Of a stretch of DNA of 64,000 nucleotides, positions 1 to 64,000 are shown one piece after another. The position numbers and the translations under genes are program-made. The stretch comes from an uncultured Chloroflexales bacterium (GTDB taxonomy: Bacteria > Chloroflexota > Chloroflexia > Chloroflexales > Chloroflexaceae). Below the pieces are notes generated by a model. The model was not told the DNA's origin. It searched no databases and worked only from the letters and a program-made list of their open reading frames with translations. Location: positions 62,001-126,000 of the forward strand of contig CALCJV010000029.1 in NCBI GenBank assembly GCA_937967405.1, written 5' to 3'. How positions within the stretch are numbered: position 1 is the first letter of the stretch; every line of letters begins with the position of its first letter.

Positions 1-399
1 CGTTGAACTAGCGGTCTGGGCGACAATTTGGAACCCCAAGCTGTAGATCAGCATCCCGATCAGGCGCACCGGATTGATCCAGAGCGTGCGCCACACATTG
101 AACGGTGTGCCTTGCTGCAAGTTGAGGGTGATCTGACTCAGCGATTGCAGGAACATAAATGGCAGCGGCAGCCAGAGCAGCAAGAGCAACAGGAGCAGCA
201 AGAAATTCTCACTGATGATCGCCGCGCCAGTTGCCATCGCAAGCGGCACGATCAAGATTGCAGTGGGCAACAGGAAGCTGACGAAGCCGCGCCGATAGAG
301 CAGCAAACCGGCATCTACGAGGCGCAGCGCGGCGGCGGAATCGGTGGCGAGGCTGTGCCTGCGTGCGTTACGGCTTGCGCTAGCGTTCGGGGATGGCAT
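1..399 (-). CDS. integral membrane protein, 3' end outside window
   Basis: An open frame reads from an ATG at 399 to the window edge (133 codons, no stop). The N-terminus is polar (SASRNARRHS). Two strongly hydrophobic stretches follow, near residues 42-60 (FLLPTAILIVPLAMA) and 67-82, including a run of leucines, so the product should sit in the cytoplasmic membrane. The start overlaps the end of the upstream DUF4350-type gene by 20 bp, which suggests translational coupling in one operon. I do not recognise the family. In related operons this position is often held by membrane proteins near MoxR/DUF58 genes (from memory). The reading frame is well supported; the function is unknown. Confidence 0.6.
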   Translation of the reverse strand, partial: MPSPNASASRNARRHSLATDSAAALRLVDAGLLLYRRGFVSFLLPTAILIVPLAMATGAAIISENFLLLLLLLLLWLPLPFMFLQSLSQITLNLQQGTPFNVWRTLWINPVRLIGMLIYSLGFQIVAQTASST

Positions 400-1549
400 C
401 GGCAGTGGTGACAAGGTGCAATAGCTCCTGTTCGGTAAGGTTAGTGCGCTGCAAGGCGTGCAGCACATGCAGCAGCGCATCTGCATCTAGCTCACGGTAG
501 CGGCGCAGATTGGCGACAAACTCCGCATCCGCGAGGCGCGGGTTCAGTCCATATGGGCGGGCGAGGCGACGCTTGAGCGTGGTATAGTAGTGTTGGGCAA
601 TGAAGCGACGCTGCCTGCCCCGCTGCATCAAGTCAGCCATACTCTCGACATACTCGGCACTACTGCGTTGGGCTACGTCTTCGCGCAGCGGGATCGGTGT
701 GCCGAAGCGTCTGCCCGTTGCCAGCAGATATAGCCCGACCACCCCCACGCCATACAGCAACGCCCACCCCCACGTACTGGTGAAGATCGCATGCCGGAGC
801 GATGGCTCGGTGACAAAGCCGTGATGATATTCATCGAAGAGGATGGTTGCATTGCGGGGCAGGCGATTGAGTATATTGAGCACGAAGCCCGCACTGCGTT
901 CATCGCGTAGCCCCGCATTGGTGAAGGGATAGCCACTGGCACTGACGTAGATGTAGCCCAAGCCATAGCGCATGCCCGCCACGACCACACCATCGGGGAC
1001 ACCCGCCAGTGCCACAAGTTCGGTACGCGGGCTACGGATGACCTGATCGGCTTGCACGGGGATGGTTGCAAGCGGCGGTTGATCGAACACCGGTTGCAGG
1101 ATCGGCACTTCTGGCAGTGCAGGCGACATGCCCGTGTTACCCGCGTTGCCGCTATAGCGCACTACTTCCACATCAAGCTGCTCCAGCAACAGGTTGCTGC
1201 TGGCAAAGGCTCGGTTGCGCTCATCAGCAAGGATCAGCGTGCCGCCCTGCTCCACCCACGCCAGCACCGTATCGGCTTGCTCACGCAGCACCGGGCGGCT
1301 CGGATTGAGCATAAACAGCGCGTCAGTTTGGGAGCTAAGGGCAAAGTCGGTATACTCAAGGCGTTGGGCCTCATACCCCAGCTGACGTGTCCAGCGCAGC
1401 AGAGCTAGCGCACCATCGGGGCTGCTTGAGTGGGTGGTGGTGATGGTGCGGGTGCGCTCCTGCTCAGCCTGATCAGGCATCAGCACGATAAACAGAGCCA
1501 GCCCAGCAAACAACCCTAGTATAAGCAGCAGATCGCGCTGGCGTGTCAT
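380..1549 (-). CDS. DUF4350-type membrane protein
   Basis: 389 aa. An N-terminal membrane anchor (about residues 8-25, LLLILGLFAGLALFIVLM) precedes a soluble domain beginning THSSSPDGALALLRW and containing a GGTLILADE segment, as in DUF4350 proteins. A second transmembrane segment lies near 255-278 and is followed by a basic cytoplasmic tail. DUF4350 proteins usually sit in clusters with MoxR ATPases and DUF58 proteins, and their biochemical role is unknown. The gene starts 3 bp after the upstream hydrolase gene and overlaps the next membrane-protein gene, so the three are likely co-transcribed. The family call rests on the overall pattern and the conserved SSSPDGA start of the domain. Confidence 0.7.
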   Translation of the reverse strand: MTRQRDLLLILGLFAGLALFIVLMPDQAEQERTRTITTTHSSSPDGALALLRWTRQLGYEAQRLEYTDFALSSQTDALFMLNPSRPVLREQADTVLAWVEQGGTLILADERNRAFASSNLLLEQLDVEVVRYSGNAGNTGMSPALPEVPILQPVFDQPPLATIPVQADQVIRSPRTELVALAGVPDGVVVAGMRYGLGYIYVSASGYPFTNAGLRDERSAGFVLNILNRLPRNATILFDEYHHGFVTEPSLRHAIFTSTWGWALLYGVGVVGLYLLATGRRFGTPIPLREDVAQRSSAEYVESMADLMQRGRQRRFIAQHYYTTLKRRLARPYGLNPRLADAEFVANLRRYRELDADALLHVLHALQRTNLTEQELLHLVTTADAIPER

Positions 1550-1552
1550 AGC

Positions 1553-3103
1553 TTAGGCTGCACTCAGGAAGCTACGGGCAAACGCCAGCACATCGGGATC
1601 ATCGAAGTAGGCGTGGTGATGCACCCCGCTCTGCAAGATGCGCCCGCCCAAGAGTGGGCTGCGTGGCTCATCTACGCGGATCATGCTATCGGTACGCACG
1701 ACCAGATCATTGGGGGCTTGCAGAAAGACTTGCACCGCCAGTGATTGCAACGCCTCGCGGAAGTTCGGCTGGGGGATCGTTAGCGGGTTAAAATCGGCCG
1801 TGACTGCCGCATAGCGTGTGCCGGAGACATTGGTGGGGGCATTCAGGCGGAAGAGGAAATCGCTGGTCGGCGACATCGCCTCCAATCCCGGCAGATCAAA
1901 CAGGAGTTGGGCACTGGCCCGCAAGACCAAGCCTAGGCCCTGAATGGTAAAGGCGGTAGCCACGCCCGCATCGGCTATCGCAGTGAGCCAACTGATTGTG
2001 CTGAAGCCCATTGCCAAGAGCCGATCCCAGCGTTCATAATCGGCGATCTCCGTGCCTGCATTGGGTGTGCCAACCATCATAACGTGCTTGATCGTCAGGC
2101 GTGGGGTAGGCGTTTCGAGTTCGACCAGACTCCGCGCCACTAAGCCGCCACGACTGTGGGCGAGCAGATCGGCATGCAGGCGGAGATCGTTGGGGATGCG
2201 TTCGATCAGGGCGCGGGCATTATCCAGTGGACTCGTTAAGATCGAGGGGTGGTCATAGGCAAGGATCGCATCGTAGCGTCCGCCGAAATCTTGAATCCAG
2301 CTGTGTGGCAGGCTCCGTTCGCTGCGGCTGGTGAAGCCGTGTAGAAAGATCAGAATACGGTATTCGCGCTGCTCTGGGAAGCGGGCCCGCCACGCGCCAA
2401 TGTCATCGAGGGGATTGACGAATGTGCCATCAGGGGCCACATTCCAGATGCGGAGCGGTACTTCTTGGCGACGGATCAGGGTGTGCAGATTACTCTCGAT
2501 GGGCGCACGGATCAGATGTAGCACGCGCTCGGTTGCGCCGCCTAGCCCGCCGCGCCCGACGGCATCGAAGGGCAGGGCGGGATCGCTCGGCGGAGGGGTG
2601 TCTGTCACCAACCGATGCACGGGGAAGTGCAGTGTACCGATGCCACCAATACCGCCCATGCCCCGCCCGACAACATCGAAGGGCAAGGCTTCGTCGTCGC
2701 GCAGCTCTGGTTGGGGCAAGGCAACATCGTAGATCACGCCATCGTCGGTATGGATGGCCTGCACAAGGGCGTAACACGCCGCCTCAGCCGGATCGGGGGT
2801 GTAGGCGAGCGTGGCCATTTGCGCCTGTGCCTGCTGGTCGGATATAGCCGGCACGCTAGGCATACCAGCCACAGGGGGCAGCGATGGGCTGAGCTTGAGT
2901 GTCACGGGAGGTTGGGCTGCGCTGAAGCCGTGCTCGTGCAGGATTGGCATGGGATCGCCGGGATCGGGGCGAGCTTCACCGCGAAAGGCGATTTCATCAT
3001 CAGCGGTGGTCATGCGGGCAGTGCCCTGCATTGCTCGCATCGGATGGAGCACAAGCGATGGGCTGAGGTGTATATCGCCGATTCCGTGTAGCTGGTGTTC
3101 CAT
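1553..3103 (-). CDS. lipase/esterase-like alpha/beta hydrolase
   Basis: 516 aa from the ATG at 3103, chosen over an ATG at 3130 because a GGGAGGT Shine-Dalgarno lies just upstream of 3103. The second half carries an alpha/beta-hydrolase core: ILIFLHGFTSRSERS (oxyanion strand), LLAHSRGGLVARSLVE with the nucleophile serine in an H-S-R-G-G elbow, MMVGTPNAGTEIADYERW as in PGAP1-like lipases, and SGVHHHAYFDD near the end, which could supply the catalytic histidine. The first ~190 residues are not catalytic and hold two copies of an LPFD(V/A)VGRG motif. No signal peptide is visible, so it is probably cytoplasmic. The substrate is unknown. It heads the minus-strand operon. Confidence 0.72.
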   Translation of the reverse strand: MEHQLHGIGDIHLSPSLVLHPMRAMQGTARMTTADDEIAFRGEARPDPGDPMPILHEHGFSAAQPPVTLKLSPSLPPVAGMPSVPAISDQQAQAQMATLAYTPDPAEAACYALVQAIHTDDGVIYDVALPQPELRDDEALPFDVVGRGMGGIGGIGTLHFPVHRLVTDTPPPSDPALPFDAVGRGGLGGATERVLHLIRAPIESNLHTLIRRQEVPLRIWNVAPDGTFVNPLDDIGAWRARFPEQREYRILIFLHGFTSRSERSLPHSWIQDFGGRYDAILAYDHPSILTSPLDNARALIERIPNDLRLHADLLAHSRGGLVARSLVELETPTPRLTIKHVMMVGTPNAGTEIADYERWDRLLAMGFSTISWLTAIADAGVATAFTIQGLGLVLRASAQLLFDLPGLEAMSPTSDFLFRLNAPTNVSGTRYAAVTADFNPLTIPQPNFREALQSLAVQVFLQAPNDLVVRTDSMIRVDEPRSPLLGGRILQSGVHHHAYFDDPDVLAFARSFLSAA

Positions 3104-3149
3104 AGGTGACCTCCCAGTGGCATGCGCCAAATCGTGTATTTCCCCTTTG

Positions 3150-3177
3150 ATTATGCCACATGCACGCCAATCGTCAA
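3150..3177 (-). promoter_or_regulatory. sigma70-like promoter for the hydrolase operon
   Basis: Read on the minus strand: TTGACG (3177-3172), a 16-nt spacer and CATAAT (3155-3150). It lies 47 bp upstream of the revised start at 3103 and is divergent from the pcrA promoter. Assigned by consensus matching only. Confidence 0.5.
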
Positions 3178-3186
3178 ATTCCTGAC

Positions 3187-3215
3187 TTGACAGCCGCCCG
3201 CCAATTTCCTACCAT
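3187..3215 (+). promoter_or_regulatory. sigma70-like promoter for pcrA
   Basis: TTGACA at 3187-3192, a 17-nt spacer, and TACCAT at 3210-3215. It lies 37 bp before the chosen pcrA start at 3253, and inside the longer frame that begins at 3160, which argues against that earlier start. Confidence 0.6.
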
Positions 3216-3252
3216 ACCGGCAGAGGCCAAACATAAAGGAAGTACGCACCTG

Positions 3253-5505
3253 ATGAATACACAAGCTGATCTGTTGGCTGGGCTGAATCCAGCCCAGCAA
3301 CACGCCGCCCGCATTGTTGAGGGACCTGTGCTGGTTTTAGCCGGCCCCGGCAGCGGCAAAACGCGCCTGCTCACTCACCGCATTGCCTACTTGATTGACC
3401 CGATTGGTGTAGAGCCATATAACATTCTCGGCGTGACCTTTACCAATCGCGCTGCCCGCGAGATGCGCGAACGGCTTGAGCAGCTGGTGGGGGCGGGGCG
3501 CACCGCCGCACTGACGCTAGGCACGTTCCATAGCCTGTGTGCCCGCTTTTTGCGCCGCGATATACCGCATCTGGGGCGCGAGCGTGACTTTGTGATCTAT
3601 GATGCCGACGATCAGGAGCAGGTGCTGCGGCGCGTGCTGCGTGAGTTGCAACTGGATGAGAAGAAGTACCCGCCGCGTGCCATCAAGGGGCGCATCTCTG
3701 AAGCCAAAAACGAGTTGATCGGCGTGCACGAGTTTGCGCGAATTGTGCGCGATTACTTCGATGAGATTGTGCTGCGCTGCTACGAACGCTATCAGGCATT
3801 GCTGCACGAGAGCAACGCGCTCGACTTTGATGATCTGCTGCTGGAGACGGTGCGCCTGTTTGAGCAACACCCTGATGTGTTAGCCAAATACCACGAGCGT
3901 TACCACTACCTGCTGGTGGATGAATACCAAGATACCAACCGCGCTCAGTATGTGCTTGTGCGCCAGCTTGCTAGCCGCCACCGCAATCTGTTTGTGGTGG
4001 GCGATGAAGACCAGAGCATCTTTGGCTGGCGCGGCGCAGATATTCGCAACATTTTGCAATTCGAGGATGACTACCCCGATGCCCAAGTGATCCTGTTGGA
4101 GCAGAACTACCGTAGTACCCAAGCGATCCTTGATCTCGCCCAAGCCGTGATCCAGACCGGCGGGCAGCGCAAACGTCACAAGCGACTCTGGACCGAGAAC
4201 GGGCGTGGCACGCAAGTCACCTTGATCGAGGGCTACGATCAGGATGACGAAGCCCAGCGCGTGGCCGATGAGATTGTGCGCCTGATGGCCAGCGAGGGTT
4301 ACCAGCAGCGCGACTTCGCGGTGATGTATCGCACCAACGCCCAAAGCCGAGCGATTGAAGAAGCTCTGCTCAGTCGGCGGTTGCCCTACTATATTGTAGG
4401 CGGAACCCGCTTCTACGAGCGCAAAGAGGTGAAGGACGTATTGGCTTACCTGCGCCTGCTCGCCAATCCAGCCGATAGTGTCAGCCTTGAGCGCATCATC
4501 AATACGCCCAAGCGCGGGATCGGCACGGGCACAGTGGCCGAGTTGCAACGCTTTGCGGCGACGCAGGGCGTGCCGCTGTTCACTGCCTTGCAGCAGATAC
4601 AGAACGGCGAGCACAGCCCCTTCACCGAGCGCACCCGCACGCCGCTGCTGCGTTTCCTTGCGCTGATTGAGAGCCTCGCCGCGCAGAGTCGTGAGCTGCC
4701 GCTCCCTAAGCTGCTTGAAGCCTTGCTCGAACAGCTGGCGTTCCGTGAGTACCTGCTCAGTAGCTACGGCCCCGATGAGGGCGACGAACGCTGGGGCAAC
4801 GTGGTCGAGTTGTTCAATGTCGCCGAGGATTACACCGGCTTGGAGCAGCCCTTGCAACTGCCCGCGTTTCTTGAAGAGGTTGCGCTGGTTGCCGATCTGG
4901 ATGGTCTCAATCAAGAGCAAGCATCGGTCACGTGCATTACGCTGCACCAAGCGAAGGGACTAGAGTATCCGGTGGTGTTTATCGTGGGGCTAGAGGATGG
5001 CATTTTGCCGCATAGCCGCTCCCGTGATAATGCCAACCAGATGGACGAAGAACGCCGCTTGCTGTATGTGGGCGTGACCCGCGCCCGCGAGCGGCTGTAT
5101 CTGTTGTATGCCTTCCGGCGCAGCACCTATGGGCGTACCACCACTAGCGTGCCCTCGCCATTCCTGCGCGATATTCCGCCGCAGCTGCTCCGCAAGCCGG
5201 GCGGACGCAGCCCAAGTAGCGTGGCGGCGGCAATGGCCCTGCCGAACAGATCGCCTGCTCGCCCGCCGCAGGGGAGCCGTAGCAGCCAGATCAGCACTGG
5301 ACGGGCAGCACGCCAAGCGGCGGGCAGTGCGGCGAGCGGGCTGCGCTATCGTGCGGGCCAGCGGGTGCAGCACGCTCGCTACGGCGAGGGCATTGTGCTG
5401 AGTAGCACGCCGATGGATGGCGATGAAGAAGTTGTCGTGAACTTTAAGGGTGAGGGCAAGAAGCATATGATCGCTAGCCTTGCCAAGCTGACAGTGCTAG
5501 ATTAG
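3253..5505 (+). CDS. pcrA: ATP-dependent DNA helicase PcrA/UvrD
   Basis: 750 aa, the usual length for the family. It is a superfamily 1A 3'-5' helicase of nucleotide excision repair and replication-fork processing. All motifs are present: Walker A (LAGPGSGKTRLL), Ia (GVTFTNRAAREM), Ib (TLGTFHSLCARFLRR), II (LLVDEYQDTN), III (VVGDEDQSIFGWRGAD), IV (LLEQNYRST), V (ITLHQAKGLEYPVVF) and VI (RRLLYVGVTRARERLYL). After a low-complexity linker the C-terminus carries the Tudor-like module (GQRVQHARYGEGIVLS) that binds RNA polymerase in PcrA. The ATG at 3253 follows AAAGGAAG; a longer frame from 3160 spans the promoter and is rejected. Monocistronic, with repeat DNA downstream. Confidence 0.96.
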   Translation: MNTQADLLAGLNPAQQHAARIVEGPVLVLAGPGSGKTRLLTHRIAYLIDPIGVEPYNILGVTFTNRAAREMRERLEQLVGAGRTAALTLGTFHSLCARFLRRDIPHLGRERDFVIYDADDQEQVLRRVLRELQLDEKKYPPRAIKGRISEAKNELIGVHEFARIVRDYFDEIVLRCYERYQALLHESNALDFDDLLLETVRLFEQHPDVLAKYHERYHYLLVDEYQDTNRAQYVLVRQLASRHRNLFVVGDEDQSIFGWRGADIRNILQFEDDYPDAQVILLEQNYRSTQAILDLAQAVIQTGGQRKRHKRLWTENGRGTQVTLIEGYDQDDEAQRVADEIVRLMASEGYQQRDFAVMYRTNAQSRAIEEALLSRRLPYYIVGGTRFYERKEVKDVLAYLRLLANPADSVSLERIINTPKRGIGTGTVAELQRFAATQGVPLFTALQQIQNGEHSPFTERTRTPLLRFLALIESLAAQSRELPLPKLLEALLEQLAFREYLLSSYGPDEGDERWGNVVELFNVAEDYTGLEQPLQLPAFLEEVALVADLDGLNQEQASVTCITLHQAKGLEYPVVFIVGLEDGILPHSRSRDNANQMDEERRLLYVGVTRARERLYLLYAFRRSTYGRTTTSVPSPFLRDIPPQLLRKPGGRSPSSVAAAMALPNRSPARPPQGSRSSQISTGRAARQAAGSAASGLRYRAGQRVQHARYGEGIVLSSTPMDGDEEVVVNFKGEGKKHMIASLAKLTVLD

Positions 5506-5690
5506 GTGTTCGGTCTCAGGGGCTAGGTCTCAGGTGTTCGGTCTCAGGGACTAGGTGTCAGGTAGCAGGTAGAGCGGAGCGGTCCGTGCGCTACCGTGCT
5601 GCCTGCCCAAACTGTTGTGCGTGGTTTGTCCTCCTTGAGACCGAACACTTGACACTTAGCACCTGAGACCGAACACCCGACACCTAGCGA
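5505..5690 (+). repeat. intergenic tandem and inverted repeat cluster
   Basis: Two tandem 28-bp units begin at 5505 and 5533 (both open GGTGTTCGGTCTCAGG) and differ at two positions. The reverse complement of the 16-bp core recurs perfectly at 5662-5677, and a diverged copy lies near 5633-5648. The first unit starts on the last base of the pcrA stop codon. The arms could form a long hairpin in the pcrA transcript. Shorter modules of this kind recur elsewhere in the window. Confidence 0.8.
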
Positions 5691-5701
5691 AGGATGAGCC
5701 T

Positions 5702-6676
5702 ATGACGATCCTCATTACGGGCGGGACCGGCTTCATCGGCAGCCAGCTGGCGCGGGCGTTGTTGGCCGCAGGGCAGCGTGTGCGCCTGATGGGGCGCGAC
5801 TTCAGCCGCGTCGGGGATGTGCTGGCGGCGGGAGCCGAAGCGGTGCAAGCCGATCTGCGCGATCCGGGGCAGGTCTTTGCGGCGTGCGCGGGCGCAGCGG
5901 TGGTGTATCATGTGGGTGCGCTGTCGGCTCCGTGGGGGCGGTGGCGCGACTTCCGCGCAATCAACGTGGGGGGAACACAAGCCGTGATCGGCGGCTGCAT
6001 TCAGCATCAGGTGGGCCGCCTGATCCACGTCTCCTCGCCCAGTGTGGTCTTTGATGGGCGCGATCAATTTGACATCACTGAAGCAGCCCCCTACCCGCGC
6101 CGCCCGATCTCGGCCTATTCGGCCAGCAAGATGCTTGCCGAGCAGCGCGTGCGCCAAGCCGCCGCCCAGCTTGAAACCGTGATTATCCGCCCCAAAGCGG
6201 TGTTCGGGCTGGGCGATACAACCCTGCTGCCGCGCCTCATTGCCGCGGCCCAAGCTCAACGCTTGCCCCAGATCGGCGATGGGCAGAACCTGATTGATCT
6301 GACCTACGTAGACAATGTGGTGCATGCCCTGCAACTGGCTCGCACCGCACCGGCAGCTGTTGGCAATATCTATCACATCACCAACAATGAGCACATCAAG
6401 GTGTGGGCAATGCTCAATGAGGTGCTAGCGCGGCTGGGCATTGCGCCAATTGCGCGGCGGGTTTCCGTGCGCGGGGCACTGGCGTATGCTACAATGTTGG
6501 AAGCACGCGCCGCCCTGACCCGCCGCGAACCGCTCTTGACGCGCTATACCGTAGCGATCCTCGCCCGCTCGCAGACCTATGACATTGCCGCTGCCCAGCG
6601 TGATCTCGGCTATGCTCCCCTCGTCAGTGTGCAGGAGGGGATTGAACGCACACTTGCTCGCCTTGGTGACACCTAA
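5702..6676 (+). CDS. NAD(P)-dependent dehydrogenase, OleD-like
   Basis: 324 aa extended short-chain dehydrogenase. A Rossmann glycine motif (ILITGGTGFIGSQLA) opens the protein; the catalytic YSASK follows SPSVVF. Two stretches, SAPWGRWRDFRAINVGGTQ and NLIDLTYVDN, closely resemble OleD of the long-chain olefin pathway, which reduces a beta-keto acid to a beta-hydroxy acid. The ATG at 5702 follows GAAGGATGAG. It leads a plus-strand set with a metallo-beta-lactamase-fold hydrolase, an adenylate-forming enzyme and a KASIII-like synthase, which fits action on a freshly condensed beta-keto acyl product. The exact substrate is inference; sterol-type 3-beta-HSD activity is the alternative. Confidence 0.85.
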   Translation: MTILITGGTGFIGSQLARALLAAGQRVRLMGRDFSRVGDVLAAGAEAVQADLRDPGQVFAACAGAAVVYHVGALSAPWGRWRDFRAINVGGTQAVIGGCIQHQVGRLIHVSSPSVVFDGRDQFDITEAAPYPRRPISAYSASKMLAEQRVRQAAAQLETVIIRPKAVFGLGDTTLLPRLIAAAQAQRLPQIGDGQNLIDLTYVDNVVHALQLARTAPAAVGNIYHITNNEHIKVWAMLNEVLARLGIAPIARRVSVRGALAYATMLEARAALTRREPLLTRYTVAILARSQTYDIAAAQRDLGYAPLVSVQEGIERTLARLGDT

Positions 6677-6747
6677 ACCCGAATACCTGACACCCGTCAC
6701 CGAATACCTGACACCTGACACCCGTTACCTGACACCTGTCACCTGAG
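6677..6747 (+). repeat. short CCTGACACC repeat block
   Basis: Between the dehydrogenase and the hydrolase gene, units of the type TACCTGACACC occur four times in 71 bp with small variations. This is the same module family as at 5505-5690, 51190-51380, 55620-55665 and 59178-59350. No promoter is evident, so read-through from the upstream gene is likely. Confidence 0.75.
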
Positions 6748-6753
6748 ATTACT

Positions 6754-7602
6754 ATGCTTGATCACTGGCTCCTGCTTGATACTGGCTTCTGCCGCGTCTC
6801 TGCCCACCACGTCATGCGCGGCGCACCGCACCAGCCGATGGATTGCCACGCACTTGTTGCGCTGCTGCACCACCCACAGCAGGGCTGGATCATGTGGGAT
6901 AGTGGCTATGCGCCGCGCATGCTCACTGCCACGCAACCTATGCCCTACCGCCTGTATCGCCTTGCAACACCGTTACACATCCGCCCAGAGCAGAGCGTGA
7001 TCGCCCAGTTGCCTGCACTCGGCATTGATCCGCAGGCGATCCGCACGATCATCATCTCGCACTTTCACGCCGATCACCTCGCCGGATTACACGATTTCGC
7101 GCACGCCCGCCTGATTGCCAGTGCGCCCGCCTACGCCCATGTGCAGGGTCAGCGCGGGCTAGCAGCTCTGCGGCGCGGCTTCATTCCGGACTTGCTCCCG
7201 CCCGATTTTGGTGAGCGGGTACGCCTGCTTATGCCCGCCGATTTTCAAGGCGTACCGCTCCCCGCGCTCGGTGCAACCTGCGATCTCTTTGGCGATGGGC
7301 TACTCCAAGCGGTGTGGCTGCCGGGCCATGCGCGGGGGCAGATCGGGCTACTCGCCCGCACGCACACAGGCGATATTCTGCTTGCGGCCGATGGCTGCTG
7401 GACGACGGAAGCCTACCGCGAGCTGCGCCCGCCGCACCGCCTGACGCACCTATTTGTAGATAATCCGGTGGCGGTGGGGCAGACCCTGCATGCGCTGCAC
7501 CACTTTGCCCGTGCCCGCCCCGCCGTGCGGATTATCCCGACCCACTGCCCGGCCATGCTCGCCTATGTGACGCGCCCCGTTGGGCCTGTGCCGGCCCCGT
7601 GA
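6754..7602 (+). CDS. metallo-beta-lactamase-fold hydrolase
   Basis: 282 aa. The zinc-binding signature SHFHADHLAGL (HxHxDH) is intact. It is followed by LPGHARGQIGLL with the further metal histidine, LLAADGCW with the bridging aspartate, and PTHCPA near the end. The order and spacing fit the N-acyl-homoserine-lactonase/glyoxalase II branch, so hydrolysis of an ester, lactone or thioester is expected. The last four bases (ATGA) overlap the start of the next gene, so the two are translationally coupled. In this cluster it may take the place of the alpha/beta hydrolase OleB, which is absent. That role is inference. No signal peptide. Confidence 0.85.
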   Translation: MLDHWLLLDTGFCRVSAHHVMRGAPHQPMDCHALVALLHHPQQGWIMWDSGYAPRMLTATQPMPYRLYRLATPLHIRPEQSVIAQLPALGIDPQAIRTIIISHFHADHLAGLHDFAHARLIASAPAYAHVQGQRGLAALRRGFIPDLLPPDFGERVRLLMPADFQGVPLPALGATCDLFGDGLLQAVWLPGHARGQIGLLARTHTGDILLAADGCWTTEAYRELRPPHRLTHLFVDNPVAVGQTLHALHHFARARPAVRIIPTHCPAMLAYVTRPVGPVPAP

Positions 7603-9023
7603 AGACAACCCTCGTTACAGCGTATCATTGGCTCCAAGCCCACCTGCGCTGGCACACCTTGCGCGGCGCACGCTTGCGCCAGTACCAGCACCAACGGGCC
7701 CAACACATGATCGCATGGGCATGGCAGCACACGCCCGGCTATCGCCGCCATTGGCAGGCGGCCGGCTACGATCTGGCGCAGGCGCAGCAGGCGTGGGCGC
7801 AGCTCCCGTTGATCCACCGTGCCACCCAATTAGCTGACTTTGTTGGGTTTAATGCGTATGGGATCACTCGTGCGGCTGCGCTCGCCGTTGCCCAAGCAGC
7901 CGAACAGCCCAACCAGATCGCGCCGAGCCTGCCCCACGCGATCAGTGCAGGCTTATCATCAGGCACGGCGGGGGCGGCCCAGCGCGGGCTGTTTCTGGCA
8001 AGCCCCACCGAGCGGGCGATTTGGGCGGGGGTGATCCTTGCGCGGGCCCTGCCGCCGCTCGCGCAGATGCTGCGCCACGCCCGCACAGGCTACCGCGTTG
8101 CACTGTTTCTACGGGCCCACAACCAGCTCTACACCGCAGCCAGCGGGCGCATGGTGCAGGTGCGCTACGCTAGCCTTGCGGAGGCGCAGCGTGATCCGGC
8201 GCAGGCACTAGCCCAATTGGTGCAGTGGCAACCACACGCCATTGTTGCCCCGCCGAGCTTGCTGGTGCAGCTGGCCCACCTGCCTGCCGCTACGCACCTG
8301 CACCCAGAGCGGTTGGTGAGTGTGGCGGAGGTGCTCGAGCCACACGATCACGCACTCCTAGCGGCGCGGTGGGCTGTGCCCGTGCAGCAGATCTATCAGG
8401 CCACAGAGGGGGTGTTGGCGATCACGTGCCAAGCCGGACGCTTGCACCTGCAAGCCGATCTGATCGCCTTTCAGCTAGTGCCCGTGCCCGACGCTGATCC
8501 GGCGTTAGGCTACATGCAGCCAATTATCACCGATCTATGGCGCACCACCCAGCCGATGCTGCGCTTTGCGCTCGATGATGTGGTCCAGCTTGATCCGCGA
8601 CCATGCCCGTGTGGATCGGGAATGCCTGTGCTCCAAGCCGTGATCGGGCGAGCCAGCGACTTGCTCTACCTGCCGCGCAGTGATGGGCGCGGGCGGCGCG
8701 TTGTGCCCGTTGCCAGCGTGCGTTGGATGGTGGGCATAGGCGGCCGCGAAGACCATACCGAAAGCGCAATGTGGGATGGTGTGCCCCTTGCAGGCGTTAG
8801 GGATTATCAGCTAGAGCAGGTGCAGGTGGGGCAGTGGCGTGTGCGGCTTGGGCTTGAGCCGCACACCGATGCGGCCGCAATAGTGGCGGCGGTGCAGGCG
8901 CGGGTGCAGGCATGGGCGGTGCAGCACGGGTGCGTACCGCCACAGGTGCAGGTGCTGCCAGAGCTTGGGCCGCTTACGCCCGGCAGCAAACGCCGCCGGA
9001 TTATCGTACCTTCAACCGATTGA
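7599..9023 (+). CDS. F390 synthetase-related adenylate-forming enzyme
   Basis: 474 aa. It resembles the PaaK/coenzyme-F390-synthetase branch of adenylate-forming enzymes, in particular the putative adenylate-forming family often labelled F390 synthetase-related. Visible features are the phosphate-binding loop region AISAGLSSGTAGAAQRGLF (about 110-130), a QIYQATEGVLAI motif (about 265) equivalent to the YxxTE signature, and a Cys-rich turn PRPCPCGSGMPVL followed by IGRASDLLYL, as in PaaK-like enzymes. It probably activates a carboxylic acid as acyl-AMP. ATG overlaps the upstream stop; the KASIII-like gene follows 15 bp later. It may fill the OleC position of the cluster, although it is not an OleC homologue by sequence. 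Confidence 0.8.
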   Translation: MKTTLVTAYHWLQAHLRWHTLRGARLRQYQHQRAQHMIAWAWQHTPGYRRHWQAAGYDLAQAQQAWAQLPLIHRATQLADFVGFNAYGITRAAALAVAQAAEQPNQIAPSLPHAISAGLSSGTAGAAQRGLFLASPTERAIWAGVILARALPPLAQMLRHARTGYRVALFLRAHNQLYTAASGRMVQVRYASLAEAQRDPAQALAQLVQWQPHAIVAPPSLLVQLAHLPAATHLHPERLVSVAEVLEPHDHALLAARWAVPVQQIYQATEGVLAITCQAGRLHLQADLIAFQLVPVPDADPALGYMQPIITDLWRTTQPMLRFALDDVVQLDPRPCPCGSGMPVLQAVIGRASDLLYLPRSDGRGRRVVPVASVRWMVGIGGREDHTESAMWDGVPLAGVRDYQLEQVQVGQWRVRLGLEPHTDAAAIVAAVQARVQAWAVQHGCVPPQVQVLPELGPLTPGSKRRRIIVPSTD

Positions 9024-9038
9024 AAGGATGCACATACA

Positions 9039-10043
9039 ATGACTCAGCTTCCGATCCAGATTGCTGGCATCGGGCACTATCTGCCCCAACAGCAGATCAG
9101 CAGTAGCGACCTTGCGACCCGCCTCGAACTTCCCCATGATTGGATCGCCGCGAAAACTGGCGTACATACGCGCCACTACGCCAATCTCGCCGCCGGTGAG
9201 ACGACCGTTGGGATGGGGTCCGCGGCGGCTCGTATGGCCCTGATCCACGCTAACATACACGTGGATCAGCTTGACGTAATTGTGGCGGCGGCAACCGGTG
9301 CCGAGCAGCTCATTCCCTGCACAGCGGTACTCTTACAACGTGCACTTGGCGCACCGGAAGGGCAAAGTGTCTGCTTTGATGTGAATGCCACGTGTATGAG
9401 TTTTCTGGTTGCACTGCATCTCGTGGCGGCCCAAGTGGCGATGGGAGTGTATCAGACGGCTCTGATCGTGACAAGCGAGATTGCCTCAACCTCGCTCAAC
9501 CCGCGTGAGCCGGAAAGTGCCGCCCTGTTTGGCGATGCGGCCGCAGCGGTGGTCGTGCGGCGCACACCAAGCGGCTCGTCGAGTGCGCTGTGCCATACCC
9601 GTTTGGCCACCTACAGCAGTGGTTCGGCGTATATTGTGGGCTTGGGGGGCGGTACACGCCATCACCCGAATGATCCGACCACTACGCCAGAGATGAACAT
9701 GTTTCACATGGAAGGGCCGCGAGCGTACTTGCAAGTCTTTCGCACGCTGCCGCCGTTTCTAGATACGTTCTTTGCGGAGGTAGGCTGGCGGCGCGAGGAG
9801 ATTGCGGCGGTAGTGCCGCATCAAGCCAGCCAGCACGGGCTTGATCTACTGACCCAGCGACTCCGCTTTCGAGCTGAACAGGTGGTGGCTAATCTCGCAA
9901 CACGCGGCAATACAGTAGCGGCTTCGATCCCGCTAGCCTTGAGCGAGGCGGTGCAGGCTGGGCGCATTCGGCGCGGCGATAGGCTAGCTCTAATCGGGGC
10001 CGGGGCGGGGCTAACGCTCGGCGCAATGGCGTTGGTGTATTAG
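9039..10043 (+). CDS. KASIII/OleA-like condensing enzyme
   Basis: 334 aa thiolase-fold 3-oxoacyl-ACP synthase III family protein. The catalytic triad is visible: Cys in DVNATCMSFLVAL (about 113), His in AVVPHQASQHGLD (about 262) and Asn in TRGNTVAASIPLAL (about 292). It ends in GAGAGLTLGAMALVY, the usual KASIII glycine loop. The start at 9039 follows GAAAGGATG with good spacing. No ACP or other fatty-acid synthesis gene is adjacent; the partners are a dehydrogenase, a hydrolase and an adenylating enzyme. That context favours a head-to-head or specialised Claisen condensation (OleA-like) over housekeeping FabH. This is inferred from the neighbours. Confidence 0.87.
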   Translation: MTQLPIQIAGIGHYLPQQQISSSDLATRLELPHDWIAAKTGVHTRHYANLAAGETTVGMGSAAARMALIHANIHVDQLDVIVAAATGAEQLIPCTAVLLQRALGAPEGQSVCFDVNATCMSFLVALHLVAAQVAMGVYQTALIVTSEIASTSLNPREPESAALFGDAAAAVVVRRTPSGSSSALCHTRLATYSSGSAYIVGLGGGTRHHPNDPTTTPEMNMFHMEGPRAYLQVFRTLPPFLDTFFAEVGWRREEIAAVVPHQASQHGLDLLTQRLRFRAEQVVANLATRGNTVAASIPLALSEAVQAGRIRRGDRLALIGAGAGLTLGAMALVY

Positions 10044-10072
10044 CGGCGACAGAACCACGCAGGGGCGGGCAT

Positions 10073-10855
10073 TCACCCGCCCTCTGGGGCTAGACGCTCT
10101 GTTGCCGATTGCCATGCAGCCAACCCAAATATAGTCGCACCCCACATAGTAAAGGGCATTAAGAAGATAAACCAACCCATATGTTCCCCGATATATGCCA
10201 ATATTGGAGTAATTCCCATCACGAACAAGATCAGGACCAGCCAGTGTAGTGGATATTTCAATTGCCAGCCCAAAATGATGCCTGTGCTCAAAACGAGCGG
10301 GATGAGATAGACAAACAGCATCGCGGTTCCGAGTTCATTGTTGTCCCCAGTATTCTGGAAAAAGATTTGGGGTGCAGAGATCAGTTCTTGTGCAGAAATA
10401 AGCATCAACAGCAATGAAACCATAAAGATTGAGGTGAGCAAGCCAACCAGCGCACTGTGCCGCTGCCGGGTGATCAGGTTGGCACAGAAATAGAGGCAAG
10501 CCCCAGCGAGACCGATGCCCGGTAGGAAGAGTTGCAACATATAAAGCATGTCTGTGTCTATAGCGGAAGTGTCGAGGGTCGCAAGAAAGTCGAGGACTGG
10601 TTTAACGAACAATCCGGAGTAAGCGATCATAAGCGATAGCACTCCGCCAAGCAAGCCCCACTGCGTAGCGTGTCGCCGTTCACTCAGCTGATTGGCCGTG
10701 ATGTAGATCAGCCCCAATAAGTAAACAAGCCCATAGTCCGCCACGTACCTGTAGGTGGAGGTAGAGAAGAGATTATCCGGCCAGTAAGGGATGTAATAGT
10801 GGATGGATGAGGAGAGAAAGTCAATCCCCGATACAAGCAATACCAGTCCATTCAT
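10073..10855 (-). CDS. polytopic membrane protein of unknown function
   Basis: 260 aa with about seven hydrophobic segments (for example GLVYLLGLIYITANQL, LLGGVLSLMIAYSGLFV, LVGLLTSIFMVSLLLMLIS, WLVLILFVMGITPILAYI). The AT content is visibly higher than in neighbouring genes. I do not recognise the family. The start at 10855 overlaps the stop of a 31-codon frame that has the better ribosome-binding site (see 10852-10947), so this protein is either translated by coupling or its true N-terminus is encoded there and a frameshift separates the two. It converges on the KASIII-like gene with a 29-bp gap. Confidence 0.65.
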   Translation of the reverse strand: MNGLVLLVSGIDFLSSSIHYYIPYWPDNLFSTSTYRYVADYGLVYLLGLIYITANQLSERRHATQWGLLGGVLSLMIAYSGLFVKPVLDFLATLDTSAIDTDMLYMLQLFLPGIGLAGACLYFCANLITRQRHSALVGLLTSIFMVSLLLMLISAQELISAPQIFFQNTGDNNELGTAMLFVYLIPLVLSTGIILGWQLKYPLHWLVLILFVMGITPILAYIGEHMGWFIFLMPFTMWGATIFGLAAWQSATERLAPEGG

Positions 10856-10947
10856 ACCGAACCGATTGCCGCACCAAGCAGGGTATAGCCAATAACCGAG
10901 AGGTATGCTCGCGGTGAAGGCCCTGAGAGAGTCAGAGCTGAACGCAT
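10852..10947 (-). CDS. 31-codon ORF upstream of the membrane protein
   Basis: An ATG at 10947 follows a strong AAAGGAGTGACCTA site and opens a 31-codon frame. The second half is hydrophobic (YLSVIGYTLLGAAIGSV), enough for one membrane helix. Its TGA overlaps the ATG of the next gene (ATGA). It could be a small membrane protein, a leader controlling translation of the next gene, or the displaced N-terminus of that gene after a frameshift. The sequence alone does not decide. Confidence 0.45.
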   Translation of the reverse strand: MRSALTLSGPSPRAYLSVIGYTLLGAAIGSV

Positions 10948-11056
10948 TAGGTCACTCCTTTGATTGCGGGTATAGGATAGGCCTCTCCTCTTAAGTGGAC
11001 CATAGGGTTGCCCAATAGGCAATGATACCCACTGGTATCGGGGTAGCTGGGCCCTG

Positions 11057-12130
11057 TTAGCGGAGCACGAGCACGGCCCGCACGGGGCGGTGATCGGAGC
11101 GTTGATCCCACACCCCGATCTCGGCGTGGGTGGCACGCCAGTGCGCGGAGTAGAAGATGTAGTCGAGGCGGATCAGCCACTGTGGGATTGGCATGCCTAG
11201 CACCGTCGGGCGCGAGCTGCCGGGAATATTGGAACCGGGGAAGGTATGCCCTGCGCCGCGCCCCGCCACCAGCCACGCATCCTGCATGGCCGCACTGATG
11301 ATGCGATGAGCGTGGCTGGGGTAGCCCGTGTTGAAATCACCCAGCATCAGCAATGGTTCGGAGCGGCTGCGGGCAAAGGCGGCGAGGGCTTGCAGCTGCG
11401 CCTCGCGCTCGCGCACCGATTCTTCCATCTCGGCCGGACTGAAGCGTAGCGGGCCGCCGTAGCCCAAGCTGGTTGAGTGGGCGTGGATGTTCACGACCAA
11501 CACCTGCCGCCCGTGATAGTCTAGGGCAGCGAGCTGGGGCTGCCCGACCCATCCGTGTATCGGTAGGAGCGCATACTCGTTGGGCGGTAGCGGCGTAAGC
11601 GGGTAACGACTGAGCAAGCCCATGCCAGCAGTGTTCTCGGCGGGGGCCAGCATCTGGTAGGGGTAGTCGGTGCTGAGTTCAGCTTGGATCGCCTGCAAAC
11701 CCGCCGTGCTCAGTTCTTGGATAGCAACGAGATCGGCATCATTAGCCCGAATTGCAGCCACCATGCGCTCAACTTCGGTGTTGTGGTAGAGGGCATTGTA
11801 AGTCAGTACGGTAAGGGTGGTATCGCTGGCATAGGCGGGGGCAGAGTGGGGCAGATACAGCCGCCCAAACAGCCCCACCCACACAGCAGCAGCCAGCCCA
11901 AAGCCAACCCAGAGCGGCGGGTGGCGTGTAGCAAGGGCAATTGGGGGTAGCAGCAGGGCGGGCAAAAACAGGTAGAATGCCAGTGAAGTGAGCAGAAACA
12001 GCCACCACCAGCGATCCCCATAGAGGAGGTGCAAGGCGAGCCAGAGCAGCAGCGCAGCGAGATAGCTATAGGTGAACAGCAGCAGCAGAGATTTCCATGT
12101 TAGATGGGCGAGGGGCGATGCGAACGGCAC
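11057..12130 (-). CDS. membrane-anchored endonuclease/exonuclease/phosphatase-family protein
   Basis: 357 aa from a GTG at 12130 preceded by AGAAAGGA. Three hydrophobic segments in the first ~100 residues anchor it. The rest is an EEP (DNase I/sphingomyelinase-like) domain: LTVLTYNALYHN, DLVAIQELS with the metal-binding Glu, VLVVNIHAHS, LLMLGDFNTG (catalytic Asp and Asn), LDYIFYS and SDHRPVRAVL with the catalytic Asp-His pair. The catalytic domain probably faces outward, as in bacterial proteins with this layout, where the substrate may be nucleic acid or a phosphodiester lipid. The substrate cannot be told from sequence. An extended -10 promoter lies upstream. Confidence 0.85.
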   Translation of the reverse strand: MPFASPLAHLTWKSLLLLFTYSYLAALLLWLALHLLYGDRWWWLFLLTSLAFYLFLPALLLPPIALATRHPPLWVGFGLAAAVWVGLFGRLYLPHSAPAYASDTTLTVLTYNALYHNTEVERMVAAIRANDADLVAIQELSTAGLQAIQAELSTDYPYQMLAPAENTAGMGLLSRYPLTPLPPNEYALLPIHGWVGQPQLAALDYHGRQVLVVNIHAHSTSLGYGGPLRFSPAEMEESVREREAQLQALAAFARSRSEPLLMLGDFNTGYPSHAHRIISAAMQDAWLVAGRGAGHTFPGSNIPGSSRPTVLGMPIPQWLIRLDYIFYSAHWRATHAEIGVWDQRSDHRPVRAVLVLR

Positions 12131-12191
12131 AGGCGAAGGTCCTTTCTGGTGTGATGCAGTGACGGCATGCTGTCCGAAGATACTCCCTGCT

Positions 12192-12200
12192 ATTATAGCA
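12192..12200 (-). promoter_or_regulatory. extended -10 promoter for the EEP-family gene
   Basis: On the minus strand TGCTATAAT reads 12200-12192, giving an extended -10 (TGn-TATAAT) about 60 bp before the GTG start at 12130. No good -35 is seen, as is usual for extended -10 promoters. It is divergent from the promoter at 12211-12239. Confidence 0.55.
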
Positions 12201-12210
12201 CGACAAAAGA

Positions 12211-12239
12211 TTGACAGCTATACTGCGTCATGCTACATT
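12211..12239 (+). promoter_or_regulatory. sigma70-like promoter for the FprA-type reductase
   Basis: TTGACA at 12211-12216, a 17-nt spacer, then TACATT at 12234-12239 preceded by TGC, so it combines a consensus -35 with an extended -10. The reductase starts at 12325. Confidence 0.65.
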
Positions 12240-12324
12240 GGTAGCCCGACAGAGCCATCCAAACTTAAGCATGTGCTGAGCCAAACAAAATTGGTTCAGC
12301 GCAACAAGGAAGCGAGAAAGAGCT

Positions 12325-13725
12325 ATGACACACACCCTTGGTAGCCCGGAACGTCCGGTGCGGATTGCGATTATTGGTGCTGGGCCTGCTGGTTTCTACA
12401 CCGCCGAGTCGTTGCTGAAACGCAGTGAGGTGGTGTGTTCGATAGATTTCTTCAATCGGCTGCCGACTCCCTTCGGGCTTGTACGCGAGGGGGTTGCCCC
12501 CGATCACCAGTCGATCAAGGCGGTAGTGCGCGTGTATGATAAGATTGCCAGTCAGCCAAATGTGCGCTACTTTGGCAATGTAACTGTAGGCGTAGACATT
12601 CCCCTCTCCGATCTGCGTCAGTACTACGACCAGATTGTATATGCGGTTGGAGCACAGTCGGATCGGCGGATGGGCATCGAAGGGGAAGATTTGATCGGGA
12701 GCTATCCGGCCACGATCTTTGTCGGCTGGTACAATGGTCACCCGGATTACCGCGATCTGCACTTCGATTTGAGCCACGAGCGGGTGGTGGTGGTGGGTAA
12801 TGGCAACGTGGCGATGGATGTGACCCGCATCCTTTCAGCGAACCCGGCCTATCTGAGTAAGACCGATATTGCCGATCACGCACTGGAAGCCTTGCGCGAG
12901 AGTAAAGTGCGGGAGGTGGTCGTGTTGGGACGGCGGGGGCCCGCCCAAGCCGCGTTTACCAATCCCGAACTGAAGGAGTTTGGCGAACTCGAAGGTGTGT
13001 CGGTGGTGGTTGATCCGGCGGATGTGGAGCTTGATCCGCAGAGTGAAGCCGCTCTGGCCAATGACAAAACCGCGCTCCGCAATGTGGAGTTGCTGCGTGA
13101 ATACGCAACTCGTGCGGTAGTACCCGGCAATCGCCGAATCGTGATGCGCTTTCTCGTGTCGCCGGTTGAGATCATCGGGACAGATGGGCAGGTTGCGGCC
13201 GTGCGGATCGAGCGCAATGAGCTGTATCAGGCTGAAGATGGCAGCATGCGCCCACGTGGAACGGGGCAGTTTGAGACGCTAGAGGCAGGCATGGTGCTGC
13301 GTTCGGTGGGCTACAAGAGCGTGCCCCTCCCAGATGTGCCCTTTGACGAAAAGCGAGCCGTGATCCCCAATCTTGAGGGGCGCGTGCTGCGTGAGGCAGG
13401 CAGCCCCCATGTCATCCCCGGCGAATATGTGGTCGGCTGGGCCAAGCGCGGGCCATCGGGGGTGATTGGCACGAACAAGCCGGATGCCGTACAGACCGTG
13501 GATGCTATGGTGGCTGATCTGCCGACCCTTGCAGGGATTGACGATAGCCGCCGCGATCCCGCCTTGATTGAGGCACTGGTGGCAGAGCGCAAGCCGGACT
13601 ACGTGACCTACGCGCACTGGCGCAAGCTCGATACGCATGAGGTTGCAGCTGGGGTGGCCCAAGGTCGCCCGCGTGTCAAAGTGACGCGGGTGGAAGAGAT
13701 GCTTGCGGTAATGCACAACGATTAG
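12325..13725 (+). CDS. fprA: FprA-type ferredoxin-NADP+ reductase
   Basis: 466 aa, the length of adrenodoxin reductase/FprA proteins. An FAD-binding Rossmann motif lies at residues ~12-30 (VRIAIIGAGPAGFYTAESL) and is followed by the family hallmark FNRLPTPFGLVREGVAPDH. The NADP-binding site is VVVVGNGNVAMDVTRIL (about 152-168). The C-terminal YVVGWAKRGPSGVIGTNKPDA is typical of the family and lies over the flavin. It transfers electrons between NADPH and ferredoxin or another iron-sulfur carrier in the cytosol. The start follows AAGGAAG. Single-gene unit with its own promoter and terminator. Confidence 0.93.
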   Translation: MTHTLGSPERPVRIAIIGAGPAGFYTAESLLKRSEVVCSIDFFNRLPTPFGLVREGVAPDHQSIKAVVRVYDKIASQPNVRYFGNVTVGVDIPLSDLRQYYDQIVYAVGAQSDRRMGIEGEDLIGSYPATIFVGWYNGHPDYRDLHFDLSHERVVVVGNGNVAMDVTRILSANPAYLSKTDIADHALEALRESKVREVVVLGRRGPAQAAFTNPELKEFGELEGVSVVVDPADVELDPQSEAALANDKTALRNVELLREYATRAVVPGNRRIVMRFLVSPVEIIGTDGQVAAVRIERNELYQAEDGSMRPRGTGQFETLEAGMVLRSVGYKSVPLPDVPFDEKRAVIPNLEGRVLREAGSPHVIPGEYVVGWAKRGPSGVIGTNKPDAVQTVDAMVADLPTLAGIDDSRRDPALIEALVAERKPDYVTYAHWRKLDTHEVAAGVAQGRPRVKVTRVEEMLAVMHND

Positions 13726-13777
13726 CCGCCGCGGAGATGGCAGAAAGCCGTGCTGGTAGCCCCAGCTTGCAGTAGGT

Positions 13778-13817
13778 AGGAGCGGTGCTCTGAGCACGGC
13801 TCCTCTATTATTGTATT
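13778..13817 (+). terminator. hairpin terminator after fprA
   Basis: Near-perfect 13-bp arms AGGAGCGGTGCTC (13778-13790) and GAGCACGGCTCCT (13792-13804) with a single mismatch, followed by a T-rich stretch to about 13817. It sits about 50 bp after the reductase stop. Confidence 0.75.
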
Positions 13818-14086
13818 GGGGGAGATCAGGAGAGATAGCCGAACGATTTTATATTCCCATGCCAAGCCGCTTTGCTAATACCTTTTGCCTAATTCTAACC
13901 GCAGTCAATTCGGATAACTCATCATAGTCACAGATGTGGCAAGGTGTGTTAAGATGCTATAGTAGTGAAATCGATCACACACTGAATGATCCACGGTTGC
14001 TCTGTACAAACCACGAGGGTTTACCACGAAAGACGATGGTTCAATGATGAACAGCACGCACAGTCAGCAACGTTTGAAGATTAGTG
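13818..14086 (+). promoter_or_regulatory. upstream region of the kinase-beta-helix gene with extended -10
   Basis: This AT-richer stretch holds no gene I can support. An extended -10, TGCTATAGT, lies at 13955-13963. The best -35 position holds only TGTGGC. The predicted leader is about 115 nt. A 61-codon frame from 14044 overlaps the kinase gene in another frame and is taken as spurious. Confidence 0.45.
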
Positions 14087-16342
14087 ATGCTGAACACTTT
14101 GCAATCATCAACCGAACAATCAAACACGCCCCCGCGGATCACCGTCGTGCTGAAGCCCGGCTTTCTCTTTCATGGGCGTTACTTGATTGTACGCCAGCTC
14201 AGCAGTGGCGTATCGGGGACAGTGTATGAGGCCGTAGATCGGCGCACACGTCAGCGCGTATCGCTCAAGCATCTCAGTGTAGTTGAAGCGAATACGGCAT
14301 TTGAAGCGCAGTTCATGCAAGTCAGCCCACGCCTCTTGTCACTCGAACATCCCCACCTTGCGCGGGTGGTAGATATGTTTACGGCGAATGAGGGCTGCTT
14401 TGTCGTCAGCGAGCTGATCGCAGGCGATGATTTGTGGACACTGATGCAGCAGCGTCAGATGCACCCCTTTCCTGTGCACGATGTCCTCGATTGGGCTGAG
14501 CAGGTGCTCCAAGCCTTGACTGCGCTGCAAACCATCGGTAGTGGCATGACACACGGCGATATCAAGCCGCACAATCTGCGGATCGTGGCTGGGCGTGGAG
14601 TAGTATTGGTAGATATTGAACTTAACCCAATGTCGCTTGCGAGCCTGATCGAGAATGCGGTAGACCTGAATGATACTGTCTTTTGTGCCCCCGAAAAGCT
14701 ACAGGGTCAGCCACTTACACCTGCGGCAGATCTGTATGCGTTAGGGGCAACGCTCTACCTGCTACTGACCGGGAGTGTACCGCCCAGTGCGCTGGAGCGT
14801 GCGCTAGCCCTCTCACTCGGTGCGCCTGACCCGCTTGTGCCGATCCAGCAACGCAATGCTTCCGTGTCGGCTGAGACTGCGGCGGTGGTGGAACGGGCAC
14901 TGGCCTATGCGCCAGCCGAACGCTTTCAGGATGCGACCCAGATGTGGCAAGCTCTCGGCGATCATCTGGAGTTGCCGGCGTTGGTGGTGGGCAGTGGCAA
15001 AGAGGCTGACTTTGCCACGATCACCGCTGCTTTGGCGGCCGCCGAACCAGCTCAGCGCATTGTGATCCAGCCGGGCCGCTACGCCGAGAGCTTGACGCTG
15101 GAGCAACCCGTATCGCTGATTGGTGAGGGCTTGGCCGGCGAGGTGCTGATTGAGAGTAGCGATGCTGCGTGTCTCACGATCCTGAGCGATCAAGTGAATG
15201 TCCATAACCTCACACTGGTTGCCCGTAAAGTTGCCCCAGCGGAGCCGTTCTTTGCGGTGGCAGTGGCACATGGCTCAGCTGTGATTGAGCAATGCACGAT
15301 CACCAGTGAATCATTGGCTTGCCTCTCGCTGCACGGCAGCACAACGGCGGCCCTTGTGCGCGGCTGCACGATCCGCAATGGTGCAGCCGCAGGCATTGAT
15401 ATTTACGATGGCGCACAAGGCACGGTTGAGGATTGCCAGATTTTCGGCAATACCCGTGCCGGGATCGAGATTAGCAATGCCGCGAATCCGGTCATTCGGC
15501 GATGCAAGATTCAGCATGGGCTTGCCAGTGGCATCTTTGTCACCGAGAATGGGCTAGGCGTGATTGAGGATTGCGAAATCCTTGCGAATGGCGGCGCAGG
15601 GGTAGCAGTGAGCTTTGGCGGCAACCCGATCATCCGGCACTCAACGATCAGTTCGAATAGTGGCGCAGGGGTGTTTGTCTACAAGCAAGGTTTGGGTACG
15701 ATTGAACACTGCACGATTGCGGGCAACCAAGCAGCTGGGGTGGAGATTAAAGAGGGCGGTGATCCGACGGTGCGCCGGTGTGAAATCCACAGTGGTTGGT
15801 TCAGTGGCATCTACGCCCACGCCTACGCCCTCGGACGGGTGACCGGCTGCCAGATTTATGCGAATACCGATGCGAATGTGACAATTGCTGAGCACAGTGC
15901 GATTGTCCTGCGCGAGTGCCAAATCTATGATGGCAAAGCCGAAGGAGTGTGGGTGACGCGGCGCGGTGAGGGCACCCTCGAAAGCTGCGACATCTACGCC
16001 AATACACAAGCCAACCTGACCTTGCACGCTGGCAGCAACCCGATTATTAAACGTTGCCAGATTCGCAATGGGCTGCAAGCGGGTGTGCTTGCGGATGAGG
16101 ATGCGGGCGGCTTGCTGGATGAGTGCCAGATCAGTGGTAATGGCGAGTCGGGGGTGGTGCTGCAAGAACGCTCGAATATTACCCTGATGCGCTGTCGCAT
16201 TCAGCAGAACCAGCAGTATGGGGTAGTCATCGAACGCAATGCAAGCGGTGTGGTGCGCGAGTGTACACTGTCGCTGAATGTGCGTGGGGCGTGGTATCAA
16301 GAGGGGCGCAATCAAGTTCGCAGCATTGACAACTCGGAATAG
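14087..16342 (+). CDS. atypical Ser/Thr protein kinase fused to a right-handed beta-helix
   Basis: 751 aa. Residues ~25-285 form a Hanks-type kinase domain: G-loop LSSGVSGTVYEA, lysine K61 in VSLKHL, catalytic loop THGDIKPHN (D158; HRD reads HGD), and APE as CAPEKL. The DFG position reads D176-I-E, so the metal aspartate remains but Phe and Gly are lost, and activity may be altered or absent. From ~295 on there is a pectate-lyase/NosD-like parallel beta-helix with about 17 coils, many beginning IxxCxI and ending NxxAGI. No membrane helix separates the two parts, so both are cytosolic. The start is the ATG after GAAGATTAGTG. The helix may present a binding surface or recognise a carbohydrate. 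Confidence 0.85.
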   Translation: MLNTLQSSTEQSNTPPRITVVLKPGFLFHGRYLIVRQLSSGVSGTVYEAVDRRTRQRVSLKHLSVVEANTAFEAQFMQVSPRLLSLEHPHLARVVDMFTANEGCFVVSELIAGDDLWTLMQQRQMHPFPVHDVLDWAEQVLQALTALQTIGSGMTHGDIKPHNLRIVAGRGVVLVDIELNPMSLASLIENAVDLNDTVFCAPEKLQGQPLTPAADLYALGATLYLLLTGSVPPSALERALALSLGAPDPLVPIQQRNASVSAETAAVVERALAYAPAERFQDATQMWQALGDHLELPALVVGSGKEADFATITAALAAAEPAQRIVIQPGRYAESLTLEQPVSLIGEGLAGEVLIESSDAACLTILSDQVNVHNLTLVARKVAPAEPFFAVAVAHGSAVIEQCTITSESLACLSLHGSTTAALVRGCTIRNGAAAGIDIYDGAQGTVEDCQIFGNTRAGIEISNAANPVIRRCKIQHGLASGIFVTENGLGVIEDCEILANGGAGVAVSFGGNPIIRHSTISSNSGAGVFVYKQGLGTIEHCTIAGNQAAGVEIKEGGDPTVRRCEIHSGWFSGIYAHAYALGRVTGCQIYANTDANVTIAEHSAIVLRECQIYDGKAEGVWVTRRGEGTLESCDIYANTQANLTLHAGSNPIIKRCQIRNGLQAGVLADEDAGGLLDECQISGNGESGVVLQERSNITLMRCRIQQNQQYGVVIERNASGVVRECTLSLNVRGAWYQEGRNQVRSIDNSE

Positions 16343-16378
16343 CCGGATTGGCTTGGGTTGGCTCACGCGAGATAGCAG

Positions 16379-16408
16379 TTGACATGGTGCACCCCTTCGC
16401 AGTACACT
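16379..16408 (+). promoter_or_regulatory. sigma70-like promoter for the MFS transporter
   Basis: TTGACA at 16379-16384, an 18-nt spacer, TACACT at 16403-16408. The GTG start lies 63 bp downstream. Confidence 0.55.
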
Positions 16409-16471
16409 GTCATAAGACAGAATTCAAAGCGATAGTGTCAGAATATCGAAGAAGCGTGAGGAAAGTGTGCT

Positions 16472-18148
16472 GTGAAGCGAGCAGTTGCGTCGGCACAGTT
16501 CAGCGTCGGTGTTCCGCTCCATGCTTTTAAGCATGATCCGCGCCGTTGGGGGGCACTGGCAGCGTGCTGTGTCGTGGCCTTTGCTGTGATTATTGAGCCG
16601 CGCTTGCACCACATGGGCTTGCGGATTCCGCAGGACGCATTTGGGGCCAGCTTCCACCAGTTCCAGATTCTAAACAGCTTCACCGTGATCCTGTTTATGG
16701 CGAGCCTGCTGCTGGGCGGGTTCTTAGGCGATCTGCTGGGGCGGCGCAGGGTGTTTCTCGCTGGGGCGGTTGGTTACGTAGTCGGGAGTGTGCTGGTTGC
16801 GAGTGCTATGTCTATCGCGTGGTTTATCGCAGCGCGGGTCGTTGTGGCGATTTGTGGCGGGATGGTGCTACCGCTCACGCTGGCAACGATTCGCACGATC
16901 TTCGAAGAACGCGAAGAACTGATCATTGCGGTTGTGCTGTACACCATCACCACGTCGGTGGCGAGCCTCTTAGCCATGCTGGCGATCTTGATCGAGTCTA
17001 GATTCAGCTGGCGGGCAACGCTGATTCCGCCCATTGTAACGGGCACGTTTGGTATCGCACTGGCATGGAACTACCTGCCCTTCACGAAGGCACTGGGTGG
17101 GTTTCGGCGGGCTGACGCACTTGCGGCGGCGGTGTGGTCGTTGCTCTTTCTGGGGTTGATGTATGGCTTGTTGTTGGTGCAGTTTCTTATACACGGGGGC
17201 TTGCGCTTCATCTTTATCTCCCTGATTTTGATCGGGTTGGTGGCGATCTCGTTTGGAGTAGCGCGGTGGCAGCAACGCTCGGCGCGTGAGGACGAGCATG
17301 TGCATCAGGTTCCAGTGTATGCGCTGACGATGCTGCTGTTCATCTCGGCGGCTCTCAGCTTTGCGCTGATCAACTACCCATTGCGGTTGTATAACTACTT
17401 TCTGGTAGTGCGCGAATTTGGCTTTGTGCTGAGTGGCTTGGCCCTTGTGCCCTTCCTGATCACCATGCTCAGCTTGGTGCGCCCAACCGTCCGAATCACC
17501 GAACGCTACAGTATGCCGGTGCTGATTGCGGGCGGGATGGGCTTGATGGCCATTGGCATGCTGCTAACTGCGGGAGCGGGTACGACTACGCCATACATTC
17601 TGCTGATTGCCCCGATGGTCATCTTCACCTTTGGCTACTTGATTGCCTCCAGTGCGTGGAGTAACGCCTTCTTGAACGTTATCCCTGAGGACCTTGTGGG
17701 GATCAATGTTGGTATGAGCCGCGCAGCGGGCGCAGCTGGGAGTACGATTGGCGGGCTGTTGCTCTCGGCTATTCTCATCAGTGTTGGGCAACGTACCCTT
17801 GAACAGCGTGCCCTTGTGCAAGGCTTGACCCCAGAACAGCTTGATACCGCCGTTGCGGCCCTTAATGCAGTGTTGCGGAATGAAGAGCCGATGTTGCCCG
17901 TCGAAAACATTCCCCCTGAACTGGTTCGTGCGCTGCTGATGAGCAACTACCGCGAAGCCTATATGAGTGGCTTGGCGGCGGGCTGGATGCTGGTGGGGGT
18001 AATCTACGTTGCCATCATCCTCGTGATCTGGTTTGGCTTGCGCTGGGTGGCGAAGCATGAGCCAACGGCGGCGGCGGTGATTCGCACGCAGCCTCTGACA
18101 CCGCCCGTTTCTGCCTCTGTGCCACCGTCCGCCGATAATTTGGATTAA
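16472..18148 (+). CDS. MFS transporter (probable 14-helix drug/proton antiporter type)
   Basis: 558 aa from a GTG preceded by GAGGAAAG. It has many hydrophobic helices across the whole length and the MFS motif A variant GGFLGDLLGRRRVFLAG between helices 2 and 3. Length and helix count fit the 14-TM DHA2 group (proton-driven export of drugs or other small molecules). A long extracytoplasmic loop near residues 445-490 precedes the last helix, where DHA2 proteins also carry one. The tail is cytoplasmic and Pro/Ala-rich. The substrate is unknown. It sits alone between a kinase gene and a membrane regulator, each with its own promoter, so functional linkage is not shown. Confidence 0.85.
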   Translation: MKRAVASAQFSVGVPLHAFKHDPRRWGALAACCVVAFAVIIEPRLHHMGLRIPQDAFGASFHQFQILNSFTVILFMASLLLGGFLGDLLGRRRVFLAGAVGYVVGSVLVASAMSIAWFIAARVVVAICGGMVLPLTLATIRTIFEEREELIIAVVLYTITTSVASLLAMLAILIESRFSWRATLIPPIVTGTFGIALAWNYLPFTKALGGFRRADALAAAVWSLLFLGLMYGLLLVQFLIHGGLRFIFISLILIGLVAISFGVARWQQRSAREDEHVHQVPVYALTMLLFISAALSFALINYPLRLYNYFLVVREFGFVLSGLALVPFLITMLSLVRPTVRITERYSMPVLIAGGMGLMAIGMLLTAGAGTTTPYILLIAPMVIFTFGYLIASSAWSNAFLNVIPEDLVGINVGMSRAAGAAGSTIGGLLLSAILISVGQRTLEQRALVQGLTPEQLDTAVAALNAVLRNEEPMLPVENIPPELVRALLMSNYREAYMSGLAAGWMLVGVIYVAIILVIWFGLRWVAKHEPTAAAVIRTQPLTPPVSASVPPSADNLD

Positions 18149-18173
18149 CGATTGCCTGTGCCCGGTGTGTGCG

Positions 18174-18182
18174 TGCTATAAT
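18174..18182 (+). promoter_or_regulatory. extended -10 promoter for the membrane regulator
   Basis: TGCTATAAT at 18174-18182, a perfect extended -10 about 78 bp upstream of the ATG at 18260. A TTGCCT lies 19 nt upstream of the -10, a long spacer for a -35. Confidence 0.6.
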
Positions 18183-18259
18183 ATTCTTCATGATGTGGCA
18201 ACCGATCAACACCTGCCCCCAATCTGTGTGGTGATAACGGCAGAAGCAGTGGCTCCTTT

Positions 18260-20209
18260 ATGTATCTTGTGCTGTTGCAGTGGCTAAACGAACTGCTCAA
18301 TGCGACTGTCGTCATCGTCGTCTTCTCCCTGTTTGCCTACCTGATCGCGCATAACTGGCGCAACGGTACGGCGCGTGCGCTGTGTGTCCTGCTAATCAGC
18401 GTCGTGATAGTCTACGGTGGCGATATTCTGGTGGCGCGGGCGGTGCGCCCCGACACCATCCAATTCTTGCTGCGGGCGCAATGGCTCGGCATTGGTCTTG
18501 TGCCCGCCGCCTATCTGCATCTGGGCTTGTCACTGTGGCCGCGTCGGCCCGGCATTACCTCACGGCGGCACTGGCTGATCTGGGCCGGGTATTTCGGCAG
18601 TGCCCTGTTTTTCGGATTAGCCCTTCATACCGATCTGATTGTGCAAGGTGGTATCCCCGATAGTGTGGTCAATCAAGTGCAGGCTGGGCCTTTGTTTGCG
18701 GTGTATGTGCTATGGCTGGTGGTGAGTATGCTGCTGCTGCGGCGGGCGATCTTGCAAGCGCGGCGGCAAGCCCTTACGCCCGGACAGCGGCGGCGCATGA
18801 CCTACCTTGCTTTCACCTTCATGGCTCCCGGCGTGGGCGTGTTTCCTTACCTCACCCTCGCAACCAGCATTGCTCCAGAGATGTGGCAAGGGGTGATTCT
18901 GCTCTTTGCGGCTGTGGTCAGCCTGAGTGTGATCGGCATGCTCACGGTGATGACCTACAGCATCGCCTTTCAGGTGATCGCTCTGCCGGATCGCCTGATC
19001 AAGTATGACTTTACCCGTTGGGGCTTGTATGGGCCTCTGGTAGGGGTGACGATCATTCTGCTGCTACAGGTGGTTCCGGCTCTCGAAATGCTAATTGGGC
19101 TGCCCGCTGATACGCTGATTACGTTCGTCGTCATGATTATGACCGTGCTGATGCCGCTCTTAATTTCGCGCATCCGTCCACTTTTGGACACACTTGTGCA
19201 TCGGCAAGATCAATCCGAGATTGCCTACCTCCGGAGCCTGCCACGCCAAACCTTCACCCGCGCCGATCTGCGCCAGTTGCTCGAAAATACGTTGATTGCA
19301 GTGTGTGGCGCACTTGGAATTCAGACTGGCTTTGTGTTGGTGGCGGGTGGCACGAATGGTATTCTCGGCGCAACGACGGGGGATCGGCGGCGGATCGAAG
19401 CCTTTCTCCAGCAACACAAGGGCGAGGCGATCCTCGCCCGCCTCGCCCATACGCCCGTCCACAAAGAGGGCTTGCTGGTTGCCTATGATACCAGCTGGGA
19501 GAGCGACGGCATTCGTCTGTTACCGTTGCACAGCCCAGATGGGCAGTTTCTAGGGGCGTTGGGGCTAGAGCTACACGCCAAAATTATCCACGATACCACT
19601 GATCAGAATGGGCACTTTACGCCGGAGGTCATCCACCTGATTGATGCGCTGACGCACCAGATCGAGCTTGCGCTCACGACGGTTGAGATTCAAGAGCAAC
19701 TGCTGACGATGCTGCGCGGGCTAGGCCCTGAGATGCAATCGTTGCAGCAGCTTACCTCGCACCTTGAGCAGACCAATACCGAGACGCTGGCTGAGGCGTT
19801 GCCCGTGAACACCACTGATCCCGCCACCCGCGAACAGTTTACGCAGTGGGTCAAGGATGCACTCACCCACTATTGGGGTGGCCCGAAGCTGTCGGATAGC
19901 CCGTTGTTGAGCTTGCATGCGGTGCGCTTGGTGCTTCACGAACATAGCGGTAGCCCAACGCGGGCGTTGCAGGCCGTGCTCCGCCAAGCGATCAACAATC
20001 TGCGCCCCGATGAACAGCTTGATCCGAATGCGCCAGAATGGACGCTGTACAACATTTTGGAGCTGCGCTACCTACAGGGCAAGCGCACCCGCGATGTTGC
20101 CCATCGCCTTTCGATGAGCGAGTCGGATTTCTACCGCAAGCAGCGCATCGCGGTAGAGGAAGTTGCCCGCCAGCTGGCATTGATCGAGGAGCAACATCAA
20201 GCGGGGTGA
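18260..20209 (+). CDS. 7TM sensor protein with GAF-like and C-terminal DNA-binding-like domains
   Basis: 649 aa. Eight or nine hydrophobic segments fill residues ~1-300, a layout like histidine-kinase N-terminal 7TM sensors. A cytosolic part follows (about 325-470) that looks like a GAF sensor domain (LLENTLIAVCGALGIQTGFVLVAGG). There is no H-box or HATPase domain. The last ~70 residues (LELRYLQGKRTRDVAHRLSMSESDFYRKQR) read like a helix-turn-helix of the sigma-factor or ArsR style. It may therefore be a membrane-bound transcription factor that couples an external signal directly to DNA. The domain calls are pattern-based; the family is not one I can name. Confidence 0.65.
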   Translation: MYLVLLQWLNELLNATVVIVVFSLFAYLIAHNWRNGTARALCVLLISVVIVYGGDILVARAVRPDTIQFLLRAQWLGIGLVPAAYLHLGLSLWPRRPGITSRRHWLIWAGYFGSALFFGLALHTDLIVQGGIPDSVVNQVQAGPLFAVYVLWLVVSMLLLRRAILQARRQALTPGQRRRMTYLAFTFMAPGVGVFPYLTLATSIAPEMWQGVILLFAAVVSLSVIGMLTVMTYSIAFQVIALPDRLIKYDFTRWGLYGPLVGVTIILLLQVVPALEMLIGLPADTLITFVVMIMTVLMPLLISRIRPLLDTLVHRQDQSEIAYLRSLPRQTFTRADLRQLLENTLIAVCGALGIQTGFVLVAGGTNGILGATTGDRRRIEAFLQQHKGEAILARLAHTPVHKEGLLVAYDTSWESDGIRLLPLHSPDGQFLGALGLELHAKIIHDTTDQNGHFTPEVIHLIDALTHQIELALTTVEIQEQLLTMLRGLGPEMQSLQQLTSHLEQTNTETLAEALPVNTTDPATREQFTQWVKDALTHYWGGPKLSDSPLLSLHAVRLVLHEHSGSPTRALQAVLRQAINNLRPDEQLDPNAPEWTLYNILELRYLQGKRTRDVAHRLSMSESDFYRKQRIAVEEVARQLALIEEQHQAG

Positions 20210-20223
20210 GCGATTCCCCTCCG

Positions 20224-20610
20224 CTATCCTAGCGGTGTACACAGCTCGACCAAGAAGCCGTTCAGGTCGCGCACGTAGGCAACAGTCTGGCCCCACTCTC
20301 TCAGCACGGGCGGCAGCACGGGCACAGCTCCGGCGGCAACGGCGCGGGCATATGCTGCATCTACATCCTCTGTCACCAAGCCGATCTCAACAGCAGCTGG
20401 GGCGGTGTGCGGCGTGTGCGGCATAACGCTGCCGAACAGGGTTTGGGCATACTCCAATGAACCGAATGCCAATGCCGTTGGGCCAGTCTCTAGCTCGGCA
20501 TACGTGCCGCTCTCGTGCAGCATGCGGCTGACGATGCCGAAGGCGTGTGCGTAGAATGCCACCGTTGCGGCAACATTGGTGACATAGATGATCGTGTAGC
20601 CAAATTTCAT
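20224..20610 (-). CDS. glyoxalase/bleomycin-resistance (VOC) superfamily protein
   Basis: 128 aa from the ATG at 20610, which overlaps the msrQ stop as ATGA and follows AAGGAA. The VOC pattern is clear: YTIIYVTNVAATVAFYAHAFG at the N-terminus, ALAFGSLEYA in the middle, VEIGLVTEDVDAAYARAVAAGA and VAYVRDLNGFLVELCTPL at the end. His/Glu metal ligands are only partly evident (the terminal E is present). It could be a dioxygenase, an epimerase-like enzyme or a resistance-type binder. Co-translation with msrPQ suggests a link to oxidative or electrophile stress, which is inference. Confidence 0.85.
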   Translation of the reverse strand: MKFGYTIIYVTNVAATVAFYAHAFGIVSRMLHESGTYAELETGPTALAFGSLEYAQTLFGSVMPHTPHTAPAAVEIGLVTEDVDAAYARAVAAGAVPVLPPVLREWGQTVAYVRDLNGFLVELCTPLG

Positions 20611-21287
20611 GTGGGTTGTTCCTTGTGTGGTGGGCGGGTGTAGCGTTGGCGCGTGCGAATGATCGCGTGCCGCACGGGGGGCAGGCGCAACACGAGCAAC
20701 ACTACGACAATTGCCCCATAGATCAACGGCTCGCGGATGTCGGCTTTCTGGGCCCACGCGAAATGCACTACGCCCAAGAGCATGGCTACGTAGACCAGCC
20801 GATGTAGCCGTTTCCAGTTTTTGCCGAGCCGTCGCATTGCCTGCCGATTTGAGGTGAGGGCGAGCGGGAGCAGCAGCAGGAAGGCGAAGAAGCCCGCGAG
20901 GGCGTAGGGCTTCTCGAAGATGGCTTGTACGATCAAGCCCGGATTGAGCACGTAATCGAGCACGAGGAAGATGAAGAAATGCACGCACACATACACGAAA
21001 GCATAGATGCCCAGCCACTTGCGGAAGGGGATGATCGTGCGCCAGCCCGTGATTGTGTTGAGTGGCGTAATCGCCAGTGAGAGCAGCAGGAACAAGATCG
21101 CCATCCGCCCCGAACGGAAGGTCGCAGCTTGGATCGGGTTGAAGCCGAGCCGCCCCTGAAGCGTGTCGCTGATCAGCAACACGAGTGGCAGCAGGGCGGC
21201 GATATGCACCATGATCAGCAGCCCATGCTTGCGGAGCAAGACTGTCGGCTGGAGTGGGGTGGGGGCTGGCAGATTAGTAGAAAACAC
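20607..21287 (-). CDS. msrQ: MsrQ, heme-binding membrane subunit of methionine sulfoxide reductase
   Basis: About 226 aa from the GTG at 21287, which overlaps the msrP stop by 14 bp. A frame open further upstream (ATG at 21335) would overlap msrP more, so the exact start is uncertain. It has a ferric-reductase-like transmembrane domain with six helices, histidines in VHIAALLPL, YVCVHFFIFL, KRLHRLVYVAMLLGVVHF, and the cytosolic loop PFRKWLGIYAF typical of MsrQ. MsrQ passes electrons from the quinone pool to periplasmic MsrP to repair oxidised envelope proteins. The gene order msrP-msrQ is conserved. Confidence 0.9.
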   Translation of the reverse strand: MFSTNLPAPTPLQPTVLLRKHGLLIMVHIAALLPLVLLISDTLQGRLGFNPIQAATFRSGRMAILFLLLSLAITPLNTITGWRTIIPFRKWLGIYAFVYVCVHFFIFLVLDYVLNPGLIVQAIFEKPYALAGFFAFLLLLPLALTSNRQAMRRLGKNWKRLHRLVYVAMLLGVVHFAWAQKADIREPLIYGAIVVVLLVLRLPPVRHAIIRTRQRYTRPPHKEQPT

Positions 21288-22230
21288 GCAGATCCATTTC
21301 CGCATACATACCTGCCACCTGTTCGGCGTAGCCATTGAAGGGCAACGTTGGGCGGCGGTCTAGCTCACCGATGCGCCGTTCGGTAGCTTGCGACCAGCGT
21401 GGGTGGGGCACGTCGGGGTTGACATTGGCGTAGAAGCCGTATTCGTTGGGAGCCGCAGCCATCCACAGTGAGAGCGGAGCCGTCTCGACAAGGTCTATCT
21501 TGACAATGGCTTTGATGCTCTTGAAGCCGTATTTCCATGGGACGACCAGCCGCAGAGGTGCGCCATTCTGGGGCAAGAGCGGGTTGCCATACAATCCGGT
21601 TGCTAGCAGCGTTAAATCATTCATCGCTTCGTCAAGGCGCAAGCCCTCGACGTAGGGCCAGTTGTACCACCGGTTCTGTTGGCCCGGCATGAGGTCAGGG
21701 GCATAGATCGTCTCGAAGCGTACATAGTGTGCTTCGGCCAGTGGCTCAACTTCCTTGAGTAATGCAGCCAGTGGGAAGCCGATCCATGGGATCACCATAG
21801 ACCAGCCCTCAACGCAGCGGAGGCGGTAGATGCGCTCCTCTTGATCGAAGCGGCTGAGCAGGTCTTCGATGGCAAATGTCTGCGGATTGCGAACTAGCCC
21901 ACCAACTTGGACTGCCCATGGTGCGGTGGGAAATTTGGCGGCGGCATAGGCGACATCTTCTTTGGTGGTGGTAAATTCGTAGTAGTTGTTGTAGCCGATC
22001 ACGGCCGCATAGGCCGTCGCAGGATCGCCGAGTTCATCGGTGAGTTGGGCAACCACACCGGGCGTGGGGGCGGGTGGGGCGGGTGGTGTACCTAGCCCAC
22101 ACGCGCCGAGCAATATCGCCCCGCCGAGTGCGCCTGCGCCACGCAAGAACTGTCGCCGTGAGCGAAACAGGGCTTCAGGGGTTATATCTGCGGCAGGGAT
22201 TGCCGGATAGGGCTGACGTTTGAAGTGCAT
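21274..22230 (-). CDS. msrP: MsrP, molybdoenzyme protein-methionine-sulfoxide reductase
   Basis: 318 aa. A twin-arginine signal is visible at residues ~23-45 (RSRRQFLRG, then a hydrophobic stretch ending GACG), so folded enzyme is exported; the Cys after the hydrophobic region could also be a lipobox. Family motifs are NNYYEFTTTKEDVAYAA, LRCVEGWSMVIPWIGFPL with the molybdenum-ligating Cys (near residue 139), and PLRLVVPWKYGFKSIKAIVKI. It reduces methionine sulfoxide in envelope proteins using a molybdopterin cofactor, with MsrQ supplying electrons. It heads the msrP-msrQ-VOC operon and is divergent from the CLCA-like gene. Confidence 0.95.
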   Translation of the reverse strand: MHFKRQPYPAIPAADITPEALFRSRRQFLRGAGALGGAILLGACGLGTPPAPPAPTPGVVAQLTDELGDPATAYAAVIGYNNYYEFTTTKEDVAYAAAKFPTAPWAVQVGGLVRNPQTFAIEDLLSRFDQEERIYRLRCVEGWSMVIPWIGFPLAALLKEVEPLAEAHYVRFETIYAPDLMPGQQNRWYNWPYVEGLRLDEAMNDLTLLATGLYGNPLLPQNGAPLRLVVPWKYGFKSIKAIVKIDLVETAPLSLWMAAAPNEYGFYANVNPDVPHPRWSQATERRIGELDRRPTLPFNGYAEQVAGMYAEMDLRVFY

Positions 22231-22275
22231 AAGTCCTCTGGTTGATGTTGGGAGCCAATCAATTCACACGATAGT

Positions 22276-22281
22276 ATTATA
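22276..22281 (-). promoter_or_regulatory. -10 element for msrPQ
   Basis: TATAAT on the minus strand at 22281-22276, about 46 bp before the msrP start. The -35 is poor (around TGCCAC). Confidence 0.45.
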
Positions 22282-22332
22282 CGCCCTTCTGGAAGAAGTG
22301 GCAGGCGGCGTACTGAATTGGTAGATCAATGA

Positions 22333-22362
22333 TTGACACGCTACAGGTCGGCGTAGTATGAT
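22333..22362 (+). promoter_or_regulatory. sigma70-like promoter for the CLCA-like gene
   Basis: TTGACA at 22333-22338, an 18-nt spacer, TATGAT at 22357-22362. The longest open frame would start at 22358, inside this -10, so the true start must lie downstream. Confidence 0.65.
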
Positions 22363-22525
22363 AACCATATTGTTTTTACGTCGGGCATTATATACCTCTC
22401 GCTTACTGCTCGCTAGCCTCTACCCAAACCAAAACAACCGGCGTAATCTTCAGGAATGTTGTGGGATGCCGGTTACTGATGCCAATGCATCGGTGTTTGG
22501 ATTGGTGTACAGAAAGGCGATGGCG

Positions 22526-25500
22526 ATGCAATCACATGTGGATGCCTATGCTCGGCGTGGGGCGAGGCTCGCAGCAGCGATCCGAATGCTGCTGCTGAGT
22601 AGTCTGGTACTGAGTAGTTTGTTTGTGCCGCTTGCGGTGCATGCCCAAGATGCGACGGAGCCGGTGGTGCAAGCCGAACCACAGCCGCCCGCGCATGTGC
22701 CATTGGAGCAGACGGAGGATGGCTGTGCGGTACGCACGATCAACGTCACGATTTCGCTCTACCGTGTCGCGCCAGCGGGCAGTCCCCTCCGCCGCCAGTA
22801 TGAGCAGGCGATCCGCTATTTTGCGGATGGCATCTATGAGGCGACTAACTGCGCCCACATCGTGGGCAAGGTAAGCATCTACCAACGTGGCAAAGCCAAA
22901 GATACGGCGGATGTGGTGTGGGTGCGCGAAGAACACCCTTCCGCGTATGTGTCAGGCTACCGCCGCGCCGTCGGCAATATCACGATGGCAGATATATACA
23001 ACGACCAGAATATGACTACCATCGGTGATGCGGGTGCACGCAATCTGGGCTACACGCTAGCGCATGAGTGGGGGCACGCCTTCTACTCGCTCTATGATGA
23101 GTATCGCGGGGGTGATCCCCTGAGTCGCAACGATCCCGGCTCACCGGCTCGCACCGACACCCCCATCCGCGAGTCGATCATGAATGATCCCGATCAAGGC
23201 TTCAATCCGCGCAACCCGCGCCGCTATGCGTGGCTGAACTTCTCGGCTGATTATAGCTACGAGAATATCCCCTTCAACCGCACTGCACACGGGCGGGTGT
23301 ATGCCGCAAGTGCGTGGGACACGCTGGTGCGCCGCCCCGCGCAAGACCCGCCGCAGGCCCGCACCGCCGCAAATTATCCGCGCTTCTACTACCCCGAACT
23401 AGTCAATTTTGCGCCGGATGGTGAGCATATCATTGATCTGCCGAACAGCTCCTTTGATGCGGTAAATCGGCCCGGCAATCCGGCGCGAGCCAAGCTGCGG
23501 ATTGTCTGGTTTAACACGGAGACGGCGCGAGTCTTTGCGGTGAATACGGCGAATGCCTCTGGGGGCAATCAGCTTGAGGTAATCTTCGAGGCACTGGAGC
23601 AAGAAATCTACAGCATGCCGCTTGGCTCGGCAGTTGGCGTGATCGGCTTTGATAGCACGACGCGGGTTATTGTGCCCATGACCCGCCTCACTACAGAGAA
23701 TGTGCGCGAGAATTTACTTAACATGCTTGCCAATAACTTGCAACCCGGCACTGGTGCAACAGGTGATGTATCGCTGGCGTTGCAGCGTGCGTATAACATG
23801 CTTGCACAACACCCGCCCTACATCAATGGCGATGATGTGGGGAGCGTCTTCCTCCTCTCTGGCGCACCCTTGAGTGGGGCGGCTGGTGTGAATGCTGTGT
23901 TGCAGGATTACCAAGCCGACGATCTGCAAGTTTACACCTTTGGCATCGAGGTCAGTTTTGAGGATGACGACCTGCTCTATGACATTGCCGAAGCAACAGC
24001 CGGGCTTCACGCCTTCGTCACTGGGATCAGTGAGCCATATGATGATGTGTATGCCTTTGATACGGCCGTAGCCGAGCTGGTCTCGGCCCTTGCCGATGCC
24101 CGCTTCGATGCCGAGCCGCTTGTCGAAACCTTGCTGGACGAAGGCAGCCTGCGGATTCAGCCGCGCCGCACCGAGACACGCGAATTCTTTGTGGATGAGA
24201 CGCTAACGGCAATCAATGTGTATGCTAGTGTCAGCCCGACAGCAACGCTCACGCTCCGCAATCCGAGTGGGCAGGCGCGTGGCCCAGATTCCTGCTTCAC
24301 GCCGAGCCGACAGAGCGCACGCCCCAACGTCTACTGTGAATTTACCGTGCCCGCGCCAGTCACGGGAACGTGGCAGCTGCGGGCGCAGGCGGGGGCAGCT
24401 GCGGCGGATCTGTCATATGCGATTACAGGCGAGCCGGGCGATGATAATGCGACCTTCACCTCGCGGGTGGATACGACGAGCAGCGACATCATTCGCTACC
24501 CACAACCGATCATTGTGAAAGCGGCCGTTGAAAAAGGACTCCCGATGAGCGGGCTACGGGTGATTGCTGAGCTGACGCTCCCGAATGGTCAGACGCGCAC
24601 CTTCCCGATGCTCGACGATGGCAGTGCACCGGATGAGTTGCAAGATGACGGCATCTACACCGGGATCGTCAGTAACTATCCGGCGGATGGTACGTATGGT
24701 ATACGGGTGCGGCTGGATAACAGTGCAGGCACTGGCAAGCTGACCCATCGGGGGTTTGCCCCAGCTCCGGGGCCATTCGATCCCGAGACAGGCTTGCCCC
24801 TGTTCCCCGTCCCTGATCCCACACCCGTGATTACCAACTTTACCCGGCTGGCTCGCACCAATGTCTTGGTGACGGGCTTCCGCGCCGATGATCACGGCAA
24901 TACGCCTGCAACGGCAACAGTGCTGCCGGCCTTTGATGTGAATGTGTTTGGCAAGGTGGATCAAGCCGGTGATGTAGATTTCTTCCGCATCAATCTGCCG
25001 GTGACATTCACGGGTGAACTTACTGTGCGTCTGACCAATCTGCTGGATGGCATGCAGCCGCGCCTTCGCATCTTGGCAGCAGATGGCACGACCGAGCTAC
25101 GCAATGAGACGCTGGCCAGTGGTGAAACTGCGCTCCGGACAACGCTGCCGCCCGCACCGGGAGGCACCTACTTTGTGGCGGTCACACACACTGACCCCGC
25201 CGCAGATCGGGGCGTGTACACCCTCAGCGCGGGTGCGCCGTTGCCATCGGAAGGGTTGCAGCTTAGCGCGTTGCGAGCCTTGCCGCGCACCATCCCTGCT
25301 GATGGCACAACGACGGCGGGCATTTCCGCGACGGTGGTGTTAGACAGCGCACCGGCGGCGGGGCAAGCCGTCACCTTGACAACGACGCTAGGTCGCTTCA
25401 CGGCTAGCAATACTACCACTGTGGTGGTGAATGCAAACGAGAATGGCTTCCTCACGACAACGCTCGTCTCGGCTGAGGCTGGTATTGCCACGATTCAGGC

Positions 25501-25606
25501 AACGGCGGGCACGAATACGCGCAGCGTCACGCTTACGCTTCAAGCCAGTGATAGCACGCGCCGTATCTACCTGCCATTGATCGTGCGCCTTGCGGCGGGG
25601 CAGTAA
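22526..25606 (+). CDS. secreted CLCA-like protein: zincin, vWA, PPC and Ig-like domains
   Basis: 1026 aa from 22526 (AAAGG, 9 nt before ATG); ATGs at 22466 and 22520 are alternatives. A signal peptide ends near LAVHAQDA. Residues ~65-290 contain AHEWGHAFYSLYDEY (H180), matching the HExxHxxxGxxDE metalloprotease motif of CLCA proteins except that Ser replaces Gly. A vWA-like domain (about 320-500) has a degraded MIDAS (VNTANAS). An Ig/FN3-like region with a DDGSAPDELQDDGIYTG turn, a PPC domain (about 785-895) and a Big_1-type domain (from about 910) follow. The protein ends RRIYLPLIVRLAAGQ, a tail shared with other secreted proteins here. Probable surface or secreted protease; the CLCA relationship is by motif and domain order. 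Confidence 0.8.
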   Translation: MQSHVDAYARRGARLAAAIRMLLLSSLVLSSLFVPLAVHAQDATEPVVQAEPQPPAHVPLEQTEDGCAVRTINVTISLYRVAPAGSPLRRQYEQAIRYFADGIYEATNCAHIVGKVSIYQRGKAKDTADVVWVREEHPSAYVSGYRRAVGNITMADIYNDQNMTTIGDAGARNLGYTLAHEWGHAFYSLYDEYRGGDPLSRNDPGSPARTDTPIRESIMNDPDQGFNPRNPRRYAWLNFSADYSYENIPFNRTAHGRVYAASAWDTLVRRPAQDPPQARTAANYPRFYYPELVNFAPDGEHIIDLPNSSFDAVNRPGNPARAKLRIVWFNTETARVFAVNTANASGGNQLEVIFEALEQEIYSMPLGSAVGVIGFDSTTRVIVPMTRLTTENVRENLLNMLANNLQPGTGATGDVSLALQRAYNMLAQHPPYINGDDVGSVFLLSGAPLSGAAGVNAVLQDYQADDLQVYTFGIEVSFEDDDLLYDIAEATAGLHAFVTGISEPYDDVYAFDTAVAELVSALADARFDAEPLVETLLDEGSLRIQPRRTETREFFVDETLTAINVYASVSPTATLTLRNPSGQARGPDSCFTPSRQSARPNVYCEFTVPAPVTGTWQLRAQAGAAAADLSYAITGEPGDDNATFTSRVDTTSSDIIRYPQPIIVKAAVEKGLPMSGLRVIAELTLPNGQTRTFPMLDDGSAPDELQDDGIYTGIVSNYPADGTYGIRVRLDNSAGTGKLTHRGFAPAPGPFDPETGLPLFPVPDPTPVITNFTRLARTNVLVTGFRADDHGNTPATATVLPAFDVNVFGKVDQAGDVDFFRINLPVTFTGELTVRLTNLLDGMQPRLRILAADGTTELRNETLASGETALRTTLPPAPGGTYFVAVTHTDPAADRGVYTLSAGAPLPSEGLQLSALRALPRTIPADGTTTAGISATVVLDSAPAAGQAVTLTTTLGRFTASNTTTVVVNANENGFLTTTLVSAEAGIATIQATAGTNTRSVTLTLQASDSTRRIYLPLIVRLAAGQ

Positions 25607-25716
25607 TTAAGGAGAGATGAGCGGCGGGGGCAGGCACATGGTGGGCTTGCCCCTGTCGTGTAAGTGTAGGAGCATAACAGCTCAAAGATAATAGAGCCAA
25701 TGAAAGGAAAGCATCT

Positions 25717-26292
25717 GTGCCACGCCATGTGAAAGATTACGAAAAGCATATCGCTTGCCTTGAGTCGTTGTGGGATGAGCATATCGAGAATGAGACGTTG
25801 ACGTTTGCGCCGATCCTGAATATGATCGCGCAGCTCTACGAAGTCAACTATATTCGGCTTGCGTGCAACACCGAAGGTGAGTTCCGCTACAACCTTGACC
25901 TGATCAGCAAGCAGAAGGAGTACGATATTTTGTACTTCGCGTTTCACGGCGATGCGGGCACGCTGTATCTGCACGATGGTACGGCCCTCACGCTGGATGC
26001 ACTTGCCGCTGCGATGGGGCGCAAGTTCAAGGGCTGGATCGTCCACTTTGGCAGCTGTGGCACGATGAATCTGGATGAGGATGAGCTGGCAGCGTTTGCC
26101 AAGAAGACGGGTGCGGCGATGCTGGTGGGCTACACCGAAACGGTGGATTGGGCGGAGAGTGCGGCACTGGATCTGCTCTTTTTAACCTATGTGCAGAGCT
26201 ATGTGGATATGAATGCGTTCTGGGCAGAGTTTGAGGAACGCTACAGCAGCCTGATTGAGGCGATTGGCTTCACGGTATACGTGGCGGCATAA
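25717..26292 (+). CDS. small caspase-fold (CHAT-like) protein
   Basis: 191 aa from a GTG preceded by AAAGGAAA. Two strands ending in the expected dyad are visible: DILYFAFHG with His77 and WIVHFGSCGTMN with Cys114, the His-Gly and Ser-Cys-Gly arrangement of clan CD peptidases (CHAT, caspases). The protein is a single domain with no signal peptide or partner domain; from memory it resembles the family called DUF6642. Expected to be a cytosolic cysteine peptidase or a derived sensor. It follows the CLCA-like gene by 110 bp, but no cognate substrate or STAND/TPR partner is adjacent. Confidence 0.7.
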   Translation: MPRHVKDYEKHIACLESLWDEHIENETLTFAPILNMIAQLYEVNYIRLACNTEGEFRYNLDLISKQKEYDILYFAFHGDAGTLYLHDGTALTLDALAAAMGRKFKGWIVHFGSCGTMNLDEDELAAFAKKTGAAMLVGYTETVDWAESAALDLLFLTYVQSYVDMNAFWAEFEERYSSLIEAIGFTVYVAA

Positions 26293-26367
26293 AATGGGGT
26301 GAATTGGGGAGCCGTGCCGGATAACACGGCTCCCGTGCTCGGCAAGCCCCGCGTGAGGGGAGCTGCC

Positions 26368-27726
26368 TTAGTCGCGCATATTCTCGATCACGGCATCGGC
26401 GAATGCTGATGTGCTGACTTTGGTTGCGCCTTCCATTTGGCGGGCGAAATCATACGTCACCACCTTGCTCTCGATGGTGCGCTCAATGCCGCGCACGATG
26501 CGATCTGCGGCTTCGTGCCAGCCCATATAACGCAGCATCAATTCGCCACTCAGCACAACGCTCGAAGGGTTGACCATATCCTTGTTGGCGTACTTGGGCG
26601 CAGTGCCGTGCGTGGCCTCAAAGATTGCGTGGCCCGTCACATAGTTGATGTTGCCGCCGGGCGCGATGCCGATGCCGCCCACCTGCGCCGCGAGCGCATC
26701 GCTCAGGTAGTCGCCGTTCAGGTTCAGGGTGGCAATCACATCGAACTCGGTCGGGCGCGTGAGTACCTGCTGGAAGGTAATGTCGGTGATCGAGTCTTTG
26801 ACCAAGATGCGCCCACTGGCAAGGGCTTCTTCTTGCTCGGCATTCGCGGCTTCCTCGCCGCGCATAGCTTTGGTCTGTTCCCATTGGGCCCATGTGTAAA
26901 CATAATCGCCAAACTCACGCTCGGCTAGCTCATAGCCCCAATCGCGGAACGCGCCTTCCGTAAACTTCATGATGTTGCCCTTGTGGACAATCGTCACGCT
27001 CTTACGGCCATTCTCGATAGCATACTTGATCGCTGCCCGCATCAAACGTTCCGTTCCAGTGCGGCTCACCGGCTTGATGCCGATACCCACCTCGACTTTG
27101 CCGGTGGCATACGGATTCGAGAGGCGGCGGAACTCGGCGACCTTATCGGCCGTACCAAAGCGGATCTGCTCGAAGTCTTTCTCGAACGAACGGTGGATAA
27201 ATTCGAGGATATGCGCGGCTTCAGAAGTGCCCCCACGATACTCAATCCCTGAGTAAATGTCTTCAGTGTTCTCTCGGAAGATCACCATATCCACCAATTC
27301 AGGGTGCTTCAGGGGCGAAGGCACGCCTTTGTAGTAGCGCACCGGACGGAGACAGACGTACAGATCAAGCAGCTGCCGCAGGGCTACGTTAAGACTACGA
27401 ATACCCTTGCCAATCGGGGTTGTCAGCGGACCTTTGATCCCGACAAGGTAGGCTCGGAAGGCATCCACGGTTTCGGCGGGGAGCCAATCGCCCGTCTCCT
27501 TAAAGGCCTTCTCGCCCGCTAAGACTTCCATCCACATAATCTTGCGTTGCCCACCATAGGATTGCTCAACGGCCGCATCAAAAATACGGACACTCGCCCG
27601 CCAAATATCAGGGCCTGTGCCATCACCCTCCACGAACGGGATGATCGGACGATCAGGGACGTGCAATGTACCCCGCTGAACCGTAATTGGTTGTCCTTCT
27701 GGAACCTCATAACGAGGGAATGACAT
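26368..27726 (-). CDS. icd: NADP-dependent isocitrate dehydrogenase
   Basis: 452 aa from the ATG at 27726 (GAAGGAGAGAAGC upstream); an in-frame ATG at 27828 lies upstream of the -10 and is rejected. It matches the E. coli-type enzyme: [11 protein letters not shown] with the phosphorylatable Ser, [43 protein letters not shown], and the signature [19 protein letters not shown]. It converts isocitrate to 2-oxoglutarate with NADP in the TCA cycle. No kinase/phosphatase AceK is in view. Divergent from the nuo operon, so TCA flux and respiratory NADH oxidation may share control. Confidence 0.96.
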
Positions 27727-27774
27727 GCTTCTCTCCTTCGCTTTACACTCTGTGCCTTTGCTCTGCTGGGCAAT

Positions 27775-27780
27775 ATTATA
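27775..27780 (-). promoter_or_regulatory. -10 element for icd
   Basis: TATAAT on the minus strand at 27780-27775, 48 bp before the icd start. The -35 position (GCAAGA) is weak. Confidence 0.4.
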
Positions 27781-27862
27781 CACGATTGTGATCCACGTCT
27801 TGCAGCGTGCTCTGCATAGCCGACCCACTGGGCCTATCCTTACGGGCGATGCGAAGCTCGCC

Positions 27863-27898
27863 TAGCTTAGAGTTGCCAAGTAGCTTAGAGTTGACAAG
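27863..27898 (+). repeat. 18-bp tandem repeat at the nuo promoter
   Basis: Two adjacent copies of TAGCTTAGAGTTGNCAAG (27863-27880 and 27881-27898) differ by one base. The -35 of the distal nuo promoter lies in the second copy; the difference (C to A) is what creates TTGACA. This could be a tandem operator or a slippage product. Confidence 0.75.
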
Positions 27899-27919
27899 AA
27901 GTAAGAATGAGTATAATAT
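27891..27919 (+). promoter_or_regulatory. distal promoter of the nuo operon (P1)
   Basis: TTGACA at 27891-27896, with TAATAT at 27914-27919 after 17 nt (or TATAAT at 27912-27917 after 15 nt). It would give a leader of roughly 190 nt before nuoA. Confidence 0.6.
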
Positions 27920-28036
27920 CTGTCTCGTTCGTATTCTTCGGATGTGCATTGCGCCTCAACGATCCGCGGTGCTACCGATAGAGGGCCACATGCTCACGCG
28001 GAGGAGCGGGATAGATCGTAATAGATCGTAATACAC

Positions 28037-28066
28037 TTGCGAAACGATCCTAAGACTCGTTATAAT
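28037..28066 (+). promoter_or_regulatory. proximal promoter of the nuo operon (P2)
   Basis: TTGCGA at 28037-28042, an 18-nt spacer, and a consensus TATAAT at 28061-28066, 52 bp before nuoA. Two tandem ATAGATCGTA decamers (28011-28020, 28021-28030) lie just upstream and may be an activator or repressor site. Confidence 0.6.
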
Positions 28067-28117
28067 TCAGAAGGATGCAGCAACGCTGACAGCATAGCAA
28101 GAGAGGAGCAATGACGG

Positions 28118-28474
28118 ATGCTTCAAAATTACACGCCGATTTTGGTGATGTTCCTCATGTCCCTGTTTGTCCCACTATTTGTAATCTCGCTATCGGCTGT
28201 GCTTGGCCCGAAACGTGGCTCGAAGCGCAAGCTCGCGCCGTATGAGTCGGGGATGGAGCCTATCGGATCAGCGATGCGCCGCTTCCCGGTTAAATTCTAC
28301 GTTGTGGCGATGTTATTTATTTTGTTCGATATTGAAGCGATCTTCTTCTTTCCCTACGCGCTTGTTTTCCGTGAGCTAGGGGTGTATGGGCTAGGCGTGA
28401 TGGGTGTGTTCCTTGTGTTGCTGATCGTTGGTTTCGTGTACGAATGGAAAAAAGGAGCCTTACGATGGGATTAG
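28118..28474 (+). CDS. nuoA: NADH-quinone oxidoreductase subunit A
   Basis: 118 aa with three membrane helices ([56 protein letters not shown]). The conserved YESGMEP loop and FDIEAIF helix identify subunit A, which lies near the quinone site at the junction of the membrane and peripheral arms. The ATG at 28118 has GAGAGGAG nine bases upstream; an out-of-frame ATG at 28111 is too close to that site. First gene of a complete nuoA-N operon; overlaps nuoB by 10 bp. Confidence 0.96.
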
Positions 28475-29007
28475 AAGAGAAAGCTGGCAATCTTGGCTTT
28501 GTGACAACGACGCTGGAAACAGTAGTGAACTGGGGGCGTACCAATGCTATGTGGCCACTCACCTTTGGGCTAGCGTGCTGCGCCATCGAGATGATGGGAG
28601 CGCAAGCTAGCAACTATGATCTGTCGCGCTTCGGCATGGAGATCAACCGCCCTTCGCCGCGCCAAGCCGATCTGCTGATTGTATCGGGGCGGCTCTCGCG
28701 CAAAATGGCTCCTGTCGTGCGTCGCCTCTACGACCAGATGAGCGATCCGAAGTGGGTGATTGCGATGGGCGATTGCGCCTCATGTGGGGGCGTATTCAAC
28801 AACTATGCAATTGTGCAAGGCGTAGATGAGATTATTCCGGTAGATGTGTATGTAGCCGGTTGCCCGCCCCGCCCCGAAGCCTTGATTGATGGGATTATGC
28901 GCCTGCACGCCAAGGTGATGCAGGAGAAGATCGGCGGCAAGCCCCACACCCACGATGAGCAGATTGTGGTCGAACAGAAAGATACCGGCCTGATCCAAGT
29001 GACTTAA
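28465..29007 (+). CDS. nuoB: NADH-quinone oxidoreductase subunit B
   Basis: 180 aa from the ATG at 28465, placed by AAAAGGAGC seven bases upstream; a frame opening at 28444 is rejected. It carries cluster N2, the last electron carrier before quinone: ligands in [19 protein letters not shown] and [14 protein letters not shown] are all present, including the tandem cysteines. Peripheral-arm subunit. Overlaps nuoA; followed by a 107-bp gap with a hairpin. Confidence 0.97.
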
Positions 29008-29042
29008 GCGATCCGTCCCCCAGCCAAGCAGTACACGAAACC

Positions 29043-29082
29043 GAGCAGGAACGTGCCCATCCTTTCCATTTCGTTCCTGCTC
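29043..29082 (+). promoter_or_regulatory. intercistronic hairpin between nuoB and nuoC
   Basis: A perfect 11-bp inverted repeat, GAGCAGGAACG (29043-29053) and CGTTCCTGCTC (29072-29082), with an 18-nt loop. There is no T-tract, so it is more likely an mRNA processing or stability element or an attenuator than a full terminator. Confidence 0.55.
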
Positions 29083-29114
29083 TTGAACGAGAGGTTAGAT
29101 AGGGATCGAAGAGG

Positions 29115-29633
29115 ATGGATAACCAAACAGTCGTAGTCTTGACCCAAGCCGCCTTTCCCAATACGCTTACCGAGATTGATGAGCGGCACGGCGATCTGAA
29201 GCTGCGGATTCCCCGCGAGAGCTTGCTCGTCGTGATGCAGTGGCTGCGCGATCACGCGGAGTTGCAGTACACCTTTCTGGAGAGTGTCACCGGCGTAGAT
29301 TATCTGGGGCGCGAGCCGCGCTTTGAGGTGGTGTACCACCTGTTCTCATTTCGCCACTTCCACCGCCTCTGTATCAAGGTCGGCGCACCAGAAGCTGATC
29401 CGGTGGTGCCCTCGTTGACGGGGCTGTTTCCTACCGCCAATTGGCAGGAGCGCGAAGCCTATGATCTCCTCGGCATCGAGTTCAGCGATCATCCGGCGTT
29501 GCAGCGCATTCTTATGCCTGATGATTGGATCGGGCATCCGCTGCGGAAGGATGTGCCGCTCGGCTATGAGGAAGTCGCCTTCACGTTCAACCAAGATCGC
29601 ATCTACGCCCACAAGCCGTTTGCGAAGGAGTAA
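29115..29633 (+). CDS. nuoC: NADH-quinone oxidoreductase subunit C
   Basis: 172 aa, encoded separately from nuoD, unlike the NuoCD fusion of enterobacteria. The 30-kDa-subunit signature EREAYDLLGIEFSDHPALQR followed by ILMPDDWIGHPLRKD is intact. It is a structural peripheral-arm subunit that packs against NuoD. The start at 29115 follows AGAGG. The C-terminus is slightly extended (to AHKPFAKE). Confidence 0.95.
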   Translation: MDNQTVVVLTQAAFPNTLTEIDERHGDLKLRIPRESLLVVMQWLRDHAELQYTFLESVTGVDYLGREPRFEVVYHLFSFRHFHRLCIKVGAPEADPVVPSLTGLFPTANWQEREAYDLLGIEFSDHPALQRILMPDDWIGHPLRKDVPLGYEEVAFTFNQDRIYAHKPFAKE

Positions 29634-29695
29634 AAAGCGTGCGTTGATTCGCTGTATATAATCGGGTGGTTGCCCCTACGAGAGAGAAGGGTTCA

Positions 29696-30928
29696 ATGAG
29701 TACACTGACAATTCCATCGCCTCACGAGTTGATTGCTCCCGCGCAGCGTGGGGAGCGCGAATCAATGGTGCTGAACATGGGCCCCCACCACCCCAGTACT
29801 CACGGGGTGCTGCGCCTTGTGGTGGATTTGGATGGCGAAACGGTGGTGGATGTTGCCCCTGATGTTGGCTTCCTGCACACGGGCATTGAGAAGACGATGG
29901 AGAGTAAGACCTATCAGAAGGCTGTCGTGCTGACTGACCGGATGGATTACCTCGCACCACTCTCGAACAACCTCAGCTATGTGCTGGCAGTCGAAAAGTT
30001 GCTGGAGTGTGAGGTTCCCGAACGGGCCCAGACGGCCCGCGTGCTGCTGACTGAGCTGACCCGTATCGGCTCGCACCTTGTCTGGTTGGGCACGCACGCG
30101 CTCGATCTTGCGGCGATGAGCGTGTTTCTGTATGCCTTCCGTGAGCGCGAGCAAATCCTCGATATTTTCGAGTTGGTCAGTGGCGCACGCATGATGACTA
30201 GCTACTTCCGTGTGGGTGGACTGGCCTACGATCTTCCAGCCGATTTCATCCCGACGGTGCAGGTATTTCTTGATACATTTGGGCAACGGATTGATGAATA
30301 CGAAGACCTGCTGACGAACAACCCACTCTGGCTGGAGCGCACCGTGGGGGTAGGCACGATTACGGCTGCTGATGCGATTGCGCTGGGCTTGACAGGCGCG
30401 AATTTGCGGGCCACCGGTGTGCCCTACGATATGCGAAAGATGGTTCCGTATATTGGCTACGAAACCTACGACTTCGACGTACCCGTTGGCAAGAATGGCG
30501 ATATTTATGATCGGTATCTGGTTCGCATTGCCGAGCTGCGCCAGAGCCGGAAGATCGCCTACCAAGCCCTTGAGCGGCTCCAGCAGATGCCGTCCGGTGA
30601 CTATGTGACCCGTGATCGCAAGATTGCACCGCCACCCAAGCACGAGATTACGCACAGCATGGAATCACTGATCCACCACTTCAAGCTTTGGACGGAAGGC
30701 TTCAAGCCGCCTGTTGGCGATGCCTATAGCGCAGTTGAGTCGCCACGCGGCATTCACGGCACATATATCGTGAGCGATGGCAGCCCCAAGCCCTACCGCG
30801 TGCATTTCCGTGCGCCGTCATTCATCAATCTGCAAGCCTTACCGCATATGGCGCGAGGGCGATATTTAGCCGATTTGGTCGCCTTGATTGCGAGCATAGA
30901 CCCCGTGTTGGGTGAAGTAGACCGCTAA
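29696..30928 (+). CDS. nuoD: NADH-quinone oxidoreductase subunit D
   Basis: 410 aa from the ATG at 29696 (AGAGAGAAGG upstream); a GTG frame from 29666 is less likely. It is the 49-kDa subunit related to [NiFe]-hydrogenase large subunits, with the NiFe cysteines absent as expected. LNMGPHHPSTHGVLRLV is intact and contributes the quinone-site histidine region. Also seen are DVGFLHTGIEK and YSAVESPRGIHGTYIVSDG. With NuoB it forms the quinone-reduction chamber. Confidence 0.97.
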   Translation: MSTLTIPSPHELIAPAQRGERESMVLNMGPHHPSTHGVLRLVVDLDGETVVDVAPDVGFLHTGIEKTMESKTYQKAVVLTDRMDYLAPLSNNLSYVLAVEKLLECEVPERAQTARVLLTELTRIGSHLVWLGTHALDLAAMSVFLYAFREREQILDIFELVSGARMMTSYFRVGGLAYDLPADFIPTVQVFLDTFGQRIDEYEDLLTNNPLWLERTVGVGTITAADAIALGLTGANLRATGVPYDMRKMVPYIGYETYDFDVPVGKNGDIYDRYLVRIAELRQSRKIAYQALERLQQMPSGDYVTRDRKIAPPPKHEITHSMESLIHHFKLWTEGFKPPVGDAYSAVESPRGIHGTYIVSDGSPKPYRVHFRAPSFINLQALPHMARGRYLADLVALIASIDPVLGEVDR

Positions 30929-30977
30929 CCGTGTGGGCAGCTAAGAATTGGCCCTGAAACAAGAGCAAGGGAGGAGT

Positions 30978-31017
30978 GCAGGGCGGTGGGGAGAAGGAGA
31001 GCTTGCTGCCGCCCTGC
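30978..31017 (+). promoter_or_regulatory. hairpin upstream of nuoE
   Basis: GCAGGGCGG (30978-30986) and CCGCCCTGC (31009-31017) form a perfect 9-bp stem, extendable by three further pairs if G-U is allowed. It ends 12 nt before the chosen nuoE start and lies in the nuoD-nuoE gap, so it could modulate translation or mark an mRNA processing site. Confidence 0.5.
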
Positions 31018-31029
31018 AAGCAACAAACA

Positions 31030-31698
31030 ATGTTAAAAGCAACCTATGCCACGCAGATTGAGAGCCTGCTTGCCCGCTATGCCAGCCCGCGTAGTGTGGT
31101 GCTGCCACTGCTGTATATGGCCCAAGATCACTATGGGCACTTGACTGAAGAAGCGATCAACGAGGTCGCCGCGATTCTCAATCTGCCAGCAACCGATGTC
31201 TTCGAAGTGGTGGGCTTCTACACCCTCTTTTATGACCGCCCCGTTGGGCGATGGATGGTGCAGGTTTGCGATGATGTGCCCTGCTGTTACTGCGGAGCCG
31301 AAGCGTTGCTCGATGCGCTGAAGCAGCAGCTTGGGATCAGTGAGGAGCAGACCAGCAGCGATGGGATGTTTACGCTGCAACGGGTAAAGTGTCTGGCCGC
31401 CTGCCATCGCCCACCAGTGGTGCAGGCCAACCTGTCCTACTTCTATGATGTGACCGCCGAGCGGGCCGATGCATTTATCCGCTTCTTGCGCGAGCATGCC
31501 GATACGCCGCAGGGGAAGAGTGTGTCGGGGTTCTATGCCGAAGACTATGAACCCGATGCAAACGGGACCTTCCGCCAGATTCCACGCAAGCTGGTTGCTT
31601 ACCAGCCCCCAGCTGCGAGCAACGGGACTCCGGCGGCAGAGCCGAGCCAACCAGCCCCGTCAGAACCGTCTGCGGCATCGCCGCCAGAAACGGCCTAA
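31030..31698 (+). CDS. nuoE: NADH-quinone oxidoreductase subunit E
   Basis: 222 aa from the ATG at 31030. A GTG at 30976 is in frame, but its first codons lie within the hairpin and the Shine-Dalgarno there is too close; no strong site precedes 31030 either, so the start is uncertain. Thioredoxin-like [2Fe-2S] subunit (cluster N1a) with ligands in VCDDVPC (CX4C) and KCLAAC (CX3C). It is longer than the usual ~165 aa because of a low-complexity Pro/Ala/Ser tail (from about residue 185). It works with NuoF in NADH oxidation. Confidence 0.93.
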   Translation: MLKATYATQIESLLARYASPRSVVLPLLYMAQDHYGHLTEEAINEVAAILNLPATDVFEVVGFYTLFYDRPVGRWMVQVCDDVPCCYCGAEALLDALKQQLGISEEQTSSDGMFTLQRVKCLAACHRPPVVQANLSYFYDVTAERADAFIRFLREHADTPQGKSVSGFYAEDYEPDANGTFRQIPRKLVAYQPPAASNGTPAAEPSQPAPSEPSAASPPETA

Positions 31699-31753
31699 GT
31701 CCATTGCGTAACCTGTGCCACTTGTACCTAGACCTAGAGAGAAGGAAGCAGCT

Positions 31754-33091
31754 ATGGCACTGACTGAACACGTCATTATGCGTGAGCTAGATGTCCCGAA
31801 TATTGCCGATTTTAATGTGTATCTTCAGCACGATGGCTACGTCGCCTACCGCAAAGCCTTGACTGAAATGAAGCCGAATGAGATTGTGCAGATCGTTAGT
31901 GATGCGGGCTTGCGCGGACGCGGTGGGGCCGGGTTCCCCACTGGGCGCAAGTGGTCGTTTCTGCCCCGCGGCGTATACCCCCGCTACCTGCTGTGCAATT
32001 GTGATGAGAGCGAGCCGGGCACGTTCAACAATCATCAGATTATAGACCTGAATCCGCACCAATTGATCGAGGGAGTGGCGTTGTCGGCGTTTGCTATCGA
32101 AGCTGAAACGGCCTACATCTACTGTCGCGGCGAATTTGCAACGGCCGTGCGGACACTTGAACACGCCATCGAGCAAGCCTATGCCGCTGGCTTCTTGGGC
32201 AAGAACATCTTTGGGACGGGGGTGAATATTGATCTGTACGTGCATCGTGGGGCGGGGGCGTACATCTGCGGCGAAGAGACGGCCCTCATGGAATCGCTGG
32301 AAGGCAAGATCGGGCAGCCGCGCAACAAGCCGCCGTTCCCTGCTGTCGAGGGGCTGTATCGCAAGCCGACGATCATTAACAATGTGGAGACGCTCGCCAA
32401 TGTCCCCCCGATTGTGCGGCGCGGTGTAGATTGGTATCGCTCGTATGGCACGCCGCAGAGTCCCGGCACGAAGGTCTTTTCGCTGAGTGGGCACGTCAAG
32501 CGACCCGGCAACTATGAGTTGCCCTTCGGAGTTCCGTTGCGTGAGCTGATCTATAGCCCAGAATATGGCGGCGGGATGCAGGCTGATCGCCCAGTCAAGA
32601 TCATCATTCCGGGTGGAGCTTCTGCGCCGTGGCTGACAGATAAGCACCTCGATACCCCGCTCGACTACGAATCAGTGGCGGCGGCTGGCTCAATGCTCGG
32701 CTCTGGCGCGGTGATGGTGCTGAACGACACGGTGAGTGCGCCCCACCTCGCCTACAAGATGGATGAGTTCTTCAAGCACGAAAGCTGTGGCAAGTGTACC
32801 CCCTGCCGCGAAGGGACGCACTGGCTGGTGAAGGTGCTGCACCGCTTTGCGGAGGAGGGGCACGGGCGGGCAGAGGATATTCCCGTCCTGCACAGCATCT
32901 ACCGCCAGATGCAGGGCAACTGCTTCTGCCTGCTTGGGGAGAGTGCCGTGATGCCGATCAAGAGTGCCTTAGCCCTATTCCCAGAAGAATTTGAAGCCTA
33001 TGTTGCCCGCGCTGCCAGTAATGGCAAGGGGCACAACGGCAAGAATGGGCACGCCCAAGTCCAGCCTGTGATTGCCTTGCAGCAGCGGTAG
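31754..33091 (+). CDS. nuoF: NADH-quinone oxidoreductase subunit F (NADH-binding)
   Basis: 445 aa from the ATG at 31754 (AGAAGGAAG upstream). FMN/NADH binding: GLRGRGGAGFPTGRKWSF and GAYICGEETALMESLEG, plus IGQPRNKPPFPA. The [4Fe-4S] cluster N3 ligands are in SCGKCTPCREG and NCFCLLGE. It accepts hydride from NADH. The tail is Gly/Asn/Lys-rich (NGKGHNGKNGHAQ), a short extension beyond the usual end. Confidence 0.97.
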   Translation: MALTEHVIMRELDVPNIADFNVYLQHDGYVAYRKALTEMKPNEIVQIVSDAGLRGRGGAGFPTGRKWSFLPRGVYPRYLLCNCDESEPGTFNNHQIIDLNPHQLIEGVALSAFAIEAETAYIYCRGEFATAVRTLEHAIEQAYAAGFLGKNIFGTGVNIDLYVHRGAGAYICGEETALMESLEGKIGQPRNKPPFPAVEGLYRKPTIINNVETLANVPPIVRRGVDWYRSYGTPQSPGTKVFSLSGHVKRPGNYELPFGVPLRELIYSPEYGGGMQADRPVKIIIPGGASAPWLTDKHLDTPLDYESVAAAGSMLGSGAVMVLNDTVSAPHLAYKMDEFFKHESCGKCTPCREGTHWLVKVLHRFAEEGHGRAEDIPVLHSIYRQMQGNCFCLLGESAVMPIKSALALFPEEFEAYVARAASNGKGHNGKNGHAQVQPVIALQQR

Positions 33092-33135
33092 AGTACGCCG
33101 GATACCAGATTGCGAAGAGATAGGAGAAGTATGCA

Positions 33136-35946
33136 ATGGCTGAAATAACCATCACGGTAGACGGCGTGCAGATCACGGTTCCAGATACCATGAATGTGGT
33201 AGATGCGGCCCGCCTTGCCGCCATCCAGATCCCCGTCTTTTGTTATCACCCACGCCTGCCGGCCGTCGGGATGTGCCGTATGTGTATGGTGGCGATTGGG
33301 ACTCCACGCCTTGATCGGGATACACGCCAGCCGGTATTGGATGAACACGGCAAGCCCATGATCCAGATGTTGCCCAAGCTGCAACCGGCCTGCACGACCC
33401 GTGTATCCGAAGGTATGGTCGTTATTACCAAATCGGACGAAGTCAAGTTTGCCCAAAATGGCGTACTTGAGTTTCTGCTCACCTCGCACCCGCTCGATTG
33501 TCCCGTGTGCGACAAAGGCGGCGAGTGCCCCTTGCAAAACCTGACAATGGAGTGGGGCCCTAGCACGAGCCGCTTTGATTACAGTGACAAGGTCCACTTC
33601 GAGAAGCCCTACAAGCTCGGTGATCTGATCAACCTTGACCGCGAACGCTGCATCTTGTGTAGCCGCTGTGTGCGCTTCCAAGATGATCTCGCTGATGATC
33701 CTGTGCTCGGCTTCGATCAGCGTGGGCGTAAGTGGCATATCATCAGCAAGAGCGACCCGCCTTTCGATAGCAAATTCAGTGGCAACACCACCGACATCTG
33801 CCCTGTTGGTGCGCTGACGACGAGCGACTTCCGCTTTCGGGCACGGGCATGGGAGTTGACCGCAGTGCCCTCGCTGTGCAACCACTGCGCGGTGGGCTGC
33901 AACACCACCCTCGATATGCGCCACAATCAGCTTCAGCGCGTGATGCCGCGTGAGAATGCGGCCGTCAATGATATTTGGATCTGCGACAAGGGCCGCTTTG
34001 GGCATCGTTTCATCGAGCGTGAGAACCGCTTGACTACGCCGCTCGTGCGCCGCGATGGGCAGCTCCAGCCTGCAACGTGGGATGAGGCTCTTGATGTGAT
34101 TGCCACCAACTTCCGCGCCATCCAAGCAACGGATGGCGGGGCGGCCCTTGCGGGCCTAGCCGGCGAGCATCTCGCCAACGAAGACCTGTTCCTGTTCCAA
34201 CGCCTGTTCCGCGAGGTGCTGGGCAGCAATAACCTTGATACCCGCATCGGTGCGCCGGGCGAGTACGCGCTGGATGATGTGGGCTATCAGTATGGGGTCG
34301 GGGTGGGGACGAATTTGATGAAGCTGGGCAAAGGCACGGCGGTGCTAGTATTCGGGGCTGATCCCGAAGAAGAAGCCCCACTCTATATGCTGCGCTTGCG
34401 CCAGATTGTCACACAGGGCGGGAGCTTGATTGTTGCCAACCCACGCCCTACCAAGCTGGATCGTTCGGCTACGCAGACCTTGCGCTATCGTCCCGACAGC
34501 GAGCGCGACGTATTGCTAGCCCTGCTCAAGCTCGTCAGCGCGGAAACCAAGCAGATTCCGCAGCGCACGACTGGTGCAGCCGAGCTGAAGGGCACACTGG
34601 AGCAGACCAAGCTCGATGTTGTGGCCAAGCTGAGTGGTTTAGAGCAAGCGGCACTCGAACAGGCGGCCCAAACAATCCTTGCCGCTGAGCATCTGCTGAT
34701 CGTCTACGGAGCCGATGTGCTGGTTCACGGGGCGAGCCTCTCGGCCTTGCTCGCTAATCTCCTAATCTTGCGCGGCAAAGTTGGGCTTGTGAATAGTGGG
34801 TTGATCCCGCTACTGGCACGCGGCAACAGTCGTGGTGCGCTGGATATGGGCGTGCGCCCAGACAAGGCGGCTGGCTATAGGCCCCTACAGCAAGTTGGCT
34901 TGACGGCCCGCGAGATGTGGCCCGCCGCCCTTGCGGGCAAGCTGCGGGGGATGTACGTGATGGGCAGCGATCCTGTTGCCAGCTACGCCCCAGCACAGGC
35001 TGCCCTTGATGCACTGGCGTTTCTAGTGGTGCAGGATACCACCCTCACCGCAACGGCCCAGCTTGCCGATGTCGTGCTGCCCGGTATGACCGTGGCTGAG
35101 TATGATGCCACTTACACCAATGCGGAGCGGCGCGTGCAGCGGGCCCGCCTTGCCCGCAAGGTGGATGATGCAAGCAAGCCCAACTGGGCGATTGTGCAGG
35201 CGATTGCCCAAGCGATGCGAGGCGAACCTGTTCTCGCGGGAGCGGTTAGCAGCGAGACTACCACAACGATCACGCGCACAGTGGGTGGCAATGGCAAAGG
35301 GGGGAATGGTGTGCAGGGCAAGCTGACCTTGACCACCAGCACAGCGAGCGCAGATGCGGCGCAGGAAAACTGGGACTACATGACGGTTGCCGAAGTCGCT
35401 GCTGATATTGCCGACCTTGTGCCGGGCTATGCAGGCATTACCCACACGGCCCTAGCGCAAACGGCCCAAACCAAGGGGTGGGGCCGCCAAGCCAACGAAG
35501 CCTACTTCTATGATGGCACGAGCTACGCGAATGCCGAAGGGGTGGGTTTACAAGTGCCGTCGGGCGCGGAGTTGCCCAAAGCCACCTTCGACTTGACCCC
35601 GCCACCCGCGACGAAAGTGCCAGCGAGTAGCACGTATCCGTTTGCACTGCTAGTGCAGACGCTTGCCTACCGCAACGATCCGTTCTTGCACGACTCGTTG
35701 CTGCAAAGTCATATTCCAGCGGGCTATATCGCCTTGAATACGGACGATGCCGCCAAGCTCGGCATTGCCGCCGGAGCGCAGGTACAGCTCACATCGGCAG
35801 CGGGGAGCCTCCGTGCTCCGGCACGAGTTGTGGCTGATCTACCGACGGGCTGTGTGTTGGTTCCGGCTGGGCTGGCCGATCTGCCCGTCTCAACAATTCA
35901 GACCGGAGCCTTGACCCGTGTCGCAGTAAGCCGTGTTGCGGAGTAA
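33136..35946 (+). CDS. nuoG: NADH-quinone oxidoreductase subunit G
   Basis: 936 aa. An N-terminal [2Fe-2S] ferredoxin domain (FCYHPRLPAVGMCRMC) is followed by HPLDCPVCDKGGECPLQ (the His-ligated N5 cluster), ERCILCSRCVRF with DICPVGAL, and LCNHCAVGC with WICDKGRFG, which would bind the extra N7 cluster found in only some lineages. The remainder is an inactive molybdopterin-oxidoreductase-like domain. Residues ~700-735 form a low-complexity Thr/Gly insert (TTTTITRTVGGNGKGGNG) absent from most homologues. Electron wire between NuoF and NuoI. Confidence 0.95.
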   Translation: MAEITITVDGVQITVPDTMNVVDAARLAAIQIPVFCYHPRLPAVGMCRMCMVAIGTPRLDRDTRQPVLDEHGKPMIQMLPKLQPACTTRVSEGMVVITKSDEVKFAQNGVLEFLLTSHPLDCPVCDKGGECPLQNLTMEWGPSTSRFDYSDKVHFEKPYKLGDLINLDRERCILCSRCVRFQDDLADDPVLGFDQRGRKWHIISKSDPPFDSKFSGNTTDICPVGALTTSDFRFRARAWELTAVPSLCNHCAVGCNTTLDMRHNQLQRVMPRENAAVNDIWICDKGRFGHRFIERENRLTTPLVRRDGQLQPATWDEALDVIATNFRAIQATDGGAALAGLAGEHLANEDLFLFQRLFREVLGSNNLDTRIGAPGEYALDDVGYQYGVGVGTNLMKLGKGTAVLVFGADPEEEAPLYMLRLRQIVTQGGSLIVANPRPTKLDRSATQTLRYRPDSERDVLLALLKLVSAETKQIPQRTTGAAELKGTLEQTKLDVVAKLSGLEQAALEQAAQTILAAEHLLIVYGADVLVHGASLSALLANLLILRGKVGLVNSGLIPLLARGNSRGALDMGVRPDKAAGYRPLQQVGLTAREMWPAALAGKLRGMYVMGSDPVASYAPAQAALDALAFLVVQDTTLTATAQLADVVLPGMTVAEYDATYTNAERRVQRARLARKVDDASKPNWAIVQAIAQAMRGEPVLAGAVSSETTTTITRTVGGNGKGGNGVQGKLTLTTSTASADAAQENWDYMTVAEVAADIADLVPGYAGITHTALAQTAQTKGWGRQANEAYFYDGTSYANAEGVGLQVPSGAELPKATFDLTPPPATKVPASSTYPFALLVQTLAYRNDPFLHDSLLQSHIPAGYIALNTDDAAKLGIAAGAQVQLTSAAGSLRAPARVVADLPTGCVLVPAGLADLPVSTIQTGALTRVAVSRVAE

Positions 35947-35978
35947 GTTGTGCGGTTAGCCTGAAAGGGGCTAGTGCG

Positions 35979-37256
35979 ATGGACATATTCCAGATTATCT
36001 TTTTGGTAGTGCAAGCTCTGATTATCACGCTGGCTGTGACAACCGGCTTTGCCTACCTGACGTGGTACGAGCGCCGCCTGCTAGCGCGGTTTCAGAACCG
36101 CATAGGGCCCAATCGGGCCGGCCCGTTGGGCTTACTGCAACCGGCGGCGGATGCGGTGAAGCTGTTCTTCAAAGAGGATGTCATCCCCACCGCATCGGAT
36201 AAAGTCGTCTATTTGCTTGCGCCAGTGCTAGCGGTGATGACCGCGATTGTGATCTGGGCGGTCATTCCCTTTGGCTGCTTCAACTTGAATGGCGATCACA
36301 CGGCGTGCTTCGATCCGGCGCGGCGCGACGAGGTGTGGAATGCGCTGCAAGTGGCTGAAGTCAACATCGGCATTCTGTTCATCCTTGCTGTCACTTCGAT
36401 TGGGGTATACGGCATCACCCTAGCAGGCTGGGCCAGCAACAGCAAATACGCCATGCTGGGGGGCATCCGCTCTTCCGCGCAGCTGATCTCGTATGAGTTG
36501 GCGTTTGGGATGGCTGTGCTGAGCGTTGTAATGTTCGGGGGAACCCTGAGCACATGGGAGATTGTGTTGGCCCAAGAAGGCTTGTGGTTCTTTATCCCCT
36601 TAATACTCGGCTTCCTGCTGTTTATGATTAGCGCAACCGCTGAACTGGTGCGGGCCCCATTTGACCTTGTGGAAGCGGAACAAGAGCTAACCAGTGGCTA
36701 CAACACCGAATATGGCTCGATGAAGTTCGCCCTATTTTTTATGTCTGAGTACATCAAGATGATTGCCATGAGTGCGATTGCCACGACGCTGTTCTTGGGC
36801 GGCTGGCGGTTTCCGGGCTTGGAGACGCTCGGCAATGGGGTCGCTGAGCTTGCGGGGCCGTGGCCAGCGGCAATCATTGTAGGCTTGGTGTCACTCGGCT
36901 CATTCCTATTGAAAGTCGCCTTGTTCCTCTTCGTTTTCGTCTGGCTGCGAGCCTCATGGCCACGCATGCGCTACGACCAACTGATGCAGTTTGGCTGGAA
37001 GACGCTTCTGCCTTTGGCTATTCTTAATCTGGTGCTGGTTCCGGTAGTGATTGTGCTGGTTCCCGATAATCGCTACATCCAAACAGCGATCCTGTTTGTG
37101 TTAGGGATTGCGACAATCTTTGGGGCGGCACGTATCGGCGGGCGTGGGCGGGTTAAGCGCACCGTTGAGCTGGTGCAGCCTGTGCCCGAAGGCCAGCAAT
37201 CCAGTGTCGCAAACAGTTCATCATCGGCGCAGCCGACACGTGGCACGGCGAGCTAG
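35979..37256 (+). CDS. nuoH: NADH-quinone oxidoreductase subunit H
   Basis: 425 aa with eight or more helices. It is the subunit that forms the membrane side of the quinone tunnel. Signatures: YERRLLARFQNRIGPNRAGP and GLLQPAADAVKLFFKED, plus AELVRAPFDLVEAEQELTSG with the conserved acidic residues. A hydrophilic Ser/Gln-rich C-terminal extension of ~45 residues is unusual. Start after GAAAGGGG at 35979, 32 bp after nuoG. Confidence 0.96.
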   Translation: MDIFQIIFLVVQALIITLAVTTGFAYLTWYERRLLARFQNRIGPNRAGPLGLLQPAADAVKLFFKEDVIPTASDKVVYLLAPVLAVMTAIVIWAVIPFGCFNLNGDHTACFDPARRDEVWNALQVAEVNIGILFILAVTSIGVYGITLAGWASNSKYAMLGGIRSSAQLISYELAFGMAVLSVVMFGGTLSTWEIVLAQEGLWFFIPLILGFLLFMISATAELVRAPFDLVEAEQELTSGYNTEYGSMKFALFFMSEYIKMIAMSAIATTLFLGGWRFPGLETLGNGVAELAGPWPAAIIVGLVSLGSFLLKVALFLFVFVWLRASWPRMRYDQLMQFGWKTLLPLAILNLVLVPVVIVLVPDNRYIQTAILFVLGIATIFGAARIGGRGRVKRTVELVQPVPEGQQSSVANSSSSAQPTRGTAS

Positions 37257-37323
37257 GGCTGGTCGCCTATGGAGCAGGGCAACGCACTCCCGACACAATC
37301 CTACTGAGAGAGAAGGAGTAACC

Positions 37324-37821
37324 ATGATTGGTGATCTGGTCAAAGGACTGGCTACGACGGTGCGCTATATGTTCCGCAAGCCAGTCACCGTTGAGTATCC
37401 GGAAGTCAAGCGGCCGGTGCGCGAACGTTTTCGCGGCCGGCACGAGCTGAAACGCTTTGAAAATGGCATGGAACGCTGCATCGGCTGCTCGCTGTGTGCA
37501 GCAGCATGTCCGGCGGATGCGATCCTTGTGGTGCCAGCTGAGAATAACCCCGAACACCCCAATTCGCCCGGCGAACGCTACGCCGCGACGTATGAGATCA
37601 ACATGCTGCGCTGCATCTTCTGTGGCTACTGCGAGGATGCCTGCCCTACCAATGCAATTGTGCTCGAGCATCAGTATGAGCTATCGTACTATGATCGGCA
37701 CGCCTCAATCTATACCAAAGAGATGCTGCTTGTGCCACCCGATCAGGGGCACGGTGCGATCCCGCCCGTGCTGGAGCAGGTCAATCGCACGCCTAGCCCG
37801 CCCGCCCAAATCGAGCTGTGA
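37324..37821 (+). CDS. nuoI: NADH-quinone oxidoreductase subunit I
   Basis: 165 aa from the ATG at 37324 with AGAAGGAG upstream; a frame open from 37108 overlaps nuoH and is rejected. Two 2x[4Fe-4S] ferredoxin motifs are complete: RCIGCSLCAAACPADAI and RCIFCGYCEDACPTNAI, binding clusters N6a and N6b that pass electrons to N2 in NuoB. N-terminal amphipathic part contacts the membrane. Confidence 0.97.
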   Translation: MIGDLVKGLATTVRYMFRKPVTVEYPEVKRPVRERFRGRHELKRFENGMERCIGCSLCAAACPADAILVVPAENNPEHPNSPGERYAATYEINMLRCIFCGYCEDACPTNAIVLEHQYELSYYDRHASIYTKEMLLVPPDQGHGAIPPVLEQVNRTPSPPAQIEL

Positions 37822-37832
37822 GGGAGTCAACC

Positions 37833-38441
37833 ATGAGCTTTGAACTGGTGATATTTCTGGTGACAGCGGCGATTGCCTTGACGGGTGGGGTGGGCATGAT
37901 TGTCGCCCGCAACACGGTGCATAGTGCGCTGTTTCTCCTGCTCAACTTCTTTGCGATAGCGGTGCTGTTCCTGTTGCTGCATTCGCCGTTCCTGTTTGCG
38001 ATCCAGCTGACGATCTATGCGGGTGCGATTATGGTGCTGTTCCTGTTTGTGGTGATGCTGCTGGGGGTCGAAAGTATCGAGGATCGTACCAAAGATCGGC
38101 TCGCGGGGCAGCTCTGGCTCTCGGTAGTGCTGACGCTGATCTTGATGGTGCAGGCGATCACGATCACACTTCTCGCCGAGCCAGTCGAGTCGCAAGCCCA
38201 CAATACGGCGTTGCTCGATCAGTTGGCTGATCCCGCCTTGATCGGCGCGAAGCTATTTACGACCTACCTGCTGCCATTCCAGATCACAGGCGTGATCCTG
38301 CTGGTGGGCATTGTTGGGGTGGTGGTGCTGCACCAACGGGCCCACCTGTACGGGCCATTGTCGGAGACGGAGCGTGAATTTGCCGCGCAATATGTCGCTG
38401 AACGGGCAACGAGTGGACAACCCGCCGAACCAGCATCCTAA
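37833..38441 (+). CDS. nuoJ: NADH-quinone oxidoreductase subunit J
   Basis: 202 aa with five helices from the ATG at 37833 (GAGGGAG upstream; an in-frame GTG at 37818 would overlap nuoI). The conserved helix 3 LTIYAGAIMVLFLFVVMLLG marks the subunit, which takes part in coupling quinone reduction to proton pumping. It ends in a polar tail. 11 bp after nuoI. Confidence 0.95.
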   Translation: MSFELVIFLVTAAIALTGGVGMIVARNTVHSALFLLLNFFAIAVLFLLLHSPFLFAIQLTIYAGAIMVLFLFVVMLLGVESIEDRTKDRLAGQLWLSVVLTLILMVQAITITLLAEPVESQAHNTALLDQLADPALIGAKLFTTYLLPFQITGVILLVGIVGVVVLHQRAHLYGPLSETEREFAAQYVAERATSGQPAEPAS

Positions 38442-38486
38442 AGCACTGGGCGCGATGGGGAAGATACGCGAGAGAAGGGGGATGGT

Positions 38487-38789
38487 ATGGTTGAGACAAG
38501 CTACTACATTCTCTTAAGTGCGTCGCTGTTTACACTCGGCATTCTGGGCGTGTTGGTGCGGCGCAACGCGATTGTGGTGTTTATGTCGGTGGAGCTGATG
38601 CTGAATGCCGCCAATCTTGCGTTTGTGGCGTTTGCACGGCAGCAGGGCAACATTGATGGGCAAGTGTTGGTCTTTTTTGTGATTACGGTAGCGGCGGCAG
38701 AAGTTGCGGTAGGGCTGGCTCTGCTGGTGACGATCTTCCGCAACAAACAAACGGCCGACGTAGATGCGATCAGCCAATTGCACGGCTAG
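38487..38789 (+). CDS. nuoK: NADH-quinone oxidoreductase subunit K
   Basis: 100 aa with three helices, the standard size. [18 protein letters not shown] carries the conserved membrane glutamate needed for proton transfer, and a second acidic site lies in [13 protein letters not shown]. The start follows GAGAAGGGGG. Membrane arm subunit between NuoJ and NuoN. Confidence 0.96.
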
Positions 38790-38846
38790 CTTTGTCGTGC
38801 GCTAGCGCAGAGTCATTTGGGGCTGTACAAGGAGAAGGACAGAACA

Positions 38847-40811
38847 ATGCTTGATCTGATTTGGCTGATCCCGCTCTTACCCTTCATCGGCTTTCTGATC
38901 AACGCCCTGTATACGGGGCGTATTGCTGATGCCCATGCCCGCGAACGCACAGCGGGCTATGTGGCCGTGGGGGCAGTGGGCGCAGCATTTATCGTGGCGG
39001 TGCTGGCATTTGTCCAGTTGGGGCAGCTGCCCGAAGAAGCCCGCCTGCATCAAGTGGTGCTGTGGACGTGGATTGCCACAGGCAGCCTGAACGTCCCATT
39101 CGGGCTGCTACTCGATCCGTTGGCGGGCGTGATGCTGCTGCTCGTGACGGGGGTGGGCCTGCTGATCCACATCTACTCTATCGGCTATATGCACGGCGAC
39201 AAGCGCGTTGCCCGTTACTTTGCCTACCTGAACCTGTTCATCACGATGATGCTGTTTCTGGTGATGGGCAATAATCTGCTGCTGCTCTTTCTTGGCTGGG
39301 AAGGGGTGGGATTGTGTTCGTTCCTACTGATTGGCTATTGGTATGAGAAACGTTCGGCATCGGGTGCGGCGGTCAAGGCCTTCGTCGTCAACCGGATTGG
39401 CGATGCGGCGATCCTGCTAGCGATGATGGCGATCTTCTTCTATTTTGGCACGCTCAATTTCTTCACAACAACAGTGAATGGGATTGAGTATCCGGGCTTC
39501 ATCGAAGAAGCGAACCGCATTGTCGGCGTGACGGTGGGAATTCCGGGCCAAACCTTCTTGGTCGGTACACTCATCTCGTTGCTGTTGCTGATTGGCGTGA
39601 CGGGCAAATCAGCCCAACTGCCCCTGTTTGTGTGGCTGCCGGATGCGATGGCGGGGCCTACGCCTGTCTCGGCTCTGATCCACGCGGCCACAATGGTTAC
39701 GGCGGGGGTTTACTTGATTGCCCGCACACACACCATCTTCACCCCAACCACGCTCGCTATCGTGACGTGGGTGGGCGCACTGACGGCGATCATTGCCGCA
39801 ACGGCCGCAATTGCCCAGTGGGATATTAAGCGCGTGCTGGCTTATTCCACCGTTTCGCAGCTGGGCTTTATGGTGGCGGCGGCGGGCATGGGCATCTATG
39901 TTGCAGCGATCTTCCACCTGCTCACGCACGGTGTGTTCAAAGCCCTGCTCTTTTTGGGGAGTGGCTCGGTCATTCACGGCACGCACGAGACGCAGGACAT
40001 GCGCCGCATGGGCGGCTTGCGCGAGCATATGCCCACAACCTTCTGGACCTACTTGATCGGGGCCCTCTCATTGGCCGGCATCGTACCGCTCGCAGGCTTC
40101 TGGAGCAAGGATGAGATCATCGCGCATGCGTGGAAGCATCAAGGCGATGTTGGCTACCTCCTGCCGGTGTTCTTCATTCTGCTCTTTGCCTCAGCCCTGA
40201 CGGCCTTCTATATGGGGCGACAACTAGCGTTAGTCTTTTGGGGCAAGCAACGTGACCACCACTACCACGCGCACGAAAGCCCGTCAGTGATGACGATCCC
40301 GCTGATCATCCTCGCGGGGCTGACGGTGCTGGCGGGCGGGCTGAACTTGCCCGGCTCGCACTGGCTGACCGACTGGCTGCATCCGGTGCTGCACGAAGAA
40401 GCGGCCCAGTTCAGCATTGGGGTGGCGGTATTTGCCACGCTGCTGGCCGTGGGCAGCGGCTATCTCGGCTGGTGGCTGTATGCGGTCAAGTTTGCCAATA
40501 AGATTACGGTAGATGGCAAAGACCCGCTCTATCACTGGACGGGCGATATTTGGGATTCGATGGCGGCAGCGTGGTACTTCGATGCGCTCTACAATCGCAC
40601 CATCGTGCCCGCATACCGCAGTGTGGCGGGCTTCTTTGCAACGGTGTTTGATCCGCAGGGCATAGATGGCATCGTGAATGGCGTAGGGCGGCTGTTTGGG
40701 CGGGCTTCAAATGGCGCACGCACCTTGCAGAATGGCTTTGTGCGGACGTATGCACTGGCGTTTTTTCTGGGCGTAGTCGTGATTATCGGCTACCTGATTA
40801 CAGCCCTGTAG
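38847..40811 (+). CDS. nuoL: NADH-quinone oxidoreductase subunit L
   Basis: 654 aa from the ATG at 38847 (AAGGAGAAGG upstream; an in-frame TTG at 38817 is less likely). Antiporter-like subunit at the distal end of the membrane arm with 15-16 helices. GWEGVGLCSFLLIGYWY holds the conserved glutamate; KSAQLPLFVWLPDAMAGPTPVSALIHAATM and ahead the key lysine and His residues are intact. The C-terminal part forms the lateral helix along the membrane arm and a last anchor helix. Confidence 0.97.
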   Translation: MLDLIWLIPLLPFIGFLINALYTGRIADAHARERTAGYVAVGAVGAAFIVAVLAFVQLGQLPEEARLHQVVLWTWIATGSLNVPFGLLLDPLAGVMLLLVTGVGLLIHIYSIGYMHGDKRVARYFAYLNLFITMMLFLVMGNNLLLLFLGWEGVGLCSFLLIGYWYEKRSASGAAVKAFVVNRIGDAAILLAMMAIFFYFGTLNFFTTTVNGIEYPGFIEEANRIVGVTVGIPGQTFLVGTLISLLLLIGVTGKSAQLPLFVWLPDAMAGPTPVSALIHAATMVTAGVYLIARTHTIFTPTTLAIVTWVGALTAIIAATAAIAQWDIKRVLAYSTVSQLGFMVAAAGMGIYVAAIFHLLTHGVFKALLFLGSGSVIHGTHETQDMRRMGGLREHMPTTFWTYLIGALSLAGIVPLAGFWSKDEIIAHAWKHQGDVGYLLPVFFILLFASALTAFYMGRQLALVFWGKQRDHHYHAHESPSVMTIPLIILAGLTVLAGGLNLPGSHWLTDWLHPVLHEEAAQFSIGVAVFATLLAVGSGYLGWWLYAVKFANKITVDGKDPLYHWTGDIWDSMAAAWYFDALYNRTIVPAYRSVAGFFATVFDPQGIDGIVNGVGRLFGRASNGARTLQNGFVRTYALAFFLGVVVIIGYLITAL

Positions 40812-40834
40812 GGCTATGGTTGCAGGAGTAAGGT

Positions 40835-42364
40835 ATGTTTCCGTATCTTTCGCTGATCCTGTGGTTGCCTGCACTTGGTGCGCTGGCTTTGCTGGCAATC
40901 CCGCGTGAGCAGCACCAATCTGCCCGCAGCATCGCCCTTGCCGTGAGCCTGCTGACGTTTGCGGTTTCGCTGGCGTTGCCATTGCGCTTCAACGCGGCCG
41001 ATGCGAGCATGCAGTTTGTGGAGCAGATCGCGTGGATTCCGCAGTGGGGCATCGCGTACCATGTGGGGCTAGATGGGCTGAGCCTGTGGCTAGTGCTGCT
41101 GACCACCTTCCTGACCCCAATTGCGCTATTCGCAACGTGGGACTCGATCCATTCGCAAGTGCGCTACTTCCAAATCTTGATGCTGTTGCTGGAAACAGCC
41201 ATGATCGGCGTGTTCATTGCGCTGGATACGATCCTGTTCTACCTGTTCTGGGAGTTCACCCTGATCCCGATGGCCTTTATGATCGGCATCTGGGGCAGTG
41301 GCAATCGCATCTACGCGGCCCGCAAGTTCTTCCTGTATACCTTCGCTGGCTCGGTGCTGATGCTGATGGGCATCATTGGCTTATCGTTCCTGCACCGTGA
41401 TGCAACTGGCGCAGAGCTGACCAGTTTCAGCCTGCCCCAGATTATGGGCGACATTCGCACGGGGGCGTTTGCGTTAGACTTCGGCATGGAGCAGCTCCTG
41501 TTTGGGCTGTTCTTCATCGCCTTTGCGATCAAAGTGCCGATGTGGCCCTTCCATACGTGGCTGCCCGATGCCCACGTCCAAGCCCCGACGGCTGGCTCGG
41601 TTATTCTGGCCGGCGTACTGTTGAAGCTCGGCACGTATGGCTTGATCCGCTTCAACCTGTCGCTGTTCCCGAACGCATCCGCGTGGGCTGCACCCGCGAT
41701 TGGCATTCTGGCAGTAATTGGTATTATTTACGGGGCGTGGATCGCGTTTGCCCAAACCGACATGAAGAAGCTGGTGGCCTACTCTTCGGTCAGTCACATG
41801 GGCTTTATCGTGTTAGGCATCTTTGCCCTGAACGAGATTGGCATCACCGGCGCAGTGTTGCAAATGGTCAATCACGGGCTGAGCACCGGCGCGTTGTTCC
41901 TGATTGTGGGCTACATCTACGAACGCCGCCACACCCGCGAGATGAGCCAATTTGGGGGGCTATGGACGGTGATGCCGATCTATGGTGGGCTAGCCCTTGT
42001 GATGGTGCTATCGTCGGTGGGCTTGCCGGGCTTAAACGGCTTTATCGGCGAGTTTACGATTATGCAGGGGGCATTCATCTCGCCCGCACTAGGCTGGGGC
42101 TACGTTGCCGTTGCTGTGTTTGGCGTGGTGCTAGCGGCGGTGTATCTGCTGCGGATGTACCGCGAGACCTTTATGGGTGAGGTAGACAAGCCCGAAAATG
42201 CCGAACTCAAGGATTTGTCTGGCGGCGAGATTGGCATGATGGTTGCGCTGCTGATACCGATTGTGATGATTGGGCTATTCCCGACGCTGTTCTTTGCGCC
42301 AATGCAAGCCAGCATGAGCGAGGTTGCCCAAGCCTTTAGTAGTGTTGTAGCAAAGGGACAATAG
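40835..42364 (+). CDS. nuoM: NADH-quinone oxidoreductase subunit M
   Basis: 509 aa antiporter-like subunit with about 14 helices. FWEFTLIPMAFMIGIWG carries the conserved Glu; KVPMWPFHTWLPDAHVQAPT carries the central Lys and proton-path residues; YSSVSHMGFIVLGIF is the second conserved segment. Start at 40835, 23 bp after nuoL, with AGGAGTAAGGT upstream. Confidence 0.97.
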   Translation: MFPYLSLILWLPALGALALLAIPREQHQSARSIALAVSLLTFAVSLALPLRFNAADASMQFVEQIAWIPQWGIAYHVGLDGLSLWLVLLTTFLTPIALFATWDSIHSQVRYFQILMLLLETAMIGVFIALDTILFYLFWEFTLIPMAFMIGIWGSGNRIYAARKFFLYTFAGSVLMLMGIIGLSFLHRDATGAELTSFSLPQIMGDIRTGAFALDFGMEQLLFGLFFIAFAIKVPMWPFHTWLPDAHVQAPTAGSVILAGVLLKLGTYGLIRFNLSLFPNASAWAAPAIGILAVIGIIYGAWIAFAQTDMKKLVAYSSVSHMGFIVLGIFALNEIGITGAVLQMVNHGLSTGALFLIVGYIYERRHTREMSQFGGLWTVMPIYGGLALVMVLSSVGLPGLNGFIGEFTIMQGAFISPALGWGYVAVAVFGVVLAAVYLLRMYRETFMGEVDKPENAELKDLSGGEIGMMVALLIPIVMIGLFPTLFFAPMQASMSEVAQAFSSVVAKGQ

Positions 42365-42369
42365 CCACT

Positions 42370-43863
42370 ATGCCACCTGAAATTGTGATCCCAGCGATTG
42401 ATCTGCGTGTGATTGCTCCGATGCTGACGATCTTTGCGTGGGCAACGGTGCTGTTGATGGTTGACCTCTTCATACCCAGCAAAGACCGCAAGCTGACGGG
42501 CTACCTTGCACTGGCGGGGCTAGCGGTCACGGCACTAGTGACATTGGCGGTGCAGCCTGCGCCGGGCACGAGCCGCACATCGTTCAGCGATATGGTCGTG
42601 CTGGATAGCTTTGGCACGACGCTGACGCTGATTCTGCTGCTGATTGCGGCCTTCTCGATTGCGATCTCGATCAACTACCTCAGTTACCATAATATCGAGA
42701 TGGGCGAATACTACCCGCTCGTGCTGTTTGCCACTGGCGGGATGATCCTACTGGGCCAAAGCACCAATCTGATCCTCGTCTTTCTAGGGGTTGAGTTGCT
42801 CTCGATCACGCTGTATGTGCTGACGGCATTCTTCTACCCGCGCTACACCTCTGAGGAAGCCGGGCTGAAGTACCTCTTGCTCGGTGCATTTGCGGCGGGC
42901 TTCCTGATCTACGGCATCGCGTTGATCTATGGTGGGGCGGGCACGCTCAATCTGTTTGAGATCGGCGCGTTGCTCGATACGTCGCTGACAGTGGGTGCGG
43001 CCTTCCCGCCGGGGGCGTTGCTCGTGCTGATCGGCGGAGCACTGGTGCTGATCGGCTTCTGCTTCAAAATTTCACTCGTGCCATTTCACATGTGGACACC
43101 GGATGTCTACGAAGGCTCACCAACACCAGTTGCGGCATTTATGTCGGTGGGCACGAAGGGCGCAGCCTTTGCCGCGTTGCTCCGCATCCTGATTGTTGCG
43201 CTCCTGCCATTCAAGGTCTATTGGCTACCGGTGCTTGGCGTGCTGGCCACCCTGACAATGCTGTTTGGCAACATTGCCGCGCTAATGCAGCCAAATGTGA
43301 AGCGTATGCTGGCCTATAGCAGCGTGGGCCACGCGGGCTACATCACCATCGGGATTATGACGGCGGGTACGCATGGCACGGAGAGCTTCTTGTTCTACCT
43401 TTTGGCGTATGCACTAGCGAATATGGGCGCGTTCGCGGTACTGATTACGCTGGAGCGGCGCGGTGAGATGGCGTGGAGCGTGGATGATTTCGCAGGGCTG
43501 TGGAAACGCTACCCACTCTTGGCGATTGCTATGGCGACGTTTATGCTATCGCTTGCCGGTGTGCCCCCAACGGCCGGCTTCTTCGGCAAATTCTTTGTGT
43601 TTGCCGCCGCGTGGGAAGATGGGCAAGTCTTTCTTGTCTTTATGGGTGTGCTATCAAGTGCGATTGCGGCATTCTTCTACCTGCGGGTGATTATTCGGAT
43701 GTTTATGGATGAGCCGATGCGTGAGGTTATACCGATCTTCAATCGCGGGCTAACGATCACGATTGGCATCGCCGTTGTCGGAACTATCGTGTTTGGCTTG
43801 CTGCCCACGCCGCTGGTGAGCCTCGTGCAGAATGCGGTGATTGCGCTGGGCGTAGGGGGGTAG
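42370..43863 (+). CDS. nuoN: NADH-quinone oxidoreductase subunit N
   Basis: 497 aa antiporter-like subunit closing the operon, 5 bp after nuoM. GVELLSITLYVLTAFF with the conserved Glu, KISLVPFHMWTPDVYEGSPTP with the proton-path Lys and His, and LAYSSVGHAGYITIGIM are all present. Followed by a strong hairpin at 43902. All fourteen subunits are thus intact in this window. Confidence 0.97.
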   Translation: MPPEIVIPAIDLRVIAPMLTIFAWATVLLMVDLFIPSKDRKLTGYLALAGLAVTALVTLAVQPAPGTSRTSFSDMVVLDSFGTTLTLILLLIAAFSIAISINYLSYHNIEMGEYYPLVLFATGGMILLGQSTNLILVFLGVELLSITLYVLTAFFYPRYTSEEAGLKYLLLGAFAAGFLIYGIALIYGGAGTLNLFEIGALLDTSLTVGAAFPPGALLVLIGGALVLIGFCFKISLVPFHMWTPDVYEGSPTPVAAFMSVGTKGAAFAALLRILIVALLPFKVYWLPVLGVLATLTMLFGNIAALMQPNVKRMLAYSSVGHAGYITIGIMTAGTHGTESFLFYLLAYALANMGAFAVLITLERRGEMAWSVDDFAGLWKRYPLLAIAMATFMLSLAGVPPTAGFFGKFFVFAAAWEDGQVFLVFMGVLSSAIAAFFYLRVIIRMFMDEPMREVIPIFNRGLTITIGIAVVGTIVFGLLPTPLVSLVQNAVIALGVGG

Positions 43864-43901
43864 AACCCGCTAAGCTGCATCGCTAGCAGATAGATACGCA
43901 A

Positions 43902-43928
43902 GAGCCGTGCCCCAGAGGGGCACGGCTT
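43902..43928 (+). terminator. hairpin terminator between nuoN and baeRF3
   Basis: AGCCGTGCCCC (43903-43913), loop AGA, GGGGCACGGCT (43917-43927): a perfect 11-bp stem closed by one further G-U pair. No T-tract on either side. Position between convergent genes suggests a bidirectional terminator. Confidence 0.8.
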
Positions 43929-43959
43929 GTGCTTTGGGGCAGCTATCTGCACAACGCCT

Positions 43960-45045
43960 TTAGTAGCGCAGGATCAGCGCAATCTGATCGTGTTGCGGGA
44001 GCGTGCCATCATCTACAAAGACAACCCGCCCGCCCTTCGCTAGCACGATCTCGATCACCTCATCTACGGCATCATCCAGATCAGTCGGGTCGGTGGGGGT
44101 CTCAATCGGTTCCAAGCCCATCCCATCGGCTGCCACCCGCGCCGGATAGTGAAAATCCTCCTCGACAATCAGCACTGCGCCGCGCCCTTCGTGGGCCAAT
44201 CGCCACACCTCACCAATCGTGGAGGCGCAGCGTTGAGCCCCGATGGCGGCATCGAGTTCATCCAGCACCTGCTTGCGCTGTGCGGCGAGGGCTTCTTTGA
44301 CGGGGGGCCAGATGAGCTTGCCCAATTCGTGGGCGGAGGTAGTATCGTGGTTGCCGCGCAGGCTCGCAATCACTTTATCGGCGTTGCGAGCAACTTCGCT
44401 GAAGAACGAGAGATAGCGATCTACGCCCACCAATGCGATTGGGAGTGGGTCTTTTGCTAGAATCGCGGTCAGCTCATTGTCCACATTGCGGAAGAAAGCA
44501 CGGTGGTGCTCATCTCGATAAAGTGACGCATTCACGGCAGGATCGCTGGGCAAAGTGGTTGCGCCGCCGGGACCGCCGTGGGTCATGGGGAAGGCTCCGT
44601 AGCGCACCTCTTCGAGATCACCGCGCACCCCTTCAAAGAGGCGCGTGGGCTGCTCGCTGAGAGCGAGCACCCAATAACGCGGACTGCGGTTAAGGGCAAA
44701 CACGAGATCGCGGGTGAAGAAGTTCTCGTCAATAATCACCCGCTCCGGTAGCGTAAAGGGCAGGTAGTGCTTCTGGGCAACATCTTGATTGACAAAGATC
44801 ACTAAGCCATCGAGGGTATATCTGTAATCAATCTCATTGACGAGTTCATCGAGGGCTTTCAGCAGTGGCTCTACCTCACGCCGCGAGAATTCTTCAAGCA
44901 AGCGGTTGGTCATCTGCGTAACAAGATTTCGCACGCGGATCGGGTCTTGCTTGTTATCCGGCGAGGTGCGATGGGTTGGCAGGGTAATCGTTAGGCTAGG
45001 GTAGCCTTGATAGCTCTGGATCGTTTGCAGATCAGCACGATTCAT
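43960..45045 (-). CDS. baeRF3-type release-factor-like protein
   Basis: 361 aa. The whole length matches bacterial archaeo-eukaryotic release factor family 3 proteins: a TITLPTHRTSPDNKQDPIRV start, LVIFVNQDVAQKHYLPF, RYWVLALSEQPTRLFEG (strand preceding the eRF1-like middle domain) and LPIALVGVDRYLSFF. In the relevant loop no GGQ motif is seen, so peptide release is not certain; such proteins are thought to act on stalled or hibernating ribosomes. Start at 45045 follows GAAAGGACT. Single gene, converging on nuoN. Confidence 0.85.
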   Translation of the reverse strand: MNRADLQTIQSYQGYPSLTITLPTHRTSPDNKQDPIRVRNLVTQMTNRLLEEFSRREVEPLLKALDELVNEIDYRYTLDGLVIFVNQDVAQKHYLPFTLPERVIIDENFFTRDLVFALNRSPRYWVLALSEQPTRLFEGVRGDLEEVRYGAFPMTHGGPGGATTLPSDPAVNASLYRDEHHRAFFRNVDNELTAILAKDPLPIALVGVDRYLSFFSEVARNADKVIASLRGNHDTTSAHELGKLIWPPVKEALAAQRKQVLDELDAAIGAQRCASTIGEVWRLAHEGRGAVLIVEEDFHYPARVAADGMGLEPIETPTDPTDLDDAVDEVIEIVLAKGGRVVFVDDGTLPQHDQIALILRY

Positions 45046-45128
45046 CGTGAGTCCTTTCTGTAACTTCGGCTGTTTATGGGCATGCGCCAGCGCAGAACGT
45101 GCGCCGCCGCTGCGGATGCTTGCAGGGC

Positions 45129-45137
45129 ATTATAGCA
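45129..45137 (-). promoter_or_regulatory. extended -10 promoter for baeRF3
   Basis: TGCTATAAT on the minus strand at 45137-45129, giving a leader of about 75 nt before the start at 45045. No convincing -35. Confidence 0.5.
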
Positions 45138-45179
45138 CGTCATACGCTGGATGCCCGAAAGGGCTTGCTAGGTATGGCT

Positions 45180-47543
45180 CTAGCGGGCTTCCCGCCGCAC
45201 GAGGGGCAGGTATACCTGTGCTGCACTGCGCGGCGCAACCACGAGGACATACTCGCCCGTCTGCTGCACGGACATGGTAAGTTCACGTTGGTTAGGATCG
45301 AGGCTGTAGTGCAGCCCAACGCTGGCTTGCCGCCAGCCCTGCGCCGTGCGCCGATAGAGGCGTAGCGCACGCTCAGCATCTGCGCTTTGCAGATAACGTT
45401 CATCCACTTTCAGCACCAGCGTGAGCGGCGCAGCAAAATCGAACTGGTTGAGTACTAGCGTGTTGTGCAGCGCATTCAGGCGGAAGGCGTGTCCGGCATA
45501 GCTCAGTTCCGGTGGAAGCGGCAGGGTTGGGGTTGCCCGTTCGGTATAGCTGAGGGTGGTGGTGGTGTGTACCGCGAAGGCTGGAATGCGTAGCTCGAAG
45601 GTGGTATTCGGGCTGCGGTCGCGCAGGATGCCGGTTTGGTTGGGGGCAATGGTTACCTGCCCGTTGTTGCCAATCGCGGGCAGCAGGAGCGGGATCGGGG
45701 TGGCCGTTGGGCTGGGCGTTGCTGTTGGTGGTGGGGTTGGTGTCGGTTCGGGGGTTGGTTCCAGCGTGGCCGTTGGTTCGGGGGTGGGGCTAAGGAACGG
45801 CGCAGGCGGTGGCACTTGGCGAATGTAGAGCGGGTCTTCGCTGAGCCGGAGACGTAGGACATCCCCACTCATGCTGAAGTTGGCGGGGAGCCAATCCCGC
45901 GTGCGGACTTCAGGGGTCATGCCCGGCTCAAGGCGCAGCTGCACCTCCTGCACGCCGGTATTGACCCACACAACGTCAATGATGGCTCCATCGGCGGCAA
46001 GCACACGCAGGCCGAAGCGTGTGCCGTGCGGCACTTTTGCCAGCGCGTTGTAGCCATAGCCGTGTAGCGGGCTAGGCCCCAGCACCTGCGCCCCGTTCAG
46101 AATACCGTTCAGCACGGCATACGCGCCGTAGGCAACCTTTGGGCGGTAGCCGCGTGCGAAGGTATCGAGGATGCTATGCCCACCCCACTGCACCTGTGCC
46201 CCATCGAATTTGTCTTCCAGTTGGAAGTAGTTGACGTGCTGCACACCCAGCATCAGGGCAATGGCGTGGGTACGAATCATATAGTTGGCTTGCTGCACTT
46301 CGGTGCGACACAGGTTGCTGGCAAGCTCCAGCTGGGCTGGCGGATCAGCCGGTTCTGGCGATTCGTCCGGCTCAAGCGGGGTAGGCAGATTGTAGCGGGT
46401 AAGGTAGGAGTCATCGGGGGCTTGGGCGAGGAACGTTGAACATGTAGACCAACCGACTTCCGTGATCCAGACTGGGCGCATGGGGGTGTTGGTGGCAACA
46501 CTGCGATTGTGCAGCCATGTCAGGGTTTGCTGCACGCGCCCCCACATACTGACCAAACTGATCAGCCCCGATTGGTCGGGAGCAACATCGGGCATGTACG
46601 GATGAATTGCCATAATGTCAAAACTCTGCCACGCGGCGGGGACAGCGGCAAAGACTTGGTTGTAGAAGTTCAAGCCATCCTGATGCCCGCGCCCATCGTT
46701 CCACGCGCCATCAAAGACGTAGACCCCACCAATCGCAACCAGTGCCGTTGGATCAGCTTGCTTGACGGCGGCATAGGCGGCAACCAGTAGCTCACCGTAC
46801 TCGGCGGGGCTGCCGGGCCATGTCTCCCACGCATTCGGCTCGTTCCAGATTTGCCACACGGCAACACGCGGCGAGCCGGGCGCATCGTAGAGGCCATCGC
46901 CGTCGTAGCGTTCGACAGTATGCGCGAGGGTCAGCGCAAAGTCGGCGATGTAGGCTTGGGCTGGCGGACACCAATACGGCTCGGTGCGGGTGCCCTGCGC
47001 GGCAAACCGATTGACCCGCTCGTTGCAATCGCTGGGGCGGGCCCACGCAGGCGTGGTGGAGACCATGCCGATGATGCCATAGCCGGATGCGGCAATCTGG
47101 CGCAGGCGGTTATCGAATACACCCCACTCGCGTTTCTTGCGCCCATTGCGCTCAAGATTGGCCCAACTCAACTCCTCGCGGGCCCACGTAATGCCTACCT
47201 GCCGCCCAAGTAGCATGAGCGTCGCAGTGCCATCGGTGATAATCTTGCCGTTTGCGTCACGCACGGTATCATTCCACAGCCGCTCTAGCCCCGTGAAATA
47301 GGTGTTCATGCCGGTATACCCGACGTGGATGGGTTGCGGATTAGGATTGACGAACTGCGTGAGCGTGGGATCGCTGGCGGTAAGCGGCGGGGTGGGGCTT
47401 GATTGAGCGGTGGCGGGGATGCTGCTGGGGGGCAGCAGCGTGAGCAGCAGCCCGATCAGCAGCACGAGGCTACTCACGGTGAGCCAGCCGCGATAGGGTA
47501 TTGATCGTTTGGTCGTTTTGGTGGGCACGCTTGGTTTGTGCAT
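45180..47543 (-). CDS. secreted clan A glycoside hydrolase with YLPL tail
   Basis: 787 aa. Signal peptide (SSLVLLIGLLLTLLPPSSIPATAQ) and a catalytic TIM barrel to about residue 560: VAVWQIWNEPNAW holds the acid/base Glu after Asn (about 232) and RPVWITEVGWST the likely nucleophile Glu (about 359), the clan A arrangement seen in GH5/GH39-like enzymes. A Pro/Thr linker of about 50 residues follows, then a beta-rich domain ending AQVYLPLVRREAR. Acts outside the cell on a polysaccharide or glycoside not identifiable here. ATG at 47543 with GAGGAGG upstream. Confidence 0.82.
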   Translation of the reverse strand: MHKPSVPTKTTKRSIPYRGWLTVSSLVLLIGLLLTLLPPSSIPATAQSSPTPPLTASDPTLTQFVNPNPQPIHVGYTGMNTYFTGLERLWNDTVRDANGKIITDGTATLMLLGRQVGITWAREELSWANLERNGRKKREWGVFDNRLRQIAASGYGIIGMVSTTPAWARPSDCNERVNRFAAQGTRTEPYWCPPAQAYIADFALTLAHTVERYDGDGLYDAPGSPRVAVWQIWNEPNAWETWPGSPAEYGELLVAAYAAVKQADPTALVAIGGVYVFDGAWNDGRGHQDGLNFYNQVFAAVPAAWQSFDIMAIHPYMPDVAPDQSGLISLVSMWGRVQQTLTWLHNRSVATNTPMRPVWITEVGWSTCSTFLAQAPDDSYLTRYNLPTPLEPDESPEPADPPAQLELASNLCRTEVQQANYMIRTHAIALMLGVQHVNYFQLEDKFDGAQVQWGGHSILDTFARGYRPKVAYGAYAVLNGILNGAQVLGPSPLHGYGYNALAKVPHGTRFGLRVLAADGAIIDVVWVNTGVQEVQLRLEPGMTPEVRTRDWLPANFSMSGDVLRLRLSEDPLYIRQVPPPAPFLSPTPEPTATLEPTPEPTPTPPPTATPSPTATPIPLLLPAIGNNGQVTIAPNQTGILRDRSPNTTFELRIPAFAVHTTTTLSYTERATPTLPLPPELSYAGHAFRLNALHNTLVLNQFDFAAPLTLVLKVDERYLQSADAERALRLYRRTAQGWRQASVGLHYSLDPNQRELTMSVQQTGEYVLVVAPRSAAQVYLPLVRREAR

Positions 47544-47820
47544 AGATTCACATCCTCCTCGTTCACTATAGTAGCATGCCTACCCGCAAAAAAGAATGAG
47601 GCGATGGTTACAACTTGGCGGCACATGCTGCGGGTCGCCTTGTGCGAACTGTCTAGTGACTTTATCCTGTATGATCTATACAAGCCAGATGGTGGTATAA
47701 TTACACAAACAACATGGACTCACTGATCAATCTGCGGCACACGCTGGCTGCGCCGCTGCACATCGCGTAGCAAGGCGATAGTGTCGGCAGAGTATACACG
47801 CACGGAAATGAGAAGTAGGC

Positions 47821-49389
47821 ATGGCAGGGGTAACGGTCTATGATGTACTGCGGCTTGCTGCGCCGATGGGCACGCTGCTAGCGGCAGGGGCAACAGGGGT
47901 GACGCATCAGGTGACGTGGGTGGCAACACTGCGAGCCACGCCGCCGGTGTTTGCGGATGTACGTGGTGGCGAACTTGTTGTTCTTTCTATTGAATCTGCA
48001 CAAACGATAGATCCGCGCCTCACATTGGATGTGATGTTGCGGCGGCTAGCGCAAGCTCCGGTGGCGGCCGTGGCTGTACAAGGCACGGTGAGCCAAGCTG
48101 ATCTTGAGGTGGCGGATCGGGTGGCCCTGCCGCTGTTACATGTGCCTGACGATGCTGATCTGCGGGAGGTGGAGCGTGAGACCAAACGCCTGATTACGGA
48201 CTTTGAGGCCCAGCTTGAGCGGCGCGGAGCCCAGCTCTACAATACGCTCACGCAACGTTCGCTTGATCTGCACAGCGAGCATGCGATTCTTCAGACACTG
48301 GTTGACCATACGGGGCAGAGCTTTGCGGCCTATGCGCCGAATGGCGATCTGCGCCTGCAAATGGCGCACGGGCAAGCCCAGCTTGCACTGCAATCGCTGC
48401 GCCCGACGGCAGCGGGTGAGCAGGTGTTGCTCAATCAGCAGATCTGGATTAAGCCGATCAGTCCTTCCGAGAGCCAGCAGAGCCTGCCAGCGGGCTATCT
48501 AGCGGTTGCGGGCACTCGGCTTGATGATTGGGATCGGCTGGCGGTGCAGCAGGGCGCAGCCGCATTGGCACTGGTTGCCGCCCGTGAGCAGGCGGTGATG
48601 GCGGTGGAGGAACGCTTGCGGGGCGATTTCCTCTCGATGGTGCTATCGGGACAGCCGGGCGATCCGGTGGTGCTGCTTCAGCGCGGGCAGGAGCTGGGCT
48701 ACGATGTGAAGCAGCCCCATGTGGCGGTGATGGTAGCGATGGACCGCACGGCTTCGAGTGCCGTGCTGAGCCGGATTATGAGCAGCATGCAAAGCGAGTT
48801 GGGGCGGCGCAATATTGCCGCGCCACTGCTGCGCCGCGAGACGAGTGTGCTGTGTATGATGCCGTTAGGCAATAATGGAACCCGCCCCCGCGATGTTGCC
48901 GATGCGCTGCATGATCGCTTGCGCGGCGATTATCCGGGTGTGGTGTTGGCATTGGGCAATCCGGCACAAAGCCTGATCGAGTGGTCGCGTTCGTTCAAGG
49001 AGGCCGAGCAGGCTTTGGTGCTTGGGCAGCAGCTGTTCGGGTCCGAGCGGGTGCTGGCGTTCAGCGATCTGGGCGTGTATCGGCTGATGGTGCTGCTGCG
49101 CGAATCGCCGGAGCTGTGGACGTTTTACCGTGAGACATTGGCGACTTTGGTGGAGTATGATCGCAAGCAGCAGGGCGAGTTGCTGAAGACGTTGGAAGCC
49201 TACTTCAATCATTTGGGCAATCTGCGGGCAACATCGGAAGCGTTGCATGTCCACCGCAATACGCTGCTGTATCGGCTGGAGCGGATTGAGCAGATTAGTG
49301 GGCTAGACTTGAGCAATGCGGAGGAGCATTTCGCACTGTGGCTGGCATTGCGGGCCCACCGCGTGCTTCGTACACTGGAGCCAAGCTGA
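47821..49389 (+). CDS. PucR-family transcriptional regulator
   Basis: 522 aa. PucR-type N-terminal domain (about 1-125; TVYDVLRLAAPMGTLLAAG, FADVRGGELVVLS), a central CdaR GGDEF-like region (about 270-400), and a C-terminal PucR helix-turn-helix (LEAYFNHLGNLRATSEALHVHRNTLLYRLERIE, about 455-500). Such proteins regulate purine, amino acid or sugar-acid catabolism, usually as activators for adjacent genes. No catabolic operon is adjacent here, so the target is not evident. It is followed by the tRNA promoter. Confidence 0.92.
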   Translation: MAGVTVYDVLRLAAPMGTLLAAGATGVTHQVTWVATLRATPPVFADVRGGELVVLSIESAQTIDPRLTLDVMLRRLAQAPVAAVAVQGTVSQADLEVADRVALPLLHVPDDADLREVERETKRLITDFEAQLERRGAQLYNTLTQRSLDLHSEHAILQTLVDHTGQSFAAYAPNGDLRLQMAHGQAQLALQSLRPTAAGEQVLLNQQIWIKPISPSESQQSLPAGYLAVAGTRLDDWDRLAVQQGAAALALVAAREQAVMAVEERLRGDFLSMVLSGQPGDPVVLLQRGQELGYDVKQPHVAVMVAMDRTASSAVLSRIMSSMQSELGRRNIAAPLLRRETSVLCMMPLGNNGTRPRDVADALHDRLRGDYPGVVLALGNPAQSLIEWSRSFKEAEQALVLGQQLFGSERVLAFSDLGVYRLMVLLRESPELWTFYRETLATLVEYDRKQQGELLKTLEAYFNHLGNLRATSEALHVHRNTLLYRLERIEQISGLDLSNAEEHFALWLALRAHRVLRTLEPS

Positions 49390-49399
49390 TGCGGTGCGC

Positions 49400-49428
49400 T
49401 TGACAAACCATGCCGCACCTGCTATACT
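49400..49428 (+). promoter_or_regulatory. strong promoter for tRNA-Asn
   Basis: TTGACA at 49400-49405, exactly 17 nt, TATACT at 49423-49428 with TGC before it (extended -10). The tRNA starts 53 bp downstream of the -10. This is the best sigma70-like promoter in the window, as expected for a tRNA gene. Confidence 0.8.
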
Positions 49429-49481
49429 AGCATGGTGTCAATTAGCGTGCGTCTTTTTGTTGTGCGCTTCACAGGCAATGA

Positions 49482-49556
49482 TCCCCGATAGCTCAACGGT
49501 AGAGCGGCTGACTGTTAATCAGTAGGTTCTAGGTTCGAATCCTAGTCGGGGAGCCA
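49482..49556 (+). tRNA. tRNA-Asn (anticodon GTT)
   Basis: Full cloverleaf: acceptor TCCCCGA/TCGGGGA, D arm GCTC/GAGC, anticodon loop CTGTTAA giving GTT, T arm CTAGG-TTCGAAT-CCTAG, discriminator G and encoded CCA at 49554-49556. The anticodon stem has one G-T pair. Decodes AAC and AAU. Confidence 0.97.
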
Positions 49557-49877
49557 CTTCTCCTTACCTTCCTTCGCGTCCTGCGTGGTTTACGTTCTCT
49601 ATCCCAACACCTGACATCCCCCTATTCTTGGGATATACTTCCCGCACATGGCAGTGACCGACCGACACACATCGGAACAGGCACATTCGCAGTGAGCAGG
49701 TGTTGGGCATCCGCCGCGAGCTTGGCGACCGGCGCGGCACAGGCCAACCTTCGCAGGGCTGCACCGCTATACGGCGGATGGTAGTGAGCTACAGATGCAA
49801 TCTTATCGGCTTCGCGCAGCCTGCGCGTGTGTTCTTGTTATTCCAACGATGTTCCAAACTCGTTCAAGAAGGACGAT
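49557..49877 (+). other. intergenic segment after tRNA-Asn
   Basis: No gene supported. Just after the tRNA there is a short stretch with the repeat-type text CCTTCGCGTCCTGCGTGG. A perfect 11-bp inverted repeat CCCAACACCTG (49603-49613) and CAGGTGTTGGG (49697-49707) is separated by 83 bp. No duplicate of the tRNA 3' end was found that would mark an integration site. Confidence 0.5.
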
Positions 49878-50035
49878 ATGTCCCAACCCAAACATACTAT
49901 CACTGATTTGCCACACTTGCTATCTCAGCTTGCCCACGAAGATAATCAGATCGCAAAAGATGCTGGCGATGTGATATTGGCCCTCGGTGTGTCAGCCACG
50001 CCAAGTCTACTTGAGGCTACTCCTACTGCACCGAC

Positions 50036-50889
50036 TCATGCCAAACGGCGACTTGTTTTTTTGTTGGGTGAAATAGCGCGACGCGAGGACGCTGACACAC
50101 GTAAGATCGAACCAGTCTCAAAAACCCTGTCGTAATAAAATGAGGACACACGCCAGTTGGACGAACCCCAAAAATTGACCCCGTAGTGCTCATACCGCAC
50201 GACCAAGCGGCGGTAGTTCTGTAACCAAGCAAAGGCCCGCTCGACCTTCCAGCGCCGCTGCGCTCGGCGGAGGGGCCGCCCATCCTGCGTTTTCCGCTTC
50301 CGGGTGCGCCGATGCGGGGCAATCATCGCGATCTGCTGCGCGGCCAACGCGGCATCCAACGCATCGCGATCATACGCCTTGTCACCAATCAACCGCTCCG
50401 GCACGTCGTCGGTGAACACCGAGACCAGCGTGTCTTGCACGTGGGTGCGTTCGTGGCGGTGCGCGGCTTCCACGTGCACCCCAATGGGCAGGCCGTTGGC
50501 ATCGACGATCAGCATCACGGTCGAGCCGGTGCCATCCTTGCCCCGCCCGACGTTGCCGCCCCGTTTTTTGCTTCCACGAAGCTCCCATCGATGAAGGCTT
50601 CTGCTCGGTCGATCCGACCCTGCTCTTGGAGTACGCCAGCCAGCGTCTGGGCCATCCGCTCGAAGACCCCCTGGTCGATCCACGCTTGGAAGCGTCGATG
50701 GCAGGTCTGGTACGGCGGATACCGCTCGGGCAGGTCTTTCCACCGCGCACCACTCCGCAGCACCCACAGGATGCCGTTCAGAATGGCGCGATCATCCACC
50801 CGCGCTCGCCCGTTGCCATCGGGACGACGGGGCACCACCGGAATGGACGGTGCCAGCCGTGCCCACTGTTCATCGGTCAGGTCAGCCAC
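50036..50889 (-). CDS. IS5-family transposase in two overlapping frames
   Basis: orfA runs from a GTG at 50889 (GGAGG upstream) to a stop at 50515: MADLTDEQW, ILWVLRSGARWKDLPERY, AFIDGSFVEAKN with the first DDE aspartate. orfB in the -1 frame carries RLIGDKAYDRDALD (second Asp) and KVERAFAWLQNYRRLVVRYE (Glu with the Y-R signature). The frames join at an AAAAAAC heptamer, giving one DDE transposase of about 280 residues. orfB has no stop inside the element: it reads through the terminal repeat and ends at 50036 in the interrupted gene. IS427-like subgroup judged by layout. Confidence 0.85.
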
Positions 50890-50955
50890 AGTCGCGTCCC
50901 TCCGCTCTGCTGCGATTATACCGGGAGAAGATTATACCATTTTTGAGACTGGTTC
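50109..50955 (-). mobile_element. IS5-family insertion sequence, about 847 bp
   Basis: Perfect 16-bp terminal inverted repeats: GAACCAGTCTCAAAAA at 50109-50124 and its complement TTTTTGAGACTGGTTC at 50940-50955. It encloses the two-frame transposase. Target-site duplication is not clear (flanks ATC and AAT), so the element may be a few bases shorter than listed. Intact terminal repeats and catalytic residues suggest recent insertion. Confidence 0.85.
50563..50569 (-). promoter_or_regulatory. -1 ribosomal frameshift heptamer in the transposase
   Basis: On the minus strand A AAA AAC at 50569-50563, in the correct phase relative to orfA, fits the X XXY YYZ rule. Slippage joins orfA to orfB. Confidence 0.8.
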
Positions 50956-51038
50956 AATCTCTTCCAATTGTCCATAAATTGATTCGTTCAACCTCTTCTT
51001 CCTTTGTGAATAGATATTCGTCTGATCTGGAGAGATGA

Positions 51039-51477
51039 ACAAATTGTTTTCTTCTAGCTATTTTGTAACAGCAGAAGATATATATGGCGGTCACACGGGC
51101 CGGACAGAAACTGGTGCTGATGTATGTGGAAACACCGCCAGTCGAGGTGGACGCGGCACTGGCCGCGGTCTAGGATGCGTGAGGAGCGCGGGGGCTGGTG
51201 TTAGGGGTCAGGTGTCAGGGGGTGGGAAGGCAACCCACGAAGCGCACGAAGCGCACGAGGGGGTCAGGGATTAGGGGGCAGGGCGGCGGGAGTGGGGGGG
51301 CGAGGTGCGGGAGCGGCGGGGGGACGTGAGCCGTGCCCCCTGACCTCTCGCACCTGACCCCTCGCACCTCGCTCTTAATCCCTTCTTAACATGAACTTTA
51401 CCTTCGGATGATGTACCCTGCCCCACGCTGTACTATACTTATACATTAGGAGATGCAGAAACAGTACCTACAAACGC
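51039..51477 (+). other. repeat-rich intergenic region
   Basis: A 29-codon frame at 51084-51173 may be a gene remnant. From about 51190 to 51380 the DNA is made of GTCAGGTGTCAGG- and CACGAAGCGCACGAAG-type units and their complements (CCCCTGACCTCTCGCACCTGACC). A TATACT at 51434-51439 may be the -10 for the next gene; its -35 is poor. Confidence 0.55.
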
Positions 51478-54400
51478 ATGCAAACCGATTTCGATCAACA
51501 ACCTGCCGCTATGGAAGCCCTTGCTGCCCTGAGCCATCGCTACACCATTCGCGGCGTGATCGGCGTAGGGGGCATGGGCGTGGTGCTGTATGCCGAAGAT
51601 CGACTCACCCAAACGCCCGTTGCGCTCAAGAGCCTCGCACTAGAGCCAGCCATGCTTGATATGCTGACGAGCGGCGGTACAGACCTGCGGCTGGCCCTTG
51701 CCCGCGAATTTCAGTTGCTCGCCACCGCCCGCCACCCCAATATCGTCAGCATGCTAGATTATGGCTTCACGGCAGCGGGGCAGCCGTTCTTTTCGATGGA
51801 GTACCTCCCCGATAGCGTCTCGATTGTGCAGTATGTGCAAGCCCAGCCTCACGTAGACCTTTTGCCGCTGCTGTGGCAGGCCCTGCAAGCCCTGCGCTAT
51901 CTGCATCGGCGGGGTATCCTGCACTGCGATCTGAAACCTGACAACATCCTCGTGACACCTGATGGAACTGTCAAGCTGCTCGACTTTGGCTTGGCCCGCC
52001 TGCGTGAGCCATATGCCGATGGGCAACTTGTGGGCACATTGCCATATATTCCACCCGAAATTTGGGCTGGGGCAGCCCACAGCGAAGCAAGCGACCTGTA
52101 TACGCTGGCACTAATTGTGTATGAGATTCTCAATGGGGCGTATCCGTTTGAACTCGATGATGTTGAGACCCTTGCTACCGCGATTCAGACCCAACCCTTG
52201 CCTGTTGAACAGCTCCCCACCAGCCCTGCGCTCAAAACCATCTTGGCGCGGCTGTTGGCAAAATCACCCGACCAACGCTATCCGAACGTAGATGCGGTGC
52301 TACAGGCCTATGCCGAATTGACACAAACCCCACTGCCGCCCGAATCAGCACCTATCCGCGATAGCCTGCTGCAAGCCGCCCGCTTTGTCGGGCGCAAGCG
52401 CGAACTCCGCATGCTTACCGATGCCCTCACCGCAGCAAAGAACGGCACTGGCTCGGCGTGGCTCATTGGCGGTGAGTCGGGCGTAGGCAAAACGCGCCTG
52501 CTCGATGAATTGCGTGTCTATGCGCTTGTGCAGGGGATCACGGTGCTGCGGGCCCAAGCTACTACCGAGAGCGGCGTGCCGTTTCGGATTTGGCGCGAGC
52601 CACTCCGCACCCTGCTCATGGATACCCACATCACCGATTTCGAGGCAGGTATTCTGCGGGCAGTTGTGCCGGATATTGCAACCTTGCTGAAACGCCCCCT
52701 TGCAGACGTGCCTCGTGTGGCTCCCCAAGTGGCCCGCGAACGCCTCATCGCTACCATTACGGCGGTCATCCAACGCCATACCCGTCCGATCCTGCTGATC
52801 CTTGAGGATTTGCATTGGGTAGATGAAAGCATTGCCGTCATCGAGCGATTGTGCCGCACGCTGACCCGTGAGCCAATCTGTATCGTGGGCAGCTTTCGCA
52901 ACGACGAACGCCCGACCCTGCCCCAAGAACTCCCCGCCATGCAGGTCCTCACTCTTACACGGCTTGCACCCGATGAGATCAGCGAACTCACCATATCCTT
53001 TCTCGGTGTGCAGAGTGGGCAACGCCCCGACTTATTGGCCTACCTCACCGAACAGACTGAAGGGAACGTCTTTTTTCTTGTGGAAACGATGCGTGCGCTG
53101 GCAGAAGAAGCGGGCCAGCTCCAAGCCGTTGGAGCGATTGCCCTGCCCGACAACCTTGTTGCAGTTGGTATTCGCGATGTGGTGCAACGCCGCTTGGGCC
53201 GGATTGCCCCTGCCGATCAGCCGTTATTGCGGTATGCAGCCTTAATGGGGCGCACGCTTGATCTTGCCGTGCTTGCCGCGCTCGATCCGGCGATGGAGCA
53301 GGAAGCGTGGCTCGTGCGCTGCGCTGCGGTGCTTGAAGCCCAAGCGACAACGTGGCGATTTGCCCACGACAAGCTGCGCGAAGGGCTGCTTGCTGCTCTT
53401 GACCCTAGTGCGCTGCCAAACATGCATCGCGTCATTGCCCTCGCACTTGAACAGGTCCATCACCACGATCCTGACCATGCTGCCCAACTGGCCTTCCACT
53501 GGCGTGCGGCGGGCGACCTTGCCCGCGAACAACACTACGCGCTTGCGGCAGGGTTGCATTTGCTGCGGCAAGGAGCCTACCGCGAGGCTCTGCCGTTCTT
53601 GCACCGCGCCTATGCCCTGTGCGCCCAAGTCCCCCAATCCGTTTTGTGGCAGGCCCGCCTCGCACGTGCGCTGGCTGATGCAACCGTAGCGATGGGGCAG
53701 TTGACCGACAGCTTCGACTATCTCTATCAAGCCTTACATCATCTTGATGCGCCAGTGCCAGAAACCACTATCACTCCTGAGGATGCGCTGGCTCAGCCGC
53801 TCGCCCACAATTCCATGTATTATCCACCTGATAAACGGGCGGTATTGGTAGATGTGTATATGGTACTGGGCTACAACGCCTTCGAGATGTCGCACAATGT
53901 TGGGCTAGGGGTGCAGAGCATTGCTGCTGCCACGGCCTTGCAGGAGTCGTTCGGAGTCTCGTTGCAGCTTGCCGATTGTTATGCGCTACTTGCGCTCGCG
54001 TTGCAAACTGCCGCTCGCCCCACTGCTGCCGCAGAGTATGCCGCACGCGCTGCGGCCATGCTGCCGCAGTTCGCCGATGATGATCCGCGCACCTTGGCTA
54101 TACTGGCGCGGGCACTCTCGAACCTTGCTTTCTACTGGACCTTTGCAGGGGCATGGGCGGCCAGTCAGCGCGATGGCGAACGGGCGGCAATGCTGTATGA
54201 GCGTATTGGCGATCTGTTGCGCTGGCGGGCAACCACAATGAACCTTGCCGCCGCCGCCGAGTGGCAGGGCGACTTTCGGCGCGGGATGGAGCTACGCCAA
54301 CGTGAGTATGAGATTGCCCTGCGCGGTGAAGACGTGTTTGGACAGCTACGGGCACTGGCGGGGGTCGGCCAGCTGCATGCGTATCTCGGCGATGCTGAAG

Positions 54401-55008
54401 CTGCCCTAGCAGCATTTCTGCGCCGGGCCGAGCTGGCTGAGATTATCAACAATCCCTCCAGCACCCGCTACACCTACCTAAGTATGGCCTATTGGCGGCT
54501 AGGGCAACTCGACCACGTGCGAGCGACACTGCCACAAGCTATTGCTGAGCTACGCCCCACCCGCGTGCCCACCGCCCACGATATGTTCTCGATCCAGAAT
54601 ACGGCTGAAGCCCTGCTTGGGGTGTGGGAACACGATGGCACGTCGCCCGTTGCACTGGATGATGCCGCCGCCATACTCCACCTTGTTGCCGAGTATGGCC
54701 GCCGCTATCATGCTGGCACCCCCCTGATGAGTGTTCTGCTGGGGCGGTATGCATGGTTGTGTGGTGACCCCGACACGGCGTGGGCCGAGTGGCATCACGC
54801 ATTGCGCCTTGCCCACGAGCGCGGCACACGCTATGCGGCTGGGCTAGCCCTGTACGATCTGGGGCGACACACGCCGCTAGCCGAGCCGAAACGCATGGAG
54901 TATCTGCACCAAGCCCACACCTTGTTCTGCGAGATTGGGGCCGCATGGCACGCCGAGCAGGTTGTGCTTGCCCAGCGTGCGTTGCTTCCAGCACATAGGG
55001 GCGCGTAG
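51478..55008 (+). CDS. Ser/Thr kinase-AAA ATPase-TPR regulator
   Basis: 1176 aa. Kinase domain ~20-285: IGVGGMGVVLYAED, VALKSL, HCDLKPDN (about 150), DFGLAR (about 168), PPEIW. These are canonical, so it should be active. A STAND/AAA_16-like ATPase follows: GGESGVGKTRLLDEL (Walker A, about 331) and LLILEDLHWVDES (Walker B, about 440). From about 650 the rest is alpha-solenoid TPR-like. No membrane helix. Such kinase-ATPase-TPR proteins are sensory hubs of Chloroflexi and actinobacteria; the input is unknown. The next gene starts 4 bp later, suggesting a partner. Confidence 0.88.
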   Translation: MQTDFDQQPAAMEALAALSHRYTIRGVIGVGGMGVVLYAEDRLTQTPVALKSLALEPAMLDMLTSGGTDLRLALAREFQLLATARHPNIVSMLDYGFTAAGQPFFSMEYLPDSVSIVQYVQAQPHVDLLPLLWQALQALRYLHRRGILHCDLKPDNILVTPDGTVKLLDFGLARLREPYADGQLVGTLPYIPPEIWAGAAHSEASDLYTLALIVYEILNGAYPFELDDVETLATAIQTQPLPVEQLPTSPALKTILARLLAKSPDQRYPNVDAVLQAYAELTQTPLPPESAPIRDSLLQAARFVGRKRELRMLTDALTAAKNGTGSAWLIGGESGVGKTRLLDELRVYALVQGITVLRAQATTESGVPFRIWREPLRTLLMDTHITDFEAGILRAVVPDIATLLKRPLADVPRVAPQVARERLIATITAVIQRHTRPILLILEDLHWVDESIAVIERLCRTLTREPICIVGSFRNDERPTLPQELPAMQVLTLTRLAPDEISELTISFLGVQSGQRPDLLAYLTEQTEGNVFFLVETMRALAEEAGQLQAVGAIALPDNLVAVGIRDVVQRRLGRIAPADQPLLRYAALMGRTLDLAVLAALDPAMEQEAWLVRCAAVLEAQATTWRFAHDKLREGLLAALDPSALPNMHRVIALALEQVHHHDPDHAAQLAFHWRAAGDLAREQHYALAAGLHLLRQGAYREALPFLHRAYALCAQVPQSVLWQARLARALADATVAMGQLTDSFDYLYQALHHLDAPVPETTITPEDALAQPLAHNSMYYPPDKRAVLVDVYMVLGYNAFEMSHNVGLGVQSIAAATALQESFGVSLQLADCYALLALALQTAARPTAAAEYAARAAAMLPQFADDDPRTLAILARALSNLAFYWTFAGAWAASQRDGERAAMLYERIGDLLRWRATTMNLAAAAEWQGDFRRGMELRQREYEIALRGEDVFGQLRALAGVGQLHAYLGDAEAALAAFLRRAELAEIINNPSSTRYTYLSMAYWRLGQLDHVRATLPQAIAELRPTRVPTAHDMFSIQNTAEALLGVWEHDGTSPVALDDAAAILHLVAEYGRRYHAGTPLMSVLLGRYAWLCGDPDTAWAEWHHALRLAHERGTRYAAGLALYDLGRHTPLAEPKRMEYLHQAHTLFCEIGAAWHAEQVVLAQRALLPAHRGA

Positions 55009-55012
55009 TAGG

Positions 55013-55510
55013 ATGGCAAATACGCTGAAAATTATTACGGCTGATGGTGATCCCGAAGAGATTCTGCCCGCCCTACGGCGGCAATGGTATGCCAATGGGC
55101 GGATCGTCTCCTACGAGTTGCGTGACCTCTCCCAAGCTATTGTGAACCAATGGTCACAGCTTGCGATTGAGACAATCCACGCATGGAGCGCGGATAAGCC
55201 CTATCTTGCACTGCACGATCTGTCTTATCCGGGTGTAGCAATGAAAAGCGGGTGGGTGCATGCCCGCGTTGCTACGCCAGCCATCACCGATTTCGGGCAG
55301 CAAAGCCTCTTTCCTACGCCTGAAGCCGAAGCCGCCTTTCACTACCGAATTGCCATCCTCGTCTCTGCCCAACAATCCGGGCATTTTGCGGAAATGATGA
55401 TCAGCAAGCAGACGGGAGAATCGCCTGCGGTACGGTATCACCGCATCTTCCTGAGCCGTACTGCCGCCCTCAACTGGCTATTAGTAGCAGGGACACAGCC
55501 CTTGCAATAA
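55013..55510 (+). CDS. unknown protein coupled to the kinase-ATPase-TPR gene
   Basis: 165 aa from the ATG at 55013, 4 bp after the kinase stop; a longer frame from 54935 lies inside the kinase gene. It has an alternating alpha/beta pattern (KPYLALHDLSYP, RIAILVSAQQSGHFAEMM, HRIFLSRTAALNWLL), reminiscent of STAS-like or PilZ-adjacent regulator proteins of Chloroflexi, but I cannot name the family. No signal or membrane segment. Overlap-like spacing makes it a likely substrate or partner of the kinase. Confidence 0.7.
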   Translation: MANTLKIITADGDPEEILPALRRQWYANGRIVSYELRDLSQAIVNQWSQLAIETIHAWSADKPYLALHDLSYPGVAMKSGWVHARVATPAITDFGQQSLFPTPEAEAAFHYRIAILVSAQQSGHFAEMMISKQTGESPAVRYHRIFLSRTAALNWLLVAGTQPLQ

Positions 55511-55742
55511 CCAATGTTTGTGCATGCCGATCCCGCCCCTGCCCTGCACCGCCCGCCACCACTAGCTCTGTGCCCCCGCTAATTCCACACCCCGAAAAGT
55601 ACAAAGAACGCGAAGGGGGAGCACAGATGTCAGGTGCTAGGTGTCGGGTATCAGGGAAGGCTGACCACGAAGGGCGCGAAGGAGAGGCGCACGCCCTGTC
55701 TGTCTATATTGAGGCGTGCGCCCTGTGGATTGTAGGCAATGC
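55511..55742 (+). repeat. intergenic repeat block between convergent genes
   Basis: Includes GTCAGGTGCTAGGTGTCGGG (about 55628-55647) and CACGAAGGGCGCGAAGG (55666-55682), members of the two intergenic repeat types seen at 51190-51380 and 59178-59350. AAAGAACGCGAAGGGGG at 55603 is a third. No gene or clear terminator. Confidence 0.6.
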
Positions 55743-57389
55743 TTACGCTAGTGCTACAGCCTCACTCGCGTGCAGCACAAAACCTGTGTAGCCATTCGCA
55801 GCAATCTCCGCACACTTCTGGGCATACACATTGACCCCGCCTGCGTAGGGCATAAAGATACGCGGCTTGCCCGGAATGTTTGCCCCCATATACCATGAAG
55901 CGGCTTTCGGGAACAAGGTGTAGCTGGCTACCGTATTGACATGCTCTACCCACGCATCCTGCGCTGCATAGGTCGGCTCAATCGTCTGCTGCCCATGTGC
56001 ACGCAGATAGCTGATACAATCGGCGACCCAATCTACGTGCTGTTCAATCGAAACGACCATGTTACTCAGCACGGAGGGGCTGCCGGGCCCAGTGATCATA
56101 AACATATTGGGGAAACCTGCACTCATCAAGCCAAGATAGGTCCGCGGGCCGTGGTTCCATTGCTCCTTTAGGTCTAGCCCGTCACGCCCGCGAATATCAA
56201 TCTTCGCAAGTGTGCCGGTCATCGCATCAAAGCCAGTGGCAAACACGATACAATTTACTGGGTAGTCGCCTTTGCTGGTGCGAATGCTGTGCGTCGTGAT
56301 TGCTTCGAGCGGCTCTTTGCGGAGATTGATCAAGGTGACATTGGCGCGGTTGAAGGTTTCATAATAGTTTGTGTCAACACAAATGCGCTTTGTACCAATT
56401 GGGTAGGTTGTGGGCATGAGGTCTTCGGCTACCGCTGGATCATGGACAATCGCACGGATTTTAGATCGGACGAATTCGGCAGCGGTCTCATTTGCTTGCT
56501 CATTGACGAGCAGGTCGTTGAATGCTGTCAAGAAGCTCAAACCGCCCCGCTGCCAGCGGTATTCATATGCTTGCTGGAGGTCTTCAGGCGTGGCCGTTGC
56601 AGCAGGCCGGTCATTAGGATCGAAGCAAACCCCGAATAACGATTCGCGGGCTGTGCGGCGAATCTCATCGTAGCGAGCTTTGATCGCCTGCTGCTCCTCG
56701 CGGGTGAGTGGATGGTTGTGGGCGGGAATGCTGTAGTTAGGCGTGCGCTGGAATACATATAAATGCGCGGCTTGTTCGGCGATCACGGGAATGGACTGGA
56801 TCGCCGATGAGCCAGTCCCAATCACGGCGACGCGCTGGCCGGTGAAGTCTACCCCTTCGTGGGGCCAGTTGCCCGTATGATACTGTGGGCCCTGAAACTG
56901 CTCAAGGCCCTCAATGTCGGGAACTCGTGCTGTCGAGAGGCAGCCAGTAGCCATAATACAGAAGGGCGCATGGAACTGCTCCCCAGACTCGGTGTAAATT
57001 TGCCAGAGATTGTGCTGCTCATCAAAGTGGGCGGCTGTCACCCGTGTATCGAACTGAATGTCGCGGCGCAGATCAAAGCGATCCGCAACGTGGTTCAGAT
57101 AGCGCAGAATTTCTGCCTGTCCCGCATATCGCTCGGCCCACTCCCATTCTTGCTGAAGTTCTGGCGAGAAGGAGTAGGAGTACTCCATGCTCTCCACGTC
57201 GCAGCGTGCGCCGGGATAACGGTTCCAATACCATGTCCCACCTAAACCGCTCCCCGCTTCAAGGACGCGCACGCGCAGCCCGATTTGGCGTAGGCGGTAG
57301 ATTAGGTACAAGCCCGAAAAGCCAGCTCCGACAATAATCGCATCATATGGTGTTAGAGCATCCTGATGATGAGGTGTATGGACAGTCAT
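55743..57389 (-). CDS. flavin-containing Baeyer-Villiger-type monooxygenase
   Basis: 548 aa from the ATG at 57389 (AAGGAGTG upstream). FAD site DAIIVGAGFSGLYLIYRLR at the N-terminus, GGTWYWNRYPGARCDVES, the BVMO fingerprint FQGPQYHTGNWP (about 175-186), then the NADPH site VAVIGTGSSAIQ. These define type I BVMOs, which insert oxygen beside a ketone carbonyl to form an ester or lactone. Together with the upstream esterase gene it could open a ketone-degradation route. Substrate unknown. Confidence 0.92.
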   Translation of the reverse strand: MTVHTPHHQDALTPYDAIIVGAGFSGLYLIYRLRQIGLRVRVLEAGSGLGGTWYWNRYPGARCDVESMEYSYSFSPELQQEWEWAERYAGQAEILRYLNHVADRFDLRRDIQFDTRVTAAHFDEQHNLWQIYTESGEQFHAPFCIMATGCLSTARVPDIEGLEQFQGPQYHTGNWPHEGVDFTGQRVAVIGTGSSAIQSIPVIAEQAAHLYVFQRTPNYSIPAHNHPLTREEQQAIKARYDEIRRTARESLFGVCFDPNDRPAATATPEDLQQAYEYRWQRGGLSFLTAFNDLLVNEQANETAAEFVRSKIRAIVHDPAVAEDLMPTTYPIGTKRICVDTNYYETFNRANVTLINLRKEPLEAITTHSIRTSKGDYPVNCIVFATGFDAMTGTLAKIDIRGRDGLDLKEQWNHGPRTYLGLMSAGFPNMFMITGPGSPSVLSNMVVSIEQHVDWVADCISYLRAHGQQTIEPTYAAQDAWVEHVNTVASYTLFPKAASWYMGANIPGKPRIFMPYAGGVNVYAQKCAEIAANGYTGFVLHASEAVALA

Positions 57390-57562
57390 ACGAGTCACAC
57401 TCCTTGTGATGGTTAAAGGGTCATGCAATGAGGGTACACGAAGATAGGCGCAACGCCTACCGGTTGCATCCCTCTCGAACCGATTTTGTCTTGACCGTGA
57501 TAGGGCGAAATTGTGTCGAAATTGAAGCTCAGTTGGGGCTAATGCGCGTGGGTCATGGTGCG

Positions 57563-58495
57563 TTAGGCCGCGTGGGCAAAGACGTGCGTATCAATCGCAT
57601 GGGCTATATCCGTAATGGCTTGGGCGCTAGCCGGAAAGTGAACCAACGTGAAGAAGGCGTGCATTTGCCCCTCGTAGACCTTAGTCTCAATGGGCACACC
57701 CGCCGCTTTCAGGCGGGCCGCATAGGCTTCACCCTCATCCCGCAGCACATCAACTTCGGCCAGCAGCATAAACGTTGGTGGAAGCCCAGCGAGATTTGCG
57801 GCTTGCAACGGTGCAGCATCCGGCTCGCTGCGCTGCGCTACATCCGGCACGTAGTGATCCCAGAACCACATCATTCCGGCGCGACTGAGGAGGAGTTGGT
57901 TTTCGGGGTTGTGGTACGAGGGGCGGTCAAAATCGGCATCCGTGACGGGATAGACTAACACTTGCATTGCGAGCTTAGGTCCATTGCGATCCCGCGCCCG
58001 TAGCGCAGTAACGGTTGCGAGGTTGCCACCAGCACTGTCACCAGCGACAATGATTGGCAGATCGGCCCCACCGAGCTGCTCTGCGTGAGCGGCAACCCAC
58101 TCCAGTGCGGTATAGGCATCATCCACGGCCGTCGGGTAACGATGCTCAGGGGCAAGCCGGTAATCGGGCAGGATAACGGTGCAGCTAGTTTGGGTCGCCA
58201 GTTTGCGTCCTAACGTGTCATACTCATTGATTGCGCCAATCACCCAGCCCCCGCCGTGATAGTAGATAGCGATGCCACGCGGGTTGTCGGGCATAATCAC
58301 CCGCACTGCAAAGTCGCCAGTGGGGGTAGTAATGTGGTGATCTTCAACGCAGGCAACCTCAGGACCGGGGCCATACAAATCAGCCAACATTCCCCCCAGT
58401 GCACGGACTTCTGCTGGGGTGCTTTCGTGAATGGGTTTGGCTCCTGATGCAGCCATTTCAGCCAGAAATGCAGTCGTTGCAGCATCTAATGGCAT
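57563..58495 (-). CDS. HSL-family alpha/beta hydrolase (esterase)
   Basis: 310 aa, full length for the hormone-sensitive-lipase family. Oxyanion motif IYYHGGGWVIG (about 80), nucleophile elbow IIVAGDSAGGNLA (about 155), and YPVTDADF; an Asp near LLAEVDVLRDEGEAYA and a His in EGQMHAFFTL complete the triad. Start after AAGGAGGAGAAC. 173 bp upstream of the BVMO gene and probably co-transcribed from the palindromic promoter region; the esterase would hydrolyse the ester the BVMO makes. Confidence 0.92.
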   Translation of the reverse strand: MPLDAATTAFLAEMAASGAKPIHESTPAEVRALGGMLADLYGPGPEVACVEDHHITTPTGDFAVRVIMPDNPRGIAIYYHGGGWVIGAINEYDTLGRKLATQTSCTVILPDYRLAPEHRYPTAVDDAYTALEWVAAHAEQLGGADLPIIVAGDSAGGNLATVTALRARDRNGPKLAMQVLVYPVTDADFDRPSYHNPENQLLLSRAGMMWFWDHYVPDVAQRSEPDAAPLQAANLAGLPPTFMLLAEVDVLRDEGEAYAARLKAAGVPIETKVYEGQMHAFFTLVHFPASAQAITDIAHAIDTHVFAHAA

Positions 58496-58535
58496 GTTCT
58501 CCTCCTTGAGTTTTCTTTGTACTGTTTCTTGAATG

Positions 58536-58566
58536 ATACGGAATAGATATGAGATTTATTCCATAT
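58536..58566 (-). promoter_or_regulatory. 31-bp palindromic operator upstream of the esterase-BVMO pair
   Basis: Two 13-bp half-sites of consensus ATAYGGAATARAT (58536-58548, and its complement at 58554-58566) flank ATGAG; only two mismatches. It ends 41 bp before the esterase start, in AT-rich DNA. This size and symmetry are typical of TetR-family operators. No regulator gene is adjacent. Confidence 0.6.
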
Positions 58567-58625
58567 TGTTTTGTAGTCTAGGGAGATTTTGCTACGATGT
58601 CAAGGGCAAATTGGCCCGAATTTGA

Positions 58626-59096
58626 GATGTAGCCTGCGCCGCCGCGCACACTGCGTCTACCCCGCCACTGGCCACGCCCACCCCGACGGCGGGTGTGGCC
58701 GAGCCGCAGCTGACGGTAACAACGGAGCACGGCGCACCCGGCTCGGCGTTCAGCTTCACAGGCAGTGGGCTGCCGGCCAACACCAACTTCAGCGTGAGTG
58801 TGAATGGCACCGTGGTAGTGCCACAGCTCAGCAGCGACGGGGAAGGACGTTTGCGCTTCGTGCTGCAAACCACCACCCAAGCCCGCACGGGCACGTACAC
58901 GGTCATCGTGCGTGGCACAACGGCTAATGGGCTGCAAGCCGAGCTGACGCTAACGAGCCGCTACGTGCTCGATAGCGCGGCGGCGGTGGTGCAACCAGAA
59001 GCGGGCTTCCCCGCGCCAATCAACGTCCCAGAGAGCATCGCTCCGGTGGGCACGGTGCGCGTGTACCTGCCCTTCGTCGTGCGGGCGGTGGAATAG
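58626..59096 (+). pseudogene. C-terminal remnant of a secreted protein with YLP tail
   Basis: An open frame from 58626 (preceded by an in-frame stop at 58623) lacks a credible start or signal peptide. It begins with a Thr/Pro linker (STPPLATPTPTAG), continues as one Ig-like beta domain (PGSAFSFTGSGLPANTNFSV), and ends VRVYLPFVVRAVE, the tail of full-length secreted proteins in this window. A GTG at 58695 could be a start only for a cytosolic fragment. Most likely the 3' end of a deleted gene. Confidence 0.6.
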
Positions 59097-59140
59097 CATC
59101 GGCCCACACGGATAACAGGCTCGTTCGCGGGGGGACGACA

Positions 59141-59168
59141 GGGGGCGCGGCTGATTGGCCGCGCCCCC
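59141..59168 (+). terminator. GC-rich hairpin
   Basis: GGGGGCGCGGC (59141-59151), loop TGATTG, GCCGCGCCCCC (59158-59168): perfect 11-bp stem about 45 bp after the remnant's stop. No long T-tract. Confidence 0.65.
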
Positions 59169-59449
59169 CTTCGCACCTGAGACCTGACCCCCCATCCCCA
59201 TTCGTGCCCTTCGGGGTATGTGTTCCCTGCCTCGCTGCCCCTGACCCCTGTCACCTGCCCCGCCCTCCCCTTCGCGTTCTTCGCGTTCTTCGTGCCCTTC
59301 GGGGTATGTGTTCCCTGACCCCTGATACCTGACACCTGACACCTAGCACCTATCAGTGCAGACTGCCGCTTGCATTGTTTTGACCTTGAATGTATACTGG
59401 TGAACGTGTTTACTTTTGAACCATTCTGAATACCAAGAGAGGTCACACA
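59169..59449 (+). repeat. repeat-rich intergenic DNA with a 29-bp direct repeat
   Basis: A 29-bp sequence starting TTCGTGCCCTTCGGGGTATG occurs at 59201-59229 and 59289-59317 without mismatch. Around it lie CTTCGCGTTCTTCGCG units and TGACACCTGACACCTAGCACC units (59325-59352). No gene supported; the ABC-binding-protein gene follows at 59450. Confidence 0.75.
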
Positions 59450-60490
59450 ATGCTTCGGCTCACTTCCATCGGACTGTTCATGCTCCTACTGCTGGCGAGC
59501 TGTGCCAGCCCTGCCCCTGCACCGCCCGCGGCTAGCCCCGCACCGCCCGCCGCACCGCCTGCGGCTAGCCCCGCTGCGGCGACACCGGTCACAATCCGTA
59601 TGGGCTATGTTCCTGTGATTATCTTTGCGCCGATGTATGTCGCCATCGAGCGCGGTTACTTCGCTGAAGAGAACATCACCGTCGAGCTAACCCCCTTCCA
59701 AAGCACCAACGATGCGGTGGTGCAGCTTGGGGCAGGCAACTTCGAAGTGGCAATTGCGGGCGGCAATGCAGGCGTGTTTAATGCCCTGCAACGCGGGCTA
59801 GCCCTGACGGTAGTTGCGCCAATGCACCGCGAAAGCCCGCCGCTTGCTACGCCCCTGATTATCAGTGCCAAGCGCACCGATGAAATCAAGAGTGCCGCCG
59901 ACCTGCGCGGCAAGACGCTCGGCGTGAATGGCAACGGAACCGCAATTGAATATTGGTTGGCCCAAGCCCTCGCGCAAGGCGGGGTTGGGATTGACGAAGT
60001 GACGATCCAAGCAGTGCCGTTTCCGGCGATGGGGGCCGCCCTCGAAAACGGCACCCTCGATGGCGCGGTGATGTCTGAGCCGCTCGTCACGATCAACCGC
60101 GATCAGGGCATCGTTGAGATTCTCTCGGATGATTTTCTGGATGGCTTCACGGCCACCTACGTCTTTGTGAATAGCGATTGGCTCACGCAGAACGAGGATG
60201 TCACACGCCGCTTCCTGCGCGCCTACCTGCGGGCGGTGCGCGATTTGCAAGGCGACTACATGAACGCGGATATTGCCGCGATCATTGAAAAATACACGCA
60301 AGTGCCCGCCGCCGTAATTGAGCGCAGCGCGTTATCCTATTACGATGCCAGTGGTACAATACCTGTAGCAGATTTAGAGACGTTGCAGCAGTTCTTCCTT
60401 GAGCGTGGTTCGCTCGAATACACCGAGCCACTTGATCTGCAACCGTTTATCAATACAACCCTGTGGGCTGAGGTAGCAGCCGAACAGTAA
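59450..60490 (+). CDS. NitT/TauT-type ABC transporter substrate-binding lipoprotein
   Basis: 346 aa. Lipoprotein signal with lipobox LASC (Cys18), followed by an Ala/Pro-rich linker with repeated PPAASPAP units. Then a periplasmic-binding fold of the NMT1/SsuA type: IRMGYVPVIIFAPMYVAIERGYF, ADLRGKTLGVNGNGTAIEYW and DGAVMSEPLVT. It should bind a small sulfonate, pyrimidine-precursor or nitrate-like ligand on the outer face. No permease or ATPase gene is adjacent, so its transporter is elsewhere or it is an orphan receptor. Confidence 0.9.
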   Translation: MLRLTSIGLFMLLLLASCASPAPAPPAASPAPPAAPPAASPAAATPVTIRMGYVPVIIFAPMYVAIERGYFAEENITVELTPFQSTNDAVVQLGAGNFEVAIAGGNAGVFNALQRGLALTVVAPMHRESPPLATPLIISAKRTDEIKSAADLRGKTLGVNGNGTAIEYWLAQALAQGGVGIDEVTIQAVPFPAMGAALENGTLDGAVMSEPLVTINRDQGIVEILSDDFLDGFTATYVFVNSDWLTQNEDVTRRFLRAYLRAVRDLQGDYMNADIAAIIEKYTQVPAAVIERSALSYYDASGTIPVADLETLQQFFLERGSLEYTEPLDLQPFINTTLWAEVAAEQ

Positions 60491-60560
60491 CCGATGTGGG
60501 TCAAGGCTTAGCCCAATCAAACCCAATTGGGCAGCCTTGACTCCTGAAGTCGAGACCCGA

Positions 60561-61571
60561 ATGCCAGCATTGCCACCCAATCTGCCGCCCGTCATTGCAA
60601 GCCTGATGCAGCACGCCGGACGGCTGGCAGACGAATTGGCGGCTGCGCCCGTGCTCGGGCTAGTGCCAAACCCAGCCTTGTTGCTCGATGAACCCACGCG
60701 CACGCGCCTCCTCATGCACGACCCTTCGCTTGCCCCACTGCTGCGCCCGCTGCTCACAGCTGAGGATGCGCGGGCGTGGCATCACCCTGCCCCAGCGCAG
60801 TGGCAGATCAGCCTTGCGGCGGGGCAGTTTGCCAGCTTTGCCGAGCTTGCACAGACACATCCTGCGCTTGCCCGCCACCTAACCAAGCAGGGCATCCATG
60901 ATCCAGCGGCATGGTCGTTGCCCACTACCGCCGCCACCGTGCTAGCGGTAACGAGCGGCATTGCGGGCAGCCCCGCCACACCCACTGCACCACAACGGTT
61001 TGCACCGGTGCATGCGCCAACGCTAGTCGCCGCGCCGTTGCTGCTGATCCCCGATGACAACCCAATCCTGCTGGCGTTACTCCAATCGCGCCTACTCGGT
61101 GCGGTGCAAGCCTACCTGCCCGCCACATCGCCCGCCGCGCTGATCATGCAGCTGCCGATCCCCGCCGCCACCCCAGCGCAGTACCTCGCCCTGAGCGATC
61201 TCGCCCAGCAGCTTGGTGCGCTGGCTTGTACCCGTAGCGATCTAGAGCAAGCGGCCCGCACCCACATCCGCAAGAACCTTGGCCCCGCAGGCGCACGCCT
61301 GAACCGTGCTCTGTGGCAGTGGTGGGAACTCGATTTCGAGACATTTGTCGAGCAGGTGCAGGTGGCCTTTCACGGAGCCTTACCGGAGCCGTTCCACCCC
61401 GAATGGCGGGCGTGGCTCGCCGCCCAACGCGAGGCCCACCAACAGCATAGCACGCGCCTTGCAATCCTGCGCCGCTCGCTCGATCAAGCCGTGTATCGCC
61501 TGTATGGCGTGACTGCGGCCCAGATCACCGAGATCGAAACCTTGACACCATTTGGTGTGAGTGTGGTATAA
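60561..61571 (+). CDS. stand-alone TaqI-like specificity-domain protein
   Basis: 336 aa from the ATG at 60561 (a TTG at 60537 is in frame). It has no methyltransferase (NPPY) or nuclease motif, yet its course resembles the C-terminal target-recognition half of type IIG/IIL restriction-modification enzymes: LLLDEPTRTRLL...LLRPLLTAEDARAW (compare the IDExTxxxLI...LLRGxDIxRW pattern), NPILLALLQSRLL, ALIMQLPIPAATPAQ, WELDFETFVEQVQ and the ending SLDQAVYRLYGVTAAQI. It may be a relic or a repurposed DNA-recognition protein. Neighbours give no restriction context. Confidence 0.6.
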   Translation: MPALPPNLPPVIASLMQHAGRLADELAAAPVLGLVPNPALLLDEPTRTRLLMHDPSLAPLLRPLLTAEDARAWHHPAPAQWQISLAAGQFASFAELAQTHPALARHLTKQGIHDPAAWSLPTTAATVLAVTSGIAGSPATPTAPQRFAPVHAPTLVAAPLLLIPDDNPILLALLQSRLLGAVQAYLPATSPAALIMQLPIPAATPAQYLALSDLAQQLGALACTRSDLEQAARTHIRKNLGPAGARLNRALWQWWELDFETFVEQVQVAFHGALPEPFHPEWRAWLAAQREAHQQHSTRLAILRRSLDQAVYRLYGVTAAQITEIETLTPFGVSVV

Positions 61572-61639
61572 ATAAAAGGCCATCTTGGACAGTGCGCTGA
61601 TAGGCGGCGTGCTGGAGCGCGAACGAGTTGCTAAGGCGC

Positions 61640-62854
61640 ATGCACCGAATATACGTTTCAACCAATGGGAGAACGCCAATTCGCACGGCCCCGCCGCGCC
61701 CGCGTGTGCTTATTCTCATGGCACGCACGGGCGGCGGGCATGTCAGCCTTGCCGAAGCCCTCCGGGATCGTTTGCAGCCCACGATGGATGTAACCCTCGC
61801 CGATCCGATTGCGGCCGTGGTCCGCTGGCACTACCGCATTGTCAGCCGCCACGCACGTTGGGTCTGGTCGCTGGAATACACTCTGACGGACCGCCCCGCA
61901 CTGGCAATGCTGGCCCACCGTACCAACACACTGCTCAGTCGCTCGCGCCTGCACCGCCTGCTGGATGCAGTCATGCCCGATCTGATTATCTCAACCTACC
62001 CCTTCCTGACGTGGGAAGTCGCCCAGATTGTGCGCGAACGCGGCGCACACACGCCGTTGATCCTGCTCTTCGCCGATCCCGAAAACGTGCATCAGGCGTG
62101 GCTCAGTGCGCGACAGGCATGGGCTTTCGCGCCCACCCGCGAAGTCTACCAACAGGCAGCACTGGCCGGCTTTGCTGGCTCACGCCTGCACCTGAGCGGC
62201 TGGCCCGTGCGGGCGCAATTCTGGAATGCTGCCAACTACAGCCGTGCTGAGGTGTGTGCCGAACTCGGCTTGCACCCCGAACACCTGACGATCTTTGTGC
62301 AGGGCGGCGGCGAAGGTGCAGCGGGCTTTGCGAATACGCTGGAGAGCATCCAAGCCGCGAGCCGTGATGCTGAACAGTCGCTTCAGATTATCCTTGCAGC
62401 GGGCACAAATACCGCTCTCATTGAACGCTATACGGGGGTAGCTGGGCTGCGCGTGCTGCCGTTCACGCCGGACATTGCCCGCTACATGGCGGCGGCTGAT
62501 CTGGTGATGGGCAAAGCGGGCCCGAATACGCTGTTCGAGAGCGTGAGCTTGGGCAAGCCGTTTCTAGCAACCACGTACATTCCGGGTCAAGAGGCGGGCA
62601 ATCTCGCCTTTATCGAACGCTACCGGCTTGGTGGAGTGGCATTGACCCATGCCGCACAGTATCAACAGGTTCGGGCATTGCTCGATAGCCCACGCATCTT
62701 AGCGGGCTTGCAGGCAACGGTTGCGAGTTATCGCCGATGGAATGAATTGCACGCAGAGAAGATTCCCGCGCTTACACAGGAGATATATCAGTGCTTGCCT
62801 ACTCGCTTGAAGGGCGTGGCCCACCCCTCCTCCTCGTTCACGGATGGGGCGTAA
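61640..62854 (+). CDS. MGDG-synthase/MurG-like glycosyltransferase
   Basis: 404 aa from the ATG at 61640. N-terminal domain with VLILMARTGGGHVSLAEAL, the MGDG-synthase-type GGGH loop, and C-terminal GT28 domain with VMGKAGPNTLFESVSLGKPFL, which binds the UDP-sugar. GT-B fold enzyme that probably adds a sugar to diacylglycerol at the membrane; galactolipids are known in Chloroflexi. Overlaps the next gene by 64 bp. Confidence 0.85.
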   Translation: MHRIYVSTNGRTPIRTAPPRPRVLILMARTGGGHVSLAEALRDRLQPTMDVTLADPIAAVVRWHYRIVSRHARWVWSLEYTLTDRPALAMLAHRTNTLLSRSRLHRLLDAVMPDLIISTYPFLTWEVAQIVRERGAHTPLILLFADPENVHQAWLSARQAWAFAPTREVYQQAALAGFAGSRLHLSGWPVRAQFWNAANYSRAEVCAELGLHPEHLTIFVQGGGEGAAGFANTLESIQAASRDAEQSLQIILAAGTNTALIERYTGVAGLRVLPFTPDIARYMAAADLVMGKAGPNTLFESVSLGKPFLATTYIPGQEAGNLAFIERYRLGGVALTHAAQYQQVRALLDSPRILAGLQATVASYRRWNELHAEKIPALTQEIYQCLPTRLKGVAHPSSSFTDGA

Positions 62855-63663
62855 CGTATGACATCTGGCGCGTACTTGGGCCCCTGCTCCAGCCCTATTT
62901 CACCCTGATTAAAGTAGAACTGCCCGGACTTGGGCAGTCGCCTCCACCGCCGCCCGATCAGCCCTATTACGAAGCATGCGCCGATCAACTGGCGGCCTTG
63001 ATTGACCAGCTGGGGTATGAACAAGTGGCGGTATTGGCCTATTCAACGGGAACCCGCGCCGCCGAAACGCTCGTGTTGCGCTACCCGCACCTCGTTGAGC
63101 GGGTAGTCTTTCTGTGCCCCGTCTATCCCGAAGGCGGGCGGGCGGTGTATATGCAGGTGGTGGATTGCCTCGACCAGCTCGCCCCGCGTTGGGGCGATTG
63201 GATGCTCCGGGCGTGGCGGCTGCGAGCAATGGTGCAAATTCTCGGCTTCAATGGACGCGGCGGAGCCTATCTCCACGATTGGCTGCGCGAGATCAGCACC
63301 CAATCGGTGGCCGAGCTGAAGAACACCCTGCGCGATATTCCCCCCTACAAACGCCACGAGGTGGGCTTGCCGGATCAGCGCACGCTGTTTATCTGGAGCC
63401 GCTACGATCTGGTGCAGCCGCGCCCGCGTCGCCTGCTGCCCCAAGATCGCCTGCTCGATGCCGCGCATAATGCGCCGTTGTTTGCCGCCCGCAGCATTGC
63501 CCGCGAAGCGATCCCGTTTCTGCTCGGCGCAACTGATGGGTGCGAACAGCAGACTTACCCCACCCTTCGCACGCGCCCGTTCTTCTTTGCCCGCCCGCGG
63601 CCGGTGCGCTTTCTCGTGCGGCGGCTCGCTCCCATCCGCATGCGTAGGGGGCGCAGTGTATGA
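62791..63663 (+). CDS. alpha/beta hydrolase
   Basis: 290 aa from a GTG at 62791 inside the end of the glycosyltransferase gene. LLLVHGWGVTYDIW (oxyanion HG), nucleophile in VLAYSTGTRAAE (A-Y-S-T-G, Ala for the usual first Gly), and a possible His in LLDAAHNAPLF. An unusually basic C-terminal tail (RPRPVRFLVRRLAPIRMRRGR) may contact membrane. Ends in ATGA overlapping rpiA. Substrate unknown; lipid metabolism is suggested by the upstream gene. Confidence 0.8.
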   Translation: MLAYSLEGRGPPLLLVHGWGVTYDIWRVLGPLLQPYFTLIKVELPGLGQSPPPPPDQPYYEACADQLAALIDQLGYEQVAVLAYSTGTRAAETLVLRYPHLVERVVFLCPVYPEGGRAVYMQVVDCLDQLAPRWGDWMLRAWRLRAMVQILGFNGRGGAYLHDWLREISTQSVAELKNTLRDIPPYKRHEVGLPDQRTLFIWSRYDLVQPRPRRLLPQDRLLDAAHNAPLFAARSIAREAIPFLLGATDGCEQQTYPTLRTRPFFFARPRPVRFLVRRLAPIRMRRGRSV

Positions 63664-64000
63664 TCCTCAGCCTGCAAGAGCAGCAATTGCTCAAACGTCA
63701 AGTGGCCGAAGCCGCCGTAGCCTACATCCAGAGCCAGAGTGTGATCGGCTTGGGCACTGGCTCAACGGTGCAATTCGCGCTTGAAGCCCTCGCGCAACGG
63801 CTGCACGAGGGCAGACTGTATGCTGTGCTTGGCGTGCCAACATCGGAAGCAACCGCTACCGCAGCGCGGGCATTGGGCATCCCCTTGACGACGCTGAATG
63901 ATAACCCACAGCTAGCCCTGACGATTGATGGCGCAGATGAAGTAGACCCGGACTTGAACCTGATTAAGGGGCTGGGGGGGGCATTGCTGCGCGAGAAGAT
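63660..64000 (+). CDS. rpiA: ribose-5-phosphate isomerase A, 3' end outside window
   Basis: The first 113 codons are present; the ATG at 63660 overlaps the previous stop. GLGTGSTVQFALEAL (phosphate-binding), LTIDGADEVDPDLNLIKG (catalytic Asp residues) and GLGGALLREK match RpiA. Interconverts ribose-5-phosphate and ribulose-5-phosphate in the pentose phosphate pathway. It extends past the window edge. Confidence 0.95.
   Translation, partial: MILSLQEQQLLKRQVAEAAVAYIQSQSVIGLGTGSTVQFALEALAQRLHEGRLYAVLGVPTSEATATAARALGIPLTTLNDNPQLALTIDGADEVDPDLNLIKGLGGALLREK

Follow-up and report, generated by a model that had tools for sequence, protein, structure and literature searches.

A four-gene cassette in the window

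The window, a stretch of 64,000 nucleotides from an uncultured Chloroflexales bacterium (contig CALCJV010000029.1, positions 62,001 to 126,000), contains four intact open reading frames on the plus strand between positions 5702 and 10043. Families were assigned by sequence searches against NCBIfam, Pfam and PDB. The first gene (5702..6676) encodes a 324-aa OleD-like NAD(P)-dependent protein of the 3-beta-HSD/extended SDR type (NCBIfam NF042423/NF042422, 235 bits). The second (6754..7602) encodes a 282-aa metallo-beta-lactamase (MBL)-fold hydrolase (PF00753) with a full di-metal site and an AHL-lactonase-type fold. The third (7599..9023) has a GTG start and encodes a 474-aa adenylate-forming enzyme related to F390 synthetase (TIGR02304, 231.6 bits). 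The product of the fourth (9039..10043) is a 334-aa KASIII-fold condensing enzyme (PRK07204/FabH) with a Cys119-His261-Asn291 catalytic set. The gene order is OleD-MBL-F390-KAS, which differs from the order in which the original prediction listed the genes. The stop of the MBL gene and the GTG start of the F390-related gene overlap by 4 bases, and the KAS gene starts 15 bases past the F390 stop; the four families and the tight spacing proposed from the sequence were thus confirmed. The gap between the OleD-like and MBL genes is 77 bases and carries a local repeat. The upstream neighbor reads from the sequence as a UvrD/PcrA-type helicase-like gene and the genes downstream are in the opposite orientation; the cassette of the window therefore consists of the four core genes alone.

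A profile search of the window's genome, an assembly only 88% complete, found no match over cut-off to OleA or OleC models. Among the cassette genes there is no OleB-type alpha/beta-hydrolase decarboxylase, the hydrolase of the cassette being of the MBL fold. The absence of oleBC, named in the original prediction as a check, was thus seen at the level of the genome for OleC over cut-off, and at the level of the cassette for OleB.

The cassette is inherited as a unit in many phyla

A GTDB scan seeded with aligned sequences of the F390-related enzyme returned at least 536 relatives among at least 593 pattern matches. The best 80 of these relatives, those most similar to the window protein, were analyzed as loci. 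All four families were found within 6 kb on one strand in 65 of these best 80 of at least 536, far more often than chance would bring them together; of the 15 exceptions, 11 are close to the end of a contig, and 65 of the 69 interior loci are complete. The constant co-occurrence by which the original prediction proposed to be checked was thus observed, and the same count rules out a local one-off cluster. Within this best 80 of at least 536, the order KAS-OleD-MBL-F390 was seen in 43 loci, the window order OleD-MBL-F390-KAS in 18 and KAS-MBL-F390-OleD in four. The OleD-MBL and MBL-F390 pairs abut almost always, with median gaps of −22 and −8 calculated from longest-frame starts. Hosts belong to about ten phyla (Chloroflexota, Bacillota, Pseudomonadota, Gemmatimonadota, Armatimonadota, Acidobacteriota, Bacteroidota, Chlamydiota, Campylobacterota and Actinomycetota), and the four-gene set is also present in one Fusobacterium record.

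In a mirror-tree analysis of 53 dereplicated loci the distances of the four families correlated with r of 0.58–0.78, and none of 1000 permutations gave values as high. Such correlation shows joint inheritance and is by itself no proof of function. Judged by these comparisons, the four genes have been inherited together as a unit across many phyla, and they almost certainly form one functional unit as well.

Additional genes accompany the core in some hosts. An ATP-grasp protein (PRK06849) was found in 39 and a GNAT-like protein in 29 of the best 80 of at least 536 F390 loci, and glycosyltransferases were noticed among cassette neighbors in other hosts. A seven-gene version, located between narI and two tRNA-Tyr genes, is present in 672 of 5,426 complete Escherichia coli genomes (~12%). 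Its extra genes encode a PAP2 phosphatase, a fatty-acid-hydroxylase family protein and an acyl-CoA desaturase, and these lipid-modifying neighbors support a lipid product.

A sample of 301 Chloroflexota genomes provided a less selective view than the similarity-ranked 80 loci. A strong F390-related match (over 370 bits, the next match being at 184) was present in 17 of the 301 genomes. In 14 of these the cassette KAS gene lay within about 5 kb, in two it was on another contig and in one none was found. There were 29 matches to the cassette KAS clade, all above 338 bits, with housekeeping FabH-like proteins following from 291 bits downward; 13 of the 29 came without a strong F390 match. An adenylating enzyme is missing from the neighborhood of two KAS-OleD-MBL sets, and three KAS-clade genes stand alone, which suggests that the KAS also works without the adenylating enzyme.

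The condensing enzyme groups with CorB and MxnB

Cys119 is present in all 72 cassette KAS proteins, His261 in 71 and Asn291 in 70, the rest being gaps. In OleA the general base is Glu117, which is contributed by the partner subunit and followed by Pro (PMC7064751, PMC4578411). The corresponding position is Ile92 in the window enzyme and Phe87 in E. coli FabH. Across the 72 cassette proteins it is Ile in 62, Leu in six, Met in three and Val in one; Glu was found in none of them, whereas the three genuine OleA proteins of related genomes that served as controls all have it. CorB has Val at this site. According to published work, Val (Val94) occupies it in both CorB and MxnB, the corallopyronin and myxopyronin ketosynthases, which are placed in the FabH clade (PMC4578411). 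In our trees the cassette KAS proteins share one clade (98/97) with CorB and MxnB, and the OleA clade (100/100) and the housekeeping FabH clade (100/99) are both separate from it. A GGG(S/T)RxHPN..TTPE loop is common to cassette KAS and CorB/MxnB. By alignment and phylogeny, the cassette KAS proteins belong to a separate KASIII clade and lack the glutamate of OleA. Since Glu117 is absent and the enzyme groups with CorB/MxnB and away from OleA, the alpha-carbon of its partner substrate is probably acidic already.

These data do not support the description of the condensing enzyme as OleA-like, and an OleA-type enzyme was rejected. The Ole route proper, with an OleA-type KAS, is very improbable: it draws on the OleD-like enzyme, the adenylating enzyme and the OleC found in some cassettes, but Glu117 is missing from all 72 proteins, the KAS lies outside an OleA clade with 100% support and the cassette has no OleB. 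Among relatives, moreover, OleA was found in 15 of 41 genomes and the cassette in nine of 41 with no overlap, a weak argument as the families differ.

The kinship with CorB and MxnB, by way of the common clade and loop and of Ile, Leu, Met or Val where these enzymes have Val (PMC4578411), raises another reading, namely that the KAS joins two chains into an alpha-pyrone-like signal that the other genes tailor or degrade. The predicted lactonase-like fold of the hydrolase would suit it. However, a ketoreductase would take away the keto group that a pyrone needs. CorB and MxnB act with PKS carrier proteins in PKS pathways leading to pyrones, whereas no PKS lies beside the window cassette and the cassette KAS is accompanied by a reductase, a ligase and a hydrolase. 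We consider a pyrone product highly unlikely.

The window KAS scored 216.5 bits against TIGR00747 (FabH), under the cut-off of 292.1, and just reached that of the broader PRK09352 subfamily (251 against 249). The window's genome encodes a separate FabH that falls in the FabH clade. Lys214, Arg249, Lys256 and Lys257, which mark the ACP interface of E. coli FabH, correspond to L231, H266, Q273 and R274 of the window enzyme. Across the cassette family, positions 214, 256 and 257 are mostly basic, Arg249 is found in only six of 72 proteins, Arg151 is mostly replaced and Trp32 mostly kept. A FabH-type route is a possibility, if a tentative one. The KAS would condense acyl-CoA or acyl-carrier with malonyl-ACP in a decarboxylating reaction, the SDR would produce a 3-hydroxyacyl chain, the MBL protein would serve as a thioesterase and the F390-related ligase would attach the 3-hydroxy acid to CoA, to an amino acid or to a sugar, with no lactone being made. 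The FabH-like Cys-His-Asn set, the retained Trp32 and the largely basic 256 and 257 positions agree with this route; the replacement of Arg249 and Arg151 in most proteins and the position of the KAS in its own clade with CorB/MxnB speak against it.

Features of the reductase, the hydrolase and the adenylating enzyme

The window reductase scored 235 bits against an OleD equivalog cut-off of 580, yet OleD was the best-scoring family; the protein is therefore related to OleD without being a named OleD. In the tree the cassette reductases belong to the same wider family as OleD. The GGTGFIG motif is kept in the window protein, and Ser111, Tyr139 and Lys143 are present in 66 of 66 homologues.

All seven metal ligands of the hydrolase (H103, H105, D107, H108, H192, D213 and H264) are conserved in 66 of 66 homologues. 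The AlphaFold2 model (mean pLDDT 94.8) has AHL lactonases and 4-pyridoxolactonase as nearest solved folds (Z 27–29.5, rmsd 2.4–2.8 Å). The protein resembles these enzymes, including AiiA, AhlX and GcL, in fold and di-metal ligands and differs from them at one active-site position, where AHL lactonases have Tyr (Tyr194 in AiiA) and the cassette enzyme has Trp216 (Trp in 63 of 66 homologues, Tyr in three). Its score against lactonase models was 73.8 bits, with a cut-off of 390. The modeled fold would fit either of two reactions, the opening of a lactone or the cleavage of a thioester. PqsE-like proteins provide a precedent for MBL thioesterases, a point in favor of the FabH-type route. Degradation of AHL signals is unlikely for a hydrolase that is a constant member of a biosynthetic set and has the lactonase Tyr replaced.

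The adenylating enzyme scored 231.6 bits (E 1.7e-68) against TIGR02304, about 20 bits under the cut-off of 251.9, and is homologous over its full length to members that score over it. The adenylation motifs GLSSGTSG and YQxTEG and the C-terminal Lys464 are invariant or nearly so in 66 homologues. Its model (pLDDT 85.4) is closest to PaaK-type ligases, including NatL2. The enzyme is thus like TIGR02304 and PaaK ligases in sequence family, predicted fold and intact adenylation motifs, while a use of phenylacetate or F420 by it is putative only. Products of F390-related and PaaK enzymes are usually CoA thioesters or amides, and the predicted PaaK-like fold would suit the ligase step of the FabH-type route. 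A full-text literature search, with many subscription papers outside its scope, found no described function for TIGR02304. The ladderane literature mentions a gene annotated as F390 synthetase next to a FASII cluster, but not in the company of KAS, OleD and MBL genes (PMC2649909). Judged by sequence, the catalytic residues of all four cassette enzymes are retained.

In one lineage the adenylating slot holds an OleC-family enzyme

Five of the 13 Chloroflexota genomes with a KAS-clade match and no strong F390 match, all from one family, carry an OleC-OleD-MBL-GNAT-KAS-ATP-grasp cassette, with the same order and strand in five of five. The first protein of one such locus (L177) scored 538 bits against PRK09274 (cut-off 478). 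For olefin beta-lactone synthetase equivalogs, with cut-offs of 900 and 850, the same protein reached 471 and 460 bits; lactone-forming activity of this OleC-family enzyme is assumed, as its scores lie under the equivalog cut-offs. The KAS proteins of these genomes nest in the cassette KAS clade (98/97; inner group 98/91) and their reductases sit among cassette OleD proteins. The GNAT and ATP-grasp (PRK06849) proteins belong to the same accessory families as in F390-type cassettes. A profile search found no OleA over cut-off in the five genomes.

By these assignments, this is the cassette with an OleC-family enzyme in place of the F390-related one: in most lineages an F390-related enzyme occupies the adenylating slot, and in one Chloroflexota family its place is taken by an enzyme of the OleC family. 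The idea of a different fold filling the same slot thereby gained support from a Chloroflexota family other than that of the window. The exchange may have been a single event, all five genomes being of one family. It is the best evidence on the job of the F390-related enzyme, which, being replaced there by an OleC-family enzyme, probably fills the slot of OleC. For its action there on a beta-hydroxy acid we regard the case as evenly balanced, and formation of a beta-lactone by it is a doubtful, though possible, further step. The FabH-type route leaves an OleC-family enzyme in the F390 slot unexplained.

Proposed pathway and significance

We propose, as a reading that could fall either way, that the locus is a conserved lipid-biosynthesis cassette performing Ole-like chemistry with other parts. 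The KAS would join an acyl thioester to a substrate with an acidic alpha-carbon (a malonyl- or beta-ketoacyl-carrier, compare FabH and CorB/MxnB), giving a beta-keto chain for the OleD-like SDR to reduce to the beta-hydroxy form. Release of the free acid from the thioester, or the opening of a lactone, would fall to the MBL hydrolase, and the F390-related enzyme would convert the beta-hydroxy acid to an acyl-AMP. This adenylate could cyclize to a beta-lactone in the manner of OleC, or react with an amine, alcohol or thiol. In other hosts the accessory ATP-grasp, GNAT and glycosyltransferase proteins, or the E. coli PAP2, hydroxylase and desaturase proteins, may decorate the product to a polar lipid; the first three would also suit a decorated lipid made by the FabH-type route. 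Substrates, the order of hydrolase and ligase, and the product are deduced from gene content and sequence; the product may be a beta-lactone, an ester or amide lipid, or another compound. The nearness of the hydrolase fold to lactonases speaks for the proposal; the CoA thioesters or amides that F390-related and PaaK enzymes usually form, the KAS genes found without an adenylating partner, the equivalog scores of the exchanged OleC-family enzyme, the confinement of the exchange to one family and the replaced Tyr of the hydrolase speak against it. An olefin, one of the products named in the original prediction, is very unlikely, because the cassette has no OleB-type decarboxylase.

OleABCD and the oleACD beta-lactone pathway share with the cassette an OleD-family reductase, an ATP-using carboxyl activator and a KASIII-fold condensing enzyme, and in the cassette of one Chloroflexota family OleC itself takes the activating slot. 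The differences are a KAS of another clade without Glu117, the F390-related enzyme for OleC in the window, and a metallo-hydrolase where the Ole system has the alpha/beta-hydrolase OleB.

A full-text literature search on the F390-related family, the gene set, related pathways and the E. coli island found no description of the cassette; many subscription papers were outside its scope, hence this is no proof of novelty. The cassette is broad and apparently undescribed. As a new wiring of the Ole scheme, which had been suggested, the set is no peculiarity of the window's genome.

The constancy of the set across phyla and its occurrence in 672 of 5,426 E. coli genomes indicate that it probably makes something useful. 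The natural exchange of OleC for the F390-related enzyme offers a concrete hypothesis for a large adenylating family annotated only by resemblance. F390-related enzymes might, we tentatively suggest, be a second, separately evolved class that forms beta-lactones or beta-hydroxyacyl-AMPs, and might constitute, with a CorB-like KAS, an OleD-type reductase and a lactonase-fold hydrolase, a widespread lipid pathway of E. coli, streptococci, fusobacteria, bacilli and Chloroflexota whose product is undescribed. If this is true, activation of the beta-lactone type would occur far more often than one would judge from the OleC family, and in E. coli too.

Composition of the cassette at other loci

The cassette-clade KASIII-fold condensing enzyme (KAS) and its partner genes were also found apart. 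At three loci from genomes of the window's own family (L146, L184 and L190) this KAS is encoded alone, with the other three genes not nearby. Two cyanobacterial loci, L083 and L087, carry the OleD-like, metallo-β-lactamase-fold (MBL) and F390-synthetase-related adenylating enzyme genes together with no KAS nearby; another condensing source may serve there. The KAS, MBL and OleD-like set is present at Chloroflexota loci L148 and L182, the adenylating enzyme being absent within the stretch; at L182 a further KAS, of the FabH type, is found instead, along with a P450-like gene and a glycosyltransferase.

Of 5,426 complete E. coli genomes, 672 carry a seven-gene version of the cassette, which lies in the interval from narI to the rtT/tRNA-Tyr region, as at L192 (E. 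coli NRG 857C, 2501-9382) and L033. Literature searches revealed no function for it. L033 (NZ_CP141085.1) is a 386 kb E. coli 'plasmid'. Since narGHJI, purU and rss genes are aboard, it contains a chromosome piece, through misassembly or as a large excised segment.

Flanking repeats and relation to OleA

The OleD-like gene is bordered on both sides, at 5504-5690 and 6667-6743 of the window, by short tandem/inverted repeats that resemble TGACACCTGACACC, with a spacing of 21 bases. Because about 20 similar stretches occur elsewhere in the same genome, this is a dispersed intergenic repeat and not a cassette feature.

Among 41 related genomes, OleA exceeded the cut-off in 15 and the F390 cassette was found in 9, with both together in none. 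This non-overlap, though confounded by family, suggests that OleA and the F390 cassette may be alternatives.

Follow-up and report, generated by a model that had tools for sequence, protein, structure and literature searches.

What does a gene do in a chromosome if it encodes only the target recognition part of a restriction enzyme? The question is raised by an open reading frame in the window (the whole stretch of 64,000 nucleotides from an uncultured Chloroflexales bacterium analysed here). An earlier note, made from the sequence alone, saw in it the full specificity half of Eco57I/MmeI-like enzymes without methyltransferase or nuclease, and suggested that it could be a relic, an anti-restriction decoy or a repurposed DNA-binding protein. 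Below, this protein and its free-standing orthologues are called solos, and TRD stands for target recognition domain.

60561-61571, + strand: solo TRD-like protein of 336 aa (P0001), an intact open reading frame from ATG 60561 to the TAA ending at 61571; start assigned by alignment with a sister species, identity by homology to the C-terminal half of type IIG enzymes.

An in-frame TTG is also present upstream, at 60537. In the alignment, ATG 60561 falls on the ATG of the orthologue in the sister species (G001; 84-85% identity, flanked by the same neighbours), and it is the likely start, because the DNA 5' of it contains indels between both species. The genes on either side encode, according to Pfam, an NMT1-like substrate-binding protein (upstream, same strand) and an MGDG-synthase-like glycosyltransferase (downstream). 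The former is a lipoprotein encoded at 59450-60490, with no ABC permease or ATPase among the genes scanned (59450-63663). No methyltransferase or nuclease gene adjoins the solo in Pfam searches of the four genes from 59450 on, and for these four genes the claim that a partner is missing from the window stands.

On its own, the 336-aa protein matched nothing significantly in Pfam, NCBIfam or PDB sequences, and in PADLOC it reached type IIG only marginally (E 0.018); its relation to IIG enzymes therefore emerged only with a family profile. Single-sequence matches to AbiEi_1 (E 0.035) and a PI3K C2 chain (E 4e-4) were rejected as chance, being partial, scattered and not family-wide. In 61 related genomes, relatives occurred either as free-standing frames of ~290-345 aa or as C-terminal parts of frames of 1240-1412 aa. 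A profile (A1) built from 22 orthologous solos covers, with its positions 5-305 of 307, the last ~330 residues of Eco57I-methylase proteins, and the matches run to the very C-terminus of Eco57I-domain proteins of 1270-1412 aa. In these long enzymes the Eco57I methyltransferase domain is followed by a weak-to-clear TaqI_C region. The solo profile matched individual enzymes of the closest type with E-values of 1e-72 to 1e-47 (hmmsearch), and its alignment with the IIG specificity halves extended over 323 columns (hhalign; probability 100, E 9e-57), a similarity that chance by no means explains. Furthermore, a PADLOC type IIG model was matched by 14 of the 22 solos (best E 1e-7), and the IIG specificity profile matches the recognition domains of M.BseCI (E 1.7e-11) and CamA (E 5e-5).

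The alignment starts at the TRD boundary, and Pfam searches of the 336-aa solo returned neither an Eco57I or N6_Mtase match nor a nuclease domain; the TRD and the C-terminal half account for the whole protein. These comparisons support the view that the solo gene is, by descent, the stand-alone specificity half (TRD and C-terminal helical part) of a type IIG-like enzyme. The end-to-end profile alignment thus bears out the "full specificity half" of the earlier note. As to the proposed likeness to Eco57I and MmeI, large (~1300 aa) Eco57I/TaqI_C-type proteins are indeed closest, but MmeI itself is not. In Pfam, the strongest of the weak hits is MmeI_TRD, seen in three of the 22 solos (best E 0.005). 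The profile search that the note had proposed did connect the solos with IIG specificity halves, but TaqI_C (PF12950) is absent from the Pfam matches of all solos; the homologous region is recognised in some full enzymes.

Conservation of solo forms, a point raised in the earlier note, extends to other members of the order. They are present in eight genera, as a single copy per genome: five from the window's family (g1, g4, g5, g7, g10) and three from a sister family, f4, of the same order (g21, g23, g26). The gene is missing from the families f2 and f3 and from several intermediate genera. In 300 Chloroflexota genomes from outside the order, the profile matched mostly long enzymes, frames cut by contig ends and short, partially matching frames. 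Two possible solos outside both families (G272, G268) turned out to be enzymes cut by contig ends. In two shorter frames (G148, 404 aa; G251, 291 aa), the similarity is weak and confined to a part of the profile. Phage records contained no match to the solo, and plasmid matches, where checked, were confined to the C-terminal parts of larger enzymes.

In a maximum-likelihood tree of the 22 solos and 29 enzyme TRDs, all solos lie on one side of a single branch (support 94/91). The solos together with a 217-aa sequence from G025 (g15), cut by a contig end, have support of 100/100. This C-terminal fragment (L108:5143-5793 and L133:4643-5293) is sister to all solos, and more of its features are still enzyme-like. 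It could represent either one more solo or, among the enzymes, the one closest to the ancestor. Grouping the window's genus with local IIG enzymes was rejected by the AU test (p 0.018), as was the same grouping for the f4 solos (p 1e-6). Because the branches of the tree are long, a single origin of the solos is favoured rather than proven.

The ratio dN/dS was 0.12-0.34 for six species pairs from five genera, estimated by two methods, and the solo gene is therefore under purifying selection. Could it still be the decaying relic of a broken restriction enzyme? Such a relic would agree with the loss of the gene in several genera and with the in-frame stop in the copy of G005 (L043:8603-9535; one TAG, due to decay or to an assembly error). 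However, the solos form a single clade under purifying selection, with intact frames in eight genera and with invariant residues of their own, and therefore this explanation, one of the three in the earlier note, is refuted for the family as a whole and retains hardly any probability. We are confident of descent from a IIG enzyme and of maintenance by selection.

The order of genes around the solo is constant within each genus and differs between genera, and the neighbours are ordinary chromosomal genes. They are a glycosyltransferase and an Rrf2 regulator in g4; a protein kinase and a penicillin-binding protein in g5; a UPF0029 gene overlapping the end of the solo and a STAND/BTAD regulator in g10; and a baeRF-family protein and lactate permease in g23. 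A conserved neighbour or operon partner was sought, and none is common to all genera and none is a restriction gene. In g23 the solo lies directly 3' of a bacterial-archaeal release-factor-like gene (baeRF family 3) on the same strand (L035:1169-3295, L042:7682-10028); a relative of this gene is present in the window at 44001-45045, far from the solo. A link with phototrophy was also dismissed: the solo is present in G045, which lacks reaction-centre genes, and missing from several genomes having them.

Comparison of the solos with the IIG enzymes, part by part, gave the following features.

60651-60680, + strand: residues 31-40, at the place of the base-reading loop GxxTGxNxAF of IIG enzymes; motif lost (GL--VPNPAL).

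60909-60986, + strand: residues 117-142, second reading segment; Pro121 replaces the base-reading R/Q after WEL.

61098-61133, + strand: residues 180-191, what is left of the third DNA-contact segment; shorter here than in IIG enzymes.

61161-61460, + strand: residues 201-300, retained core of the C-terminal half (PIP, LxxWWELDF at 61320-61337, W282), defined by columns common to both groups.

61461-61568, + strand: residues 301-336, IIG-like C-terminal tail (VYRLYGVTAAQITEIETLTPFG), from alignments A1 and A2.

The scaffold is largely shared. Positions W73, L107, P201, W254/W255, F259 and W282 are kept in enzymes and solos alike, R62 and P242 are invariants specific to the solos, and residues 226-275 are among the best-conserved stretches within them. 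According to alignments A1 and A2 (the latter with 40 sequences), the tail VYRLYGVTAAQITEIETLTPFG is kept in the window's genus and shortened in most other solos.

The positions that read DNA have fared differently. In the CamA-DNA structure, base contacts include Gln346/Ile349, Gln438/Trp439, Tyr455/Lys456 and Ser514/Ile517/Tyr521 (PMC8187626), and the CamA sequence in our profile alignment has the reported contact residues at the same numbers. Gln346/Ile349 map to the GxxTGxN loop, which is present in all 17 IIG TRDs and in none of the 22 solos. The position of Gln438, the reading R/Q of the WEL(R/Q) motif, holds R or Q in every one of the 17 enzymes and in none of the 22 solos, 18 of which have Pro instead. 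The third contact segment, which is the least certain part of the alignment, falls on average from 22.5 residues in IIG enzymes to 15.9 in the f4 solos and 6.4 in those of the window's family. The reading positions known from CamA are thus lost in the solos or replaced by Pro, Ala or Gly. We consider it probable that ancestral DNA reading was lost; the sequence relation to CamA by which we judge this is a distant one (profile E 5e-5).

The charge of the proteins varies. Most solos of the window's family are near neutral or acidic (pI near 6), and the g23 solos are mostly basic (pI up to 9.4). The latter, which also keep more of the third segment, could still bind DNA. Depletion of lysine was considered as a further signal and discarded: solos contain on average 0.7% and IIG TRDs 4.3%, but neighbouring genes average only 1.6%, and the difference mostly reflects host composition.

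The main rival to the reading preferred below is that of a sequence-specific DNA-binding protein (a regulator or nucleoid protein) repurposed on the TRD scaffold, with new loops reading a new target. The retention of the whole two-part scaffold from end to end, the basic g23 solos and the purifying selection would suit such a protein, but the fate of the CamA-known reading positions, the near-neutral or acidic character of most solos in the window's family and the missing conserved target operon or neighbour speak against it, and we regard it as a possible but rather doubtful explanation. Of the "repurposed DNA-binding protein" proposed in the earlier note, "repurposed" is what we favour, and "DNA-binding" has become questionable with the loss of base-reading elements in 22 of 22 solos.

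An anti-restriction or modulating function would mean that a dead TRD acts as a competitor of IIG enzymes entering the cell, either for DNA or for the methyltransferase domain of these enzymes. The solo does descend from such enzymes, and IIG enzymes of the same type are rarer in genomes with a solo (6/22) than in those without (10/15; nominal Fisher p 0.023). However, this contrast vanishes if genera are counted (4/8 vs 4/9), and we rejected the idea that solos exclude IIG enzymes. Furthermore, the solo is chromosomal and vertically inherited, no phage record matched it, the plasmid matches checked were parts of larger enzymes, and it has lost the loops that competition for DNA would require. 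The "anti-restriction decoy" of the earlier note has found no positive support, and we judge such a function improbable.

Type I and IIB systems have separate specificity subunits. BsaXI is an example (PMC9159934). By this precedent, the solo might be an HsdS-like subunit acting in trans with a methyltransferase encoded elsewhere. Against this stand the lost base-reading loops and two nearly complete genomes, G020 (100%) and G027 (99%), in each of which Eco57I/N6_Mtase family searches detected, alongside the solo, one gamma-class methyltransferase. In both, its gene adjoins an AccI-family nuclease gene and forms with it a self-contained AccI system; the G020 enzyme carries its own C-terminal specificity domain (M_Eco57I_C). 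There is therefore no universal gamma-class partner; a dedicated trans methyltransferase partner is unlikely, and a role as specificity subunit very improbable. Several methyltransferase-like open frames of exactly 486 aa recur within and between the g4 genomes G004, G019 and G026, possibly as a mobile or multi-copy family.

The reading that we prefer, with middling confidence, is that of a domesticated TRD which no longer reads its ancestral site and serves as a stoichiometric binding protein. A large type IIG (Eco57I/TaqI_C) enzyme very probably gave rise to the independent gene, from its C-terminal ~330 aa, in an ancestor of two Chloroflexales families. Since then the gene has been passed on mostly vertically and kept by purifying selection, although some genera have lost it. 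The protein would have ceased to read the ancestral DNA site and would bind stoichiometrically, via the scaffold that it has kept and via its conserved C-terminal helical half, either to a protein or to DNA without the old specificity. Binding of this kind is favoured because the solos have lost the DNA-reading elements but conserve the scaffold and the C-terminal helical half; that the protein binds another protein or DNA non-specifically, rather than with a new DNA specificity, has in our estimate about an even chance. More tentatively, and with less than an even chance, the recognition domain may have been converted once and permanently into an adaptor or regulator that does not read DNA and is kept lineage-wide outside restriction and methylation systems.

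Domestication of parts of restriction systems is well known for orphan methyltransferases. Our literature search for solo or orphan recognition domains brought up work on orphan HsdS or on type I/IIB systems and nothing else, and a domesticated recognition domain without a methyltransferase is not described in the literature searched. If the proposed reading is true, the part of a restriction enzyme that confers specificity can be exapted to serve the cell in another way, and the solo family, with its clear ancestor and cultured hosts, lends itself to asking what such a scaffold can bind.

Among known systems, type I HsdS, including orphan hsdS, resembles the solo in having the recognition domain on its own polypeptide. 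However, the searches made found no sequence relation between them, and the solo has neither a partner methyltransferase nor neighbouring hsdM/hsdR. M.BseCI and CamA, gamma-class enzymes with solved structures, have recognition domains homologous to the IIG TRD, but in these enzymes the domain reads DNA within a methyltransferase, and the solo lacks the corresponding loops. A TaqI_C-type methyltransferase of 1058 aa with the same C-terminal half is encoded on pSymA of Sinorhizobium meliloti (L113:1-8951), between an Hsp70-family gene and genes for a UvrD helicase and an ATP-dependent endonuclease, in what looks like a defence cluster. The closest counterparts are the type IIG Eco57I/TaqI_C enzymes (~1300 aa; REase_MTase_IIG in PADLOC), whose entire C-terminal specificity half is matched by the solo, without the Eco57I methyltransferase domain, the nuclease part, the GxxTGxN loop and the reading R/Q. 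The type IIL enzyme MmeI, unlike the solo, is one polypeptide of 919 aa that includes nuclease and methyltransferase, and it has no significant sequence match to the solo. Its TRD is followed by a C-terminal helical bundle, ~300 aa together (PMC4833311), and the solo has the same layout of TRD, then helical bundle.
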